Below are positions 1-64,000 of a stretch of 64,000 bases of DNA, piece by piece (the first letter of the stretch is position 1; each line of letters begins with the position of its first letter). A program made the translations under genes and the position numbers. The notes under the pieces are model-generated. The model did no database searches. It was not told where the DNA came from and was given only the letters and a program-made list of their open reading frames with translations. The stretch spans positions 1 through 64,000 of the forward strand of contig NZ_CAMFJF010000012.1 in assembly GCF_945956895.1 (NCBI RefSeq). The letters run 5' to 3'. Source of the DNA: an uncultured Allobosea sp. GTDB lineage: Bacteria; Pseudomonadota; Alphaproteobacteria; Rhizobiales; Beijerinckiaceae.

Positions 1-781
1 CGATCAGGTCGAGCAGGATCTTGGCGACCTTGATCTGGCCGGGCTGGCCACGCAGCGTCTGGATACGCGGATCGAACGGGGTGTCGGAGCCCTTCAGCGC
101 ATCGACCGAGAGCGCGCCGGCGACGAGCGCGGCATCGAAGACGCGAGCGATGGCGGCAAGCCCGGTCAACGCCAGCGTGGTCGAGACCTGCGTGCCGTTG
201 ATCAGCGCAAGGCCTTCCTTGGCGCCGAGCGCGAGGGTGCCGAGGCCGGCGCGCTTCAGCGCCTCGGCCGCCGGCAGGGTCTCGCCCTTGAGGCGGATCT
301 CGCCGAAGCCCATCAGGGCCGCGGTCATATGGGCGAGCGGGGCAAGGTCACCGGAGGCGCCGACCGAGCCCTTGGCCGGGATCACCGGCAGGGCATCGGC
401 CTTCAGCGCATTGGTCAGCGCCTCGATCACGACGGGGCGCACGCCGGAGGCGCCGCGCGCCAAGCTCGCCGCCTTCATCGCCAGCAGCAGGCGGACCACG
501 CCGTCAGGCAGGGCAGGGCCGGTGCCGACCGCATGCGAGACGATCAGGTTGCTCTGCAGCTTGGCGAGATCGGCATCGGCGATGCGCACGCTGGCAAGCT
601 TCCCGAAGCCGGTATTGACGCCATAGGTCACTGTGCCAGCGGCGACGATCTCCTCGACGATCTTCTGGCCGGAAGCGATGTTCCTGGCGCTGTCGCCGCC
701 GAGCGAGGCGACGGCGCCGTCGAGGATCGCGCGCCAGTCGGTGAGATGGGCTGCGCCCGGGTTCAGCGAAACCGTGGTCAT
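1..781 (-). CDS. hutH: Histidine ammonia-lyase, N-terminal part (cut by window edge)
   Basis: First step of histidine breakdown: removes ammonia from L-histidine to give urocanate, in the cytoplasm. The reading frame is open from the ATG at 779-781 to the window edge, giving about 260 of the usual ~510 residues. The Ala-Ser-Gly triad that cyclises to the MIO electrophile is at about residues 142-144 within [14 protein letters not shown], and the active-site Tyr lies at about 53 in [10 protein letters not shown]. The ATG overlaps the hutI stop codon (ATGA), so the two genes are probably translationally coupled. The C-terminal half lies outside the window; hutU or hutG may follow there. Confidence 0.96.
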
Positions 782-2013
782 TGTCCGTTCCAGATGCGGG
801 TGTGAAGGGGATTGAAACCGATGCGGTAGGCGAGTTCGGCCGGGCGCTCGATCTCCCAGATCGCGAGATCGCAGCGCTTGCCGGCTTCCAGCGTGCCGAC
901 CTCGTCCTGGAGGCCGAGAGCCTTGGCGGCATGGCGGGTGAGGCCGGCGAGCGCCTCTTCCGGCGTCATGCGGAAGAGCGTGCAGGCCATGTTGAGCACG
1001 AGCAGAGGCGAGGTCAGCGGCGAGGAGCCGGGATTGGCGTCGGTCGCCAGCGCGATCGCGGCGCCATGCTTGCGCATCAATTCGATCGGCGGCTTCTGCG
1101 TCTCGCGCAGGAAATAGAAGGCGCCGGGCAGCACGACCGCGACCGTGCCGGCCTTGGCCATGGCGATGACGCCGTCCTCGTCGAGATATTCGAGATGGTC
1201 GGCCGAGAGCGCGCCCATCTCGGCCGCGAGCTTGGCGCCATGCAGGTTGGACAACTGCTCGGCATGGACCTTGATCGCCAGGCCCTTGGCCTTGGCGGCC
1301 TCGAACACGGCCCTGGTCTCGTCCGGCGAGAAGGCGATGCCCTCGCAGAAGACGTCGACCGCATCGGCCAGCCCCTCGGCCGCGACGGCATCGAGCAACG
1401 GCCCGGCGACGAGCGCGGTGTAGTCGCCCGAGCGGCCCTTGTATTCAGGCGGCACGGCATGGGCGCCGAGGAAGGTGGTGCGCACCGTGACCGGCCGCTC
1501 GCGGCCGATCTGGCGCGCGACGCGCAGCTGCTTCAGCTCTGCCTGCTGCTCCAACCCATAGCCGGACTTGATCTCGACAGTGGTGACGCCCTCGGCCATC
1601 AGCGCGGCGAGGCGCCGGTCGGCGGACGCGAAGAGCGTGTCCTCGCTCGCCTCGCGCGTCGCCTTGACAGTGGAGAGGATGCCGCCGCCGGCTCGCGCGA
1701 TCTCCTCATAGGTCGCGCCCTGCAGGCGCAGTTCGAATTCATGCGCCCGGTCGCCGCCATAGACGAGATGGGTATGGCAATCGATCAAGCCGGGTGTGAT
1801 CCAGCGTCCCGCGCAATCGATGGTCTCGGCAGCCTGGAAGGCAGGCGTCGTGCTGCGTGGGCCGACGAAGATGATGCGCCCGTCACGGGCGGCGATCACG
1901 CCGTCCTCGATCGCGCCATAGGGCGCATCGACCGCAGGCGACATCGTCGCCAAGCGCGCATTCGTCCAGAGCTTGTCGCAGACAAGCGTCTCACCAGGCG
2001 CTTTCGCCACCAT
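778..2013 (-). CDS. hutI: Imidazolonepropionase
   Basis: Third enzyme of histidine degradation: hydrolyses 4-imidazolone-5-propionate to N-formimino-L-glutamate. It is a metal-dependent amidohydrolase of 411 residues, the usual family size, with metal-site motifs [31 protein letters not shown] and ATDANPGSS. The frame is open further upstream to 2067, but that would start translation inside the palindromic operator. The ATG at 2013 has a strong GGGAGG ribosome site six bases ahead and is preferred. It is first in the minus-strand hutI-hutH operon and is divergent from hutF-hutC. Confidence 0.95.
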
Positions 2014-2054
2014 AGGTCCTCCCGCTACTCTTTGAGTTGAAGTCATGCTATCCA

Positions 2055-2095
2055 ATTGCATATGCAAATGGCAAGTGTTATTTGCATATGCAAAT
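2055..2095. promoter_or_regulatory. Tandem palindromic operator, probable HutC binding sites
   Basis: Two copies of TTGCATATGCAA lie at 2056-2067 and 2082-2093, with centres 26 bp apart. The second extends to a perfect 16-bp palindrome, ATTTGCATATGCAAAT (2080-2095). They sit between divergent hutI and hutF. Known GntR/HutC-type repressors bind palindromes in hut promoters; assigning these to the HutC encoded at 3504 is inference from position. A TTG/ATG reading of hutI would start within the first copy, which argues for the later start. Confidence 0.75.
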
Positions 2096-2123
2096 AAGCG
2101 CCAATGACAGACGGAGCGAAACG

Positions 2124-3488
2124 GTGATCGAGACCCTGCATCTGGCCGAGGCGCTTTTGCCCGAAGGCTTTGCCAGCGATGTGAAGCTGACCATTGCCGA
2201 TGGCGCGATTGTCTCCGTCGAGGCAGGGGTGAAACCGGCAGGGGATAAGGGCAACTTCAAGGGCATCGCGCTGCCCGGTATGCCGAACCTGCACAGCCAT
2301 GCCTTCCAGCGCGGCATGGCCGGCCTCTCCGAGCGCCGGGGCGCGCCGGAGGATTCGTTCTGGACCTGGCGCGAGGTGATGTATCGCTTCCTCGACCGGC
2401 TCGATCCCGACGACGTCCAGGCGATCGCGGCGCAGGCCTTCGCCGAGATGCTGGAAGGCGGCTTCACCGCGCTCGCCGAGTTCCACTATCTCCATCACGA
2501 CAAGGACGGGCGCGCCTACGCGAACATCGCGACGATGGGGCAGGCGATCGCCTCCGCCGCGCAGGAAACCGGCCTCGGCCTGACGCTGCTGCCGGTGCTC
2601 TATCGCTTCGGCAATTTCGGGCAGGCGCCCTCGGTCCATGGCCAGCGCCGCTTCGTCAACGAGCGTGACGCCTATCAGCGCCTGCTGGAAGGCAGTGCCG
2701 CCGCGATCCGCGATCTGCCCGATGCACGTCTCGGCGTCGCCCCGCATTCTCTACGCGCCGTCGCGCTCGACGATCTCGGCTGGGTTTCCTCGCTGCGCCC
2801 CAACGACCCCGTCCATATCCATGTCGCCGAGCAGGTGCCGGAGGTCGAGGCCAGCTTGAAGATCACCGGCAAGCGCCCGGTCGAACTGCTGATGGACACG
2901 ATCCCGCTCGACAAGCGCTGGTGCCTGATCCACGCGACGCATCTGAGCGATGCCGAGCGTGACGGCATCGCGCGCAGCGGCGCGGTCGCGGGCCTCTGCC
3001 CGATCACCGAATCCAGCCTCGGCGACGGCATCTTCGACGGTATCCGTTATGCGCAAGCGGGCGGCGCCTATGGCGTCGGCAGCGATTCCAACATCCAGAT
3101 CGATGCCGGTTCCGAGCTGCGCCAGCTCGAATATTCGCAGCGCCTGCGCGACCGCCGCCGCGCGCTCTTCGCGGAGGAAAAGGCCTCGACCGGCCTCGCC
3201 CTCTGGCAGGCGGCTTGCGCCGGCGGCGCCCAAGCCTGCGGCCGCTCCATCGGCGCCATCGCGCCGGGCCATCGCGCCGATTTTATCACGCTCGATATGG
3301 ACCATCCGGCCCTCGTCGGCCGGTCCGGTGCCGAGGCGGTCGACAGCGCGATCTTCGCCGCCAATGCGATGCCTTTGCGCGATGTCGTCGTCGGTGGCAG
3401 GAGGGTGGTGGCCGAGGGGCGGCATCTCGCCCGCGATTCGGTGCGCGCTCGCTTCGCCGGCGTGATGCGGCGCCTGCTCGCAGCGTAG
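2124..3488 (+). CDS. hutF: Formimidoylglutamate deiminase
   Basis: Converts N-formimino-L-glutamate to N-formyl-L-glutamate and ammonia, the five-step histidine route that avoids direct formamide release. It is an amidohydrolase-superfamily protein of 454 residues from a GTG start preceded by GGAG; the frame is open further upstream to 2037, but that extension runs through the operator palindromes. Metal and active-site motifs seen are [25 protein letters not shown] and GSDSNIQ. Having hutF implies that an N-formylglutamate amidohydrolase (HutG) is encoded elsewhere. The next gene, hutC, follows after 15 bp. Confidence 0.93.
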
Positions 3489-3503
3489 TAATCAGGAACG
3501 ACG

Positions 3504-4253
3504 ATGACGGAGACCCGGCTCGACGCGGTGAAACTGGACGGCGCCGGGCCGGTCTATGACCAGATCCGGCGGGCGATCCGCGACCTCGTCGTCAGCGGGG
3601 AATGGCCGCCAGGGACGAGCGTGCCGCCCGAGCATGCCTTGATGGAGCAACTCGGCGCGTCGCGCATGACCGTGCACCGCGCGCTCGTGCAACTCGCCCG
3701 CGAGGGGCTGATCATCCGCCGCCGCCGCTCGGGTACCGTGGTCGCCACGCCGCCGGCGAGCCACGCCATGCTCGACATCCTGTCGATTCCCGAAGAGGTG
3801 CGCCAGCTCGGCCAAGCTTACGCCTATGAGGTGCTGGCGCGCACCGACAGCCGGCCGTCGCCGGAGGTGGCCGAGCTCTTCGGCCTGAAGCGCTCCGACA
3901 AGGTCGCGCATCTCCTCGTCCTGCACCGCGCCGACGGCAAGCCGCATGTGCTGGAGGAGCGCATCATTCACGCTGCGGGCGTGACCGGTCTGGCGGATGA
4001 GGATTTCGCCGTAACTCCGCCCGGCGACTGGCTGCTCCAGCACAGCCTCTGGTCACAGGCAGAGCATGCGATCAGCGCGGTCGGCGCCGGCGAGGAGCAG
4101 GCCGCCCTGCTCGACATCGCGGTCGGCGAGCCCTGCCTGCTGGTCGAACGGCGAACCTGGAACCAGTCGCAGCCTGTGACGGCCGTGCGCCTGCTCTACC
4201 CCGGCTTCCGCCACCGCTTCGTTGGACGCTTCGGGCCCTATGGGGCCGCCTGA
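3504..4253 (+). CDS. hutC: GntR-family histidine utilization repressor
   Basis: Transcriptional repressor of histidine utilisation; the family senses urocanate. It has 249 residues: an N-terminal GntR winged helix at about 15-75 (ending in RRRRSGTVVA) and a C-terminal UTRA effector domain at about 95-240, with the ERRTWNQSQPVT strand typical of the family. It starts at ATG after AGGAACG and forms an operon with hutF. The tandem palindrome in the hutI-hutF gap is its likely target, giving autoregulation. A bidirectional terminator follows. Confidence 0.93.
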   Translation: MTETRLDAVKLDGAGPVYDQIRRAIRDLVVSGEWPPGTSVPPEHALMEQLGASRMTVHRALVQLAREGLIIRRRRSGTVVATPPASHAMLDILSIPEEVRQLGQAYAYEVLARTDSRPSPEVAELFGLKRSDKVAHLLVLHRADGKPHVLEERIIHAAGVTGLADEDFAVTPPGDWLLQHSLWSQAEHAISAVGAGEEQAALLDIAVGEPCLLVERRTWNQSQPVTAVRLLYPGFRHRFVGRFGPYGAA

Positions 4254-4287
4254 GGGCAGGGGCGTCGCGCTGCTCCGTGCAAAAGGA

Positions 4288-4312
4288 AAGGCCCGCCGGT
4301 TGGGCGGGCCTT
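4288..4312. terminator. Bidirectional intrinsic terminator
   Basis: A perfect 10-bp stem (4288-4297 with 4303-4312) with a 5-base loop lies between the convergent hutC and the small lipoprotein gene. The minus-strand transcript has a U-rich tail after the stem (CCTTTCCTTTTG); the plus side has only a short T run. Confidence 0.75.
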
Positions 4313-4331
4313 CGTTTGGGCTGATCCTGTC

Positions 4332-4598
4332 TCAGCAGGCGTAGCGAATGCGTCGGCCCCATTCGTCGCGGCCGTAACAGGTCTGGGGCGTCGCCGCCGC
4401 GCCGATCATGGCGCCGCTCGCGCCACCGATCGCGGCGCCTGCCAGCGCGCCGCCGGCACGCCCGGTGGCCGCGCCGCCGATGATGGCGCCTGCGCCGGCG
4501 CCGATCAGCGCGCCCGTGCCGGCATTCTGTTCGCGGGCGGTACACGCGCCAAGAGCAGCGCCGAGTGCCGCAACGAGCATCAGCTTCTTGATGATCAT
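4332..4598 (-). CDS. Small glycine-zipper lipoprotein
   Basis: An 88-residue predicted outer-membrane lipoprotein. The signal peptide MIIKKLMLVAALGAALGAC ends in an LGAC lipobox. The middle is a glycine zipper of GxxxG-type repeats (GALIGAGAGAIIGGAATG and following), which inserts in or packs against membranes, and the tail is a short CYGRDEWGRRIRYAC segment with two cysteines. The ATG at 4598 has an excellent GAGGAGGAGAGG ribosome site; the frame upstream of it is not credible coding. Similar small proteins are common in Rhizobiales envelopes. The function is unknown beyond probable envelope maintenance. Confidence 0.82.
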   Translation of the reverse strand: MIIKKLMLVAALGAALGACTAREQNAGTGALIGAGAGAIIGGAATGRAGGALAGAAIGGASGAMIGAAATPQTCYGRDEWGRRIRYAC

Positions 4599-4853
4599 GA
4601 CCTCTCCTCCTCCGTGAGATGACGAGTAACTCGAAGCACCAAACAGCGCCGGGCGGTTAAGGTTCCGCTGGTTGGCGGGCCACCGGTGGCCCTCTTGCTC
4701 AGTCCCTGTTTTGGAGACGGGTTTTGTGTCCGCACCAAGGCTGTGAAAATTCTCGGGGTGCTGGAACCTATCCACCCAGCGACGGTTGATAGAGACAGGT
4801 CCCGCCGGAGGGCGCTTCCTCCGGCATCGCATCGCGAGACAAGGGGGAAGACG

Positions 4854-5237
4854 ATGACCGACGTTCAAGGGGCTGCCCGCACCACCGCCAATCCGCTGAT
4901 TGCCGGCGCCCGTGTCGCTGGAACGGATGTCTATAATGCGGCCGGCGACCATCTCGGCGAAATCTACGACGTGATGCTCGACAAGCTGTCGGGGAAGGTC
5001 GCCTACGCGATCATGTCCTTCGGCGGCTTTCTGGGGCTGGGCGAGAAGTATCATCCCATCCCGTGGAGCGTGCTTGATTACGATACGCAGCGCGGCGGCT
5101 ATGTCGTGCCGCTGACCAAGGAACAACTCGCGGCGGCGCCGATGTATGACAGCGAGGGCGAGCCCGACTGGGAAGACAAAGCCTACGGCAAGCGTGTCCA
5201 CGACTACTATGGCACGATGCCCTACTGGATGATGTAG
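4854..5237 (+). CDS. PRC-barrel domain protein
   Basis: A 127-residue cytoplasmic protein with one PRC-barrel domain at about residues 12-95 (AGTDVYNAAGDHLGEIYDVMLDKLSGKVAYAI pattern, shown here in part only). The C-terminal tail is acidic and aromatic and ends in GTMPYWMM. The ATG has the ribosome site AAGGGGGAAG, and a clear terminator follows. PRC-barrel proteins of this size are often stress-induced in Rhizobiales; no catalytic role can be assigned. The 255 bp upstream hold no recognisable gene. Confidence 0.85.
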   Translation: MTDVQGAARTTANPLIAGARVAGTDVYNAAGDHLGEIYDVMLDKLSGKVAYAIMSFGGFLGLGEKYHPIPWSVLDYDTQRGGYVVPLTKEQLAAAPMYDSEGEPDWEDKAYGKRVHDYYGTMPYWMM

Positions 5238-5299
5238 CGGCTGCCCGGCGCAGGTCGCGGCGGTTGCTATCCCCCCCAGCCGAACCGCCGTGGCGGCGG

Positions 5300-5332
5300 G
5301 ATGCGGGCCGAAAGGCCCGCATCTTCTTTTTG
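5300..5332 (+). terminator. Intrinsic terminator after the PRC-barrel gene
   Basis: GATGCGGGCC and GGCCCGCATC form a perfect 10-bp stem closed by a GAAA tetraloop, followed by TTCTTTTT. Confidence 0.9.
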
Positions 5333-5493
5333 GAAGGTGCCGCAGATACGTGGATTTCGCCGATTTGGGGCCATTTTCGCCGATGGGCGGGAACAGCAGC
5401 CTCCTTCGCGCGTCTAGTCGAGGGGGGCGACGCCCGATGATCCGCAGCAGCCAGTTCCTGCAGCGGTCCGGCCCTCGATCAGGAGAAGGCGAG

Positions 5494-6381
5494 ATGCGCA
5501 TCCGCTACGGTTATCGGATCGAGTTGGCCTGTACCCATGACATGCCGTTGATCACTCTGCTCGACGTGCACCCGTCGCGTTGGCACGATCTGGCCACGCC
5601 CGACGAGATGAGGGTGACCGCCCTGGCCGACCCCTCCCTGCCGATCATGGTGACGCAGGATCTCGACGCCTTCGGCAATCTTCGTCGACGCATGGTCGCG
5701 CCCGCCGGCGGCATCCGCCTGGAATCCGAGGGAATCGTCCACGATTCAGGCGAGCCCGACATCATCAATCCGGCCGCCCGCGAGGTCTCTCCGTCGCGGC
5801 TCCCGGACTCTGCGCTCGTCTACCTTCTGGGTAGCCGCTATTGCGAGACCGACAAGCTCTTCGACCAGGCCTGGAGCCTGTTCGGGCAGGTCCAGCCGGG
5901 CTGGTCTCGCGTGCAGGCGATCGTCGACTTCGTCCACAATCACCTGACCTTCGGCTACCATTTCGCCCGTAACACGCGCACCGCCGCCGAGGCCTTCGAG
6001 GAGCGGATCGGCGTCTGCCGCGACTTCGCTCATCTCGCCGTCGCGCTCTGCCGCTGCATGAATATCCCGGCGCGCTACTGCAACGGCTATCTCGGCGATA
6101 TCGGCCTGCCCGCCGATCCCGCGCCGATGGATTTCAACGCCTGGTTCGAGGTCTTCCTTGGCGGGCGCTGGTATACCTTCGATGCCCGCCATAACGAGCA
6201 ACGCATCGGCCGCATCGTCATCGCGCGCGGCCGCGACGCGACGGATGTGGCGATGATCGGCTCCTTCGGGACGCACACGCTGCAGCGTTTCGAGGTCATC
6301 ACCGAAGAGGTCGCGGACATGCAGATGCCCCTGATGTCGTTGCTGCCGACACAGTTCGACGCGCGCCCGGCCGCTGCCTGA
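5494..6381 (+). CDS. Transglutaminase-like protein lacking the catalytic His
   Basis: A 295-residue transglutaminase/protease-like protein with a beta-rich N-terminal domain and a core at about 135-235. The catalytic Cys (C175, RIGVCRDFAH) and Asp (D230, YTFDARHN) are present, but the position normally occupied by His in xHAWxEV is Asn215 (MDFNAWFEV). The two transglutaminases at 10.6 and 14-17 kb keep the His. Either His233 of DARHN substitutes or this branch uses a changed mechanism; related proteins I remember also lack the His. ATG start with AGGAGAAGG. Substrate unknown. Confidence 0.82.
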   Translation: MRIRYGYRIELACTHDMPLITLLDVHPSRWHDLATPDEMRVTALADPSLPIMVTQDLDAFGNLRRRMVAPAGGIRLESEGIVHDSGEPDIINPAAREVSPSRLPDSALVYLLGSRYCETDKLFDQAWSLFGQVQPGWSRVQAIVDFVHNHLTFGYHFARNTRTAAEAFEERIGVCRDFAHLAVALCRCMNIPARYCNGYLGDIGLPADPAPMDFNAWFEVFLGGRWYTFDARHNEQRIGRIVIARGRDATDVAMIGSFGTHTLQRFEVITEEVADMQMPLMSLLPTQFDARPAAA

Positions 6382-6427
6382 ACGTTATCTTGTGCGTGGT
6401 CGAGCGGCACCCATCTACCCCAGCACC

Positions 6428-7327
6428 ATGCGCTACACCGTCATCGTCAATGCCCGCGCCGGAACGGTTCTCGAAGCCGGTGCTGACGCCTTTGCGGCGC
6501 GGCTGGAAGCGGCCTTCGCCAATCACGGCTGTGGTGCGGAGGTCCATCTCGTGCAGCCGGGCGAGATCGACGACGCGTTGTCGCTCGCGATCGAGGACCG
6601 CCACGCACTGCCGGTCCTTGCCGGCGGTGATGGTACGATCAACGGCGCTTTGCCGGTCTTGATCCAGGCCGACCGCCCGATCGGCATTCTGCCCATGGGG
6701 ACGGTGAACGTGCTTGGGCGCGACCTCGGAATCTCCGGCTCGCTGGAGCAGCAGATCGCAGCGCTTTGCCGGGGCGAGCCGGTGGAGATGGATATCGGGC
6801 GAGTCAATGACCGGCTGTTCCACTCGCTTTCCGGCATGGGCTTCTTCAGCCTGATGGCGCGCGAGCGCGAATATGCGCGCCGGCGCTTCCCCTTCAGTCG
6901 CGGTACCGCCTTCGGCATCGCCGCGACGCGCTCGATCCTGTTCACCCGTCCGGTCATGCTCGACATCAAGGTTGGCACGGAACACAGCATCGTCGAGGCC
7001 GATGCCGTGCTCGTCACCGTCAATCGCTTCGAGGGCGCGGATTGGCACCGCCCGCGTCTCGACGACGGTGTCTTCGAGGTTCATGTCCTGAATGCCGGCG
7101 GGCTCTACTCGCGCAGCAAGGCGGCCTTGTCGGTGGTCTCAGGCCACTGGCGCAACGCGCAGAACCTGACCTCCTTCACCGGCGACGCGGTGACGCTGAT
7201 CCGGCGCGACAAGCGGCGCGGGCACATCACCTTCGATGGCGAGGTCGAGCGCAAGGCGGGTCCGCTGAGCTACGGCCTGCTGCCCAAGGCGCTCCGGGTG
7301 ATCTCCGCCCGCTCCGCCAATGCCTGA
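6428..7327 (+). CDS. Diacylglycerol kinase family lipid kinase
   Basis: A 299-residue YegS/DgkB-type lipid kinase. The nucleotide-binding motif LAGGDGTINGAL lies at about residues 68-79, followed by GILPMGTVNVLGRDLG; the C-terminal beta-sandwich ends in a HITFDGEVE strand, as in the family. It would phosphorylate a membrane lipid (diacylglycerol, ceramide or a related alcohol) using ATP. The start is taken at the ATG; a GTG 36 bp upstream is possible, and neither has a strong ribosome site. The PAP2 phosphatase gene follows, suggesting paired lipid phosphorylation and dephosphorylation. Confidence 0.88.
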   Translation: MRYTVIVNARAGTVLEAGADAFAARLEAAFANHGCGAEVHLVQPGEIDDALSLAIEDRHALPVLAGGDGTINGALPVLIQADRPIGILPMGTVNVLGRDLGISGSLEQQIAALCRGEPVEMDIGRVNDRLFHSLSGMGFFSLMAREREYARRRFPFSRGTAFGIAATRSILFTRPVMLDIKVGTEHSIVEADAVLVTVNRFEGADWHRPRLDDGVFEVHVLNAGGLYSRSKAALSVVSGHWRNAQNLTSFTGDAVTLIRRDKRRGHITFDGEVERKAGPLSYGLLPKALRVISARSANA

Positions 7328-7422
7328 CGGATCGATGGGGCAGGGGCGGTCAAACGCCACCTGTTCGACACGGCTCGCCGCCGGGTAATCTCCCGCCCGA
7401 CCCCACCTGGAGACCACGCTCC

Positions 7423-8073
7423 TTGCCCTTGCCTCGCATCCTGGTTCCCGCTGCCGCGGCCCTGATCTTCCTCGGGCTCGCGCTGCTGATCGTCTCCGGG
7501 CGCAGCTTCTCCCTCGACACCACGCTGATCATGCTGTTTCGCGCCGCCGACAATCCGGCGGTTCCGATGGGGCCGGCCTGGTTCCACGAGGCCGTGCGTG
7601 ACATGACGGCGCTCGGCAGCTTCGTCGGCCTGTTCTTCATGGCGCTGACGGCGACGTTGGCGCTCTGGCTCTGCGGCTACCGCCATCTCGCGATCGGGCT
7701 TGTCGTCAGCCTTGTCGCGGCGTTCCTGGCGAGCACGGCGCTGAAGATCGCCGTCGCCCGGCCGCGGCCGGATATCGTCGAGCATGCCGCGCTGACCTTC
7801 ACCGCGAGCTTCCCCAGCGGCCATGCCTTTCTCTCGGCGGCGACTCTGTTGACCATCGCGAGCTTCGTCGGCCTGGCCTCGCGGCGGGCCGATATCGCCC
7901 GCTTCTGCATGATCATGGCCGTGATCATCGCCGGCCTGATCGGCCTGAGCCGGATCTATCTTGGCGTGCACTGGCCGACGGACGTTCTCGGCGGCTGGTG
8001 CCTCGGCATCGTCTGGTCGAGCGTCGCGACGGCATGGCTCGGGCGCAGGATGGCGGCCGCCGACCCTGCGTGA
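7423..8073 (+). CDS. PAP2-family membrane lipid phosphatase
   Basis: An integral membrane phosphatase of about 216 residues with roughly six hydrophobic segments. The three phosphatase motifs are visible: KIAVARPRP, PSGH (SFPSGHAF) and SRIYLGVHWPTD. It probably dephosphorylates lipid phosphates such as phosphatidic acid or undecaprenyl pyrophosphate on the outer face of the membrane. No ATG fits the N-terminus; the TTG at 7423, with GGAG upstream, is the best start but is uncertain. It follows the lipid kinase by 95 bp on the same strand. Confidence 0.88.
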   Translation: MPLPRILVPAAAALIFLGLALLIVSGRSFSLDTTLIMLFRAADNPAVPMGPAWFHEAVRDMTALGSFVGLFFMALTATLALWLCGYRHLAIGLVVSLVAAFLASTALKIAVARPRPDIVEHAALTFTASFPSGHAFLSAATLLTIASFVGLASRRADIARFCMIMAVIIAGLIGLSRIYLGVHWPTDVLGGWCLGIVWSSVATAWLGRRMAAADPA

Positions 8074-8095
8074 TGCAAGCCGCGAAAGCGGCCGT

Positions 8096-8584
8096 TCAAC
8101 GCATGTCGATGGTCGCGTTGACGCCGAGATCGGGCGTGCGGCCGAGAATCTTGGCGGTCGCTAGCTTGAAGGCGACGAGGACGCTGCTCGACGGTCCGTC
8201 CCAGATCTCGGCGGAGGTCGGTGTCAGCGCCAGCAAGGTCGCGTCGGGGTCGTCGGGGCCGTTCGGGAACCAGGCGCTCGCCATCGGCGTCCAGACGTCG
8301 CGCAGCGTCTCGCGGCTCGGGACCTCGGAAGCCGAGCAGGAGATCGCGGCATAGAAATTGCGGTCCTCATGGCTGATCGCCAACGAGGCGGAAGGCGAGC
8401 GCAGGGCCGCGCCGATGATGCCGGTATGGCGGTGCGTGATGAAGAGCAGGCGATGGTGGTCGCGGTCGATATGGCCGGACATCGGCCTGGTCCTGATGTC
8501 TCCATCGGCCACGATCGAGACCATGTAGACCGGGTGGGCGGCCAGCGCGGTCCAGATGCGTTCCTGCAGTTCGGTGTCGGGCAT
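8096..8584 (-). CDS. Pyridoxamine 5'-phosphate oxidase-like flavin-binding protein
   Basis: A 162-residue split-barrel protein of the general-stress-protein-26 type: VYMVSIVADGDIRTRPMS near the N-terminus, then LLFITHRHTGIIGAA and SISHEDRNFYAAI-like strands, and a C-terminal WDGPSSSVLVAFKLATAKILG. The family binds FMN or F420-like cofactors or has lost them; the substrate is unknown. The ATG at 8584 has an AGGAGG ribosome site, so the longer frame to 8650 is rejected. It converges on the PAP2 gene, with a 22-bp gap and no clear terminator. Confidence 0.85.
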   Translation of the reverse strand: MPDTELQERIWTALAAHPVYMVSIVADGDIRTRPMSGHIDRDHHRLLFITHRHTGIIGAALRSPSASLAISHEDRNFYAAISCSASEVPSRETLRDVWTPMASAWFPNGPDDPDATLLALTPTSAEIWDGPSSSVLVAFKLATAKILGRTPDLGVNATIDMR

Positions 8585-8759
8585 GGCGACCTCCTGCTGG
8601 GTGCGATCCTCTCGATGGCCAGCCTCGCATGGAACCGGCCCGCATGCCACGCAAACGCTGCGCGGGCGGCAACGTTCCCGGTGCGCGTGGCGGAACAGCG
8701 TGGCGCGGCTCGCGTTGCGATGGAGCCTGCGGCGCTGCCGCCCTCATCGGGAATTCTTC

Positions 8760-8912
8760 ATGCTTCTATCGCGTAACCTACTGCTCGTGCTCGTCCTGGT
8801 GCTTGTCGCGGCCCTCGCCGTGACCGGCTATTCGCTCTACCAGGAGAAGAAGCAGCCGGACGGGGTCGAGATTTCGGTCGGCAAGAACGGACTCTCCATC
8901 AAGGAGAAGTGA
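8760..8912 (+). CDS. 50-residue single-pass membrane protein
   Basis: A tiny protein, MLLSRNLLLVLVLVLVAALA at the N-terminus, then about 27 polar residues ending KNGLSIKEK. It is one hydrophobic segment (about residues 5-26) with a short lysine-rich tail. The frame is clean and the composition is protein-like, and similar short proteins occur in Rhizobiales, but the ribosome site (CGGGAATTCTTC) is modest. No function can be assigned; it could act as a small membrane regulator. Confidence 0.6.
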   Translation: MLLSRNLLLVLVLVLVAALAVTGYSLYQEKKQPDGVEISVGKNGLSIKEK

Positions 8913-9036
8913 TCAGCATCCTGCGCTCCTGGCGCGTGATGCGGCCAGCGGGTAGTCGGCTGCCCAAAGGGCATTGGCCTTCGCAGACCAAAGGCGCTAA
9001 CACCCGACCCACGAGCCTTTGTCGTGGGAGAACGAG

Positions 9037-10482
9037 ATGAACGCGCCCTTCAAGAACCTGATCGCCGGCGAATGGGCCGGCGGCGCCAACGCCTCGCGCA
9101 ACATCAATCCCTCCAACACCAATGACGTGGTGGGCGAGTACGTCCAGGGCTCGGTCGAGGACCTGAACAACGCCGTCGCCGCCGCCAAGGCAGCCTTTCC
9201 GGCCTGGAGCCGCTCCACCCCGCAGGAGCGCTACGACATCCTGAAGAAGGCCTCCGACGAGATCCTCGCCCGCAAGGACGAGCTCGGCCGCCTGCTCTCG
9301 CGCGAGGAGGGCAAGACCCTTGGAGAGGGCATCGGCGAGGCGACCCGCGCCGGCCAGGTCTTCGCCTTCTTCGCCGGCGAGTGCCTGCGCCTCGGCGGCG
9401 AGATGGTCCCGTCCGTGCGCCCGGGCGTCGGCGTCGAGATCACCCGCGAGGCGGTCGGCATCGTCGGCATGATCACGCCCTGGAACTTCCCGATCGCGAT
9501 CCCCGCCTGGAAAATCGCGCCAGCGCTCGCCTGGGGCAATTGCGTCGTCCTGAAGCCGGCCGATCTCGTGCCGGGTTCGGCCTGGGCGCTGGTCGACATC
9601 CTCCAGCGCGCCGGCTTGCCCAAGGGCGCGCTCAATCTCGTCATGGGCCGTGGCTCGGTCGTCGGTCAGGCGCTGCTGGAGCACAAGGACGTCGCGGCGA
9701 TCTCCTTCACCGGCTCGGTCGGCACCGGCCGCAAGGTCGCGGCCGCCTGCATCGCCGGCAGCCCGATGAAGAAGGTCCAGCTCGAGATGGGCGGCAAGAA
9801 CCCGCTCGTCGTACTCGATGACGCCGATCTGAAGGTCGCCGTCGAGGTTGCGGTCAACGGCGCCTTCTTCTCGACCGGCCAGCGCTGCACGGCCTCCTCG
9901 CGCCTGATCGTTCAGGCCGGCATCCACGACAAGTTCGTCGAGGCCTGCATCGAGCGCCTGAAGGGCGTCGTCGTCGACGATGCGCTGAAGGCCGGCACCC
10001 ATATCGGCCCGGTCGTCGACCAGAGCCAGCTCGACCAGGACCTGAAATACATCCAGATCGCCAAGGACGAGGGCGGCAAGCTGGTCTTCGGCGGCGAGCT
10101 GCTGAAGCGCGATACCCCCGGCTTCTATCTTGCGCCTGCGCTCTTCACCGAGACCACCAATTCAATGCGCATCTCGCGCGAGGAAGTCTTCGGCCCGGTC
10201 GCAAACATCGTCCGCGTCAAGGACTATGACGAGGCTCTCGCCGTCGCCAACGACACCGAGTTCGGCCTGTCCTCGGGCATCTGCACGACCTCGCTGAAGC
10301 ATGCGACGCATTTCAAGCGCAACAGCGAGGCCGGCATGGTGATGGTCAACCTGCCGACCGCGGGCGTCGACTATCACGTCCCTTTCGGCGGCCGGAAGGG
10401 CTCCAGCTACGGCCCGCGCGAGCAGGGCGCCTACGCCAAGGAGTTCTACACCACGGTCAAGACGGCCTACACACTGGCCTGA
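9037..10482 (+). CDS. NAD(P)-dependent aldehyde dehydrogenase, 2,5-dioxovalerate dehydrogenase-like
   Basis: An aldehyde dehydrogenase of 481 residues. Visible motifs are the cofactor and general-acid regions ITPWNFPIAIPAWK and FTGSVGTGRK, the catalytic Glu in LEMGGKNP and the nucleophile Cys in FSTGQRCTASSR. The C-terminal FGGRKGSSYGPREQG and YHVPFG resemble alpha-ketoglutaric semialdehyde (2,5-dioxovalerate) dehydrogenases of sugar-acid breakdown; other semialdehydes are possible. ATG start with GGGAG. It is monocistronic and ends in a palindromic repeat. Confidence 0.88.
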   Translation: MNAPFKNLIAGEWAGGANASRNINPSNTNDVVGEYVQGSVEDLNNAVAAAKAAFPAWSRSTPQERYDILKKASDEILARKDELGRLLSREEGKTLGEGIGEATRAGQVFAFFAGECLRLGGEMVPSVRPGVGVEITREAVGIVGMITPWNFPIAIPAWKIAPALAWGNCVVLKPADLVPGSAWALVDILQRAGLPKGALNLVMGRGSVVGQALLEHKDVAAISFTGSVGTGRKVAAACIAGSPMKKVQLEMGGKNPLVVLDDADLKVAVEVAVNGAFFSTGQRCTASSRLIVQAGIHDKFVEACIERLKGVVVDDALKAGTHIGPVVDQSQLDQDLKYIQIAKDEGGKLVFGGELLKRDTPGFYLAPALFTETTNSMRISREEVFGPVANIVRVKDYDEALAVANDTEFGLSSGICTTSLKHATHFKRNSEAGMVMVNLPTAGVDYHVPFGGRKGSSYGPREQGAYAKEFYTTVKTAYTLA

Positions 10483-10490
10483 GTCCTCGA

Positions 10491-10580
10491 CCGTCATTGC
10501 GAGCGTAGCGAAGCAATTCAGGGGAGGCAGAGCTCCACGTCCCCTGGATTGCTTCGTCGCTTTGCTCCTCGCAATGACGG
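10491..10580. repeat. Palindromic intergenic repeat, family A copy 1
   Basis: A 90-bp near-palindrome with arms CCGTCATTGCGAG and CTCGCAATGACGG and inner arms around GCGAAGCAATTCAGGGG / CCCCTGGATTGCTTCG. A second copy is at 23151-23250. It lies between the convergent aldehyde dehydrogenase and transglutaminase genes, so it could serve as a terminator. Confidence 0.9.
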
Positions 10581-10601
10581 TTCAGGTTGGCAAAAGCGCC
10601 T

Positions 10602-11480
10602 TCAACCCACCGGAACCACGTCCACGGCGACGCCGACCTTCTGCGTGCCCGGCCCGATCACCACGCCGTCGAGCGGGGCGACATCGGCATAGTCGCGGCC
10701 GAAGGCGGTGACGATATGGTCGTCCGCGACGATCAGGTCGTTGGTCGGGTCGAGCCCGACCCAGCCGATCTCCGGCCCGCACCACAGCATCGCCCAGGCA
10801 TGGCTGGCATCGGCGCCTTCGAGCCGCTTCTGGCCCGGCGGCGGGATGGTGCGGATATAGCCGGAGACATAGGCAGCCGGCAGCCCGAGGCCCCTGAGGC
10901 CAGCGATCATGATATGCGCGAAATCCTGGCAGACGCCGTGGCGCTGGGCGAAGGCCTCGGCCAGCGGCGTCGTCACCTCCGTCGCCTCGGGATCGTAGAC
11001 GAAATCACGCCTGATCCGGGCCATCAGGTCGCAAGCCGCCTCCAGCACCGGCCGGCCGGCATCGAAGCTCGACCGCGCGTAATCGATCACCGCAGGGACA
11101 TGCGGCACGAGCCGGCTGGGATAGAGGTGATGCGCCGGCGAATCCGGCGCGAGACTCCGGGAACCGAGGGCCAGCGCCGCGACATCCTCCCAGTTCCGCG
11201 TCAGTCCGGCATGGGGCGGCGGCGGCCGGTCGACCTCGATCCGCGCCCGCATCTCGAGCTTGAGCTCGCGATGCGGCTTGGTGAGGGTGATCGTAGTCAT
11301 GCGGTTGCCGAAGAAGCAGATGCCGTCATTGCGCTCGGCCGGGCGCGGCGTGATCAGCAATTCGCTCTTGAGCACGCCCTGGCCGCCGCCGTCGCGCGGC
11401 AAAAGCCGCAGGATGCAGCGGGAAAAGGGCACCGGCCGGCTATAGCCGTAGGTGGTGAGGTGGCGCAGCTCGTAGATCAC
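10602..11480 (-). CDS. Transglutaminase-like cysteine peptidase of the ATP-grasp/alpha-E operon
   Basis: A 292-residue protein with an N-terminal Bact_transglu_N-type beta domain (1-90) and a transglutaminase core (about 140-250). The triad is complete: Cys184 (HGVCQDFAH), His227 (SHAWAM), Asp244 (GLDPTND). Such enzymes cleave or form amide bonds. It starts at GTG overlapping the stop of the upstream ATP-grasp gene (GTGA), last of three overlapping genes. In this conserved gene set it probably removes or transfers the group that the ATP-grasp enzyme attaches; the substrate is unknown. Confidence 0.9.
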   Translation of the reverse strand: MIYELRHLTTYGYSRPVPFSRCILRLLPRDGGGQGVLKSELLITPRPAERNDGICFFGNRMTTITLTKPHRELKLEMRARIEVDRPPPPHAGLTRNWEDVAALALGSRSLAPDSPAHHLYPSRLVPHVPAVIDYARSSFDAGRPVLEAACDLMARIRRDFVYDPEATEVTTPLAEAFAQRHGVCQDFAHIMIAGLRGLGLPAAYVSGYIRTIPPPGQKRLEGADASHAWAMLWCGPEIGWVGLDPTNDLIVADDHIVTAFGRDYADVAPLDGVVIGPGTQKVGVAVDVVPVG

Positions 11481-13999
11481 GCGATACCCGTCATCCGCGA
11501 GCTTTCGGGGCCGCTATTCTGCAGGAAGTAGCGGTCTGCGATCGCACCCGAGAGCCCCATCAGCAACTGCTCGAACAGGAGGATGCTGGTCCGGTCGAGC
11601 CGGCTCGCCTCCATCGTCCGGCAATCGGCCGCGAGCCGCAGCACCAGCCGGCGTGGCGCCTCCAGCATGCCGTCATCGGCGAGCGTCGGCAGGTCGGCGA
11701 TCTCGGTGTCGAGACGCTCGACCTGGAAGGCGACGGAGCGTGGGTTGTAGGGGTCGAGCATGACGAGATCGAGCACCGGCTGCAGGCTCGCGCCGAGCAG
11801 GTAGCGCGAGCGATAGGTGATCTGCGAATCCGTCAGGTCGAGCAAGGCGTCCAGTGTGTCGCCGGAGGCGTTGCTGTCGGCGAATTGCCGGGCGAAGCGG
11901 CAGGTCGCGATGCCGCGTTCCAGCCGCCGGCCGATATCGAGGAAGCGCCAGCCATTGCCGCGCACCATGTTCTCCTGGCCGAGGCCGGAAAAGGCGGCGA
12001 GCGATTTCAGTGCCCGGTCGGCGATCTCATAGGCTTCGCCCTCGCTCGGCTTGCGGCCTTCCTCGGGGTCGAGCTGGTGCTGCAGGTCGCTGAACAGCCG
12101 CCAGGCATCGACCGAAAGGCGCTCGCGGATGACAGAAGCGGTGCGCCGAGCTTCACGGAGCGACGCAGCGGCGGAGCCATAATCGTCGAGGCTGTAGAGC
12201 GCGGCATAGGCCTGTGCGGCCGGCGTCCGCTTCTCCTGTCCGCCGGGGGCGGCGCCCCAGGCGACGAGCATGCCGGCGAGCTGGCGCACGGTGTCGTTGC
12301 GCCCGGGCGCCGGATCCGGGTCGATCAGGCGGCCGAGCAGGGCACGTACCAGGCGCAGGATCGCCTCGCCGCGCTCCAGATAGCGCCCGAGCCAGAACAG
12401 GTTGTCGGCCGCCCGGCTCGGCAGCGTGCCGGTGACGCGGCGGATGCTGATGCGGTCCGGCGTCGGCAGCAGGCTGACCTGCGCGACCGGCTCCTCCGAG
12501 GTGACCCAGACATCGCTGGAGCGCACGCCGTTGCGCATGCTGACCGCCCGCGCATCGGGCTCGTCGGAGATGCGGCAGAAGCCGCCGGGCATCACCTTCC
12601 AGCCATCCGGCGTCGCGGCCGCGAAGACGCGCAGCGTCATCGGATGGGGTTCGAGCCGGCCGTTCTGGAAGACCGGCGTGGTCGAGAGCCTGACGACCTC
12701 CTGCCCGACATAGTCCATGCCGCGTGCCTCGATGTGTTCCCGCAGGGCCGAGCGCTCGGCCTCGGGCAATTCCGCGGCAACAACCTGCATCTTGTCGATG
12801 CCATTGCCGGCGCCACGAAAAGCCGGCGCGATGCTCATCTCGCCGAGCCGGTCGAGCACGACCTGCCGCTCCCGCGGCTGGCCGCACCACCAGGTCGCGA
12901 TATTCGGCAGGATCAGGTCCTGTCCGAGCAATTGCCGGGCAAGCGCCGGCAGGAAGCCCATCAGGGCGCGTGCCTCGACGACGCCGGAGCCGAGCCCGTT
13001 GGCGACATGGACTTGCCCCTGCCGGACGGCCTCGACCAAACCGGCGACGCCGAGGGCCGAGCCGGAATTGAGTTCCAGCGGATCGGCGAAATCGCCGTCG
13101 ATGCGACGCCAGATCACATCGGCGCGCTTCAGGCCGGCGATGGTGCGGACATGCACCCGGCCGTCGCGCATCAGCAGGTCGCCGCCCTCCACCAGCAGGA
13201 AGCCCAGATAGCGCGCGAGATAGGCTTGCTCGAAATAGCTTTCGTTGAGCGGGCCGGGCGTCAGCAACGCGATGCGCGGTTCGGCCCGCTTCGAGCGCGC
13301 GACCAGTCCGGCCCGGAAGCTCTGGAAGAAGGCGGCCAGCCGCTCGATGTTCATGTTGCGGAACATGTCGGGGAAGGCACGCGCCAGCGCCAGCCGGTTC
13401 TCCAGCGCGTAGCCGGTGCCGGATGGCGCCTGCGTCCGGTCCTGCAGCACCCACCAGCGCCCGTCCGGGCCGCGGCCGAGATCGGCGGCATAAAGCTGCA
13501 ACGTCCCGCCGCCCGCAATGCCATGCAGCGGGCGCAGGTAATCGGGGCTGCCGGTGACGACGGCCGCCGGCAGGTGGCCCTCCGCGATCAGCTCGCCGGG
13601 CCCGTAGATATCGTCCAGCACGGTCGAGAGCAGTTCGGCGCGCTGCGTCACGCCCGCCGCGATCGCCCGCCATTCCGCCTCGGGAATGACGAGGGGGACA
13701 TGCGAGAGCGGCCAGGCCCGTTCGCCGACGCCGGGGTCGCGCTCGTCGATATCGCCATGGACGCGATAGGAGACACCGGTATCGCGGACATGCCGGTCGG
13801 CCAGCCCGAAGCGCTGCGTCAACTCCGAGGGCGACAGCGCACACCATCCCGACAGGAAGGGCTCCCAATGCGGGCGCACATTCCCATTCTCATCGATGAA
13901 CTCGTCGAAGACGCCCGGCAATGGGCGATAGCCGGCGAGCAGCGATGCGCGCCGCTCGGCCCTGCTGCGTCCCGATCGGATGCGGCCCTGCACCGGCAT
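11477..13999 (-). CDS. Circularly permuted ATP-grasp / alpha-E fusion protein
   Basis: A fusion of two proteins often encoded separately. The N-terminal ~470 residues match the circularly permuted ATP-grasp family (COG2308), e.g. LPNIATWWCGQPRERQ and the LQDRTQAPSGTGYALENR region; the C-terminal part, from about residue 520 (NLFWLGRYLERGEAILR), is the all-helical alpha-E domain (COG2307). ATP-grasp enzymes of this type are predicted peptide or amide ligases. It is the middle gene of the operon: the frame starts by a TTG overlapping the upstream stop, with an ATG at 13999 given here as start. The ligation substrate is unknown. Confidence 0.9.
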   Translation of the reverse strand: MPVQGRIRSGRSRAERRASLLAGYRPLPGVFDEFIDENGNVRPHWEPFLSGWCALSPSELTQRFGLADRHVRDTGVSYRVHGDIDERDPGVGERAWPLSHVPLVIPEAEWRAIAAGVTQRAELLSTVLDDIYGPGELIAEGHLPAAVVTGSPDYLRPLHGIAGGGTLQLYAADLGRGPDGRWWVLQDRTQAPSGTGYALENRLALARAFPDMFRNMNIERLAAFFQSFRAGLVARSKRAEPRIALLTPGPLNESYFEQAYLARYLGFLLVEGGDLLMRDGRVHVRTIAGLKRADVIWRRIDGDFADPLELNSGSALGVAGLVEAVRQGQVHVANGLGSGVVEARALMGFLPALARQLLGQDLILPNIATWWCGQPRERQVVLDRLGEMSIAPAFRGAGNGIDKMQVVAAELPEAERSALREHIEARGMDYVGQEVVRLSTTPVFQNGRLEPHPMTLRVFAAATPDGWKVMPGGFCRISDEPDARAVSMRNGVRSSDVWVTSEEPVAQVSLLPTPDRISIRRVTGTLPSRAADNLFWLGRYLERGEAILRLVRALLGRLIDPDPAPGRNDTVRQLAGMLVAWGAAPGGQEKRTPAAQAYAALYSLDDYGSAAASLREARRTASVIRERLSVDAWRLFSDLQHQLDPEEGRKPSEGEAYEIADRALKSLAAFSGLGQENMVRGNGWRFLDIGRRLERGIATCRFARQFADSNASGDTLDALLDLTDSQITYRSRYLLGASLQPVLDLVMLDPYNPRSVAFQVERLDTEIADLPTLADDGMLEAPRRLVLRLAADCRTMEASRLDRTSILLFEQLLMGLSGAIADRYFLQNSGPESSRMTGIA

Positions 14000-14007
14000 T
14001 CTTCGCG

Positions 14008-17000
14008 TCAAATCCCTGTCGGGCGCCTCAGATCCAGCGTGAGCGGGAATTCGGCGCTGCGTTCCTCCGGCGGAATCGCCAGAGGCCCGGGACTATGACC
14101 GATCGCCTCGAAACGCGCGAGCCGTCTTGCCTCCGCCTCGTAGGAATTGACCGGGGGAGTCTCGTAATTGCGCCCCCCGGGATGGGCGACATGATAGACG
14201 CAACCGCCGAGCGAGCGGCCGGACCAGAGATCGACGATATCGAAGGTCAGGGGCGCATGGACAGGGATCGTCGGGTGCAGGCCCGAGGCCGGCTGCCAGG
14301 CTTTGAAGCGCACCGCTGCGACCGCCTCGCCGGACGTGCCGGTCGCGGTCATCGGTAGGCGGCGGCCATTGCAGGTGACGAGATGGCGGCCCGGCACCAG
14401 CCCGGTCACCTTGACCTGCAAGCGCTCGATCGAGGAATCGACATAGCGCACGGTGCCGCCGATCGCGCCTTCCTCGCCCATGACATGCCAGGGTTCGAGC
14501 GCCTGCCGGATCTCGATTTCCACGCCGCCATGCGTGACCTTCCCGAAGAAGGGGAAGCGGAACTCGGCCTGCGCTTCGAACCAGACCGGATCGAAGGCAT
14601 AGCCGGCGCGCTGGAGGTCGCCGAGCACTTGCCTGAAATCCTGCCAGACCATCTCCGGCAGCATGAAGCGGTCATGCAGGGCGGTGCCCCACCGGACGAG
14701 CTTGCCGTCCAGCGGCTCGCGCCAGAACCAGGCGATCAGCGCCCGCAGCAGCAATTGCTGGGCGAGCGACATCCGCGCATCCGGCGGCATCTCGAAGCCG
14801 CGGAACTCGACGAGCCCGAGCCGGCCCGTCGGTCCGTCCGGCGAATAGAGCTTGTCGATGCAGATCTCGGCGCGGTGCGTGTTGCCGGAAACGTCGACCA
14901 GAAGGTTGCGGAACAGCCGGTCGACCAGCCAGAGCGGGATTGGCGCCTCGCCGGGTTTCGGCACCTGCGCCAGCGCGATCTCCAGCTCGTAGAGCTGATC
15001 CTGCCGGGCCTCGTCGATGCGCGGCGCCTGGCTGGTCGGTCCGATGAACAGGCCGGAGAACAGGTAGGACAGCGACGGGTGCCGGTTCCAGTAGAGGATG
15101 ATGCTCTTCAAGAGGTCCGGCCGGCGCAGGAAGGGCGAGTCGGCCGGGGTCACGCCGCCGAGCACAACATGATTGCCGCCGCCGGTCCCGGTATGGCGGC
15201 CGTCGACCATGAATTTCTCGGCGCAAAGCCGCGCCAGCCGCGCCTCCTCGTAGACGCCTTGCGTGATCGCAGCCGCCTCGCGCCAGTCCGTCGCCGGGTG
15301 GATATTGACCTCGATCACGCCGGGATCGGGCGTGACCTTGATCACGTCGAGCCGCGGGTCGAAGGGCGGCGCATAGCCCTCGATATGCACGGGCTGGCCG
15401 AGCTCCTCCGCCACGGTTTCGACTGAGGCGACGAGATCGAGATAATCCTCCAATCGTTCGACCGGCGGCAGGAAGACGCAGAGCACATTGTCGCGGATTT
15501 CGAGGCTGAGCGCGGTGCGGACATGATCGCCGCCGATCTCCTGCTCGCGCCGGTCCTGGACCGGCCCCAATGCGGCGGATGCCCCGATGCTCATCTGCGC
15601 CGGGCCGGGCCGCTCCTCCGTCGAGGCCGGCTCGGCCGGACGCGCTTCGGGATGATCGGTCCAGCTCGCTCCGGCCGGCCCGGCAGCCGCCAAAGGCGGG
15701 CGCGGCTCCATCGGGTCCTGCGGATGGATATGCGGATATTCGGCCTTGGGCACGACCGGCAGCGAACCCAGCGGCAAGCGGTAGCCGACCGGCGAGTCGC
15801 CCGGCACGAGGAAGAGCTTGCCGCGGCGTAGCTTCCATTTCTCCGAGCGCCAGCGGCGGTCGCTCGCACCGGCCTGCCAGCGCTGCACCGGGATGACATA
15901 GCCGCGCGGATTGCCAAGGCCGAGCTCGAAGACGCGCGCCATCCGCGAGCGCTCCTCCGGGTCGGAGAGGCGCGAATCGAGCGGGTCGACATTGTCGGGA
16001 AGCTGCGCTTCCTTGAGCAGCCAGACGCCGGTATCCTCATAGGCCGGCACGACATAATCGGCGCCGAGCCCGAGCTTTTTGGAGAGTCCCTGCGCCAAGG
16101 CCTCGGCGTCGCGGATGGTGGCGCTGATCTCCAGTTCGCGATCGCCGCCGGTCCGGGCCTCCGGCTCGCGGGCGATGAGATCGGCATTGCGCCAGATCGG
16201 TTCGCCGTCGCGGCGCCAGTACAGGGCGAAGGCCCAGCGCGGCAGGGTTTCGCCCGGATACCATTTGCCCTGGCCGTAATGCAGCATCCCGCCCGGCGCG
16301 AAGCGCTGGCGCAGCCGCCGGATCAGCGTGTCGGCGCGCTGGCGCTTGGTCGGGCCGACCGCGGCGATATTCCATTCCGCGCCGGTCTGGTCGTCGATCG
16401 AGACGAAGGTCGGCTCGCCGCCCATGGTGAGGCGGACATCCTGCGCCTTGAGATCGGCCTCGACCTTGTCGCCGAGGGCATCGAGCTCGGCCCAGGAGGC
16501 ATCGGAGAAGGGCAGGGTGATGCGCGGCACCTCATGCACGCGCGTCACGCTCATCTGGAAGTCGAAATTCGTCTCGGCATAGCTCGCGACGCCCGAGACC
16601 GGCGCGGCCGAGCGATAATGCGCCGTCGCCGCCAGCGGCAGATGGCCCTCGCCGGTGAGAAGGCCCGAGGTCGGATCGAGCCCGACCCAGCCGGCGCCGG
16701 GGATGTAGACCTCGGCCCAGGCATGCAGGTCGGTGAAGTCCTTGTCGGTCCCGCGCGGGCCTTCGAGCGGATCGATATCAGCCTTCATCTGGATCAGGTA
16801 GCCGGAGACGAAGCGCGCGGCGAGGCCGAGATGCCGGAGCGCCTGGACCAGGAGCCAGCTCGTGTCGCGGCAGGAGCCCGAGCCGATCGACAGCGTATGC
16901 TCCGGCCCCTGCACGCCGGGCTCCATGCGGATGCCATAGGCGATGCGCTGCTGCAGCCGTGCGTTGAGGTCGACGATGAAGGTGACGGTGTTCAGCGGCT

Positions 17001-17409
17001 CGCGCGGCAGCTCGGCGAGAAAGGCCGACAGTAGCGGCCCGGCTGGCTCCTTCACCAGATAGGGCGCGAGCTCCTCGATCTGCTCGGGGGTATAGGCGAA
17101 GGGGAAGGTCTCGGCCTGTGTCTCCACGAAGAAGTCGAAGGGGTTGATGATCGACAATTCGGTGACGACGTCGACCTCGATCCGGAATTCCATGACGGGT
17201 TCGGGGAAGACGTAGCGCGCCAGCCAGTTGCCGGCCGGATCCTGCTGCCAGTTCACGAAATGCTGCGCCGGCGTCACCTTCAGCGAGTAGCTCTCGATTC
17301 CGGCCCGGCAATGCGGCGCCGGCCGCAGGCGCACGATCTGCGGCCCGAGCGTGACCGGCCGGTCGTAGCGATAATGCGTGACGTGGTTCAGTGCGGCGAT
17401 GATGGCCAA
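14008..17409 (-). CDS. Transglutaminase / DUF2126 protein
   Basis: A large 1133-residue protein. Residues 1-300 are a transglutaminase with a complete triad Cys180 ([10 protein letters not shown]), His229 (DLHAWAEVY) and Asp245 (GLDPTSG). From about 300 to the end is the DUF2126 region (COG4196), with [14 protein letters not shown] at its start and [13 protein letters not shown] in the middle, reminiscent of glutamine-synthetase-like ligases. The TTG start has a strong AGGGGG site seven bases upstream. It is the first gene of the three-gene operon, whose ends overlap by 4 bp. No signal peptide is seen, so it is cytoplasmic. Confidence 0.92.
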
Positions 17410-17654
17410 GCTTCGCCCCCTAGTCCGCAGCGGTAACCGCCTGCAACGTCAGGTTAGCGGCGCGGCCGGCATGCGCAAGGCGCCGTTATGGTCTCAATGG
17501 CGCCGGGAAGAGGCTCGCTGCTCAAGAGATGTGCAAAATGCCTTGCTCCGCCCGCTCCATCGCCGTTGGTCGACTGGACAGCCAAGGCCGAGTGGTTGCA
17601 GATAGCGCCCAACGGGCGGCTAGCGCCCGCGAAACACGAACGATGGGGAAATCG

Positions 17655-19247
17655 ATGCGTCACGTAGCCAAGTTGATGGCGGTTTCGGCCTTTGCGGCCC
17701 TGATGTCGAGCACCGCCGCCTTCGCGCAGACGCCGAAGGACACGGTCGTGATGGCCAAGCAGATCGACGATATCATCACGCTCGATCCGGCCGAGGCCTT
17801 CGAGTTTTCCGGCGTCGAGGTCGGCGCGAACGTCTACGACAAGCTGATCAACGTCGATATCGCGAACAACAACGCGCTGGTCCCGGATCTCGCTGAGAGC
17901 TGGAGCGTCGGCCCCGACGGCCTGACCTACACCTTCAAGCTGCGCAAGGGCGTCAAGTTCCACTCCGGCAACCCGGTGACGGCGGCCGACGTGGTCTATT
18001 CCTTCCAGCGCGCCGTCACCCTCAACAAGTCGCCCGGCTTCATCCTGCGCCAGTTCGGCTTCGTCGCCGAGAACGTGCTCGACAAGGTCAAGGCGGTCGA
18101 CGAGAACACCGTCCAGATCACCGTCTCGAAGCCCTACGCCCCGACCTTCTTCTATAACTGCCTGACCTCCGGTGTCGCTGCGATCGTCGACTCGAAGCTG
18201 GTCAAGGCCAATGAGAAGGACGGCGACTGGGGCAATGGCTGGCTGAAGCTGAACTCGGCCGGCTCCGGCGCCTACAAGGTCCGCAGCTACCGTCCGAACG
18301 AGCAGTACACGCTCGAGGCCAACGAGGCCTGGTACAAGGGTGCGCCGAAGAGCAAGCGTATCGTCGTGCGCCATGTCGCCGAGCCGGCCTCGCAGCGCCT
18401 CCTCGTCGAAAAGGGTGACGTCGACATCGCCCGCAACCTCTCCAAGGACCAGCTTGAGGCCGTCAAGAAAAACGACGCGATCAAGATCGTCCAGGGCGAC
18501 AAGGGCTACATCCTCTATCTCGGCCTGAACCAGAAGAACCCGAACCTCGCGAAGCCCGAGGTCCGCGAGGCGCTGAAGCTCCTGGTCGATTACGGCTCGA
18601 TCGAGAAGAACATCCTCGAGGGCACCTACAAGCACCATGAGTCGTTCCTGCCGCAAGGCTTCCTCGGCGCGATCTCGGACAAGCCCTACCAGCTCAACGT
18701 CGCCAAGGCGAAGGAGCTGCTCGCCAAGGCCGGCCTCAGCAACGGCTTCACCGTGACCATGGACACCCGCTCGATCTCCCCGATCACGGACATAGCGCAG
18801 GCGATCCAGGCGACCTGGGCTCAGGCCGGCGTCAAGCTGGAGATCATCCCCGGCGACGGCAAGCAGACCCTGACCAAGTACCGCGCCCGCACCCACGACA
18901 TCTATATCGGCCAGTGGGGCCCGGACTATCTCGACCCGCACACCAATGCCGAGACCTTCGCCATCAACGAGGACAATGGCGAGGAGGCGAAGTCGAAGAC
19001 GCTGGCCTGGCGCAATGCCTGGAACATCCCGGACATGACCAAGGTCACCCAGAGCGCCGTGCTGGAATCCGACGCCAACAAGCGCAAGACCACTTATGAG
19101 GCTCTGCAGCGCGAGCACCAGAAGGTCTCGCCCTTCGTCATCATGTTCCAGCAGATCGAGGTCTCGGCCGAGCACAAGAACGTGAACGGCTGGGTCATCG
19201 GACCGAGCTCCGACACCAACCGCTACGCCACCATCGTCAAGAACTGA
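17655..19247 (+). CDS. Peptide/nickel-type ABC transporter substrate-binding protein
   Basis: A periplasmic solute receptor (SBP family 5, DppA/OppA-like) of about 530 residues. The signal peptide MRHVAKLMAVSAFAALMSSTAAFAQ is followed by the mature domain with LDPAEAFEFSGVEVGANVYDKL and DLAESWSVGPDGLTYTFKLRKGVKFHSG (cited only in part here). The second ATG (17655) has the GGGGA site; the first, at 17643, is possible. It heads a five-gene importer. The substrate is probably a di- or oligopeptide, unproven. The 245-bp upstream gap against the divergent DUF2126 gene should contain its promoter. Confidence 0.9.
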   Translation: MRHVAKLMAVSAFAALMSSTAAFAQTPKDTVVMAKQIDDIITLDPAEAFEFSGVEVGANVYDKLINVDIANNNALVPDLAESWSVGPDGLTYTFKLRKGVKFHSGNPVTAADVVYSFQRAVTLNKSPGFILRQFGFVAENVLDKVKAVDENTVQITVSKPYAPTFFYNCLTSGVAAIVDSKLVKANEKDGDWGNGWLKLNSAGSGAYKVRSYRPNEQYTLEANEAWYKGAPKSKRIVVRHVAEPASQRLLVEKGDVDIARNLSKDQLEAVKKNDAIKIVQGDKGYILYLGLNQKNPNLAKPEVREALKLLVDYGSIEKNILEGTYKHHESFLPQGFLGAISDKPYQLNVAKAKELLAKAGLSNGFTVTMDTRSISPITDIAQAIQATWAQAGVKLEIIPGDGKQTLTKYRARTHDIYIGQWGPDYLDPHTNAETFAINEDNGEEAKSKTLAWRNAWNIPDMTKVTQSAVLESDANKRKTTYEALQREHQKVSPFVIMFQQIEVSAEHKNVNGWVIGPSSDTNRYATIVKN

Positions 19248-19263
19248 GGCTTTTGCCTCAAGC

Positions 19264-19298
19264 GCCCGCCACGGCCATCAAGCCATGGCGGGCTTCCC
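19264..19298 (+). terminator. Hairpin between receptor and permease genes
   Basis: GCCCGCCA and TGGCGGGC (19264-19271, 19286-19293) pair, and the stem continues inward past one mismatch (GGC/GCC); TTCCCTTATT follows. The tail is weak, so it may be a leaky terminator or an mRNA-stabilising hairpin that favours the receptor. Confidence 0.6.
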
Positions 19299-19313
19299 TT
19301 ATTCGGACAGGCC

Positions 19314-19407
19314 GTCATTCCGGGCTTGACCCGGAATCTATCGTAGAGCGCAGCGCCTTATGATGGATTCCGGATCGGCGCCGCTATCGCGGCTTGTCCG
19401 GAATGAC
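19314..19407. repeat. Palindromic intergenic repeat, family C copy 1
   Basis: Begins GTCATTCCGGGCTTGACCC and ends CGGCTTGTCCGGAATGAC: complementary outer arms around an AT-richer centre. It lies between the receptor and permease genes of the importer. It shares the GTCATnCCGG outer arms with the copies at 29436, 33606, 44756, 46254 and 49057. Confidence 0.85.
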
Positions 19408-19455
19408 GCAAGATTGGTCCGCCTGAGCATCAGGCCATTGAAACGGAGGCGGGTC

Positions 19456-20520
19456 ATGACAGCCGTGACGCAAGCTCCCCCCAGCAAGGCGGCTTCGCCG
19501 GGAAGGCTCGGCCGCTGGAGCCGCGCGCTTTCGCGCGAATTGACGACCGTGGTCATCACCATGTTCGGCCTGCTGTTGGTCACCTTCTTCATCGCCCGCG
19601 TCATCCCGATCGACCCGGTGCTCGCCGTCGTCGGCGACAACGCCAAGCCCGAGACCTATGAGGCGGCGCGCATCGAGCTTGGCCTCGACAAGCCGCTCTG
19701 GCAGCAATTCGCCATCTATATCGGCAAGGTCTTCACCGGGAATCTCGGCACCTCCGTGCTGACCTCGAACCCCGTCGTCGAAGACATCAAGCGCGTCTTC
19801 CCGGCGACGCTGGAGCTCGCGACGCTCGGCACGCTGATCGGCGTGCTCATCGGCGTGCCGCTCGGCATCCTCGCCGCCGTCAATCAGGGCCGCTGGCAGG
19901 ATCAGGTCGCCCGCGTCGTCGGCCTCGTCGGCTATTCCGTCCCGGTCTTCTGGATCGGCCTGATGGCGCTGCTGCTGTTCTACGCCAAGCTCGGCTGGGT
20001 CTCTGGTCCCGGCCGCATCTCGGTCGTCTGGCAGGACATCGTCACCACGCGCACCGGCGTCATCATGATCGACGCCGCGCTGGAGGGCGAATGGGAGGCG
20101 TTCTGGGACGCTTTCTCGCACCTGATCCTGCCGGCCCTGGTGCTCGGCCTGCTCTCGGTCGCCTATATCAGCCGCATGACGCGCAGCTTCATGATCACAG
20201 AGCTGCAGCAGCAATATGTCATCGCCGCCCGCGTGAAAGGCGTCTCCGAGACCGCCGTGATCTGGCGCCACGCGTTGCGCAACGCCGCCGTGCCGCTCTT
20301 CACCGTGATAGCGCTCTCCTACATGCATCTGCTGGAGGGCTCGGTGCTGACCGAGACGATCTTCGCCTGGCCGGGCCTCGGCCGCTATCTTACCAACGCG
20401 CTGCTCAACGCCGACATGAACGCCGTGCTCGGCGGCACGCTGGTGGTCGGCGTCGTCTTCATCGGGGTCAATCTCCTGACCGACATCATCGGCCGCCTGG
20501 CCGATCCGCGCGTGCGCTGA
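19456..20520 (+). CDS. ABC transporter permease, DppB/OppB type
   Basis: An inner-membrane permease of 354 residues with about six transmembrane helices. The N-terminus has the typical ITMFGLLLVTFFIARVIPIDP helix, and the EAA loop, which docks on the ATPases, is at VIAARVKGVSETAVIWRHALRNA (residues about 255-277, quoted in part elsewhere). ATG with ACGGAGGCGGG. It is separated from the receptor gene by 208 bp holding a hairpin and a repeat. It is 10 bp from the second permease. Confidence 0.92.
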   Translation: MTAVTQAPPSKAASPGRLGRWSRALSRELTTVVITMFGLLLVTFFIARVIPIDPVLAVVGDNAKPETYEAARIELGLDKPLWQQFAIYIGKVFTGNLGTSVLTSNPVVEDIKRVFPATLELATLGTLIGVLIGVPLGILAAVNQGRWQDQVARVVGLVGYSVPVFWIGLMALLLFYAKLGWVSGPGRISVVWQDIVTTRTGVIMIDAALEGEWEAFWDAFSHLILPALVLGLLSVAYISRMTRSFMITELQQQYVIAARVKGVSETAVIWRHALRNAAVPLFTVIALSYMHLLEGSVLTETIFAWPGLGRYLTNALLNADMNAVLGGTLVVGVVFIGVNLLTDIIGRLADPRVR

Positions 20521-20530
20521 GGAGGCGGAC

Positions 20531-21436
20531 ATGAGCGATACCTCCTCTCCCGGCCTGCATGCCTGGCTGATCAGCGACTCGCCGGAATCGCGCCGACAGG
20601 CCCGTCTCGGCCAGCTCTACCGGCAATGGCTCGCCTTCAAGCGCAACCCGATGGCGGTGGCGGGCCTCGCCATCATCGTCCTGCTGCTGCTGATCGCCGC
20701 CTTCGCGCCGGTGATCGCGCCCTTCGATCCGATCGCGCAGGCGCTCGACAAGCGGCTCCTGCCGCCCTCGGCGACCAACTGGTTCGGCACCGACGCGCTC
20801 GGCCGCGACATCTTCAGCCGCATCGTCTACGGCACGCGGATCACGCTGGTCATCGTGCTGCTGGTGGTCGTCACCGTCGGCCCCTTCGGCCTGCTGATCG
20901 GCGCGATCTCCGGCTATTACGGCGGCTGGGTCGACCGTCTGCTGATGCGCATCACCGACGTCTTCCTGGCCTTCCCGCGCCTCGTTTTGGCGCTGGCCTT
21001 CGTCGCGGCTCTCGGACCCGGCATCGTCAACGCCATCATCGCCATCGCGATCACGACCTGGCCGCCTTATGCCCGCGTCGCCCGCGCCGAGACGATGGTG
21101 ATCCGCAACCAGGACTATATCGCCGCGATGCGCCTGCAGGGCGCTTCTCAGGCCCGCATCATCTGGAAGCATGTCGTGCCGATGTGCATGTCCTCGCTGA
21201 TCGTGCGCACCACCTTCGACATGGCCGGCATCATCCTGACGGCCGCCGGCCTCGGCTTCCTCGGCCTCGGCGCGCAGCCGCCCATGCCGGAATGGGGCGC
21301 GATGATCTCGGCCGGCCGCGAGCAGATCTTCGACCAGTGGTGGGTCGCGACCTTCCCCGGCGTCGCGATCTGCATCGTCGCGCTCGGCTTCAACCTGCTC
21401 GGCGACGGGCTCCGCGACGTCATGGATGCGAGGTAA
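20531..21436 (+). CDS. ABC transporter permease, DppC/OppC type
   Basis: The second importer permease, 301 residues. It has the N-terminal OppC_N segment (WLAFKRNPMAVAGLAIIVLL), the NWFGTDALGRDIFSRIVYGTR signature of DppC proteins, five or six membrane helices and an EAA loop in IAAMRLQGASQARIIWKHV. ATG with GGAGGCGGAC. Pairs with the DppB-type subunit to form the pore. Confidence 0.92.
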   Translation: MSDTSSPGLHAWLISDSPESRRQARLGQLYRQWLAFKRNPMAVAGLAIIVLLLLIAAFAPVIAPFDPIAQALDKRLLPPSATNWFGTDALGRDIFSRIVYGTRITLVIVLLVVVTVGPFGLLIGAISGYYGGWVDRLLMRITDVFLAFPRLVLALAFVAALGPGIVNAIIAIAITTWPPYARVARAETMVIRNQDYIAAMRLQGASQARIIWKHVVPMCMSSLIVRTTFDMAGIILTAAGLGFLGLGAQPPMPEWGAMISAGREQIFDQWWVATFPGVAICIVALGFNLLGDGLRDVMDAR

Positions 21437-21440
21437 GCCG

Positions 21441-22294
21441 ATGGCGAGCGAGCAGCCTCTTCTCGAAGTCGACAATCTCAAGGTCGATTTCCATACGCCG
21501 ACCGGCATCGTCCGGGCCGTGCGCGGCCTCTCCTTCACGCTGGGCCGCGAGCGGCTCGGCATCGTCGGCGAGTCCGGCTCGGGCAAGTCGATGACCGGCC
21601 GCGCCATTCTCGACCTGATCCCGCATCCGGGCGTTGTCAGCGCCGAGCGCATGCGCTTCCGCGGCCAGGACCTGACGGCCATGGACAAGGGCAACAGGCG
21701 CAAGCTCCGCGGCCGCCATATCTCCATGGTGATGCAGGATCCGAAATTCTCGCTGAACCCGGTCGAGACCGTGGGCAGCCAGATCGCCGAGGCCTATCGC
21801 ATCCACCGCAAGGCCGGCCCCCGCGAGGCGCGCGAGCGCAGCCTCGCCATGCTGGAGCAGGTGCAGATCCGCGAGCCCGCCCGCGTCTACGACCTCTATC
21901 CGCACGAGGTCTCGGGCGGCATGGGCCAGCGCGTCATGATCGCGATGATGCTGATCGCCGAGCCCGAGGTGCTGATCGCCGACGAGCCGACCTCGGCGCT
22001 CGACGTTACCGTCCAGCTCCAGATCCTCAAGATCCTCGACGATCTCGTCACCGAGCGCGGCATGGGGCTGATCTTCATCAGCCACGACCTGCATCTGGTG
22101 CAGTCCTTCTGCGACCGCGTCATCGTCATGTATGGCGGCAAGGTCATGGAGACGCTGCCGGCGACCGAACTCGCCGACCCCTCCGCGCGCAGCCGCCGCC
22201 ATCCCTATACGCTCGGCCTGCTCGAATGCCTGCCGGATCTCGATCATCCGCGAGCGAAGCTCGCCACCCTCAACCGTGACCCGGCGTGGCTGGC

Positions 22295-22298
<4 letters not shown>
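21441..22298 (+). CDS. ABC transporter ATP-binding protein, DppD/OppD type
   Basis: Cytoplasmic ATPase subunit, 285 residues: Walker A GESGSGKSM, Q-loop VMQDPKFSLNP, signature VSGGMGQRVMIAMML, Walker B VLIADEPTSALD and H-loop FISHDL. The C-terminal oligopeptide-transporter segment is present but short (HPYTLGLLECLPDLDHPR). The start at 21441 has GAGGTAAG; an overlapping ATG at 21426 is less likely. Its stop overlaps the next ATPase start (ATGA). Confidence 0.93.
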
Positions 22299-23047
<749 letters not shown>

Positions 23048-23052
23048 GCGGC

Positions 23053-23083
23053 GAGGGGATCGGCCCTGCGCCGACCCCTCTTT
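23053..23083 (+). terminator. Intrinsic terminator of the importer operon
   Basis: GAGGGG-A-TCGGC pairs with GCCGA-CCCCTC, with one bulged A, then TTTGC. It lies a few bases past the last ATPase gene. The T run is short. Confidence 0.7.
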
Positions 23084-23150
23084 GCAGCGCGGCAAAACCG
23101 TCCCACTCTGGCCGCAGCCTTTCGGTACGGTGTATCCCGGTTGGCCGCTC

Positions 23151-23250
23151 CGTCATTGCGAGCGTAGCGAAGCAATCCAGGGGACTGGGTTGAACGGCTG
23201 CGATCCAGTCCCCTGGACCGCTTCGTCGCTTGCGCTTCTCGCAATGACGG
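23151..23250. repeat. Palindromic intergenic repeat, family A copy 2
   Basis: Arms CGTCATTGCGAG and CTCGCAATGACGG enclose GCGTAGCGAAGCAATCCAGG and its near complement; outer and inner arms match the copy at 10491-10580 while the centre differs. It lies between the importer and zwf. Confidence 0.9.
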
Positions 23251-23295
23251 GCACCGCATTGCGAACCGGCATCGCCTGACGGAGTTGTGAGACCT

Positions 23296-24798
23296 ATGGA
23301 CGCCATCGTGGACAACGTGCTTCGGCCCGAGACCATTCCCGAGCGGACGCCGGTCCCGCCCTTCGATCTGGTGATCTTCGGCGCGGGCGGCGATCTCGCG
23401 CTGCGCAAGCTCTTCCCGGCGCTTGCCCAGCGCAACCGTGAGGGCGTCCTGCCCGGGGAAAGCCGCATCCTCGCCATCGTTCGCAAGGAGGAGGATGTCC
23501 AGGGCCTGCCGAAGCAGATCGCCAAGCGCCTCGACGAGGAGGGTATCCCGAAGGATCAGGTCGAGCTCTTCCTGCGCCGCCTGACCATGGTGATGCTCGA
23601 TGCGGTGAAGCCCGAGACCTATGGCGCGCTGAAGGAGGCGCTGGGCGAGAGCGACCGCGTGCGCTCCTTCTATCTGTCGACGCCGCCCGACCTCTTCATC
23701 CCGATCTGCGAGAACCTCGCCAAGGCCGATATCCTGACGCCGACCTCGCGCGTTATCCTGGAGAAGCCTCTGGGCCGTGATCTCGCCTCGGCACGGGCGA
23801 TCAACGATGCTGTCGCCCGCATCCTGCCGGAAAGCCGCACCTACCGGATCGACCATTATCTCGGCAAGGAGACGGTGCAGAACCTGCTCGTCCTGCGCTT
23901 TGCCAACACGCTGTTCGAGCGCTCATGGTCGAGCCGCGACATCGACCATGTCCAGATCACGGTGGCCGAGACGGTCGGCCTGGAGCAGCGCGCCGGCTAT
24001 TACGACAAATCCGGGCATATGCGCGACATGGTCCAGAATCATCTCATGCAGTTGCTGACTCTCTTCGCCATCGAGCCGCCGAACATGCTGGAGGCCGGCG
24101 CCGTCCGCGAGGAGAAGATCAAGGTGCTGAAGGCGCTCAGGCCCATCGTCGGGCCGGATGTCCAGCGCTTCACCGTGCGCGGTCAGTACGGCGCCGGCCA
24201 GATCGACGGCCAGCGCGTGCGCGGCTATTCCGAGGAGCTCGGCCACGGCTCGAACACCGAGACCTTCGTCGCCATCCGCTGCGAGGTCGATAACTGGCGC
24301 TGGGCCGGTGTGCCGATCTATCTGCGCACGGGAAAACGCATGGCGCAGCGCTATTCCGAGATCGCCGTTACCTTCAAGCCGGTGCCGCATTCGATCTTCG
24401 GCGGCGGCTCCTGCGACCGTCTCGACGCCAACCGTCTCTTCATCCGCCTGCAGCCGAATGACGGCGTCCAGCTTCAATTGATGATGAAGGTGCCGGGCTC
24501 CGGCCGACTCAAGATCGTGCCGCGCCAGCTCGACCTGCGCTATTCCACCGCCTTCGACGAGCGCACGCCGGACGCCTATGAGCGCCTGCTGACCGATGTG
24601 ATCCGCGGCGACCAGACGCTGTTCATGCATCGCGACGAGGTCGAGCAGGCCTGGGCCTGGGTCGATCCGATCATCGCCGGCTGGCAGGATTACTATCCGC
24701 ATCCGCATCGCTACGCCGCTGGCTCCTGGGGCCCGTCGCAGGCGATCGGCCTGATCGAGCGCGACGGCCGCTCCTGGGCTGATCCGGATCTGGTCTGA
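23296..24798 (+). CDS. zwf: Glucose-6-phosphate 1-dehydrogenase
   Basis: Oxidises glucose 6-phosphate to 6-phosphogluconolactone with NAD(P)+. 500 residues. The nucleotide-binding loop FGAGGDLALRKLFPAL is at about 30-45, and the active-site signature RIDHYLGKETVQN at about 180-192. The ATG at 23296 is chosen because GGAG lies 11 bases upstream; an in-frame GTG at 23287 is too near that site. The stop overlaps the pgl start. It is the first gene of a zwf-pgl-eda cluster. Confidence 0.97.
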   Translation: MDAIVDNVLRPETIPERTPVPPFDLVIFGAGGDLALRKLFPALAQRNREGVLPGESRILAIVRKEEDVQGLPKQIAKRLDEEGIPKDQVELFLRRLTMVMLDAVKPETYGALKEALGESDRVRSFYLSTPPDLFIPICENLAKADILTPTSRVILEKPLGRDLASARAINDAVARILPESRTYRIDHYLGKETVQNLLVLRFANTLFERSWSSRDIDHVQITVAETVGLEQRAGYYDKSGHMRDMVQNHLMQLLTLFAIEPPNMLEAGAVREEKIKVLKALRPIVGPDVQRFTVRGQYGAGQIDGQRVRGYSEELGHGSNTETFVAIRCEVDNWRWAGVPIYLRTGKRMAQRYSEIAVTFKPVPHSIFGGGSCDRLDANRLFIRLQPNDGVQLQLMMKVPGSGRLKIVPRQLDLRYSTAFDERTPDAYERLLTDVIRGDQTLFMHRDEVEQAWAWVDPIIAGWQDYYPHPHRYAAGSWGPSQAIGLIERDGRSWADPDLV

Positions 24799-25484
24799 TG
24801 GCCGGCCCGCTCGCCTGGCATCGCTTCGCCACGCTGGCCGACGCTTCCGAAGCGCTGGCGGAAGCGGTCGCGGTCCGGCTGAAGGATTTGCTCGCCGGGC
24901 CGGGCAGGGCGCTTCTCGCCGTGCCCGGCGGCACGACCCCGGCCGGCTTTCTCGCTGCGCTCGGCCGGCACGACCTGGCCTGGGAGCAGGTCACGCTGCT
25001 GCCGACCGACGAGCGCTTCGTCGCAGCCGACGATGCCGCCTCGAACGAGCGCATGATCCGCGCGCAGTTCGCGCCGCTGGCGGGAGGGCGCGCCGCGTTC
25101 CTGTCGTTCCACGAGCATGGCAGCGATATCGAGGCTGCTGCCGCGCTGCTCTGCGCGAAGCTCGCCGACCTGCCGTCGATCGACCTCCTCGTCAGTGGCA
25201 TGGGCGCGGATGGCCATATCGCCTCGCTCTTTCCGGGCGCCGAGACCACTTTCAACGCGGTGCCGGATAGCGGCATCGTCGTCGCTCGTCCGCCGGGCTT
25301 GCCGCCGCGCCTGTCGCTCTCGCCCGCCCGCCTGCTCGACGCCGGCTGGGCGAGCCTGCTCGTCTCAGGCGCCGCCAAGGAAGCGGTGCTCAAGGCCGCT
25401 CCCGAGCGCGGGCAGCGACCGCTGCCGGTCGATCTTCTGCTCGGCAGCGCGCGAGGGCTCGACGTCTATTGGGCGAAGGAGTAG
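24798..25484 (+). CDS. pgl: 6-phosphogluconolactonase
   Basis: Hydrolyses 6-phosphogluconolactone to 6-phosphogluconate. 228 residues of the NagB-like DevB/SOL type, with VPGGTTPAGFLAAL near the N-terminus, LLPTDERFV and the SGMGADGHIASLFPG loop. It begins one base inside the zwf stop codon (TGATG), so translation is coupled. eda follows after 39 bp. Confidence 0.95.
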   Translation: MAGPLAWHRFATLADASEALAEAVAVRLKDLLAGPGRALLAVPGGTTPAGFLAALGRHDLAWEQVTLLPTDERFVAADDAASNERMIRAQFAPLAGGRAAFLSFHEHGSDIEAAAALLCAKLADLPSIDLLVSGMGADGHIASLFPGAETTFNAVPDSGIVVARPPGLPPRLSLSPARLLDAGWASLLVSGAAKEAVLKAAPERGQRPLPVDLLLGSARGLDVYWAKE

Positions 25485-25523
25485 AGCCGGATTTCCTGCT
25501 CAAATCGATTGAAAGACGAGACC

Positions 25524-26168
25524 ATGGACGAGACTGCCGCGATTGCCCGGTTGAAGAGCTGCGGCGTGATCCCCGTCGTGGTGATCGAGGATGCCTCGCG
25601 CGCCGTCGATCTCGCCCATGCCCTGGTCGCCGGCGGCATCGATGTGGTCGAGGTCACGCTGCGCCGCCCGGCCGCGATGGAAGCGCTCGCGGCCATTGCG
25701 AAATCGGTGCCGAAGGCGCTTGCCGTGGCGGGCACGGTGGTGACGCCGGCCCAGGCCCAACAGGTCAAGGACGCCGGTGCGCAGGCCGTGGTCAGCCCCG
25801 GCTTCAGCGAGAGCGTCGACGAGGCCCTGCGCAAGGCGGGCCTGCCCTGGCTTCCGGGCGTCGCGACCGCGTCCGATTGCATGCGCGCCGTCGCGGCCGA
25901 CCGCACCACCGCGAAATTCTTCCCGGCCGAGCAGGCTGGCGGCCCGCCGGCCCTGAAGGCGCTCTCCGGCCCGTTCCCGCAGATGACCTTCTGCCCGACC
26001 GGCGGCGTCGGCCTGAAGAATCTCGGCGATTATCTCGCCTTGCCGCAGGTCATCTGCGTCGGCGGCTCCTGGCTGGTCCCGGCCGATGCGATCGCCACGG
26101 GTAATTGGAAGCGGATAGAGACGCTGGCGCGCGAGGCCAAGGAAGCCTTCCAGAAGGCGCGTGGGTAA
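25524..26168 (+). CDS. eda: 2-keto-3-deoxy-6-phosphogluconate (KDPG/KHG) aldolase
   Basis: Cleaves KDPG to pyruvate and glyceraldehyde 3-phosphate, the last step of the Entner-Doudoroff route. 214 residues in a TIM barrel, with the general-base Glu in VVEVTLRRP, the Schiff-base Lys in AKFFPAEQAGG and the phosphate-site FCPTGGVG. The ATG at 25524 is preferred over a TTG at 25509. It forms one transcription unit with zwf and pgl; the dehydratase Edd is not here. Confidence 0.95.
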   Translation: MDETAAIARLKSCGVIPVVVIEDASRAVDLAHALVAGGIDVVEVTLRRPAAMEALAAIAKSVPKALAVAGTVVTPAQAQQVKDAGAQAVVSPGFSESVDEALRKAGLPWLPGVATASDCMRAVAADRTTAKFFPAEQAGGPPALKALSGPFPQMTFCPTGGVGLKNLGDYLALPQVICVGGSWLVPADAIATGNWKRIETLAREAKEAFQKARG

Positions 26169-26207
26169 GGGCGCGGTGCGGCAACAGAAGCGCGAGAAAG
26201 GAAGCGT

Positions 26208-26340
26208 GTCATCCCGTGCGCGCTGCAGCGTGTAACGCTGCTGCGCAGACACGGGATCGCATGACGAGAAGGTGGCTTTTCCTGCAAACGGTCCCGCATC
26301 TGCGCAGCAGCACTTCGTGCCGCAGCGCGTGCGGGATGAC
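26208..26340. repeat. Family B repeat, two inverted copies
   Basis: 26208-26265 reads GTCATCCCGTGCGCGCTGC ... CACGGGATCGCATGAC, and 26291-26340 is a second unit in the opposite orientation ending GTGCGGGATGAC. The same unit occurs at 46168-46225. It fills the gap between the convergent eda and the FAD oxidoreductase gene. Confidence 0.85.
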
Positions 26341-26343
26341 GCC

Positions 26344-27447
26344 CTATGACAGCTTCTCCCGCACCATCTCCGCAATCGCCAGCGAACTCGTCAGCCCCGG
26401 GCTCTCGATGCCCAGCAGATTGACCAGCCCGGCGACCCCATGCACCTCCGGCCCGTCGATGCGGAAATCCGGCATCTGCTCGGTTGGTCCGTGCAGTTTC
26501 GGCCGGATGCCGGCGTAGTCCGCGACCAGCGCAGCATCCGGCAGTCCCGGCCAGTACGTCCGGATCGCAGCGTAGAACTTCTCTGCCCGCGCCGGATCGA
26601 CGACCAGGTCCTGATCGCTCTCGACCCACTCGACATCGGGGCCGAATTTCACCCGCCCGCCCATGTCGATCGTGGCGTGGATGCCTAAGCCCGCCGCCTC
26701 CGGCACCGGATAGACCAGGTGGCTGAAGGGCTGCTTGCCGGTCAGTGCGAAATAATTGCCCTTCGCATAATGCTGCACCGGCACATGCTCCGTCGGGAAC
26801 CGGTCGAGCAGGCCGAGCAGCTTCGGCGCGCCATGGCCGGCCGAATTGACCACGGTCCGCACGCTGTAGGTTGCCGGATCGTCGCCGCCGAAATCGACGC
26901 TGAAACCGTCCGCCTCGCGCCGCCAGCCGGTGATCGGCGTGTTGAGCGCGAGCGAGCCGCCGGCCGCCTCGCACTCGCCGAGCAGCGAGAGCATCAGCGC
27001 ATGGCTGTCGACCACGCCGGTCTCGGGCGAGAGGAGCGCGATCTCGCAGCGCACCTCCGGCTCCATCGCCTTGGCCTCGGCGCCGGAGAGCCAGCGCAGC
27101 GTATCGACGCCCGAAGCCTTGGCGCGGGTCATGATTGTCTCCAGCGCCGGCTTCTGGCTTTCCGAGGTGGCGACGATCAGCTTGCCGCAGGCCTTGTGCG
27201 GCAAGCCGCGCTCTTGCAGGTAGCGATAGAGTAGCTCACGGCCCGTGACGCAGACGCGGGCCTTCAGCGAGCCGGGCGGATAATAGATCCCGGCATGGAT
27301 GACCTCGGAATTGCGCGCCGAGGTCTGGGTGCCGATGCCCTCAGTGGCCTCGGCGATGACGATCTCGCGTCCGGCCAGCGCCAGCTCGCGGGCAACCGCG
27401 AGGCCGACGACGCCGGCCCCGATCACCAGACAATCGATGTCGCTCAT
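26344..27447 (-). CDS. FAD-dependent oxidoreductase, L-2-hydroxyglutarate oxidase-like
   Basis: 367 residues of the D-amino acid oxidase (DAO) fold. The N-terminal dinucleotide-binding motif is DCLVIGAGVVGLAVAREL; TQTSARNSEVIHAGIYYPPGSLKA is typical of the LhgO / L2HGDH group (its core SARNSEVIHAGIYY is recognisable). The C-terminal FAD motif is LVNLLGIESPGLTSSLAIAE. Expected reaction: L-2-hydroxyglutarate to 2-oxoglutarate, or oxidation of a related 2-hydroxy acid; the exact substrate is uncertain. It lies 11 bp after the M20 hydrolase gene in the same operon. Confidence 0.82.
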   Translation of the reverse strand: MSDIDCLVIGAGVVGLAVARELALAGREIVIAEATEGIGTQTSARNSEVIHAGIYYPPGSLKARVCVTGRELLYRYLQERGLPHKACGKLIVATSESQKPALETIMTRAKASGVDTLRWLSGAEAKAMEPEVRCEIALLSPETGVVDSHALMLSLLGECEAAGGSLALNTPITGWRREADGFSVDFGGDDPATYSVRTVVNSAGHGAPKLLGLLDRFPTEHVPVQHYAKGNYFALTGKQPFSHLVYPVPEAAGLGIHATIDMGGRVKFGPDVEWVESDQDLVVDPARAEKFYAAIRTYWPGLPDAALVADYAGIRPKLHGPTEQMPDFRIDGPEVHGVAGLVNLLGIESPGLTSSLAIAEMVREKLS

Positions 27448-27458
27448 CGCCTGAGCCG

Positions 27459-28631
27459 TCAGCCGCGCTGCGGCATGGCGATCTCGATGAGGCTCGCCCA
27501 GTAGTTTACACCCACCGGGATTGCCGCGTCGTTGAACTCATAGGCCGGGTTGTGCAGGCCGGCCGAGTCGCCGTTGCCGATATTGATGAAGGCGCCGGGG
27601 CGCTCCTCCAGCATGTAGGAGAAATCCTCCGAGCCCATGGTCGGCGGCACCGCGGTGTTGATCGCGTCCGAGCCGAAGGCCTCCTTCGTCACGCTGGTGG
27701 CGAAATCGGTCTGGCCGGCATGGTTGAAGGTCACAGGATAGCCGCGGCGGTAGTTGAGTTCGTACTTCATGCCGAAGGCCTTCATCACGCCCTCGATGAT
27801 CTCGCCGATGCGCTTCTCCGCGAGGTCGCGGATTTCCGGCGTCAGCGTGCGGACCGAGCCCTTGATCTCCGCGCTCTGCGGAATGACGTTGAAGGCCTCG
27901 CCGGCATTGAGCGCGGTCACCGAGACGACGATCGAGTCGAGCGGGTCGGCATTGCGCGAGGCGACCGTCTGCAGCGCGGTGACGAGCGCGCAGGAGGCCA
28001 CGATCGGGTCGTTGACGCGGTGCGGCGCCGCCGCATGGCCGCCGAGGCCCTCGATCTTGATGTGGAACTGGTCGGCGGCGGCCATCGCAGGCCCCTTGCG
28101 GATCTCGAACTTGCCGACGGGCACGCCCGGCTTGTTGTGCATGCCATAGACTTCCTGGATGCCGAAGCGGGTGATCAGCCCGTCGTCGATCATCGCCTTG
28201 GCGCCGGCGCCGCCTTCTTCGGCCGGCTGGAAGATCAGCACGGCGGTGCCGTCGAAATCGCGGGTCTCGGTCAGGTACTTGGCGGCGCCGAGCAGCATGG
28301 CGGTATGGCCGTCATGGCCGCAGGCATGCATCTTGCCCGGCACGGTCGAACGGTGCGGGAGATTGGTCTCCTCATGGATCGGCAGCGCGTCCATGTCGGC
28401 GCGCATGGCGATGACCCGGCCTGAATTCTGGCTCTTGCCCTTGATGACGCCGACCACGCCGGTCTGGCCCACGCCGGTGGCGACTTCGTCGACGCCCCAT
28501 TCCTTGAGTTTGTCGGCGACGAGGCCGGCGGTCCGGTGGACGTCGTACATCAGCTCGGGGTGGCGATGGATGTCGCGGCGGATCGCGGTGATTTCCGGGG
28601 TCAGCGCCGCGATGATGTCGGTCTTGGGCAT
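27459..28631 (-). CDS. M20-family amidohydrolase (N-acyl amino acid / hippurate hydrolase type)
   Basis: 390 residues of the M20D metallopeptidase family: RRDIHRHPELMYD at the start, metal ligands in HACGHDGHTAMLLGAA and PAEEGGAGAKAMIDDG, the lid-domain GGHAAAPHRVNDPI and the C-terminal PTMGSEDFSYMLEERPG. It removes an acyl group from an amino acid or similar amide. The ATG at 28631 has AGAGGA; the frame extends to 28685 without a good start. It is upstream of the FAD oxidoreductase, so their substrates may be linked. Confidence 0.92.
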   Translation of the reverse strand: MPKTDIIAALTPEITAIRRDIHRHPELMYDVHRTAGLVADKLKEWGVDEVATGVGQTGVVGVIKGKSQNSGRVIAMRADMDALPIHEETNLPHRSTVPGKMHACGHDGHTAMLLGAAKYLTETRDFDGTAVLIFQPAEEGGAGAKAMIDDGLITRFGIQEVYGMHNKPGVPVGKFEIRKGPAMAAADQFHIKIEGLGGHAAAPHRVNDPIVASCALVTALQTVASRNADPLDSIVVSVTALNAGEAFNVIPQSAEIKGSVRTLTPEIRDLAEKRIGEIIEGVMKAFGMKYELNYRRGYPVTFNHAGQTDFATSVTKEAFGSDAINTAVPPTMGSEDFSYMLEERPGAFINIGNGDSAGLHNPAYEFNDAAIPVGVNYWASLIEIAMPQRG

Positions 28632-28943
28632 CGTATCCTCTGAGATGGCATGGGGCGACCACGCAGAAAGCGGGTGCCGTCGCACAGGCTAGCCCAGCCA
28701 CGCCCCGCCTGTCCAAGCCGATGGCGCGCAGGGGATGGGCCTTGGGGGAATGGCGGGCGTTCCCGAAAGGTCAAGGTGCGCCTGACCAAACGCCATGAGC
28801 CACCAGGATGACAGCCGTGAAATAACCCGGAAAGGCCGTAGCCATGATTTGGCCTTTCTTGACGATTAGCTGAGGCGGCATTCGCTCGGGCCATCGAGAT
28901 TATCTGGCCTGATCTTTTCCATTCCCCCTTACATGTCTGGTAG
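28632..28943. other. Gene-free divergent spacer
   Basis: 312 bp between the divergent M20 hydrolase and M15-type peptidase genes. No convincing reading frame, hairpin or repeat was recognised. It must hold both promoters; a TTGACG hexamer at about 28859 has no good -10 partner at the normal distance. Confidence 0.6.
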
Positions 28944-29393
28944 ATGATGCGTCGCTTGTCGTTGCTTGCGTTTGTGTGTGGTTTATTGCCTGTCGCCGCC
29001 TTGGCGGATGTAACTCCCGAGAAGATATCCTTCCAACCCCAGGTCAAAGGCCTGGGCTGCCTCAAGCCCGAAACGAAGGCGATGATCGCCGAGCTCGTCG
29101 CCAAGATCGGCCCGATCCAGATCACCTCGACCTGCGGCGGCCGCCATGCCCGTCACTCGCAGCACTACAACGGCAAGGCGATCGACTTCCGGCCGATGGC
29201 GACCTCGCCGCGCAAGGCGGCCGCTGCCGCCCGCTCGCTCGCCAGCGTCGGCGGCGTCGGCTCCTATTCGAACGGCCTGATCCATGCGGATGTCGGCGCG
29301 CGCGAAGCCTCCTGGTACGGCCAAAAGCGCAGCCGTTATGCTTCCGTCGGCGCGCGCAGCCACTACACACGGCTAGCTCGCAACAGCCGCTGA
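28944..29393 (+). CDS. Secreted peptidase M15-type (YcbK/DUF882-like) protein
   Basis: 149 residues with a signal peptide (MMRRLSLLAFVCGLLPVAALA). The mature part has the zinc-site pattern of M15 D-Ala-D-Ala carboxypeptidase-like enzymes: HSQHYNGKAIDFRP (His and Asp ligands) and GLIHADVG (His ligand). It probably acts on peptidoglycan in the periplasm, as a remodelling enzyme or endopeptidase. Two consecutive ATGs give an ambiguous start of one residue. Alone in its transcription unit. Confidence 0.82.
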   Translation: MMRRLSLLAFVCGLLPVAALADVTPEKISFQPQVKGLGCLKPETKAMIAELVAKIGPIQITSTCGGRHARHSQHYNGKAIDFRPMATSPRKAAAAARSLASVGGVGSYSNGLIHADVGAREASWYGQKRSRYASVGARSHYTRLARNSR

Positions 29394-29435
29394 TCGGCCG
29401 TTCCAGAGCGTACTGCTGTCACGCGGAAACACCGC

Positions 29436-29475
29436 GTCGTTCCGGGGCAGGCCGCTGGCCTGAGTCCGGAATGAC
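29436..29475. repeat. Short family C-like palindrome
   Basis: GTCGTTCCGG ... GAGTCCGGAATGAC, itself bracketed by CGCGGAAAC and GTTTCCGCG. It is a degenerate version of the GTCATTCCGG palindromes and lies between convergent genes, so it may act as a terminator. Confidence 0.6.
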
Positions 29476-29504
29476 GGCGCGTTTCCGCGAAAATGAAGCA
29501 GACT

Positions 29505-30488
29505 CTAGATCCCGAAGCTCTTGCGCCAGCTCTCGATATCCTCGAGCGCGACATTCGAGCCGCAGAGCACGAGGCAGACGCGCTCGTCGGACCGGAAGCT
29601 GCCCTTGCGCGCCAATGCGGCGGCGACCACGCAGGCTGCCGCCGGCTCCAGCAGCACGCGCCCGTTCTGGAGCACCCAGACAAGTTCGCGGACGGCTTCC
29701 GCGTCGGGCACCACGATGACGTCCTCGAGGAATTGCCGTGCCGCTGCCATGGTGCGTTTCGTCGCGAACGGCGCGCCGAGCGTGCGGGCGATCGAGGTCG
29801 GGCGGATCGCGACCGGCTCGCCGGCCGCCAACGCCTGTGTCATCGTCGTCGCGCCCTCGGTTTCGACGCCGTGCAGGCGCACGGCCGGGTCGAGCCCCTT
29901 CAAGGCCGCCCCGACACCGGCCGAGAAGCCGCCACCGCCGACCGAGATGAAGACATGGTCGAGCCGCCCACCGGCATCGGCCGCCAGTTCGAGGCCGAGC
30001 GTGCCGTGGCCGGCGATGATGGCCGGGTCGTCATAGGAATGGACATGGGTCATGCCCTGCGCGGCATAATCCTCGGCCTTGGCGAAGGCGGCGAGGGAAT
30101 CTTCGCAGAGTTCGACCTGCCCGCCGGCCTGCTCGGTCAGGCGGATATTGAGCGGAGGCGTCGCCTTCGGCATCAGCACCAGCGCGCGCGTGCCGACAGC
30201 CTTCGCAACGAGCGAGACCGCGATCGCATGATTGCCGCCCGAGACGGTGACGACACCGCGCTGCAGTTCGGCTTCGCTCAGCCCCATCAGCTTGTTGTAG
30301 CAGCCGCGGACCTTGAAAGAGCCGCCGAGCTGCAGGCTCTCGACCTTCACCCAGGTCTCGACGCCAAGCCGCGCGGAAAGCCCGGCACTGTAATAGGTCG
30401 GCGTGCGGCGGACCTTGCCGGCGATGCGCGCCGCCGCGGCCTGGACGTCGGCGAGTGAGACGTCGAATGCGGTGACGTCGAATGTCAT
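29505..30488 (-). CDS. PLP-dependent threonine/serine dehydratase-like enzyme
   Basis: 327 residues of fold type II PLP enzymes. The Schiff-base Lys is in LGGSFKVRGCYNKL, the substrate loop is VSGGNHAIAVSLVAK and the phosphate-binding glycine loop SVGGGGFSAGVGAAL. There is no C-terminal ACT domain, so it resembles catabolic threonine dehydratase or the hydroxyectoine-type dehydratases rather than IlvA. The start ATG at 30488 has AGAGGA somewhat distant. The substrate is unresolved: threonine, serine or a hydroxy amino acid derivative. Confidence 0.85.
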   Translation of the reverse strand: MTFDVTAFDVSLADVQAAAARIAGKVRRTPTYYSAGLSARLGVETWVKVESLQLGGSFKVRGCYNKLMGLSEAELQRGVVTVSGGNHAIAVSLVAKAVGTRALVLMPKATPPLNIRLTEQAGGQVELCEDSLAAFAKAEDYAAQGMTHVHSYDDPAIIAGHGTLGLELAADAGGRLDHVFISVGGGGFSAGVGAALKGLDPAVRLHGVETEGATTMTQALAAGEPVAIRPTSIARTLGAPFATKRTMAAARQFLEDVIVVPDAEAVRELVWVLQNGRVLLEPAAACVVAAALARKGSFRSDERVCLVLCGSNVALEDIESWRKSFGI

Positions 30489-30578
30489 GGCGCTGCTAAT
30501 CCTCTGCCGCGGCGATTCCGATCCGGCGGCACGAGAGCGCGCCGGATACCAGCCCGTCAAGCACCGGAAGTCGGGCTG

Positions 30579-31835
30579 TTATTGGCGCGGCGGCGAGCCG
30601 GCCTTGGGACGCGTATGGTTGGGCGCGCGCATCGGCAGCGGCACGGCAGGGCGGTCGGTCCGGTACTGGCCCCGCGCGATGGCGCCGAACAGGAGCATCA
30701 CCGCGGTCAGAGTCATCAGCCACCAGGGCAGCAGCGGCGCGAAGCCGAAGACACTGAGGGCGAAAGCCGTGGTGAAGGCGGCGACGCCGCCCGCCGCGAG
30801 CGCTCCGGTCATGCGCCCGGCCGCGCGGATCGCGAAATAGAGGCAGGCTGCGCCGGTGGCCGCTCCGACCAGCCCGAGCTCGTACCAGGTCTCGAACAGC
30901 AGCGTCGCGGGAGCGGGCTGGGGCAACATGCCGTTCATCTGCCCGCGTACCACGGTGTCGAGCCCGTGCCCGGTGATCAGCTCGATCGGCGATTGCCGGA
31001 TGACATCGGCCCAGATCGACAGCATCTGCGCGAAGTCGTCGGCGCTGTCGGGCAGGATCGGGACGAGCGGCGCCATCAGGAAAGGCAGGATCGGTGCGAA
31101 CAGCATGAGCCCGGCGACGATCGCCGCGATGATTTGTGCGGCGCGCTCGGGATTGGCCGTGACAGCGCCGAAGGCGACGGCGCCGAAGACCATCGCCACG
31201 GTCTCGCCGTCCTCGAAGCGCGTGAGCGCCAGCAGCGTCACGACGAGGGCCAAGCCCAGCGCGCTCAGTCCGCGCTCGCGCGAGAGCAGCCAGGCCAGCG
31301 CCGGCCATGCCATGATCAGGATGATCGAGACGCCGCGCTCGACCGCGCCGGGCGGCGTCTCGGCATGGCGCAGCGCCGCGACCGCAATCAGCCCGAGCGC
31401 GAAGATGCCGGCGCTGCCGGTGCCGAGCGCGACGAGGTTGAGGTTCGAGGAACGCATCCGCTCGGGCAGGGCGGAGAGGCCGACGAAGCCGAGCACGGCG
31501 GCGAGCATCAGGTTGCTGGCCTTCTCGACGGCTGCCGCCGGATAGGGGCTCCAGACCAGCGACAGGAACGCCCAGGCGATCAGCCCGATCAGGATCAGGC
31601 CCGGACGGCTGACCAGCAACTCCCGGAGGGTTGCCACGAATTTCCGAGGTTCCTGGATCAGGGTCGCGATGATCAGCAGGGCGATGCCGATCGGCACCAG
31701 CACGACGGCGGCGCGGCGCGAGACCAGCGCGGCGAGCGGCAGGACGAGCGCCAGCGTGCCGAAGCCGATGCGCCGCAGCAGCAGCGCGGCGTCGGTGGCC
31801 GGGTCAAGCGGGGCTTGGGCGTTGTTTCGGATCAT
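30579..31835 (-). CDS. O-antigen ligase / Wzy-like membrane protein
   Basis: A polytopic membrane protein of about 418 residues with roughly ten to twelve hydrophobic segments. A large loop near residues 280-330 carries PIELITGHGLDTVVRGQMNG followed by LLFETWYELGLVG, the pattern seen in O-antigen ligase and polymerase (Wzy_C) proteins; the EKASNLM and FxxLVWSPYP segments also fit. The C-terminus is short, basic and proline-rich. No glycosyltransferase genes are adjacent. It may ligate or polymerise a surface glycan; unproven. The start at 31835 lacks a good ribosome site. Confidence 0.75.
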   Translation of the reverse strand: MIRNNAQAPLDPATDAALLLRRIGFGTLALVLPLAALVSRRAAVVLVPIGIALLIIATLIQEPRKFVATLRELLVSRPGLILIGLIAWAFLSLVWSPYPAAAVEKASNLMLAAVLGFVGLSALPERMRSSNLNLVALGTGSAGIFALGLIAVAALRHAETPPGAVERGVSIILIMAWPALAWLLSRERGLSALGLALVVTLLALTRFEDGETVAMVFGAVAFGAVTANPERAAQIIAAIVAGLMLFAPILPFLMAPLVPILPDSADDFAQMLSIWADVIRQSPIELITGHGLDTVVRGQMNGMLPQPAPATLLFETWYELGLVGAATGAACLYFAIRAAGRMTGALAAGGVAAFTTAFALSVFGFAPLLPWWLMTLTAVMLLFGAIARGQYRTDRPAVPLPMRAPNHTRPKAGSPPRQ

Positions 31836-31984
31836 GCGTTCCGGCGGGAGTCTCGAGCCTCGGCCTGGCACCCTAGCGGGCGCAGGCGCGCCCGACTGTA
31901 GGTGCGGCGCAACACTCGCGCGGCATCTCTGCGGCAGGATTGCCGGGGCGCGGCACCGGCGCCACTGGCGGAGCGAGCGCGTTC

Positions 31985-32515
31985 ATGAGAAAAACCGGCA
32001 TGACCATGCTGGCAGCCATCCCCTTTGCGAGCGGCTTCGCGATCGATGCCTTCATGCACGGGCTCGTCGACAGGTTGAAGCGGCAGGGCCTGCGTCTCGG
32101 CGGCGTGGTCCAGCACAACGATGCGATCTGTGACGACCGCTGCATGGCGATGTCGCTGGAGGATGTCGCGACCGGCCGGCGCTTCCCGATCAGCCAGGAT
32201 CTCGGTGCCGGCGCCTCGGGCTGCCATCTCGACGCTGCCGGGCTTGCCGCGGCCGCAGCGGCCTTCTCCGAGGCCCTGGCCGGGCGCGCCGATCTCGTCA
32301 TCGTCAACCGCTTCGGCAAGCAGGAAGCTGCGGGAGAGGGGCTGCGCCAGGAGATCGCCGGCGCGCTCATGGCCGGCCTGCCGCTGCTCATCGCCGTGCG
32401 CAGCGATTTCCTGCCGGCTTGGCGCGCATTTGCCGGCGACGACTGGCTCGAGCTGCCGTCCGATGTGAAGGCCGTGGAACGCTGGGCTCGGTCGGTGACC
32501 TCGGTCGCGGCCTGA
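31985..32515 (+). CDS. DUF2478 family protein, molybdenum-associated
   Basis: About 176 residues of the DUF2478 family, P-loop-like nucleotide-binding proteins commonly encoded beside molybdate transport or Mo-cofactor genes. Features include GVVQHNDAICDDRCMAMSLEDVATG, a DLGAGASGCHLD loop, and LVIVNRFGKQEAAGEGLRQEI, with an NRFGKQE motif typical of the family. The start is uncertain between 31985 and 32000. mobA follows after 9 bp, which supports a molybdenum cofactor role. The precise activity is unknown. Confidence 0.8.
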   Translation: MRKTGMTMLAAIPFASGFAIDAFMHGLVDRLKRQGLRLGGVVQHNDAICDDRCMAMSLEDVATGRRFPISQDLGAGASGCHLDAAGLAAAAAAFSEALAGRADLVIVNRFGKQEAAGEGLRQEIAGALMAGLPLLIAVRSDFLPAWRAFAGDDWLELPSDVKAVERWARSVTSVAA

Positions 32516-32524
32516 TCGAGCGCC

Positions 32525-33145
32525 ATGGGAAGAACGCCGACCATCGGGCTGATCCTCGCGGGCGGCCTTGCCCGGCGGATGGGCGGCGGCGACAAGGCAT
32601 TGAAGCCGCTCGCCGGCCGGCCGATCCTCGCCCATGTCGTCGAGCGCCTGCGCGGTCAATGCGACGGGCTCCTGCTCAACGCCAATGGTGATCCCGCGCG
32701 CCTGGCCGTCGTCTTCGGCCTTCCGGTCGTCGCCGATACGGTGCCGGATTTCGCGGGGCCTCTTGCCGGCATCCTCGCCGGGCTCGACTGGATCGCCGCA
32801 TATCGACCGGGCACGGACTGGCTGCTCAGCGTCGCCGCCGATACGCCCTTCATTCCCGGCGATCTCGCCTTGCGACTGCATCGGGCACGCATTGCCGCCG
32901 GGACGCCGCTCGCCTGCGCGGCCTCCGGCGGGCAGCACCATCACGCCATCGGCCTCTGGCCGGTCGCGCTGCGCGACGATCTGCGCCGGGCATTGGCTGC
33001 GGGGGAGCGCAAGCTCGGCCGCTGGACGGAAGGTCATGGCGTCGCCGTCGCGGAATGGCCGACGGAGCCGCTCGATCCCTTTTTCAACATCAACACGCCG
33101 GAAGACCTTGCTGAGGCTGAGCGTCTGTCGACTCTGGGGCTCTGA
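32525..33145 (+). CDS. mobA: Molybdenum cofactor guanylyltransferase
   Basis: Attaches GMP to molybdenum-molybdopterin to make the MGD cofactor of DMSO-reductase-type enzymes. 206 residues, with the nucleotidyltransferase signature [17 protein letters not shown] at the N-terminus, the metal-binding Asp region [10 protein letters not shown] and a C-terminal [17 protein letters not shown] start. It is co-transcribed with the DUF2478 gene; moeA lies 2.2 kb away on the same strand. Confidence 0.95.
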
Positions 33146-33153
33146 CCGGCGCC

Positions 33154-33555
33154 TTACCCTTCGAGCAGCGCCTTCAGCGCCGCGAGATCGCGGGCGACCA
33201 TGGCCGTGTCCCGCGCCATTCCGTCGTCAGACATGCCGTCGCGCTGGAACAGGGTGAAGACGATCTCGGCCCCGTCGCCGTTGGCCACGACCCGCATCGG
33301 ATTGTGCATGGCGGCGCCGTGCTCGGGAATGACGGCATGGTCGAGCACGCCATGGTTGTTCGGTTCGCTGAACAGGATGCGCATCGGCCCCATCGGCGTC
33401 TCGGCACGCCAGGTCATGCCTTCGATTTGCACGAAGCTATGGCCGAGCCCCTCGGCCCAGCGCGGGAAATTCACGGGCTCGGCGAGGAAGGCGTAGACCT
33501 CCTCGACCGGGCGGTCGATACCGATCCCGATATGGCGGGCGCGATGGATGGCCAT
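33154..33555 (-). CDS. SRPBCC-fold protein
   Basis: 133 residues of the START/SRPBCC ligand-binding fold: IDRPVEEVYAFLAEPVNFPRWAEGL at the N-terminus (its core VEEVYAFLAEPVNFPRW is diagnostic), beta strands through the middle and a long C-terminal helix DTAMVARDLAALKALLEG. Possibly polyketide cyclase/dehydrase-like or a lipid carrier; the ligand is unknown. ATG with AGAAGGACG. It converges on mobA with an 8-bp gap. Confidence 0.82.
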   Translation of the reverse strand: MAIHRARHIGIGIDRPVEEVYAFLAEPVNFPRWAEGLGHSFVQIEGMTWRAETPMGPMRILFSEPNNHGVLDHAVIPEHGAAMHNPMRVVANGDGAEIVFTLFQRDGMSDDGMARDTAMVARDLAALKALLEG

Positions 33556-33605
33556 GGTTTTCGTCCTTCTTGTTCAGAGCGTGCTGCGCAGTTCCCCAAG
33601 CGCAG

Positions 33606-33701
33606 GTCATCCCGGACGGAGCGAAGCGGAGATCCGGGATCCATGCCTGAGCCTGCATCGGGGGCGCTCCGGCATGGATCCCGGGTCAAGCCCGGGATGA
33701 C
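33606..33701. repeat. Palindromic intergenic repeat, family C copy
   Basis: GTCATCCCGGACGGAGCGAAG ... GATCCGGGATCCATGCC then its complement GGCATGGATCCCGGGTC ... GGGATGAC. The gap here (33556-33793) has no gene. Confidence 0.88.
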
Positions 33702-33793
33702 GGCGTGGTTCCCAGCGAGGGCAACAAAGATAAGAACAAAAAGAGAACAAAAAAGCGTGCAGCTGTCAAGCTGCCGATATGGCACGCGAACTC

Positions 33794-34909
33794 TTATTCG
33801 ATGACGATCCGCGGGGCCGCCCTGACCGCGCCGCCAAGGCCGGCCTGCACCTGCCGCGCGAGCGCGACATAGGCCTTGGCATGGGCGCTCGCGGGATCGC
33901 TGGCGACGATCGGCCGGCCGCCGTCGGAGGTCTCGCGGATCGGCATGGCCAGCGGGATCTCGCCGAGGAAGGGGATGCCGAGCCGCTCCGCTTCGTGCCG
34001 GGCGCCGCCATGGGCGAAGATGTCGGAGCGATGCCCGCAGGCCGGGCAGGTGAAATAGCTCATGTTCTCGACGAGGCCGAGGATCGGCACCGCGACCTTC
34101 CGGAACATCGCGACGCCGCGGCGCGCGTCGAGCAGGGCAAGGTCCTGCGGTGTCGAGACGATGACGGCGCCGGCAAGCGGCACCTGCTGGGCCAAGGTGA
34201 GCTGGGCGTCGCCGGTGCCGGGCGGCATGTCGACAACGAGAACGTCGAGCTCGCCCCAGGCGACTTCGCGCAGCATCTGGGTGATCGCCGAGATCACCAT
34301 CGGCCCGCGCCAGATCATCGGCGTCTCCTCGTCGACGAGGAAGCCGATCGACATCACCTTGAGGCCATAGGCTTCCATCGGCGCGAGCGTCCGGCCCGAG
34401 ACGATCTGCGGTTTGCCCTTGATGCCGAAGATCTTCGGCATGGACGGCCCGTAGATGTCGGAATCGAGTACACCGACCCTGAGGCCGAGCGTCGAGAGCG
34501 CCACGGCGAGATTGGCTGCGGTCGTCGACTTGCCGACGCCGCCCTTGCCGCTGGCGACGGCAATGATCTGCTTCACGCCCGGCACGCCGGCCGGCTTCGG
34601 CGCGCCGCCCGGTCCGGGGCGCTGCGCCTGCTGGCGCGCCTGCATGCTGGCCGAAGGGCCGGCCTTGTCGGCGGTCAGCCCGACCAGAACCTGGGTCACG
34701 CCCGGCAGGCCGCCGACGGCGCTTTCGGCCGCCTTGCGCACCGGCTCCATCGCAGCCGCTTCGGTCGCGTCGATCGCGATCGCGAAGATCACCTTGCCGC
34801 CATCGACGAGGATGTCACTGACGCGGCCGGAAGCGGCGAGCGACTGTCCGCTCGCCGGCAGCTTCACCAGTTCGAGCGCCCGCAGGACATCGGCTTGGGA
34901 GACGGTCAC
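33794..34909 (-). CDS. apbC: Mrp/ApbC-type iron-sulfur carrier ATPase
   Basis: A P-loop ATPase (371 residues) that carries and transfers Fe-S clusters. The N-terminal MIP18-like domain (1-90) is followed by an Ala/Pro linker, then Walker A SGKGGVGKSTTAANLAVAL with the two Lys typical of Mrp proteins, DSDIYGPSMPKIFG, a switch DMPPGTGDAQLT, and the cluster-binding CPAC in SYFTCPACGHRS. GTG start. The gene for a TusA-like protein lies 63 bp upstream on the same strand, with a short palindrome between them. Confidence 0.94.
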   Translation of the reverse strand: MTVSQADVLRALELVKLPASGQSLAASGRVSDILVDGGKVIFAIAIDATEAAAMEPVRKAAESAVGGLPGVTQVLVGLTADKAGPSASMQARQQAQRPGPGGAPKPAGVPGVKQIIAVASGKGGVGKSTTAANLAVALSTLGLRVGVLDSDIYGPSMPKIFGIKGKPQIVSGRTLAPMEAYGLKVMSIGFLVDEETPMIWRGPMVISAITQMLREVAWGELDVLVVDMPPGTGDAQLTLAQQVPLAGAVIVSTPQDLALLDARRGVAMFRKVAVPILGLVENMSYFTCPACGHRSDIFAHGGARHEAERLGIPFLGEIPLAMPIRETSDGGRPIVASDPASAHAKAYVALARQVQAGLGGAVRAAPRIVIE

Positions 34910-34935
34910 GTTGTCGAACTCCGTTTCTCGGAAAC

Positions 34936-34964
34936 GTCATGCTCGGGTCAAGCCCGAGCATGAC
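34936..34964. repeat. Short perfect palindrome
   Basis: GTCATGCTCGGG and CCCGAGCATGAC pair over 12 bp with a 5-base loop, between the tusA-like and apbC genes. It resembles the left arm of the repeat at 49057. It can fold in the shared transcript. Confidence 0.85.
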
Positions 34965-34972
34965 GCGGTTGT

Positions 34973-35230
34973 CTAGGTCGCCTTGCGGATATGGAAGACG
35001 AGGGCGCCGTCCGCATCCCCCTGCCGCTCGATGATGTCGCCGGTTTCACGCGCGAGGTTCGGCAGGTCGATCGCCGCCATCGGATCGGTGCATTGCACGA
35101 CGAGCAGGCTGCCGGCTCGTGCGGTGATGAGGGCCTTGCGGACGCGCAACACCGGAAGCGGGCATTTCAGGCCGCGCAGGTCGAGCGGAATGATGTCCTG
35201 GATCGTGCCTGTTGGGGCCACCGTCGTCAT
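34973..35230 (-). CDS. TusA-family sulfurtransferase
   Basis: 85 residues. The signature LRGLKCPLPVLRVRKAL contains the sulfur-accepting Cys followed by Pro. TusA proteins relay persulfide sulfur for tRNA thiolation and for molybdenum cofactor enzymes. Position between apbC and moeA suggests a role in cofactor or Fe-S sulfur supply. Divergent from moeA, with 151 bp between. Confidence 0.92.
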   Translation of the reverse strand: MTTVAPTGTIQDIIPLDLRGLKCPLPVLRVRKALITARAGSLLVVQCTDPMAAIDLPNLARETGDIIERQGDADGALVFHIRKAT

Positions 35231-35381
35231 GCTGCTTCATAGGACGGCTGTTCAGGCTCCGGCAACCGCCGCCTTGACGCAGGTGCTTGACCCCGTCCGC
35301 CACGACGACGATGAAGAGGCGATCGATCGGGAGGAAGCGGGCGGCGATGCGCTCAGGCGGCCGAAGCAGGCGGGGACCGTG

Positions 35382-36620
35382 ATGGCGCGGCTAGGTGGTG
35401 GCCGAATCGATTCCGGGCTTGTCACACTCGACGAGGCGGCTGCCGATGCGGTCTCGCGTGTGCATCCGGTCGCCGGCACCATGAAGCTTTCGCTCGCCGA
35501 GGCCGACGGACATGTGTTGGCGGAAGCGCAGGTCGCTCCGCTCGACCTGCCTCCCTTCGTCAATTCCGCGGTGGACGGTTATGCCATCCGCTTCGCCGAT
35601 CTCGCCGCTGATGGAGCGACCAGCTTGCCGGTCCTCGGCCGAACGATGGCCGGCGAAGCTCCTGCGGTGCTGGGGCAGGGAGCCTGGCGCATCTTCACCG
35701 GCGCGCAGATCCCCGAGGGGGCCGATACCATCGTGATGCAGGAAGATGTCGTTGTGGAGGACGGCAAGGTCGTCCTGCCGGCGGGCGTCAAACGCGGCGC
35801 CAATCTGCGCCTGGCCGGCGAGGATGTCGGGCGTGGAGATGAGGTGCTGCCGGCGGGGCGGCGCCTGCGTCCGCAGGATCTCGGGCTACTAGCGTCGCTG
35901 GGATTGGCCGAGGTCACCGTGCATCGCCGTCCTCGTGTCGCACTGTTCTCGACCGGTGATGAGCTCACCGAGCCCGGCGCTGCGCTTGGCCCAGCCGCGA
36001 TCTACGACGCCAATCGGGTGATGCTGCGCGCCATGCTGGCGCGCGCCGGTGCTGAGGTCGTCGATCTCGGCATCCTGCGCGACGAGGCCGCGGGGTTGGA
36101 GCGACGATTGTGCGAGGCGGCGGTCGATTGCGACCTTGTCCTCACCTCCGGAGGCGTTTCGGTCGGCGAGGCCGATCATGTCAGGGATGCGGTGCTGGCT
36201 TGCGGCGCGCTCGACCTCTGGCGCGTGGCGATCAAACCGGGCAAGCCGATCGCGGTCGGCAGCGTCGCCGGCACACCTTTCGTCGGCCTGCCCGGCAACC
36301 CGGTCGCGGTCTTCGTCGGCTTCGCCTTCGTTGCGCGTCCGCTGCTCGCCCGGCTGGCGGGTGAAACCTATGTTCCACCCGCTGCTCTGCCGGTCAGATT
36401 GGGCTTCGCCCATGCCAGGAAGCCGGGCCGGCGCGAGTTCCTGCGGGTATCGCTGGAGCGGGATGCTGACGGTATCCTGGCGCGCAGGCACCCCGGCGAA
36501 GGGGCGGGCTCGCTCGCTTCGCTGGCACAATCGGACGGGCTCGTCGTGCTGGCCGAGGATGTCGCGCAGGTGGCGGAGGGCGATTCCGCGCCTTTCCTGC
36601 CCTATGCCGAATTGTTCTAG
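35382..36620 (+). CDS. moeA: Molybdopterin molybdenumtransferase
   Basis: Inserts molybdate into adenylylated molybdopterin to form active Moco. 412 residues: PPFVNSAVDGYAIRFADL, the FTGAQIPEGADTIVMQEDV segment (quoted in part), the GDELTEPG loop, the TSGGVSVGEADHV motif and the C-terminal beta domain. The frame is open back to 34983, overlapping tusA on the other strand; the ATG at 35382, preceded by GGGGA, gives the normal family length. It ends just before a dispersed repeat. Confidence 0.94.
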   Translation: MARLGGGRIDSGLVTLDEAAADAVSRVHPVAGTMKLSLAEADGHVLAEAQVAPLDLPPFVNSAVDGYAIRFADLAADGATSLPVLGRTMAGEAPAVLGQGAWRIFTGAQIPEGADTIVMQEDVVVEDGKVVLPAGVKRGANLRLAGEDVGRGDEVLPAGRRLRPQDLGLLASLGLAEVTVHRRPRVALFSTGDELTEPGAALGPAAIYDANRVMLRAMLARAGAEVVDLGILRDEAAGLERRLCEAAVDCDLVLTSGGVSVGEADHVRDAVLACGALDLWRVAIKPGKPIAVGSVAGTPFVGLPGNPVAVFVGFAFVARPLLARLAGETYVPPAALPVRLGFAHARKPGRREFLRVSLERDADGILARRHPGEGAGSLASLAQSDGLVVLAEDVAQVAEGDSAPFLPYAELF

Positions 36621-36680
36621 AGCATTTTCAAGCGAAGTGGATGCCGGTTCGCGTGAAGAAAATGCGATAAAACAAGGGGC
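36621..36680. repeat. Rhizobiales-type dispersed repeat (AGAGCATTTTC type)
   Basis: AGAGCATTTTCAAGCGAAGT followed by GGATGCCGGTTCGCGTGAAG, AAAATGCGATAAAACAAGGG and CTAGAGC. I recognise this unit from many Rhizobiales intergenic regions; only one copy is present in the window. It contains complementary GCATTTTC / GAAAATGC. Confidence 0.75.
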
Positions 36681-36681
36681 T

Positions 36682-36720
36682 AGAGCGGCTCCGCAGTTCG
36701 GAGAATTGCGGAGCCGCTCT
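36682..36720. terminator. Long hairpin between convergent moeA and TIGR02186 genes
   Basis: AGAGCGGCTCCGCA and TGCGGAGCCGCTCT make a perfect 14-bp stem around an 11-base loop. The distal arm ends inside the stop codon of the minus-strand TIGR02186 gene. There is no T run, so termination is inferred only. Confidence 0.6.
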
Positions 36721-37489
36721 AGTCGCGCCGGAAGATCACGCTCGCGCTCCAGCCAAGGAAGAGCGCCAGCAGGACCGTGGCGAGGCCGTAAAGGACGGCC
36801 CAGTCATAGGCGCCCGAGGCCAGGCGCTGCTCGATGCCGGTCTTGATCACCTCGAAATTCGTCTGCTGCCGCGCCAGCGGCACCCCGCCGGCATAGAGCA
36901 CGATGTCGACGGTGTAGGAGCCGGTTGGCGCCGTCGCGGGGATGTCGACCGGCGCACTGAACAGCGCGCTCGATAGGAAGGTAACGCCGCGTTCCTCGTA
37001 GCCGTAGAGGTCCTTGGCCTGCATGATCCGGACGAGGCTCTCGCGGAAGCGCCGCGCGCCGGGATCGAGATCGACCCAGTCGCCCGAGGGGCGCTCGGCA
37101 TTGACGAGACCGATCCGGTCGCGCTGCGCCGTCTCCTTCGACATCATCTCCGCGATCGGCCGGTTGCTGGCGACATGCAGGAAGACCGGATTGTCCGGGA
37201 AGCGCCGCTGCGTCCGGTTGATCCAGATCGGGCCGAGCCGCTCCTTCTCGCGCACCAGCAGCATGCGCCTTGGGCCGCGCACGGTGACGATGATGTCGTA
37301 GGGGTCGCCGCGCGCGACCGTCCTGCCGTCGCGCTCGACCAGCCCGAATACCGTGAGCTGGCTGCCGGTATAGTTCGAGGTGATCTGGATCTGATGGCTC
37401 GACATCGCCGCGATCAGGGTCTCGGCGCGGGCGGCGCCGGTCGTGAGCCCGATCGCGAGAGCGGCGAGGAGTTTGGCGAGCCCCCTCAT
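36719..37489 (-). CDS. TIGR02186 (Alph_Pro_TM) family membrane protein
   Basis: 256 residues: signal peptide (MRGLAKLLAALAIGLTTGAARA), a periplasmic beta-rich region of about 200 residues containing ITSNYTGSQLTVFGLVERDG and LVREKERLGPIWINR, then one C-terminal transmembrane helix (WAVLYGLATVLLALFLGW) and a basic tail. The family is largely restricted to alphaproteobacteria and is usually encoded with a TauE/SafE transporter, as here (4-bp overlap). It is probably an accessory protein of that exporter. Function not established. Confidence 0.87.
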   Translation of the reverse strand: MRGLAKLLAALAIGLTTGAARAETLIAAMSSHQIQITSNYTGSQLTVFGLVERDGRTVARGDPYDIIVTVRGPRRMLLVREKERLGPIWINRTQRRFPDNPVFLHVASNRPIAEMMSKETAQRDRIGLVNAERPSGDWVDLDPGARRFRESLVRIMQAKDLYGYEERGVTFLSSALFSAPVDIPATAPTGSYTVDIVLYAGGVPLARQQTNFEVIKTGIEQRLASGAYDWAVLYGLATVLLALFLGWSASVIFRRD

Positions 37490-38415
37490 CGCGCGCTCTC
37501 CGGCACGACGACCGAGAACGGCTCGCTCGGCGGAATGAAGAGTTCGATGGCGAAGCGCAGGCCGACCGAGAGGATCAGCAGCGCCAGCAGCAGGCGGAAG
37601 GACTCGACATTGAGATTGCGCGCCGCGCGGCCGCCGAACTGTGCGCCGATGACCCCGCCGACCAGCAGCAGGACCGCCAGCACGATATCGACCGACTGGT
37701 TGGTGACGGCATGCAGCAGCGTGGCGCCGGTCATCGTCACCAGGATCTGGAACAGCGAGGTCCCGACCACGACGGCCGGCGGGATCCGGAAGAAATAGAT
37801 CAGGCCGGGCACCAGGATGAAGCCGCCGCCGACGCCGAGCACGGCGCCGATGAAGCCGATGATCACGGCGAGCAGCGCGATGGGAATGACGCTGCAATAG
37901 AGGCCGGAACGGTAGAAGCGCACACGGAAGGGCAGGCCCATCCACCAGGGATGCATGCCGCCGCGCCGCTTCAAGCGCGCCGGCTTGCCGGCCCGGACGC
38001 GCAGCATGGCGCGCAGCGCGTCGTAGAGCATCAGCCCGCCGATGATCGAGAACAGCGTGACATAAGACAGCGTGATGACGAGCTCGAGCTGGCCGAGCCG
38101 TTTCATCGTGTTGAAGAACAGCACGCCGAGGACGGTGCCGAGGATGCCGCCGCTGACCAGCACGCCGCCGAGCTTCAGATCGAGCGCCTTGCGCCGGAGA
38201 TAGGTGAGGACGCCGGTCATCGAGGAGCCCGCGACCTGCGCAGCGACGGTCGCGACCGCCACGGCCGGCGGGATGTCGAGGAAGATCAGGAGCGGCGTCA
38301 GCAGGAAGCCGCCGCCGACGCCGAACAGGCCGGAGATGAAGCCCACCGCACCACTCAGGCCGAGAACCATCAGCACGCTGATCGGCAGCTCGGCGATCGG
38401 CAGGTAGATCTGCAC
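37486..38415 (-). CDS. TauE/SafE-family sulfite/anion exporter
   Basis: 309 residues with about eight transmembrane helices in two repeats, each containing the family glycine motif (SGLFGVGGGFLLTPLL near residue 30 and GAVLGVGGGFILVPGL near residue 185). The family moves sulfite, sulfoacetate or related organosulfur anions out of the cell. The GTG at 38415 with GAGGGG is the preferred start. Its stop overlaps the TIGR02186 start. The neighbouring TusA and Mo-cofactor genes would fit a sulfite oxidation or export theme, an inference. Confidence 0.88.
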   Translation of the reverse strand: MQIYLPIAELPISVLMVLGLSGAVGFISGLFGVGGGFLLTPLLIFLDIPPAVAVATVAAQVAGSSMTGVLTYLRRKALDLKLGGVLVSGGILGTVLGVLFFNTMKRLGQLELVITLSYVTLFSIIGGLMLYDALRAMLRVRAGKPARLKRRGGMHPWWMGLPFRVRFYRSGLYCSVIPIALLAVIIGFIGAVLGVGGGFILVPGLIYFFRIPPAVVVGTSLFQILVTMTGATLLHAVTNQSVDIVLAVLLLVGGVIGAQFGGRAARNLNVESFRLLLALLILSVGLRFAIELFIPPSEPFSVVVPESAR

Positions 38416-38511
38416 GCTTACCCCTCGCAAGGCGGACGCTTGGCCTGTGGCCTGCGCCTGATGGGTCCCAGGCTAGATTGCCCAGGTTAAGACAAGGTCT
38501 TGAAAGGGAAA

Positions 38512-38533
38512 GACGGGCCGCTTCCGGCCCGCC
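38512..38533 (-). terminator. Probable terminator of the PodJ-like gene
   Basis: GGGCCG / CGGCCC stem with a 4-base loop about 70 bp past the stop; on the minus strand it is followed by GTCTTTCCCTTT. Confidence 0.5.
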
Positions 38534-38598
38534 CCTAGGAAACGATCGTTCTTACTCCCGCGTCAACACGTCGAAAGCATGACGTTGCACGATGCGGT

Positions 38599-41500
38599 TC
38601 AGATCCGGGATTGCTTCGCCGGCTTGGCGACCGCCGCCGTCGGCTGCGGATCCCAGCCCTTGGCCGGCGGCGTCACCTCGTTGGCGGCGGCATCGAGCGT
38701 CTTCGGCTTCCAGCTCGCTGCCAGCCCTTTGGCGGCCGCGAGATCCTCCGGCTTCAGGCGCTGGGCCACCTCGTCGCGCTTGCGCCCGGCATCCTCGTCG
38801 CCCTGGCTGGCCGCGACCGAGAACCAGACGAAGGACTGGGCGAGGTCGGTCGGCGCGCCGAGGCCGCGACCGAGCAGCACCGCGAGATTGTACTGGCTGT
38901 CGCGGACGCCGAGCTCCGCCGCGCGGCGGAACCACTCCGTCGCCATGGCGTAATCCGGCTTGCCGGCGATCCCCTCGGCATGAAGCACGGCGAGGTTGTG
39001 CATCGCCTTGGCGTTGCCGCGCTCGGCGGCGCGCTGGTACCAGATCCGGGCGAGGCCGAGGTCGCGCTGCGTGCCGATGCCCTTCTCGAACATGTTGCCG
39101 ACGCGGAACTGGGCGGGCGCGAGGCCCGCGACCGCGGCGCGCTCGAACAGCCGCAGGGCGAGCTTGGGATCGCGCTGGTTGGCCGGGCCGTCGGCGGCCT
39201 TGCTGGCCAGTTCGTAGACTGCGCGCGCATCGCCGTCCTGGACTGCCTTGCGCAGGCCGGCGCTGCCGAACCCGGCCGGCAGGTCGCCGATTCCGGTCAC
39301 GGTCTGGGTTTGCTGTTCGGCCGGCGCAGCGGGCGCCGTTGCGGGAGCGGCTTCCGCGGCAGCGGGCGCGGCTGGCGGCGCCAGCGATCGCTCGGGCGTG
39401 GCATTGGCGTTGCTGGCGGCCAGTTGGGCAGGCGCCTCCTGCGAGGGAGCGAACAGCGCCGAGGATTGGTCCTTGGCGGGAGCCTGCGCAGGGGCGACCG
39501 GTGCCTCCGGCTGGGCGGCGGGCGGAGCGACCAGGCTGCGCGTTTCGTTGCTGGCGGTCTTGCTGCCGTCGCCGCGCAGCGAAGTCGTCACCAGATGGGC
39601 GGTGCCCATGGCGAGGATCAGGGCGGCCAGGCCGAGCAGCAGCGGGCGCTTGCGCTTCTCCAGCATCTCCTTGAGACGGCCAGGGCTCTTCGCTACGGGT
39701 TCCGCTGCGGGGGAGGGGGCTGTGGCGGCAGCCTCGCTGGCAGCCTTGGCCGAGCGCCGCGCGGCGGCGATCAGGCTCTGGCGGACCGACTGCGCGTCCT
39801 GCCCGGTGCCAGCCGCGGCCTCGGGGCGCGGGCGTCCGGAGCCGGGCTCCAGCGGGATGTCGAAGGCCGTGCTCGCGGGAAGAGCGGGCTCGCTGCGCGC
39901 AGGTTCCTTGGCCGGCGCTGCGAAACGGTCCTGCGCGGCGGCGCCGACAGAGAGGCTCGCGCCGTCGCGAGAGGGCACGGGCTTGGCCCGGGCGATCGCG
40001 TCATCACCGCGCATCGCGGCAGCCAGGGTGCCCGTCGGCGGGTGACGCTCACCCTGCAATTCGGCCTCGAGGTTGGCGAGCCGCGACATGATCGTCTCGA
40101 GCGAGACATGAACGGCGCCGAGCGCGTCCCGCGTCTGGCTGTCGGAGGAGACATGGGTGTCGCGCAGGCCGGTGACCAGGCTCGACAATTCGGCGATGCC
40201 CTTGCCGGAGGCTGCGGTGTTGGCGGCCTGGACGAAGGCGGCGCGCTCGGCGGCCGTTTCCTCGCGCATCGAGCGCAGGTGCACGACGAGGTCCTGCAGC
40301 GTGCGCTCCATGCCGTTTTCGGCCGAGCGGGTCGCGGAGGCCTCGTCGAGACGGCTGGCGATGCCGGAGATCTGGCGTTCCAGCGCGTCGAAGGATTCGG
40401 CGTTCGCGCCGGGCGCGCCGGCTTCGTCGATCTTCTCGGCGAGATGGCGCAGCATCTGCTCGATCGGGTTGAGGTCGACGGCAGCCGCGCCATCCCCGAC
40501 CATCCGGGTCAGCTGGCTCGATGCCGCCAGGCTCTCGATCCGGCCGGAGAGCGCCTCGATCTGGCGCGTGACGGCGGACGGCCCCTGCTCGGCAAGCATG
40601 TCGATCCGCTGCTGCAGCGTGTCGATACGGCTGACGAGATAGTCGCTCTGCCGCGTTGCGTTGGCCTCATCGAGCTTCTGCGTCACGACCTCGTCGAACT
40701 TGTGCGACAGGGCGTCGATCTGTGCGCCCAGCGAGGACAGCAGGCCGGCGCCGGGAAACTGCCCGCGCTGCGACAGCACGGCGCCGCGCACGTCGTCGAT
40801 CGCGTTTGCCAGGCTGCGCATCTCGCCCATGTCGGGCTGGACCTCGCGCAGCCGGCCGATCTCGAAGCCGAGCGTGGCGACCTGCTCGGAGAGGTTCTCC
40901 AGCTTGTGATCCTGCGCGCCGGAGCCGAGGAGGTCACGGAGTTCGGCGATATCGCGGCGGACGGGATCGAGATTGGCGATCCCACCGCTGCGGGTCGCCA
41001 GCGCATCGACCTTGGCGGCGAGATGCGCGATCTCCAGCTGGAAGCGCTGGTAGCTCTCGCCGGCCCGGTCCTGCGACAGCCGCGACACTTCCGCTTCGAT
41101 CCGGGTCAGCGGCTTGAGCAGCGGCTCGAACTGGTCGCGCCGGTCGAATTGGTCGAGACGGTCGGCCAGCATGCCGATCTTGGCTTCGATGGCGCTGGTG
41201 TCGGCGCTCCGGATCGGGGCGGCCGGGCGCTGCGGCTGGGCCGGACGACGGCTTTCATGGGAAAGGCGCGAGCCGATCTCGCGCAGATCCTCCCGCAGCG
41301 CCGAGATGCGCTCGGGCGCGACGGCGGCCGGCCGCGCGGCCATGGCCTCGTCAGTGTCGAGGAAGCGCTGGCGGGTACGGATATCGGTGACGGCGGCGGC
41401 AAGGCCCTCGCGGCTGAAGGCGAGGCGGGGCGCCTGTTCGACGCGGGCCTGCTGCGCTTCGAGCCCCCGGCGCTCGATCTCGGCGATGCGCTCGCCCATC

Positions 41501-41952
41501 GTCTTGATCGCATCGGCGATGACGTTGGTGGCGCGCTCCTGACGTTCGGCGGAACCGCGCTCGCTCGACGACAGGCGATCCTCGGTCTTCTCGATCCAGC
41601 GGGTGATCGAATCCAGCGCGCCGGCGGTCCGGGCATTGGCTTCGCGCGTCATGCTTTCGAGGGCGGCTGCCTGGCCGACGAGGCTATCGATCGCTTCGCG
41701 CGACGGAGTCGGGGCCGGCGGCCGCGGGGCCGTGTCGGTCTGGCCCTGGGACAGACGCGCCAGCCGCTCCGACAGGGCGGCGATGTCGAGCTGTTCCGGC
41801 GCGGGCGAGGCAGGAGCCTCGTTGCTCTCGTCGCGGATCTTGTGGTCGAGCCATTCGCCCAGCGTCATGCCCGCCCGGCGGGCTGCCGCCTTGGCCGCAT
41901 CGCGTGTCCGGGGATCGACGCCCTTCACGCTCCAGGGCAAGCTATTGGCCAT
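38599..41952 (-). CDS. PodJ-like polar localisation protein with Sel1 repeats
   Basis: 1117 residues. The N-terminus MANSLPWSVKGVDPRTRDAA is followed by AARRAGMTLGEWLDHKI, the opening typical of alphaproteobacterial PodJ-like proteins. A long coiled coil (about 60-650) with many Gln/Glu/Arg heptads comes next, then a Pro/Ala region, a single transmembrane helix near 765-785 (LLLGLAALILAMGTAHLV), a Pro/Ala-rich periplasmic stretch, and about four Sel1 (TPR-like) repeats at 905-1065. PodJ marks a cell pole and recruits division and motility factors. A long opposite-strand frame here is a coding shadow. Confidence 0.88.
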   Translation of the reverse strand: MANSLPWSVKGVDPRTRDAAKAAARRAGMTLGEWLDHKIRDESNEAPASPAPEQLDIAALSERLARLSQGQTDTAPRPPAPTPSREAIDSLVGQAAALESMTREANARTAGALDSITRWIEKTEDRLSSSERGSAERQERATNVIADAIKTMGERIAEIERRGLEAQQARVEQAPRLAFSREGLAAAVTDIRTRQRFLDTDEAMAARPAAVAPERISALREDLREIGSRLSHESRRPAQPQRPAAPIRSADTSAIEAKIGMLADRLDQFDRRDQFEPLLKPLTRIEAEVSRLSQDRAGESYQRFQLEIAHLAAKVDALATRSGGIANLDPVRRDIAELRDLLGSGAQDHKLENLSEQVATLGFEIGRLREVQPDMGEMRSLANAIDDVRGAVLSQRGQFPGAGLLSSLGAQIDALSHKFDEVVTQKLDEANATRQSDYLVSRIDTLQQRIDMLAEQGPSAVTRQIEALSGRIESLAASSQLTRMVGDGAAAVDLNPIEQMLRHLAEKIDEAGAPGANAESFDALERQISGIASRLDEASATRSAENGMERTLQDLVVHLRSMREETAAERAAFVQAANTAASGKGIAELSSLVTGLRDTHVSSDSQTRDALGAVHVSLETIMSRLANLEAELQGERHPPTGTLAAAMRGDDAIARAKPVPSRDGASLSVGAAAQDRFAAPAKEPARSEPALPASTAFDIPLEPGSGRPRPEAAAGTGQDAQSVRQSLIAAARRSAKAASEAAATAPSPAAEPVAKSPGRLKEMLEKRKRPLLLGLAALILAMGTAHLVTTSLRGDGSKTASNETRSLVAPPAAQPEAPVAPAQAPAKDQSSALFAPSQEAPAQLAASNANATPERSLAPPAAPAAAEAAPATAPAAPAEQQTQTVTGIGDLPAGFGSAGLRKAVQDGDARAVYELASKAADGPANQRDPKLALRLFERAAVAGLAPAQFRVGNMFEKGIGTQRDLGLARIWYQRAAERGNAKAMHNLAVLHAEGIAGKPDYAMATEWFRRAAELGVRDSQYNLAVLLGRGLGAPTDLAQSFVWFSVAASQGDEDAGRKRDEVAQRLKPEDLAAAKGLAASWKPKTLDAAANEVTPPAKGWDPQPTAAVAKPAKQSRI

Positions 41953-42307
41953 GATCTCGCTCGCCTAAGGGGACCTTGTCAGCGGCAGGCGAGGCCCCCT
42001 GATGCCGTCGCCTTCCGCGCGAACCCGGGCAGGTCGTGAAGTAACCATTGACGAAGCCACGACGCCGTTGCGCGTTCCCGACATTTGGCCGGCATGGTAA
42101 ACAGCGGGTTAATAACCGGGGTGCGGATCGTTAATTTTTCCCGAATGCCCTTTGGGAAGGGCCTCGTTCGGGCCATGTAACGGTAACTTACCCCACTCTC
42201 GGGCCGTATTACCTGACGCAGCGAGAGCTCCTTCCCTATCAGAGGGTATCGATCGATGCCGCCATATGGGTCGGCGATTCGATCCAATCGCAAGGATTGC
42301 AGCTTTC
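41953..42307. other. Gene-free divergent spacer upstream of podJ-like and merR genes
   Basis: 355 bp. It is AT-richer than its surroundings between 42090 and 42150 (GGTTAATAACC at 42107-42117, GTTAATTTTTCCCG at 42130), a likely promoter zone. The two TTAA motifs are about 19 bp apart, so they do not form a standard CtrA box. No gene or hairpin is supported. Confidence 0.5.
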
Positions 42308-42754
42308 ATGTCACGCCAAAGCTTGGCTATGGCGGGTTCTCCGATTCATGAAACCCGCTCCGCCGACGCCGATCAGACCGGCGATTTCACCATCAGCGAC
42401 CTCGCCCGCGACTTCGGGGTGACCCTGCGCACGCTGCGCTTCTACGAGTCGCGGGGGCTGATCGCTCCCAGCCGCTCCGGCATGACGCGCATCTATTCGG
42501 CGCGCGACCGGGCGCGTCTCGCCCTGATCCTCAAGGGCAAGCAGCTCGGATTCACGCTCGTCGAAATCCGCGCCATGCTCGCCAACGAGGACAAGAAAGG
42601 CGGGGCTGGCGATGCGGGCGCTTCCGTCGGCGGCCTGCAGCTCAGCCGTGAGCAGATCGTGGAACAGCTCGACCTGCTGCGCAGCCAGCGCGCCGAGATC
42701 GAAGGTGCGATCGCCGAACTGGAGGCGTCGCTCTCCCGGTTGCCGAAGGCCTGA
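42308..42754 (+). CDS. MerR-family transcriptional regulator
   Basis: 148 residues: a MerR winged helix-turn-helix at about 24-90 (FTISDLARDFGVTLRTLRFYESRGLIAPSR, core LRTLRFYE) and a C-terminal coiled-coil dimerisation helix (QIVEQLDLLRSQRAEIEGAI). No cysteine cluster is seen, so it is not a metal sensor of the classical kind. It sits directly before the acyl-CoA dehydrogenase cluster and probably controls it, as LiuR-like MerR proteins do in other proteobacteria. The start ATG has AAGGA 12 bases away. A strong terminator follows. Confidence 0.88.
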   Translation: MSRQSLAMAGSPIHETRSADADQTGDFTISDLARDFGVTLRTLRFYESRGLIAPSRSGMTRIYSARDRARLALILKGKQLGFTLVEIRAMLANEDKKGGAGDAGASVGGLQLSREQIVEQLDLLRSQRAEIEGAIAELEASLSRLPKA

Positions 42755-42772
42755 GTCTTTAGGCCGACAGTC

Positions 42773-42801
42773 AAAGCCCCGGCGAAAGCCGGGGTTTTTT
42801 T
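42773..42801 (+). terminator. Strong intrinsic terminator after the merR-type gene
   Basis: AAAGCCCCGGC and GCCGGGGTTTT pair around a GAAA tetraloop, followed by a run of seven T. Confidence 0.95.
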
Positions 42802-42856
42802 ATGCCTGGCGTCACGCGCCCGCAGCCGCAGGGACGACAAAATCGCATCGTCACAG

Positions 42857-42884
42857 TTGCAACTTCGCTCAGATTGTTTATATG
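42857..42884 (+). promoter_or_regulatory. Candidate sigma-70-type promoter of the beta-oxidation cluster
   Basis: TTGCAA at 42857-42862 and TATATG at 42879-42884 are separated by 16 bp, 63 bp before the acyl-CoA dehydrogenase start. The -10 lies in GTTTATATGTGAAC, a partial dyad that could be a regulator site. Inferred from pattern only. Confidence 0.45.
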
Positions 42885-42946
42885 TGAACTATCTTGATGC
42901 GGCGATAGTGATCGAGCGCCGCTTTTGCGACGAGAGGGAGGATCAG

Positions 42947-44734
42947 ATGCCGGTCTACAAGGCACCCGTCGACGACACGCTTTTCCTGCTCAACGACGTC
43001 TTCAACATCGAGCGCTACAACAACCTGCCGGGCTTCGCCGATGCGTCTGCGGACGTGATCGAGGCCGTGCTCGGCGAGGGCGCCAAGCTTTGCGAGGAAG
43101 TCCTCCAGCCGATCAACCATTCCGGCGACCAGGAAGGTTGCACCCGCCACGCCGACGGCCGCGTCACCACGCCGAAGGGCTTCAAGGAAGCCTATCAGGC
43201 CTATGCCGGCGGCGGCTGGATCGGCCTCGCCATGGACCCGGAATATGGCGGCCAGGGCTTGCCCTACACGCTGGGTGCCGTGATGAACGAATACGCCTCG
43301 GCCGCGAACATGGCCTTCGCCATGTATCCGGGCCTGACCATGGGCGCGATCGCGGCGCTCTATGTCCACGGCTCCGACGAGATCAAGCGCACCTATCTGC
43401 CGAAGATGATCGACGGCACCTGGTCGGGCACCATGAACCTGACCGAGCCGCATTGCGGCACCGATCTCGGCCTGCTCAAGACCAAGGCCGTGCCGAACGG
43501 CGACGGCTCCTACGCCATCTCCGGCACCAAGATCTTCATCTCGGCCGGCGAGCAGGACATCACCGAGAATATCGTCCATCTCGTGCTTGCCCGCATCGAG
43601 GGCGCGCCGGCCGGCGTGAAGGGCATCTCGCTCTTCGTCGTGCCGCGCAACAAGCTGGGTAGCGACGGTTCGGTCGGCGCCAATAACGGCGTGTCCTGCG
43701 GCTCGATCGAGCACAAGATGGGCATCCACGGCAACGCCACCTGCGTCATGAACTATGACGGCGCGCAAGGCTGGCTGGTCGGGGCTGAGAACAAGGGCCT
43801 CAACGCCATGTTCGTGATGATGAACGAGGCCCGCCTCGGCGTCGCGATCCAGGGGCTGGCCCAGTCCGAGGTCGCCTATCAGAACGCCGTCGCCTACGCC
43901 AAGGAACGCCTGCAGGGCCGCGCGCTCACCGGCGCCAAGGAGCCGGCCAAGCCGGCCGATCCGATCATCGTCCATCCGGACGTGCGCCGCACGCTGATGT
44001 CGATCAAGGCCTTCAACGAGGCCGCCCGCGCCTTCGTGCTCTGGAATGCGCTGAAGTCCGACATCGCCCATCGCTCCGGCGATGCGGCCGAGCGTCAGGC
44101 GGCCGACGACCAACTCGGGCTGATGACCCCGGTGCTCAAGGGCGTGCTCACCGATATCGGCTTCGACAACGCCGTGAAGGCCCAGCAGATGTTCGGCGGC
44201 CACGGCTATATTGCCGAGACCGGCGTCGAGCAGTTCGTCCGCGATGCCCGCATCGCCATGATCTACGAGGGCGCCAACGGCGTGCAGGCGATGGACCTCG
44301 TCGGCCGCAAGCTCGGCCGCGACGGCGGTCGCGGCATCATGGCCTTCTTCAACGAGGTCGGCGCCTTCCTGAAGGAGAATGCCGAGGACGAGGCGCTGAA
44401 GCCACTGCTCGGGCCGCTCCAGGTCTCGCTGGGCCATCTCCAGCAGGCGGCGATGTGGTTCATGAACAACGCGCTTGCCAAGCCGGACAACGCCGGCGCC
44501 GGCGCCAGCGACTTCATGCACCTGCTTGGTCTGGTCTCGCTGGGCTACATGTGGGTGAAGATCGCCAAGGCCGCGCAGGAGAAGCTCAAGGCGGGTGCCG
44601 ACGAGCGCATGAGCGGTAAGCTCGTCACGGCCCGCTTCTTCATGGAGCGCACCTTGCCGGAAACCAGCGCCCATCTGGCGCGCATCACCTCCGGCGCGGA
44701 CAGCACCATGGCGCTGAGCGTCGAGCAGTTCTGA
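42947..44734 (+). CDS. Acyl-CoA dehydrogenase, ~600-residue C-terminal-extended type
   Basis: 595 residues, of the larger acyl-CoA dehydrogenase group with a C-terminal helical extension (PVYKAPVDDTLFLLNDVF start is typical). Core motifs include LTEPHCGTDLGLLKT, ISGTKIFISAGEQD, the FGGHGYIAETGVEQFVRDARI segment (in part) and IYEGANGVQAMDLVGRKL. It introduces the 2,3-double bond in acyl-CoA using FAD and electron transfer flavoprotein. ATG with GGGAGGATCAG. First of three beta-oxidation genes; chain-length preference is unknown. Confidence 0.93.
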   Translation: MPVYKAPVDDTLFLLNDVFNIERYNNLPGFADASADVIEAVLGEGAKLCEEVLQPINHSGDQEGCTRHADGRVTTPKGFKEAYQAYAGGGWIGLAMDPEYGGQGLPYTLGAVMNEYASAANMAFAMYPGLTMGAIAALYVHGSDEIKRTYLPKMIDGTWSGTMNLTEPHCGTDLGLLKTKAVPNGDGSYAISGTKIFISAGEQDITENIVHLVLARIEGAPAGVKGISLFVVPRNKLGSDGSVGANNGVSCGSIEHKMGIHGNATCVMNYDGAQGWLVGAENKGLNAMFVMMNEARLGVAIQGLAQSEVAYQNAVAYAKERLQGRALTGAKEPAKPADPIIVHPDVRRTLMSIKAFNEAARAFVLWNALKSDIAHRSGDAAERQAADDQLGLMTPVLKGVLTDIGFDNAVKAQQMFGGHGYIAETGVEQFVRDARIAMIYEGANGVQAMDLVGRKLGRDGGRGIMAFFNEVGAFLKENAEDEALKPLLGPLQVSLGHLQQAAMWFMNNALAKPDNAGAGASDFMHLLGLVSLGYMWVKIAKAAQEKLKAGADERMSGKLVTARFFMERTLPETSAHLARITSGADSTMALSVEQF

Positions 44735-44755
44735 GGGATCGCCCAGACGGTGCCC

Positions 44756-44860
44756 GTCATCCCGGACAAGCCGCGAAGCGGCGCCGATCCGGGATCCATC
44801 ATCGAGCTCCGGTGCCCTTCGATGGATCCCGGATCTCCGCTTCGCTCCGTCCGGGATGAC
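44756..44860. repeat. Palindromic intergenic repeat, family C copy
   Basis: GTCATCCCGGACAAGCCGCG ... GATCCGGGATCCATC, then GATGGATCCCGGATC ... GTCCGGGATGAC. It lies between the acyl-CoA dehydrogenase and thiolase genes, in a 220-bp gap. Confidence 0.92.
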
Positions 44861-44954
44861 GGCGCGCTTCTTTCAATTACTCTCGGCTCGATCCGGCGTA
44901 GCCTGACGCTGAAATGACGAGCCGAAAACGACCGGCCACTCCGGGAGGAGCACC

Positions 44955-46163
<1,209 letters not shown>

Positions 46164-46167
46164 CGTT

Positions 46168-46225
46168 GTCATCCCGTGCGCGCTGCGGCGCGAAGTGCCG
46201 CTGCGCAGACACGGGACCGCATGAC
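46168..46225. repeat. Palindromic intergenic repeat, family B copy
   Basis: GTCATCCCGTGCGCGCTGCG ... CGCTGCGCAGACACGGGACC GCATGAC; nearly the same unit as at 26208-26265. It starts 5 bp after the thiolase stop. Confidence 0.9.
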
Positions 46226-46253
46226 GAGCTAGCTCCCAGCACCGCCTTTTCCT

Positions 46254-46295
46254 GATGACGATCCCGGATCGCCGCGATGCGGCGTCCGGGATGAC
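46254..46295. repeat. Palindromic intergenic repeat, short family C copy
   Basis: GATGACGATCCCGGATCGCC then GCGATGCGGCGTCCGGGATGAC; arms pair with few mismatches. It is about 24 bp before the fadJ-like start. Confidence 0.75.
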
Positions 46296-46318
46296 CCGAC
46301 CCACCGGAGGGACCGTCC

Positions 46319-48523
46319 ATGAACCTCACCAATTTCCGCTTCGAGACCGACACCGACGGCATCGCCGTCGCGACCTGGGACATGCCGGGCCGCTCGATGA
46401 ACGTCATCACCCCCGAGGGGATGGAAGAGCTCAACCGGATCGTCGACAAGGTCGCGGGCGATGAAGCCATCAAGGGCTGCGTCATCACCTCCGGCAAGGA
46501 GAGCTTCTCCGGCGGCGCCGACCTGACCATGCTCCAGGGCCTGCGCGACCTCTATGTGAAGCTCGCCAAGGAGAAGGGCGAGGCGGTCGCGATGCAGAGC
46601 TTCTTCGACGAGAGCCGCAAGCTCTCGCTGCTCTATCGCAAGCTCGAAACCTGCGGGAAACCCTTCGCCGCCGCGATCCATGGCGTCTGCCTCGGCGGCG
46701 CCTTCGAGCTCTCGCTGTCGTGCCAGTATCGCGTCGTCTCGGACGATGCCTCGACCCGCGTCGGCCTGCCCGAGATCAAGGTCGGGCTGTTTCCGGGCGC
46801 CGGCGGCACCCAGCGCGTGGCGCGCCTGATGCAGACCGGTGACGCGCTCCAGATGATGTTCAAGGGCGAGCAGGTGAAGGCGCTGCCGGCGCGCAATTCC
46901 GGCCTCGTTCATGCCGTCGTGCCGCGCGCCGACATCGTCCAGAACGCCAAGGACTGGCTCAAGGCCAATCCGCAGGCGACGCAACCCTGGGATCAGAAGG
47001 GCTTCAAGCTGCCCTCCAACAAGGTGCATTCGCCGGCCGGCATGCAGATCTGGCCGCCGGCTAGCGCGATCTACCGCCGCGAGACCAACGACAACTATCC
47101 GGCTGCCCGCGCCATCCTCTCGGCGGTCTATGAGGGCCTTCAGCTCCCGATCGATCTCGGCCTCAAGGTCGAGAGCCGTTACTTCGCCAAGATCCTCAGG
47201 ACGAAGGAGGCGGCGTCGATGATCCGCTCGCTCTTCGTCTCGATGCAGGAGCTGAACAAGGGCGCCCGCCGCCCGGTCGACGTGCCGCCCTCCAAGCTCA
47301 AGAAGGTCGGCGTCATCGGTGCGGGCTTCATGGGCGCCGGCATCGCCTATGTCACGGCGCAGGCGGGCCTTGAGGTCGTGCTCGTTGACCGCGACATCGA
47401 GGCGGCCGAGAAGGGCAAGGCCTATTCGCACAAGCTGGTCTCCGACCAGATCATGAAGGGCCGCGCCAAGACCGCCGATCGCGACGCGCTGCTCGGCCGC
47501 ATCAAGGCCTCGGCCGACTATCCCGATCTCAAGGGCTGCGACCTGATCGTCGAGGCGGTGTTCGAGGATCCGAAGGTCAAGGCCGAGGTCATCGCCAAGG
47601 TCGAGGCCGTCGTCGGCCCGCGCACCATCTTCGGCTCCAACACCTCCACTTTGCCCATCACCGGCCTCGCCCAGACCAGCCAGCGCCCGAAGAACTTCAT
47701 CGGCATCCATTTCTTCTCGCCGGTCGAGAAGATGCTGCTGGTCGAGGTCATCATGGCCAAGAAGACCGGCAAGAAGGCGCTCGCCATGGCGCTGGACTTC
47801 GTCCGCGCCATCAAGAAGACGCCGATCGTCGTCAACGACACCCGCGGCTTCTACGCCAATCGCTGCGTCGGCAACTACATCCGCGAAGGCCATCTGATGC
47901 TGATGGAGGGCGTGCCGCCGGCGATGATCGAGGCTGCCGGCAAGCAGGCCGGCATGCCGGTCGGCCCGCTCTCGCTCAACGACGAGGTCGCGGTCGATCT
48001 CGCCTATAAGGTGCTGAAGGCGACCAAGGCCCAGCTCGGCGAGGGCGCGGTCGATCCGGCGCAGGAGAAGCTGCTCGCCGACATGGTCGAGAAGCATGGC
48101 CGCCTCGGCCGCAAGAACCGCAAGGGCTTCTACGATTATCCGGAAGCCGGACCGAAGCGGCTCTGGCCGGGCCTCGCCGATCTCGTCGGCAAGCGCCTCG
48201 ATCCCGACAGCGTCGACATGGAGGAGCTGAAGCAACGCCTCCTGGTGACGCAGGCGCTCGAAGCCGCGAAGACCTATGAGGAGGGCGTCGTCACCGATCC
48301 GCGCGAGGCCGATGTCGGCTCGATCATCGGCTTCGGCTTTGCGCCTTACTCGGGCGGCACGCTCTCCTATATCGACAACATGGGCGCGGCGGCCTTCGTG
48401 AAGCTCTGCGAGAAGCTGGCCAAGGCCCATGGCGAGCGCTTCAAGCCGAACCGCCTGCTGAAGCGCATGGCCAAGACCGGCGAGAGCTTCTACGGCGCTG
48501 CGGAAAAGAAGGCGGCGGCCTGA
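46319..48523 (+). CDS. fadJ: Enoyl-CoA hydratase / 3-hydroxyacyl-CoA dehydrogenase fusion
   Basis: A multifunctional beta-oxidation protein of 734 residues. The N-terminal crotonase domain (1-200) has GKESFSGGADLTML and HGVCLGGAFELSLSCQYRV (core only cited). The NAD-binding dehydrogenase domain begins with KKVGVIGAGFMGAGIAYVTA, with SNTSTLPITGLA and GIHFFSPVEKMLLVEV, and the C-terminal domains end the protein. It hydrates 2-enoyl-CoA and oxidises the 3-hydroxy product. ATG with GGAGGGACC. Naming as fadJ/fadB-like is by architecture. Confidence 0.94.
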   Translation: MNLTNFRFETDTDGIAVATWDMPGRSMNVITPEGMEELNRIVDKVAGDEAIKGCVITSGKESFSGGADLTMLQGLRDLYVKLAKEKGEAVAMQSFFDESRKLSLLYRKLETCGKPFAAAIHGVCLGGAFELSLSCQYRVVSDDASTRVGLPEIKVGLFPGAGGTQRVARLMQTGDALQMMFKGEQVKALPARNSGLVHAVVPRADIVQNAKDWLKANPQATQPWDQKGFKLPSNKVHSPAGMQIWPPASAIYRRETNDNYPAARAILSAVYEGLQLPIDLGLKVESRYFAKILRTKEAASMIRSLFVSMQELNKGARRPVDVPPSKLKKVGVIGAGFMGAGIAYVTAQAGLEVVLVDRDIEAAEKGKAYSHKLVSDQIMKGRAKTADRDALLGRIKASADYPDLKGCDLIVEAVFEDPKVKAEVIAKVEAVVGPRTIFGSNTSTLPITGLAQTSQRPKNFIGIHFFSPVEKMLLVEVIMAKKTGKKALAMALDFVRAIKKTPIVVNDTRGFYANRCVGNYIREGHLMLMEGVPPAMIEAAGKQAGMPVGPLSLNDEVAVDLAYKVLKATKAQLGEGAVDPAQEKLLADMVEKHGRLGRKNRKGFYDYPEAGPKRLWPGLADLVGKRLDPDSVDMEELKQRLLVTQALEAAKTYEEGVVTDPREADVGSIIGFGFAPYSGGTLSYIDNMGAAAFVKLCEKLAKAHGERFKPNRLLKRMAKTGESFYGAAEKKAAA

Positions 48524-48537
48524 GCAGGCGGCCCGCC

Positions 48538-49032
48538 ATGGCCATAAGGCCGATCATCCGCTTTCCCGATCCGCGCCTGCGTGTGGCGGCCGAGCCTGTC
48601 ACACGCTTCGACGCGGATTTGCGCGCGCTCGCCGACGATCTGCTCGACACGATGCGGGAGGCGCCCGGCGTGGGCATCACGGCTCCGCATCTTGGCCTGC
48701 CTCTGCGACTCGTCGTGCTGGAACTGGCGCCGGGGGAGGTCGGGGTCTACGTCAATCCGACGGTGCTCGAGGTTTCCGCCGACACGATCCGCCATGTCGA
48801 AGGCAGCGTCTCTATGCCGGGCGTGACCGAGGAGATCGAGCGGCCGGCGCGCGTGACGGTTCGCTATCGCGATCTCGACGGCATCGAGCGGATCGAGCCG
48901 GCCGAGGGGTTCCGCGCCGTCTGCCATCAGCACGAGATCGACCAGCTCGACGGCATCTTCTGGATCGACCGCCTGTCGCGGCTCAAGCGCGACAGGCTGA
49001 TTGCGCGGTACAACAAGCTGCGGCGGGGGTAG
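48538..49032 (+). CDS. Peptide deformylase-like paralogue lacking metal ligands
   Basis: 164 residues with the full deformylase fold, but the three signature motifs are altered. Motif 1 is GVGITAPH (His51 for Gln), motif 2 is EGSVSMPG with Ser90 where the metal-binding Cys belongs, and motif 3 is HEIDQ with Gln136 instead of the second His ligand; His132 and Glu133 remain. Classical N-formyl-methionine removal is therefore unlikely without another metal geometry. I recall similar altered paralogues in other Rhizobiales. Starts 14 bp after fadJ with AGGCGG and may share its transcript. Confidence 0.85.
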   Translation: MAIRPIIRFPDPRLRVAAEPVTRFDADLRALADDLLDTMREAPGVGITAPHLGLPLRLVVLELAPGEVGVYVNPTVLEVSADTIRHVEGSVSMPGVTEEIERPARVTVRYRDLDGIERIEPAEGFRAVCHQHEIDQLDGIFWIDRLSRLKRDRLIARYNKLRRG

Positions 49033-49056
49033 CGAGGACCCCTTCGGGGGCGTGCC

Positions 49057-49157
49057 GTCATGCTCGGGCTTGACCCGAGCATCTCCAGACGCGGAGGCTC
49101 CCGAACTCGTCCTGCATGAGCTTCTCGGGTCACCGCTGCGCGGCGCCCGAGAATGAC
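49057..49157. repeat. Palindromic intergenic repeat, GTCATGCTCGGG variant
   Basis: Starts GTCATGCTCGGGCTTGACCC and ends GCGCGGCGCCCGAGAATGAC; the arms are imperfectly complementary. It lies between the convergent deformylase-like and transaminase genes. The left arm matches the short palindrome at 34936. Confidence 0.8.
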
Positions 49158-49175
49158 GGCTTGATAGCGGCGCCC

Positions 49176-50516
49176 TCAGTTCGCGACCGACCGGATCACC
49201 TGGCGCAGCTTGCCGATCAGTTCGTCCACCTGCGACTCCGTGATGATCAGCGGCGGCGAGAAGGCGATCGTATCGGCGGCGGTGCGGATCATCAGCCCTT
49301 CCTCATGGAAGGCGCGTTCGATGAATTCGTAGCCGCGCTTGCCGGGACCTTCCGCGCGTGGGGCGAGGTCGATGGCGCCGACCATGCCGAGTGTGCGGAT
49401 GTCGACGACGTTCGGCTCGCCCTTCAGGCTCATCACGGCGTCGGCCCAGGCGCCTTCCATGGCGCGCGCCCGCTCGAACAGGCCTTCGTCGCGGTAGATG
49501 TCGAGCGATGCCAGGCAGGCGGCGGCGGCCAGCGGATGGCCCGAATAGGTGTAGCCGTGGAACAGCTCGATGACATTGTCCGGGCCGCCCATGAAGGCGT
49601 CGTAGATATGCTTGCGCACGATCACGCCACCCATCGGCACCGTGCCGGAAGTCACGCCCTTGGCGAAGGTGATCATGTCGGGGATCACGCCGTAACGCTC
49701 GGCGGCGAAGGCGAAGCCGAGACGCCCGAAGCCGGTGATCACCTCGTCGAAGATCAAGAGGATGCCGTGCTTGTCGCAGATCTCGCGCAGGCGCTTGAGA
49801 TAGCCCTTCGGCGGCGGCAGCGCGCCGGTCGAGCCGGCCATCGGCTCGACGATCACGGCTGCGATGGTCGAGGCGTCGTGCAGGGCGACGATGCGCTCCA
49901 GGTCATCGGCGAAATGCGCGCCGTAGTCCGGCTCGCCCTTGCTGAAGGCCTGCTTCTCGCGGTCATAGGTGTGGGCGAGGTGGTCGACGCCGGTGAGCAG
50001 CGAGCCGAAGAACTTGCGGTTGTTCGACATGCCGCCGACCGAGATGCCGCCGAAGCCGACGCCGTGATAGCCGCGCTCGCGCCCGATCAGGCGGGTCTTG
50101 GCGGCCTTTCCCGAGACGTTCCAGTAGGCCAGCGCGATCTTGAGCGCCGAATCGGCCGCTTCCGAACCCGAGCCGGCGAAGAAGACATGGTCGAGATCGC
50201 CCGGCGCCAGCGCCGCGATCCGCGCCGCGGCGGCGAAGACCTTGGGGTGGCCGTACTGGAAGGACGGGGCGTAGTCGAGGTCGCGCGCCTGGGCCTGGAT
50301 CGCCTGGATGATCGGCTCGCGGGCATGGCCGGCATTGCAGCACCACAGGCCGGCCGTGCCGTCCATGACCTGCTTGTTGTCGGGCGTGTAGTAGAACATG
50401 CCCTCGGCGCGCGCGACCATGCGCGGGTTCTTCTTGAACGACCGGTTGGCCGTGAACGGCATCCAGTAGGCTTCGAGGTCGTTCGGCGTGGCGATGGCGG
50501 AGGATGCTGACGTCAT
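49176..50516 (-). CDS. Class III aminotransferase, omega-amino acid:pyruvate type
   Basis: 446 residues. The N-terminus LEAYWMPFTANRSFKKNPRM is characteristic of beta-alanine/omega-amino acid:pyruvate transaminases. The PLP lysine is in MITFAKGVTSGTVPMGG, with upstream FAGSGSEAADSALKIA and IFDEVITGFGRLG. It transfers the amino group of beta-alanine or similar amines to pyruvate. Transcribed away from the regulator-like TPR gene with 179 bp between them. Confidence 0.92.
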   Translation of the reverse strand: MTSASSAIATPNDLEAYWMPFTANRSFKKNPRMVARAEGMFYYTPDNKQVMDGTAGLWCCNAGHAREPIIQAIQAQARDLDYAPSFQYGHPKVFAAAARIAALAPGDLDHVFFAGSGSEAADSALKIALAYWNVSGKAAKTRLIGRERGYHGVGFGGISVGGMSNNRKFFGSLLTGVDHLAHTYDREKQAFSKGEPDYGAHFADDLERIVALHDASTIAAVIVEPMAGSTGALPPPKGYLKRLREICDKHGILLIFDEVITGFGRLGFAFAAERYGVIPDMITFAKGVTSGTVPMGGVIVRKHIYDAFMGGPDNVIELFHGYTYSGHPLAAAACLASLDIYRDEGLFERARAMEGAWADAVMSLKGEPNVVDIRTLGMVGAIDLAPRAEGPGKRGYEFIERAFHEEGLMIRTAADTIAFSPPLIITESQVDELIGKLRQVIRSVAN

Positions 50517-50695
50517 TCGAAGACCCCTGTGGATTAACCTTGGTTCAAGCTAGCAGGAGCAACCGGCCTGTAAATCGCCATCATGGCGCCCCAAGGCTGC
50601 GTCCCACGGATGACGGCTGGAGCCCGCTTGTGGGTGACGTTAGGTCGCCAATGGCGTAAACTCCCCAGAAGGGGGCGCAAACTGAACGGACCCCG

Positions 50696-52453
50696 ATGGT
50701 GGAAGGCGCTGATGATCCTGGACGGCTGGACGTTCGAGCCGCGGCGATCATTCGCGCGGGTCTCGACCGCGTCCTCGTCTCGGACGCCTTTCGCGCCGCC
50801 CCCCAGCTTTCGGCGTTCCTGAATTTCGTCGTCGAGCGCACGGTGGAAGGCCGCGCGGCCGAGCTCAAGGGCTATACGATCGCGGTCGAGGGGCTTGGTC
50901 GGCCAGCCGATTTCAATCCGCAGCTCGATCCGATCGTCCGCGTCGAGGCCGGTCGGCTGAGGCGGGCGCTGGCGCAATATTACGCCGGCGAAGGCCGCGA
51001 CGACCCCGTTCAGATCTCGATGCCGGTCGGCGGCTATGTTCCGGTCTTCACATGGTTCGGCGGCGAGGGGAACCGGGGCGCCTTCGAGGCCTCTGATGAG
51101 GCGCCCGAGCCGGATCGGCGTGCGGCGCGCCGTTGGGCTGGCCTGACTTTTGTCGCGCTGACGCTCGGCCTGCTCGCGCTCGGGTGGTGGTATCTGGCGC
51201 CGCGCGGGCCGCTCGTGTCGGAGGGGCCGAAGCCTGCTGCGGTCAGGCAGGCCGCCGGCGCACGGTCCGAGGTGGCGCCGGGGCTGCGCCTCATGCGCGT
51301 TGCAATCACCATTCCCAGTCCACCGTCCGACACGAGGCTCGCCGCGGTCCTGCGCCGCTTCTCGGCTCTGCTCGTCGACGCCATGGCGCGGTTCGACGAT
51401 CTCGTGACGATCAAGGCGCCGCTGCCCGGCGCAGCCCTCGCCGACGAAGTTGACTACGTCATCGAGATCGATGCTCAGGGCCTCGACAGCGGGGCCGTGG
51501 GGCTTGCCCGCCTGCGCTCCGTCCGGGATGGGCGCATCGTCTGGACGACATCGTCGAGCCGCTCCTCGCTCGCGACGCTTCAGGAGAGCGATCTCGCCGA
51601 GATGGCGCGGCGGCTGGCAACGCGGCTGGCCGAGCCTTTCGGCATCATTCCCGCCGATGCGCGCCAGTCCCTGCCGTCTCCCGCCATCCGCTGCATCCTG
51701 AAGGCGTTCGACGCGCGTCGCGCGATGGTGCCCGAAATGCGCCTCGCAGCACGGCTTTGCCTGTCCCAGCTGGTCGAGCAGGATCCGGGCTTCTATCCGG
51801 CCTGGGCTCACCTCGCGATCATGACGCTGGGCGAGTACGGCGCGGCGCCCGCCGCCCAGGCCGCGGTCCCCCAGGACGACGCTGACATGCCTCGGCCTCC
51901 GCTCGATCGTGCGCTCGCGGCAGCCTTGACAGCACTCCGCCTCGCGCCGTCGAGCGCGCGAGCCTATCAGGCGTTGATGAAAGTGATGCTGCTGCGCGGC
52001 GTGACCGACGAGGCGATCCAGATGGGCAGCGAGGCGCAGACGCGCAACCCCTATGATCCTGAGATCCTGGCCGATGTCGGCGCGATGTATGTCCGGCTCG
52101 ATCGCTCACTCGAAGGGCTGCCGCTGCTGGAGCGTGCGATCTCGCTCAGCGTCGCCCGCCCGACGCGCTACGATTTCTATGCCTTCCTCGGGACCTATCT
52201 CGTAGGCGCCGGAAAACCGTCTGATAATTACGCGGCGATGCTGGCCGCTGATTCCAGCCCTCTCAGCCTGCTTGGCCAAGCGCTCGACGCCGCTGCCGAT
52301 GCCGACCCGGAGAGGCGGGCAAGGGCACTCGCGCGGCTGGCCGAGAAATCCCCTCTTTTTGCACAGGATCCGCGCGCTTTCCTCCAGAGGCGCGGCTTCG
52401 CCGGGCCCGTGATCGACCGGGTCCTGACCGCGCTCGAGCTGAACAAGCCATAA
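50696..52453 (+). CDS. Membrane protein with regulator-like N-domain and TPR-like helices
   Basis: 585 residues. Residues 15-120 form a conserved domain (ELKGYTIAVEGLGRPADFNP, DPIVRVEAGRLRRALAQYY, ISMPVGGYVPVF) that I recognise from the N-terminus of many Bradyrhizobium-type adenylate cyclase/TPR proteins, where it resembles a winged-helix regulator. One transmembrane helix follows (147-167). The rest, probably periplasmic, has an alpha/beta segment and, from about 340 on, TPR-like helices. No cyclase domain is present. Topology resembles CadC/ToxR regulators. ATG with ACGGA. Function unknown. Confidence 0.78.
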   Translation: MVEGADDPGRLDVRAAAIIRAGLDRVLVSDAFRAAPQLSAFLNFVVERTVEGRAAELKGYTIAVEGLGRPADFNPQLDPIVRVEAGRLRRALAQYYAGEGRDDPVQISMPVGGYVPVFTWFGGEGNRGAFEASDEAPEPDRRAARRWAGLTFVALTLGLLALGWWYLAPRGPLVSEGPKPAAVRQAAGARSEVAPGLRLMRVAITIPSPPSDTRLAAVLRRFSALLVDAMARFDDLVTIKAPLPGAALADEVDYVIEIDAQGLDSGAVGLARLRSVRDGRIVWTTSSSRSSLATLQESDLAEMARRLATRLAEPFGIIPADARQSLPSPAIRCILKAFDARRAMVPEMRLAARLCLSQLVEQDPGFYPAWAHLAIMTLGEYGAAPAAQAAVPQDDADMPRPPLDRALAAALTALRLAPSSARAYQALMKVMLLRGVTDEAIQMGSEAQTRNPYDPEILADVGAMYVRLDRSLEGLPLLERAISLSVARPTRYDFYAFLGTYLVGAGKPSDNYAAMLAADSSPLSLLGQALDAAADADPERRARALARLAEKSPLFAQDPRAFLQRRGFAGPVIDRVLTALELNKP

Positions 52454-52592
52454 GCTCCGCGACGGGAATTGCGCCGGATGTGGCGGAACTGAGGCGGATC
52501 GCTCGCTTAACCGCGCCGGCAAGGTTAACCTGTCGCGCAAGACCGTGATTCGTTTCCTCATTCCGATTCCTTGACGTAGCGCGAACGCTGCC

Positions 52593-54098
52593 GTGGCACC
52601 TGCCCGCCTGAAAGCTCTGCATCCTCTCGCTGGCACCGTGACCGGTCTGTCGGCCGGTGCTGCGGTCGCGATCCTGCTTCCGGGCGGGCTCGGCTCGGCG
52701 CTCGGCCTCCTGGCCTCCGGAGCAGGGTTGATGCTGGCGATGCGAGCCTTCGAACAGCGCGGTCTCGCCCGGCACGAGCAGGCCATGGCCGGGCTCGGCG
52801 AGGTCAAGGTCAGGCTCGCCACCAATGCCATCCGCCTCGATGCCCTGTCGCAGCGTGTCGAGCAGATGCCGATGCGGGACGCCGATGCCGCGCCGGCGCG
52901 CGCCGCGATCCATGAATTGACGGCCGAGGTCGGCCTGCTCGGCGACCTGATCCATCAGGTCGCGACGACCCTTGCCGATCATGAGAACGTCCTGGCGCGC
53001 CTGCCGGAGCCTGCCGCTGCCGCGCCCCCTGCGGCGGCGCCTGAAGTGGTGCTCGATCCGGAAGCCGCGCGTCGGGCGCGGGCGGACAAGCTTGCGGCCG
53101 AACGTGCCGCTGCCGCCGCTGCCGAGCGGGAGGAAGCCGAGGCCGAGCGGGCAGCCCTGATCGGCAAGGCTCTCGGCGAAGGCCGGATCGAGGTCCATCT
53201 CCAGCCGATCGTCTCGCTGCCGCAGCGCCGGACCAGCGGCTATGAGGCGCTGGCGCGCCTGCGGCTGGACGAGAGCACGCTGCTCCTGCCGCATGAATTC
53301 ATCGAGACCGTCGAGACGCGAGGCTTCGGTCCGACGCTCGACGCTCTCGTCCTGACGCGAGCCCTGGCGATCGCGCGCCATCTCGGCTCGAAGGATGGCG
53401 GCATCTTCGTCTCCTGCAATTTCAGCCGCGCGACCTGGGGGTCGTCGCGGGCGCTGGCGACCTTGACCCGCATCCTCGACAAATATCGCGAGCATTCCGG
53501 GCACCTCGTCATCGAGATGCCGCAGGCGGTGTTCCGCGAGCTCGATCCGACCAGCCTCGGCCTGCTCGGCGCGATGTCGGCGAACGGCGTGCGTTTCGCG
53601 CTCGACCAACTGGTCGATTTGCGCCTCGATCCGCGCGCCCTGTTCGATCGGGGCATCCGTTTCGTGAAGGCGCCCGCCGCCTTGCTGCAGGCTCATGTCG
53701 AGGGGCGCATCCACAGCGATATCGATGCCGGCGACCTCGCGGCCCTGCTGGCTCGCATGTCGATTACCCTCGTGGCCGATCAGGTCGAGGACAATCCGGC
53801 CGCTGCCGACATGATCGAGCTAGGTGCCACGATGGGGCAGGGGCTGGCCTTCTCGCCGCCACGCCCGGTCAAGCCCGAGGTCTTCGCCGAGCCGGAGCCT
53901 ACGCCCGCGCCTGCCGCAGCTGCCGCGCCACTGCCGGTGCCGGCCGAGGCCGCGCGCCCGCCGCAGAACATCGTCGATCGATTGCTCGGCCAGGACAGGC
54001 GCGTGCCGGCCCCGCCCGCGCTTCCGGAAGCCGCGCCGCAGGAAGCGCGCCCCGAACGGCTGCCGTTCCGGGCCGTGCTGCGCCGCGCCAGCGCCTGA
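52593..54098 (+). CDS. TipF-like membrane protein with degenerate EAL domain
   Basis: 501 residues: two N-terminal hydrophobic segments (about 11-50), a coiled coil (50-190) and an EAL domain (190-425), then a Pro/Ala-rich tail. The EAL motif residues E218, N276, E308 and K359 are kept, but the DD metal pair reads D338-Q339 and the AEG motif reads ADQ (396). It is probably not an active c-di-GMP phosphodiesterase and more likely binds it. The architecture matches Caulobacter TipF, which positions the flagellum. Start GTG with a weak ribosome site. Confidence 0.72.
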   Translation: MAPARLKALHPLAGTVTGLSAGAAVAILLPGGLGSALGLLASGAGLMLAMRAFEQRGLARHEQAMAGLGEVKVRLATNAIRLDALSQRVEQMPMRDADAAPARAAIHELTAEVGLLGDLIHQVATTLADHENVLARLPEPAAAAPPAAAPEVVLDPEAARRARADKLAAERAAAAAAEREEAEAERAALIGKALGEGRIEVHLQPIVSLPQRRTSGYEALARLRLDESTLLLPHEFIETVETRGFGPTLDALVLTRALAIARHLGSKDGGIFVSCNFSRATWGSSRALATLTRILDKYREHSGHLVIEMPQAVFRELDPTSLGLLGAMSANGVRFALDQLVDLRLDPRALFDRGIRFVKAPAALLQAHVEGRIHSDIDAGDLAALLARMSITLVADQVEDNPAAADMIELGATMGQGLAFSPPRPVKPEVFAEPEPTPAPAAAAAPLPVPAEAARPPQNIVDRLLGQDRRVPAPPALPEAAPQEARPERLPFRAVLRRASA

Positions 54099-54211
54099 CG
54101 CGCGGCCGTCTCCCGCGCTCTCCGGTTCCGCTTCCGACGAATCCCGTCTAGATCAGGCTTTGTCGTGGGGCGGCGCTCGCTTGCCTCATTTAGCCGCCGG
54201 AGATCGAGACA

Positions 54212-55081
54212 GTGTCGCCATCGGGGATCGCTTCCACCCTTCCGCTTTCGGGCTTCTCCGAGGTTGCGGATCGTTTCGATCTCTGCCTGTGCGATGTCTG
54301 GGGCGTGGTCCATAATGGCGTCGCCGCCTATCGCGATGCGGTCGCCGCGCTGATGCGGATGCGCGAGCAAGGCATCAGCGTTGTGCTCGTCACCAACGCG
54401 CCGCGCCCGGCGGATGTGATCATCGGCCAGCTCGATGGGTTCGCCGTGCCGCGCGAAGCCTGGGATGCGATCGTCACGTCAGGCGATGTCTGCCGCTCAC
54501 TCATCCGCGAGCGCGCCGGCCAGCCGATGTATCGGCTCGGACCCGATCGGGACCTGCCGCTGATCGCTGGGCTCGACGTGCGCGAGACCTCCCCCGACGA
54601 GGCAGCCTACGTGCTCTGCACCGGCCTGTTCGACGACGAGAGGGATACGGCGGCGAGCTATGCCGACCTGCTCGCCGGCTTTGCTGCGCGCGGGCTCCCG
54701 CTGATCTGCGCCAATCCCGACCTCGTGGTCGAGCGCGGCGGGTGCATCATTCCCTGCGCCGGCTCGGTCGCGCTCGCCTATGAGGAGATCGGCGGCCGGG
54801 CGATCTATGCCGGCAAGCCGCATCGGCCGATCTATGAGGCGGCGGTGGCGGCGGCCGAGAAGGCGCGCGGCGCCGCGATTGCCCGCGACCGGATCTGCGC
54901 GGTGGGCGATGCGATCCGCACCGACATCGCTGGCGCTGACGCTTTCGGCGCAGCCGGCATTATGGTGCTGGCCGGCATCCACGCCCAGGATCTGATGGAA
55001 GCGTCATGGGAGGAGCGTCACGGCTGGTTCGGCCGGCAGACGCATCGCCCGGCCTATGCGATGCCGCATCTGGTGTGGTGA
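54212..55081 (+). CDS. HAD-superfamily hydrolase, TIGR01459 / NagD-like
   Basis: 289 residues of the HAD-IIA subgroup. Motif I is atypical: CLCDVWGVVHNG, with the nucleophile Asp followed by Val-Trp. SVVLVTNAPRP provides the Thr/Asn motif II, AGKPHRPIYEAAV the Lys and GDAIRTDIAGADAFG the Asp pair. It likely dephosphorylates a small sugar or nucleotide phosphate; the substrate is unknown. GTG start with GGAGATCG. This gene commonly lies near ribF and ileS in alphaproteobacteria, as here. Confidence 0.9.
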   Translation: MSPSGIASTLPLSGFSEVADRFDLCLCDVWGVVHNGVAAYRDAVAALMRMREQGISVVLVTNAPRPADVIIGQLDGFAVPREAWDAIVTSGDVCRSLIRERAGQPMYRLGPDRDLPLIAGLDVRETSPDEAAYVLCTGLFDDERDTAASYADLLAGFAARGLPLICANPDLVVERGGCIIPCAGSVALAYEEIGGRAIYAGKPHRPIYEAAVAAAEKARGAAIARDRICAVGDAIRTDIAGADAFGAAGIMVLAGIHAQDLMEASWEERHGWFGRQTHRPAYAMPHLVW

Positions 55082-55087
55082 TAACGG

Positions 55088-55474
55088 TCAGGCCGCAGCG
55101 CAGACCGATTCGATCTTCGTCTTAAGCGTCTGCGCGTTGAACGGCTTGACGATGTAGTTGCTGACGCCGGCCTTCTTGGCGGCGACGACGTTCTCGGTCT
55201 TCGATTCGGCCGTGACGATGATGAACGGCGTTTCCGACAGCGCCGTCTCCTCGCGGACCTTCTGCAGCAGCTCGAAGCCGCTCATCGGCTCCATGTTCCA
55301 GTCGGAGATGACCAGACCGTATTTTTTGTCGCGCATCTTCAGGATGGCCGTCGAGCCGTCCGAGGCGTCGTCGACATTCTCGAAACCGAGCTGCTTCAGC
55401 AGGTTGCGGATGATGCGGACCATCGTCTGGTAGTCGTCGACGACGAGGATCGGCATGGACGGGTCGAGAGCCAT
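55088..55474 (-). CDS. CheY-type single-domain response regulator
   Basis: 128 residues, one receiver domain. The acidic pair is D13/D14, the phosphoacceptor D58 (VISDWNME), the switch Thr T88 (IVTAES) and the conserved Lys K110 (YIVKPF); all are in place. In this group such proteins carry signals to the flagellar motor. No CheA or other chemotaxis gene is in the window, though the TipF-like gene is 1 kb away. ATG with TGGAG. The long upstream frame extension is not real; it runs into the repeat element. Confidence 0.92.
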   Translation of the reverse strand: MALDPSMPILVVDDYQTMVRIIRNLLKQLGFENVDDASDGSTAILKMRDKKYGLVISDWNMEPMSGFELLQKVREETALSETPFIIVTAESKTENVVAAKKAGVSNYIVKPFNAQTLKTKIESVCAAA

Positions 55475-55598
55475 TCTGGTGCTCCAGGCATGATGGTCGC
55501 GGTGCTGGGAGATACCAGCACCGTGCCGCTCGCCGAGTTGATAGCTGCGGCGTCTTGCGAACCGGTTAATCCGATTGCGGACTGACGCAAGGGGAGTA

Positions 55599-55863
55599 AG
55601 AGCCTCTAACAGAACCTGGCGGGGTCTCGATGGGCTTTGGAGGAGTCGAATGCCAGGAGGAGCGCGCAGCCGATACCCTTCGATATCGGCAAGTCGGTCC
55701 GACGCCGCAGGCGGCCCTCCAAAACCCACCTTCGGCGCCGGCAATTCGACCGCCCGCGGCGTCGCGGCGCTTGCCGATACCAACGGTATCGGCTTCACCC
55801 CGCTCCTGGCGGAGCGGACGAATTGCCGACGTCGAGACCCCGCCAGGTTCTGTTAGAGGCTCT
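55599..55863. mobile_element. 265-bp element with perfect 32-bp inverted ends, MITE-like
   Basis: The left arm 55599-55630 (begins AGAGCCTCTAACAGAACCTG) is the exact reverse complement of the right arm 55832-55863. Between them are two smaller hairpins, GCCGATA/TATCGGC near 55672 and GCCGATACC/GGTATCGGC near 55777, also in mirror arrangement. Short similarities of the inner sequence on both sides suggest a larger ancient palindrome. There is no transposase. Short TAAG strings flank both sides, but a target duplication is not certain. It lies in the 492-bp gap between the divergent cheY-like and maoC-like genes; the remainder of that gap shows no gene. Confidence 0.8.
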
Positions 55864-55966
55864 AAGGTGCGCCGCACCAAAGTCCAATTGCGTGGATGTT
55901 GCGGTTGCGAGATGCTTAATCGAATCGCAGACAGGAGGGCAAAGGCCCACGGGCCGCGCAGGATCC

Positions 55967-56422
55967 ATGACAGTTCAGCCGATATCTGGCGGGCTTTACA
56001 CCGTCCACGCCTTCGAGGACCTGGCCATTGGCCAGAGCGAAAGCCTGATGCGGACCGTCATGGAACGCGATGTCGCCCTCTTCGCCGAGCTCTCGGGCGA
56101 TGCCAATCCGATCCATCTCTGCGACCAGTTTGCCGCCAGTACCAAGTTCGGCCAGCGTATCGCCCATGGCATGCTGACGGCGAGCCTCGTCTCTGCCTTG
56201 CTCGGGACGCGTTTGCCGGGGCCGGGCGCAGTCTATCTGTCGCAGACCTTGACCTTCCTCGCGCCCGTCAAGATCGGCGACGTCGTCACGGCCCGCGTCG
56301 AGGTCGTCGAGCTCGTGGCCGAGCGCCGCCGGGTGCGCTTCTTTTGCGAATGCCTCGTCGACGGCAAGGCCGTGATGGAGGGCGAGGCCTGGGTCGCGAT
56401 GCCGCCGAAGCCGCGCGTTTGA
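55967..56422 (+). CDS. MaoC/PhaJ-like hot-dog hydratase
   Basis: 151 residues of the MaoC-like hot-dog fold. The hydratase signature is seen in FAELSGDANPIHLCDQFAA (Asp and His catalytic pair) and FGQRIAHGMLTASLVSALLG. The family hydrates trans-2-enoyl-CoA to (R)-3-hydroxyacyl-CoA, feeding polyhydroxyalkanoate or lipid pathways. The ATG has AGGA five bases upstream. Its promoter would lie downstream of or inside the 265-bp element. Confidence 0.9.
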   Translation: MTVQPISGGLYTVHAFEDLAIGQSESLMRTVMERDVALFAELSGDANPIHLCDQFAASTKFGQRIAHGMLTASLVSALLGTRLPGPGAVYLSQTLTFLAPVKIGDVVTARVEVVELVAERRRVRFFCECLVDGKAVMEGEAWVAMPPKPRV

Positions 56423-56518
56423 CGTGCTCGACCTGGCCAGTGGCCTTGACGCCCCGCCGGCCTTCGCCGCAAAGACGGTCATCGCCCCATCGTGAGGGCA
56501 GGTGGACGTTCCCGATTG

Positions 56519-57517
56519 ATGCCATCCCAAGCCGATGAGCCATCGCGCCCCGAGCCGACGGCGGTGGTCCTCGACCTCGAAAAGCCCCTTCCGGATGCCT
56601 TGCGCGGCGCCGTCCTGGCGCTCGGCAATTTCGACGGCGTCCATCGCGGTCATGCCGAGCTGGCCCGTCGGGCGGCATCCTTGGCCGCTGAGCTAGGGAC
56701 CCGGCCTGCCGCCTTCACCTTCGAGCCGCACCCGCGCAGCATCTTTCGCCCGGAAGAACCGGTCTTCCGGCTGACCTCGCCGCAGCTCAAGCTGGAACTG
56801 CTGGCCGATGCCGGCCTGCCGCAGGTCTTCGTCCTGCCCTTCGATCGCGAGATCGCAGCGCTTCCCGCCGAAAGCTTTGTCGATGATCTTCTGATCGGGC
56901 GGCTCGGCGCTCGCGGTCTGGTCTGCGGCTACGATTTCCATTTCGGCAAGGGCCGCACCGGATCGCCGGAAATGCTGCAGGCCCATGGCCTCGCCGCCGA
57001 TATCCCGGTTTCGGTCGTGGCGCCCTATTCCTGGCAGGGCGAGCCCGTCTCCTCGACGCTGATCCGCACCGCGCTGGAAGCTGGCGACGTCGCGCGCGCC
57101 GCTTCTTTCCTCGGGCGCCCCTGGCAGGTGCGCGGCCTCGTCGCCCATGGCGACAAGCGTGGGCGCGAGCTCGGCTACCCCACCGCCAACATGCAGCTCG
57201 CCCGCGACTGCAAGCTGCGCCACGGCATCTATGCGGTCCGGATGAAGATCGACGGTGTCTGGCATGACGGCGTCGCGAGCTTCGGCCGCCGCCCGACCTT
57301 CGACGACGGCGCGCCGCGGCTCGAAACCTTCGTCTTCGATTTCTCCGGTGATCTCTACGGCCAGCGCGTCGACGTCGCCTTCGTCGACTGGCTGCGCGGC
57401 GAGGAGAAGTTCGATGCGCTCCCGGCCCTGATCGCCCAGATGGATGCCGACAGCGCCCGCGCCCGCGACATTCTGGCCAAGACCCCTGCTTTCGGCGCGC
57501 CGCCCTTCCTTCCTTGA
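56519..57517 (+). CDS. ribF: Bifunctional riboflavin kinase / FAD synthetase
   Basis: 332 residues. The N-terminal FAD synthetase domain has the nucleotidyltransferase motif LALGNFDGVHRGHAEL and the PVSSTLIRTALEAG motif; the C-terminal kinase domain has RGRELGYPTANMQL and the GVASFGRRPTFDDGAPRLE segment (in part). It makes FMN from riboflavin and then FAD. Start at ATG 56519; a GTG 27 bp upstream is possible. No FMN riboswitch is seen upstream. Confidence 0.95.
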   Translation: MPSQADEPSRPEPTAVVLDLEKPLPDALRGAVLALGNFDGVHRGHAELARRAASLAAELGTRPAAFTFEPHPRSIFRPEEPVFRLTSPQLKLELLADAGLPQVFVLPFDREIAALPAESFVDDLLIGRLGARGLVCGYDFHFGKGRTGSPEMLQAHGLAADIPVSVVAPYSWQGEPVSSTLIRTALEAGDVARAASFLGRPWQVRGLVAHGDKRGRELGYPTANMQLARDCKLRHGIYAVRMKIDGVWHDGVASFGRRPTFDDGAPRLETFVFDFSGDLYGQRVDVAFVDWLRGEEKFDALPALIAQMDADSARARDILAKTPAFGAPPFLP

Positions 57518-57718
57518 GCTGCGCCTGCTAGAAGCCCCGCATGCCCGCCGAACGCGCTCTGCTGATCGATCTTTCCCGGCGAATTACGGGCCCGGCTGCC
57601 GCCTCGCGCTGAACCGCGCGGACGCTTGCGCAGTCCGGGTTGAAGACCGCTTTTCCCGTTTCACGCGTGGACGCCCGCGGCCTATCGATCGGCCCGCCGT
57701 CCCGACTGTCCGAGCCGG

Positions 57719-60700
57719 ATGATGACCGACAAGACCAACAACGCCAAAGCCGCTGAGACCGCTGCCGCTGGCGTCGATTATTCGCAGACGCTCTTCCTGC
57801 CCCAGACCGAGTTCCCGATGCGCGCCGGCCTGCCGCAGCGCGAGCCGGAACTGCTCGCCCGCTGGGCCAGGATCGACCTCTATCGCAAGCTGCGTGAGGC
57901 CGGGCAGGGGCGGGACCGCTTCGTCCTGCATGACGGCCCTCCTTACGCCAACGGCAACATCCATATCGGCCATGCGCTGAACAAGGTGCTGAAGGACCTC
58001 GTCACGCGCTCGCAGCAGATGCTGGGCTACGATTCCAACTATGTGCCGGGCTGGGACTGCCACGGCCTACCGATCGAGTGGAAGATCGAGGAGCAGTACC
58101 GCGCCAAGGGCCTGAACAAGGACGATGTTCTGGTCGTCGAGTTCCGCAAGGAATGCCGCGCCTTCGCCGAGCACTGGGTCGATGTCCAGCGCGAGGAGTT
58201 CAAGCGCCTCGGCGTCGAGGGCGACTGGGCCCATCCCTACCTGACCATGGCCTATCCGGCCGAGGCGCAGATCGCTCGCGAGATCATGAAATTCGCCGAG
58301 ACCGGCCAGCTCTATCGCGGCTCCAAGCCGGTGATGTGGTCGGTGGTCGAGAAGACCGCGCTGGCCGAGGCCGAGGTCGAGTACGAGGAGCACACGAGCG
58401 ACACGATCTATGTGGCGTTTCCGATCGTTTCGGTCTTCATCGACCGCACGTCGCGCGATCCGGATCTCGAGATCAACCGTGAAACCTTCTCCCAACTGGC
58501 GCTCAAATCGAGTGTTCTGATCTGGACGACCACGCCCTGGACGATCCCCGGCAATCGGGCGATCTCCTACAGCCACAAGGTCGCCTACGGCGTCTACAAG
58601 GTGACGGCTGCGCCTGAGAACAACTGGGCCAAGGTGGGCGCGACCTATATCCTCGCCAAGAACGTTGCCGAGAGCGTCTTCAAGGCGGCGAAGGTCGAGG
58701 CGTTCGAGCTCGTGATGGACGCGCCTGCTGCGATGATCGCCGGTCTAACCGCTGCCCACCCGCTGCGCGGCCACGGCTATGACTTCGACGTTCCGCTGCT
58801 CGACGGCGACCATGTCACCGACGATGCCGGCACGGGCTTCGTCCACACCGCGCCGAGCCATGGCCGCGAGGACTTCGACGTCTGGATGGCCAATGGCCGC
58901 CAGCTTACCGAGCGCGGCATCGAGACCCGCATCCCCTATACCGTCGATGCCGATGGGCGCTTCACCAAGGAGGCTCCGGGCTTCGAGGGCGCGCAGGTCA
59001 TCACCGACAAGGGCGACAAGGGCAACGCCAACGACGTCGTCATCAAGGCGCTGGTCGAGGCCGGCAACATCATCGCGCGCGGCCGCCTGAAGCATCAGTA
59101 TCCGCATAGCTGGCGCTCGAAGAAGCCGGTGATCTTCCGCAATACGCCGCAATGGTTCATTGCCATGGACAAGCCGATCGGCGAGGCCGGGGCGCCGAAC
59201 GCGGCCGATCCGCAGCCGGTCGCCGGCGGCAATGCCGATACGCTGCGCAACCGCGCGCTGAAGGCGATCAAGGAAACCGAATGGGTGCCCGCCGCCGGCG
59301 AGAACCGCATCACCGGCATGATCGCCAATCGTCCCGATTGGGTCGTCTCGCGCCAGCGCGCCTGGGGCGTGCCGATCACGGTCTTCGTCGAGAAGGAGAC
59401 CAAGGACATCCTCGTCGATGCCAGGGTCAATGCCGCGATCGCCGAGGCTTTCGAGGCGGAAGGCGCGGATGCCTGGTTCACCGATCTGGACGGCGCCCGC
59501 TTCCTCAAGCCCTTCGGCTATGATCCGGCCAAGTACGAGCGCGTCACCGACGTGCTCGACGTCTGGTTCGATTCCGGCTCGACCCATGCCTTCACGCTGG
59601 AGAAGCGCGCCGACCTGCGCGCCCGCCGCCGCGGCGATGGCGGCAAGGACCGCGTGATGTATCTCGAAGGCTCGGACCAGCATCGCGGCTGGTTCCATTC
59701 GAGCCTGCTGGAAAGCTGCGGCACGCGCGGCCGCGCGCCCTACGACATCGTCCTGACCCATGGCTTCTGCCTGGACGAGAAGGGCGAGAAGATGTCGAAG
59801 TCGAAGGGCAACGTCACTGCCCCGCAGGACGTCATCAAGGATAGCGGCGCCGACATCCTGCGCCTCTGGGTCGCGGCGGCCGATTATTCGGACGACCTGC
59901 GCATCGGCAAGGAGATCCTCAAGACCTTCGTCGAGACCTATCGCAAGCTGCGCAACACCATGCGCTGGATGCTCGGCACGCTCGCTCATTTCAGCGAGGA
60001 TGTCCGCGTCTCCGATCCGCAGGCCATGCCGGAACTGGAGCGGCTGATGCTGCACAGGCTCGCCGAGCTCGGGCCGCAGGTCGAGGAAGCCTATCGCACC
60101 TATGACTACAAGAAGGTCGTGTTCCTGCTCTCGCAGTTCATGAACACCGAGCTCTCGGCCTTCTATTTCGACGTCCGCAAGGACGCGCTCTATTGCGATC
60201 CGCTGTCGAGCCATGTCCGCAAGAGCGCGCTGACCGTCGTCGACCATCTCTTCCGCTGCCTGACGACCTGGCTCGCCCCGATCCTGGTCTTCACGGCAGA
60301 GGAGGCCTGGCTCGACCGCTATCCCGAGAAGAAGGCGGGCGAGGGCTCGGTCCATCTCGAGCGCTTCGTCGCGGCCAAGGCGGACTGGCTCGATCCGGAA
60401 CTGGCCGAGCGCTGGAGCAAGATCCGCCGCGTGCGCCGCGTCGTCACCGGTGCGCTGGAATTGGAGCGCGCGGCCAAGCGCCTCGGCTCCTCTCTGGAGG
60501 CAGCGCCGCGGGTCTTCGTCTCCGACAGCGATCTCTATGCCGCCTTGTCCGGTGCCGATCTCGCCGAGATCAGCATCACCTCGGGCATAGGCATCGAGAG
60601 CGGCGAGGGGCCGACGGATGCCTTCCGCCTCGCCGATGTGCCCGGCGTCGCGGTCGTGCCGCATCGTGCGGCCGGCATCAAATGCGCCCGTTCCTGGAAG

Positions 60701-60790
60701 TATTTCGACCCGGCGACGGCCGACAAGGCTTATCCACAGGTGACGCCGCGTGACGCCAAGGCTCTGAAGGAGCTGGGAGTGCGCGCCTGA
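57719..60790 (+). CDS. ileS: Isoleucyl-tRNA synthetase
   Basis: Charges tRNA-Ile and edits valine. 1023 residues of the class I type, with the HIGH motif in [18 protein letters not shown] (core NIHIGHAL), the editing domain at about 230-430 containing [12 protein letters not shown], and KMSKS in [13 protein letters not shown]. There are two adjacent ATG codons at the start. The C-terminus lacks a zinc ribbon with clustered Cys. It ends by a 1-base overlap with lspA. The 201-bp upstream spacer has no T-box or other leader that I recognise. Confidence 0.97.
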
Positions 60791-61272
60791 TGACGCCTGC
60801 CCGTGGCTTTGGATTGGCTGTCGTCCTGATCGTCTTCGTCGCCGATCAGCTCCTCAAGTCGTGGCTGCTCTACAGTGTCGGGCTGGCCGAGAACGGGCCT
60901 TACGATCTCACGTCCTTCCTGACGATCGTGCTCGCCTGGAATCGCGGTATCTCCTATGGGCTGTTCCAGCAGGGCACGGATCTTGGCCGCTGGTTCCTCG
61001 TCGTCATCTCCTTCGTCGCGGCCATCTGGCTCTGGCGCTGGATGTGGCGCGAGCAGCGGCGCTTCACGGTGCTGAGCCTCGCGCTGATCATCGGCGGGGC
61101 GCTCGGCAACGGGCTCGACCGCGCCGTCTATGGCGCGGTCGTCGACTTCGTCCATGTCCACTGGGGCAATTTCAGCTGGTATATCTTCAACATCGCCGAC
61201 GTCGCGATCGTTGTCGGGGTGCTCGGCCTGCTATATGAGTCCTTCCGCTCGAGCGCGGAAAACACAGCTTAA
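60790..61272 (+). CDS. lspA: Lipoprotein signal peptidase (signal peptidase II)
   Basis: Removes signal peptides from prolipoproteins in the inner membrane. 160 residues with four transmembrane helices; the conserved motifs are VFVADQLLKSWLL, AWNRGISYGLF, GGALGNGLDR with VVDFV, and FNIADVAI, the last two carrying the catalytic aspartates. Directly coupled to ileS, a classic alphaproteobacterial arrangement. Confidence 0.96.
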   Translation: MTPARGFGLAVVLIVFVADQLLKSWLLYSVGLAENGPYDLTSFLTIVLAWNRGISYGLFQQGTDLGRWFLVVISFVAAIWLWRWMWREQRRFTVLSLALIIGGALGNGLDRAVYGAVVDFVHVHWGNFSWYIFNIADVAIVVGVLGLLYESFRSSAENTA

Positions 61273-61346
61273 CGACGGTCTCGCCATTGTTTTGCCGTTC
61301 GTCTGGGTTTTGAGACGGGGCGAGATTGTCCGAAGGGAGATTTGAC

Positions 61347-61991
61347 ATGGCCGGACGCATTCGCGTGGCTCATCTGCTCATCGCCGGCGGGCTTATGCTC
61401 GTGGCGTCGCCCGCCTTTGCGCAGGACGGCATGCTGTTCAAGAATCTGATGGAAGGCACCTTCGGCCGAGGCGAAGGCGCTGATATCGACTATCGCGAGC
61501 GGGCCCCGTTGGTCGTTCCGCCGAATTCGACCCTGCCGCCGCCGCAGCAATCCGCGAGCACGCGCAATGCCGCCTGGCCCAAGGATCCGGATGTGCAGCG
61601 CCGCAAGGAAGACAAGAACCGCCGTTACGTTCCCGCCGACGGCGTAAAGGACAATCCGCTGCTGTCCGCCGAGGAAATCCGCCGCGGCCGCAGCACCACC
61701 GCGTCGCAGAGGACCGCTGCGCCCTACCGTGAGAACGACCTCTACAACAACGTCATCGGGCCGATCCGCATCGGCAAGGAACAGGCCGCACGCTACAACG
61801 AGGAGGCTGAGAAGCAGCTCTCCTACGGTTCCGAGCCGCCGCGCCGCACCCTGACCGAGCCGCCGACCGGCTATCGCCGCCCCGCTGCAACCGCGGCGTT
61901 CGGGCCGGGCGTCAGCGGTCCCGTCGAGAACACGCAGGCCGTCGGCGAGCGCGAGTTCGTGACCGGCCAGAAGCCCATGATGGGCCGGTGA
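61347..61991 (+). CDS. Secreted DUF3035-like protein
   Basis: 214 residues. The signal peptide runs MAGRIRVAHLLIAGGLMLVA to about residue 27 (SPAFAQ). The mature protein has IDYRERAPLVVPPNSTLPPP, which resembles the core of DUF3035 proteins associated with the outer-membrane assembly machinery; the remainder is low-complexity and Arg/Pro-rich. There is no lipobox, unlike lipoprotein members. ATG with GAAGGGAG. It lies between lspA and the M16 pair, a conserved neighbourhood, and has its own terminator. Confidence 0.82.
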   Translation: MAGRIRVAHLLIAGGLMLVASPAFAQDGMLFKNLMEGTFGRGEGADIDYRERAPLVVPPNSTLPPPQQSASTRNAAWPKDPDVQRRKEDKNRRYVPADGVKDNPLLSAEEIRRGRSTTASQRTAAPYRENDLYNNVIGPIRIGKEQAARYNEEAEKQLSYGSEPPRRTLTEPPTGYRRPAATAAFGPGVSGPVENTQAVGEREFVTGQKPMMGR

Positions 61992-62056
61992 GCAGGCTTG
62001 CCGGCGGCCGCGCCGCCTCTTGCCGAAACGCGGTGGCTTGACCAAGTTGGCTATCA

Positions 62057-62085
62057 GGGCGGGCGCATCGTGCCCGCCCTTTCTT
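62057..62085 (+). terminator. Intrinsic terminator
   Basis: GGGCGGGC / GCCCGCCC 8-bp stem with a 7-base loop, followed by TTTCTTG, after the DUF3035-like gene. Confidence 0.85.
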
Positions 62086-62109
62086 GTCTGAGCGTGGAGA
62101 CGATCTGAG

Positions 62110-63399
62110 GTGAACAGTCATGCGCACCGGGCCGACCTGGCGGAGCCGGTCGAAACGTTCCGGTTGGCCAACGGCCTCGATGTCGTCGTGGTGAAGGACC
62201 TGCGCGCGCCGGTCGTCACCCATATGGTCTGGTATCGCAACGGCTCGGCCGATGATCCGGCCGGCAAGTCCGGAATCGCGCATTTCCTCGAGCACCTGAT
62301 GTTCAAGGGCACCGAACGCTGGCCGGCCGGCGAATTCTCGAAGATCGTCGCCGGCTTCGGCGGCCAGGAGAACGCCTTCACCTCTTTTGATTATACCGCC
62401 TATTTCCAGCGCGTGCCGAAGGAGCATCTGCGCGCGATGATGGATTACGAGGCCGACCGGATGACCGGCCTCTCCTTCGACGAGAGTGTGGTGGCGCCCG
62501 AGCGCGACGTGGTGCTGGAGGAGCGGCGCATGCGCGTCGATTCCGACCCGGCCGCCCAGCTCGGCGAGGAATTCTCCGCGACCCTGTTCTTCCACCATCC
62601 CTACGGCACGCCGATCATCGGCTGGGAGCACGAGATCGAGCGCCTGAGCCGGGACGACGCCTTCGCCTATTATCAGCGCTTCTACACGCCTGAGAACGCG
62701 ATCCTGGTCGTCGCCGGCGACACCGATGCCGCTGAGGTTCGTCGCCTTGCCGAAGAGACTTACGGCAAGATCGCGGCCCGCGGCGCGGCGCCCGTCCGCT
62801 CCCGCCCGATCGAGCCGGAGCCGCGCGCCTCGCGCCGCGTGCAGCTCAACGATCCGCGCGTGCAGCAGCCTTCCCTGCGCCGCGGCTGGCTGACCCCGAC
62901 CTATACGGCTGGCGAACGCGACGAGGTTCTGGCGCTCGAACTCGTCGCCGAGATTCTCGGCGGCGGCACGACCTCGCGGCTTTATCGCAAGCTCTGCGTC
63001 GAGAGCGAGCTGGCCGCTGGCGCCAGCGCCTATTTCATGGGCTCGATGGTCGATCGCGCCGCCTTCCAGGTTTCCGCCAGTCCGCGCCCTGGCGTCGAGA
63101 TGGCGGCGATGGAAGCCGGGCTCGATGCGGCGCTCGCCGCCTTCCTGGCTGACGGCCCGAGCGAACTGGAGCTGGCCCGGGCCCGCACCCGGCTGGTTGC
63201 CGAAACGGTCTTCGCCCGCGATAACCAGTCTTCGCTGGCCCGCATCTTCGGCTCGGCCTTGGCCGTGGGCGAGACGGTCGAGGATGTGCTCGCCTGGCCC
63301 CAGCGCATCGAGGCCGTCGGCCGGGATGCCGTGATCGAGGCGGCGCGCCGCTATCTCAAGCCTGATCGCAGCGTCACCGGCCTGTTGCTGCCGGCTTGA
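62110..63399 (+). CDS. M16-family zinc peptidase, catalytic subunit
   Basis: 429 residues of the pitrilysin/processing-peptidase family. The inverse zinc motif HFLEH is in SGIAHFLEHLMFKGTE, and a downstream Glu ligand lies in VVLEERRMRVD. The second half is the substrate-chamber repeat. The GTG start has a weak site. The gene for a second M16 protein without the zinc motif follows after 53 bp, making the typical heterodimer. No signal peptide is obvious, though close family members are often exported. Confidence 0.9.
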   Translation: MNSHAHRADLAEPVETFRLANGLDVVVVKDLRAPVVTHMVWYRNGSADDPAGKSGIAHFLEHLMFKGTERWPAGEFSKIVAGFGGQENAFTSFDYTAYFQRVPKEHLRAMMDYEADRMTGLSFDESVVAPERDVVLEERRMRVDSDPAAQLGEEFSATLFFHHPYGTPIIGWEHEIERLSRDDAFAYYQRFYTPENAILVVAGDTDAAEVRRLAEETYGKIAARGAAPVRSRPIEPEPRASRRVQLNDPRVQQPSLRRGWLTPTYTAGERDEVLALELVAEILGGGTTSRLYRKLCVESELAAGASAYFMGSMVDRAAFQVSASPRPGVEMAAMEAGLDAALAAFLADGPSELELARARTRLVAETVFARDNQSSLARIFGSALAVGETVEDVLAWPQRIEAVGRDAVIEAARRYLKPDRSVTGLLLPA

Positions 63400-63452
63400 C
63401 GCCGCCGTCCCATCGAACGGGCGGAGATCACGCTCCGCCGACAGGAAGCGAC

Positions 63453-64000
63453 ATGAACGCCCCCATTCCGACGCCCAAGCTCAACACGGCCGGTCCGGCC
63501 ATCGCCGTCCAGGTCGTCCGCTCGCCCGGCGGCGTCGAGGCCTGGCTGGTCGAGGAGCACAGCCTGCCCCTGATCGCGGTTGATTTCGCCTTCGATGGCG
63601 GCGCCAGCCGCGATCCCGCCAACGCCGCCGGCAGCGCTTATCTGATCTCCGGTCTGCTCGACGAGGGCGCCGGGGATCTCGACGCCGAAGCCTTTCAGGG
63701 CCGGATGGCAGACCACGCCATCAGCCTCGGTTTCGACGCCCGCCGCGACGATTTCCACGGCCATCTCCAGACGCTCTCCACGCATCGCGACACGGCTTTC
63801 GACCTGCTCGGGCTGGCGCTCAACCAGCCGCGCTTCGATGCCGACGCCGTCGACCGCGTTCGGGCTCAGGTCATCGCCGGACTGCAGCGCCAGGCGAAGA
63901 ACCCCGAGGTGATGTGCCGCAACGCTGTCTACGCCGCGGCCTTCCCGGGGCATGCCTATAGCCGGCCCGAGAAGGGCGATATCGACAGCGTCTCCGGGCT
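63453..64000 (+). CDS. M16-family peptidase, non-catalytic subunit (cut by window end)
   Basis: The first 182 residues of a second M16 protein. The fold is recognisable (VDFAFDGGASRDPANAAGSA, FDLLGLALNQPRF), but the place of the HxxEH motif reads SAYLISGLLDEGAG, so it lacks zinc ligands. It would be the partner subunit of the preceding enzyme. ATG with ACAGGAAGCG. The rest lies outside the window. Confidence 0.88.
   Translation, partial: MNAPIPTPKLNTAGPAIAVQVVRSPGGVEAWLVEEHSLPLIAVDFAFDGGASRDPANAAGSAYLISGLLDEGAGDLDAEAFQGRMADHAISLGFDARRDDFHGHLQTLSTHRDTAFDLLGLALNQPRFDADAVDRVRAQVIAGLQRQAKNPEVMCRNAVYAAAFPGHAYSRPEKGDIDSVSG

Follow-up and report, generated by a model that had tools for sequence, protein, structure and literature searches.

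The three genes are predicted to constitute the DUF2126 module of the amide system built from ATP-grasp, alpha-E, transglutaminase (TG) and Anbu proteins, and in the model proposed here, to which we give an about even chance, this module is an accessory part of a two-locus, probably nitrogen-linked and reversible amide system. The genes lie on the minus strand of the window (the whole 64,000-nucleotide stretch of DNA that was analysed). Operons of this kind are already known and a function has been predicted for the family since 2009, while no characterised product was found in the literature searched, in keeping with an earlier reading made from the letters alone (the sequence-only reading).

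The first gene (14008..17409) encodes a TG-DUF2126 protein of 1133 amino acids that is bifunctional by prediction, the second (11477..14011) an ATP-grasp fused to Alpha-E of 844 amino acids, and the third (10602..11480) a second TG-type cysteine enzyme of 292 amino acids, all three being defined by open reading frame and Pfam. The family assignments of the earlier reading (TG-DUF2126, ATP-grasp/alpha-E, TG) were confirmed by Pfam, and the overlaps that it described amount to 4 bp at each of the two junctions, 1/2 and 2/3, by ORF coordinates. The order and strand of all three genes are kept in 68 of 80 related loci, which are the best of 593 confirmed matches and thus close relatives of the window operon, so the arrangement is not a matter of chance; the other 12 comprise six loci ending at a contig edge and six that have more than 3 kb downstream but are without both partners. 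Extra genes are inserted between the DUF2126 and the fused gene in loci L033, L039, L045 and L046. None was retained as a part of the system, the inserts of L033 and L046 being a RoxA-like cytochrome and a histidine kinase by Pfam, respectively, and those of L039 and L045 having been set aside after inspection by eye. A divergent dipeptide-type ABC transporter (Pfam SBP_bac_5), which begins at position 17529, was also rejected as a functional partner, since its neighbouring position is unconserved among 64 loci.

Gene 1 combines PF08379 and PF01841 with DUF2126 (PF09899), and 11 aligned relatives are 57–68% identical to the window protein. Its TG part (about residues 1–270; 16600..17409, minus strand; Pfam and alignment) has an intact triad, C180/H229/D245, and C-H-D is found in 99/99 relatives. 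The DUF2126 domain itself (residues 278–1128; 14026..16578, minus strand) matches PF09899 over its full length (1339.8 bits, profile positions 3–826 of 826), and is predicted from Pfam, model and motifs to be a glutamine-synthetase (GS)-fold carboxylate-amine ligase. Twelve candidate site residues, picked from conservation and GS-like motifs, are invariant in 45/45 sequences (E332, E700, N702, N746, H747, H845, R846, E848, R863, E868, R870 and E873). The structural model of the domain has a mean pLDDT of 75.8 with 111 residues under 50, and the top Foldseek matches are GS-fold ligases, led by 1tt4 (probability 0.99) and including the glutamine synthetases 11zs and 9n4x (0.97) as well as 4hpp and 5dm3 (0.94); the best E is only 0.0038, none reaching 0.001, and the TM-scores of the top ten on the query are 0.13–0.17. 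With hhalign, DPGVIEVN/GTGGGNH of DUF2126 falls against SPGQFEIN/GSGMH of E. coli PuuA (E 0.0085, probability only 4.7%), nothing was obtained against YbdK (E 0.29), and a sequence-profile search of the PDB with DUF2126 found no GS. Taken together, the model and the motifs lend moderate support to the view that DUF2126 probably has a GS-like fold and is likelier than the ATP-grasp to be the ligase of the operon, so that the sequence-only reading was right about the presence of DUF2126 but not in listing it as a mere domain.

GS-fold ligases usually activate the gamma-carboxyl of glutamate. By that analogy, the GS-fold part of gene 1 would act as an ATP-dependent carboxylate-amine ligase whose amide is probably made on a glutamate gamma-carboxyl, and its TG part may be a cysteine amidase or transferase acting on the same kind of bond. 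The GS-fold ligase logic would be held in common with pupylation (PafA ligase, Dop), from which the window differs in having TG enzymes where pupylation has Dop; Dop (5lrt) does appear in the Foldseek list of DUF2126, at rank 31 with a probability of 0.16. The M. tuberculosis protein Rv2566 is a TG-DUF2126 protein of the carboxylate-amine ligase superfamily, named as such in the accessible part of PMC2588565.

The same evidence can be read in another way, namely that what the operon forms and cleaves is a small gamma-glutamyl-type metabolite (e.g., an amino-acid or polyamine amide) for nitrogen storage or salvage, with no protein being tagged. This is possible, though we hold it to be rather doubtful. 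The nearest solved folds of DUF2126 are indeed glutamine synthetases and gamma-glutamyl-amine ligases, the weak motif match to PuuA points the same way, and relatives are linked to NtrC and nitrogen limitation in the published portions discussed below. Consistent with it is also the lack of a widely conserved neighbour: when ORFs of at least 120 aa were clustered across the 64 loci, no non-core family occurred in more than 16, apart from a family in 28 loci that is taken to be antisense frames of the core genes. Against this, two TGs, an alpha-E and a pseudo-ligase would be surplus machinery, the gamma-glutamyl pathways known to us needing less, and the link to Anbu suggests a peptide substrate.

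Gene 3 (PF08379, 78.2; PF01841, 60.9) would be the second TG-fold cysteine amidase or transferase. Its triad C184/H227/D244 is intact, which bears out the earlier description of two complete TG-type cysteine enzymes, and the three exceptions to C-H-D among 83 relatives are two truncated sequences and the L033 protein, with a Cys at the Asp column. That the enzyme is simply a protease, like its presumed mycobacterial relative Rv2569c, which we take to be a member of the gene 3 TG set, appears very improbable. Rv2569c was indeed reported as a serine protease, sensitive to PMSF and AEBSF, that breaks down casein and E-cadherin, but the available portion of that study also gives it as insensitive to E-64 and N-ethylmaleimide (PMC11081392), a misfit with a cysteine enzyme, and the protease reading runs against the C-H-D triad in 80/83 of the gene 3 family and would leave the ligase domains unexplained.

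Gene 2 retains both of its folds (CP_ATPgrasp_2, 471.9 bits; Alpha-E, 233.4 bits). In its circularly permuted ATP-grasp domain (residues 106–481; 12569..13696, minus strand; Pfam and alignment), which is predicted to be catalytically dead, the metal-site motif is degenerate, reading VLQDR (residues 188–192; 13436..13450, minus strand) where the aligned stand-alone ATP-grasps have VLEDN, and the Lys/Gly-rich loop (about residues 393–409; 12785..12835, minus strand) reads IAPAFRGAGNGI... in place of the stand-alone VVKEVxGSGGYGM. Thus Q190, R192 and A395 stand at the positions of E, N and K, which presumably hold Mg-ATP. In a full-length profile alignment E, N and K occur together in 103/103 stand-alone rows (one gene being included twice) as against 0/88 fused rows, and the solved stand-alone relative 3n6x retains them. 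With E. coli GspS/YgiC/YjfC, the profile of the stand-alone ATP-grasps gave an alignment confined to D..ExN (E 0.057, with a probability of 1%), and with GspS alone it gave no useful one. Because the residues expected to hold Mg-ATP are lost, the fused ATP-grasp looks catalytically dead at the level of sequence, and gene 2 would most likely be a non-catalytic partner or scaffold. Loss of the metal and ATP residues in a structural model was what the sequence-only reading had named as counting against its proposal; here the loss is seen in the sequence, and the designation of the ATP-grasp as the predicted amide ligase appears wrong or incomplete. The Alpha-E domain (residues 530–829; 11525..12424, minus strand; Pfam and model) is all-helical by prediction with its E-R motifs kept; its model (pLDDT 90.2) had no match at E 0.001 in a structure search of the PDB, and the best one, the NasR antiterminator 4akk, was dismissed as a fold relative for being too weak (E 0.088, TM 0.31).

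These results bear directly on a reading in the manner of the sequence-only one and of Iyer, Aravind and colleagues, whose prediction the sequence-only reading had rightly brought in and which is cited in the accessible parts of PMC5666114, PMC6376114 and PMC3597751. In such a reading the operon would be a self-standing peptide-tagging unit, with the ATP-grasp as the active ligase and the TGs as transferase and protease. Pfam family membership and the published prediction speak for it, as does the release of phosphate from ATP by the stand-alone ATP-grasp of Yersinia (PMC6376114, in part), but the fused ATP-grasps are without the E, N and K of all stand-alone ones examined, and we consider it unlikely. 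It is further opposed by the distribution of the stand-alone-type ATP-grasp, which is found in 48/50 Anbu-negative DUF2126 genomes and in 23/24 further ones, the single miss there being the window's own genome. Because 71/74 DUF2126 genomes searched thus also carry it, the window operon is probably not self-standing. The stand-alone-type ATP-grasp lies within 10 kb of DUF2126 in 25/48 Anbu-negative genomes having both and in 8/18 "orphan Anbu" DUF2126 genomes. Under the two-locus model, gene 2 would work with an intact stand-alone ATP-grasp and alpha-E pair encoded elsewhere, a partnership suggested by this co-occurrence.

DUF2126 is present in 120/398 sampled genomes of the phylum, and Anbu in 76/120 genomes with it vs 69/278 without (Fisher p 6e-13, kinship uncorrected), and the two adjoin in 9/136 Anbu loci. 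In the control searches, Synechococcus elongatus gave matches for DUF2126, alpha-E and ATP-grasp. The comparison of Cys loss described below covered 107 of the 145 genomes in the phylum that gave a match to Anbu, the other 38 being left out by hand as same-genus repeats, and used 36 of 38 class matches, two weak ones (G075 and the second of G014) being left out. The idea that an orphan Anbu marks loss of the remaining genes was rejected: 26 of the 28 orphan loci are in searched genomes, and for 25 of these 26 the genome has a stand-alone-type ATP-grasp at another place, the exception being G226, while G082 and G128, outside the search, each have an Anbu operon too.

In agreement with the sequence-only reading, no Anbu is found in or near the window operon. 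The genome search that it had proposed located Anbu on another contig, C139, in a separate set of alpha-E, TG and Anbu, and Ala replaces the catalytic Cys in the TG of this set. Upstream of alpha-E the contig breaks off after 26 bp, and no intact stand-alone ATP-grasp was found in this genome, so that of this set is either past the contig end or missing; the two-locus model predicts an intact one immediately upstream of alpha-E. The C139 Anbu protein receives no score from Pfam PF00227. Its match to solved Anbu chains (5nyj, E 4.7e-72) begins at residue 54, which is a Thr that follows a possible GTG start, i.e., Thr1 is present. Cys loss in the Anbu-operon TG occurs in 5/33 genomes with DUF2126 (28/33 keep the Cys) vs 0/54 without (raw Fisher p 0.0064), or, with missing TGs counted as well, 10/38 vs 2/56 (p 0.0028). 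It has to be noted that the tree requires just four Cys losses and that independent-pair tests did not reach 0.05; the link to DUF2126, as if the module supplied the activity in trans, loses its significance when kinship is taken into account and is suggestive only.

The known Anbu operons of P. putida (PP_2685-2688) and Y. bercovieri (ATP-grasp, alpha-E, TG, Anbu) share the ATP-grasp, alpha-E and TG families with the window, which differs in being without Anbu, in having DUF2126, and in its fused ATP-grasp-alpha-E with the site residues lost. Pull-downs with the Yersinia Anbu-set proteins gave no specific interaction (PMC6376114, accessible part). The Anbu-set genes of P. putida rise under limiting nitrogen according to the portions available of PMC8050072 and PMC7801951; in the wild type the Anbu gene itself is barely up (1.12), with its neighbours rising 11- to 15-fold (PMC7801951). 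In B. cenocepacia, the NtrC-dependent cluster I35_5080-5083, as described in excerpts of PMC5491218, unites DUF404/DUF407, DUF403, TG and "large" TG proteins under nitrogen control. Its DUF404/407 and DUF403 proteins are separate, unlike the fusion in the window, and the cluster therefore probably carries an intact ATP-grasp; from its description, the large TG protein would contain DUF2126. In contrast to this cluster, the window operon has no clear sigma-54/NtrC site upstream (best 10.5 of 14.5), and such a site was rejected. Across 72 related loci, scores of at least 12 occurred in 8 (1–8 in 20 base-composition shuffles) and of at least 11 in 33 (18–31 in shuffles), which leaves a small unexplained excess at the lower threshold; a looser pattern is uninformative, because it is over-represented on both strands of the whole window (91 vs 66.9 expected).

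In the system as a whole, an amide-linked adduct would be built and removed, probably under nitrogen limitation to judge from the relatives. More tentatively, gene 2 may be a conserved pseudo-ligase, a twin of the intact pair that joins this pair to the GS-fold ligase and TG in a two-ligase conjugation cascade, the halves of which often lie at separate loci; the Cys losses of the Anbu-operon TG, seen only alongside DUF2126, would fit such a cascade, and we regard it as possible rather than likely. The prediction that DUF2126 is the ligase and the ATP-grasp half is dead guides which protein merits assay, and a nitrogen-controlled reversible amide system would, if true, represent a new level at which bacteria control nitrogen or proteins.

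The three genes of the operon lie on the minus strand, and all of their Pfam domain assignments exceed the curated cut-offs. Gene 1 (14008-17409) carries a transglutaminase (TG) N-region, a TG core and DUF2126, gene 2 (11477-14011) joins CP_ATPgrasp_2 to Alpha-E, and gene 3 (10602-11480) encodes a second, small TG with N-region and core. Both junctions are 4 bp overlaps, consistent with the overlapping set and families named in the sequence-only reading, while NCBIfam gave zero matches to any of the three at E 0.001. Gene 1 shares 57-68% identity with 11 aligned relatives, and, by best segments, it comes closest among the best 80 of 593 matches to a Hyphomicrobiales MAG (84%) and to Bosea sp. 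Tri-44 (81%). Within the same best 80 of 593 matches, genes 1-3 occur together in 68 loci, the remaining 12 comprising six that end at a contig edge and six without such an edge. No other family was found in more than 16 of the 64 loci longer than 15 kb (clustered ORFs of at least 120 aa, with the core and presumed antisense frames set aside), frames taken as antisense to the core being present in 28 of these 64. Divergent from the operon, on the plus strand at 17529-21436, are genes for the binding protein and two permeases of a dipeptide/nickel-type ABC transporter; these genes were ruled out as a conserved neighbour as they are not kept across related loci.

The earlier prediction that the ATP-grasp protein is an amide ligase is not borne out at the sequence level. 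Scored in an alignment of 88 fused rows (ATP-grasp joined to Alpha-E) and 103 stand-alone rows (the G091 gene being entered twice, as L049 and L177) were the Glu and Asn of the LEDN motif and the Lys of the VVKEVxGSGGYGM loop, which we take, from general ATP-grasp knowledge, to hold the metal and ATP. All three are jointly kept in 103/103 stand-alone rows, as opposed to 0/88 fused ones, gene 2 of the window having Q190, R192 and A395; the first loop glycine varies in 10/103 stand-alone rows. In a subset of 69 fused rows, 60 have none of the scored residues, five have the Lys alone, one the Glu alone, and three only the two tested loop glycines. Misalignment is an unlikely cause, because 11 stand-alone and 11 fused domains align along their whole length when compared profile to profile (E 5.8e-94). 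Both motifs are present in 3n6x, a solved stand-alone relative, and E. coli GspS, YgiC and YjfC show by eye a similar D..ExN and KP..R.G pattern, of which D..ExN alone aligned in a profile comparison (E 0.057, probability 1%). Nor is the fused domain decaying debris, since many of its own residues are conserved at 90% or more; it is probably conserved but dead. Our literature search found it nowhere called inactive and no substrate named, though a 2009 paper might cover part of this already. A fused-type ORF (864 aa) also occurs at C2:704068-705204 of genome G057, which has no DUF2126 match and an Anbu operon without TG.

The proposal of two complete TG-type cysteine enzymes stands, with the C-H-D triad kept in 99/99 TG-DUF2126 proteins and 80/83 small TGs; two of the three exceptions are truncated, and in the third, from locus L033, Cys occupies the Asp column and an Asp stands two residues earlier, a real substitution and no alignment shift. 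PMC11081392 reports Rv2569c as a PMSF-sensitive, E-64/NEM-insensitive serine protease, despite a conserved domain suggesting a cysteine enzyme. For DUF2126, a place in the carboxylate-amine ligase superfamily is proposed in PMC2588565. The top Foldseek PDB matches of its AlphaFold2 model (mean pLDDT 75.8) are glutamine synthetase (GS)-fold ligases, namely YbdK-type 1tt4, glutamine synthetases and gamma-glutamylmethylamide synthetases, none reaching E 0.001. GS was absent from the PDB matches of a sequence-profile search; hhalign aligned two GS-like motifs with PuuA (E 0.0085, probability 4.7%) and did not align them with YbdK. Hand-picked candidate site residues (acidic, His, Asn, Arg) are invariant in 45/45. 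The Glu-Arg motifs of Alpha-E are kept in both fused (n=40) and separate (n=109) forms.

DUF2126 is found in 21/142 class and 120/398 phylum genomes and Anbu in 35/142 and 145/398 (searched with a single query protein, which could overlook distant Anbu); they coincide in 14 and 76 genomes (Fisher p 1e-5 and 6e-13, kinship ignored). DUF2126 occurs without need for a detectable Anbu, and a stand-alone-type ATP-grasp is nearly always present: in 48/50 Anbu-negative DUF2126 genomes (the other two are 84% and 74% complete), 25 of these 48 having it no more than 10 kb from DUF2126, and in 23/24 further DUF2126 genomes, the exception being the window's genome, whose Anbu-bearing contig breaks off. 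Assignment to this type was by score and ORF length, not per residue, and ORF length decides because fused ORFs score up to 529 bits. The converse fails, as 54 TG-bearing Anbu operons sit in genomes without DUF2126. Genome G226 has Anbu, with no CP_ATPgrasp_2 match found. Compact clusters at L253, L258, L266 and L251 combine Anbu, TG-DUF2126, fused ATP-grasp/alpha-E, TG, separate ATP-grasp and alpha-E.

The Anbu that the sequence-only reading suggested seeking in this genome is present on contig C139 (3953 bp; locus L006), where alpha-E, TG and Anbu follow consecutively. Pfam confirmed the first two; Anbu (1299-2204, minus strand) is matched by solved Anbu chains (E < 1e-57, reaching 4.7e-72 and better) and would be missed by Pfam alone because PF00227 gives it no score, the single PF00227 match in the genome being HslV, judged by eye from the adjoining HslU. 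Directly downstream, a GGDEF (diguanylate cyclase) protein (2-1213, minus strand) is cut by the contig end; at the other side, C139 terminates 26 bp upstream of alpha-E, and no second ATP-grasp was found in the assembly. In G507, of the same genus, a stand-alone ATP-grasp adjoins the Anbu set. The C139 TG (2104-2931, minus strand) has Ala at the catalytic Cys slot, and that of G507 has Pro. Cys is lost in 5/33 Anbu-operon TGs from DUF2126 genomes (the slot holding A, P, G, Y and P) versus 0/54 from others. Parsimony requires four losses, and too few pairs were informative in independent-pair tests; the tie to DUF2126 is a lead, not a result.

Several studies connect these families with nitrogen. 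For an ntrC mutant of B. cenocepacia, PMC5491218 lists values from -6.0 to -9.4 for a cluster of DUF404/407, DUF403, TG and large-TG genes. In P. putida, nitrate versus ammonium raises Anbu by log2 4.44 and its ATP-grasp gene by 3.99 (PMC8050072), and nitrogen limitation raises the wild-type TG, alpha-E-place and ATP-grasp genes 11- to 15-fold, with Anbu at only 1.12 (PMC7801951). An RpoN-like site is listed for a Bradyrhizobium CP_ATPgrasp_1 gene (PMC13207237). No clear sigma-54/NtrC site was found upstream of the window operon; related loci show zero excess of sigma-54-like sites at a strict cut-off and a small excess at a loose one, a site in Pseudomonas kielensis (L132) scoring 13 of 14.5. 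Curiously beside this, the top structural match of the predicted alpha-E model, albeit weak (E 0.088), is the NasR antiterminator.

The operon, of an already known kind, is read here as a ligase/amidase module whose ATP-grasp is conserved but probably dead and would lean on an intact twin encoded elsewhere.
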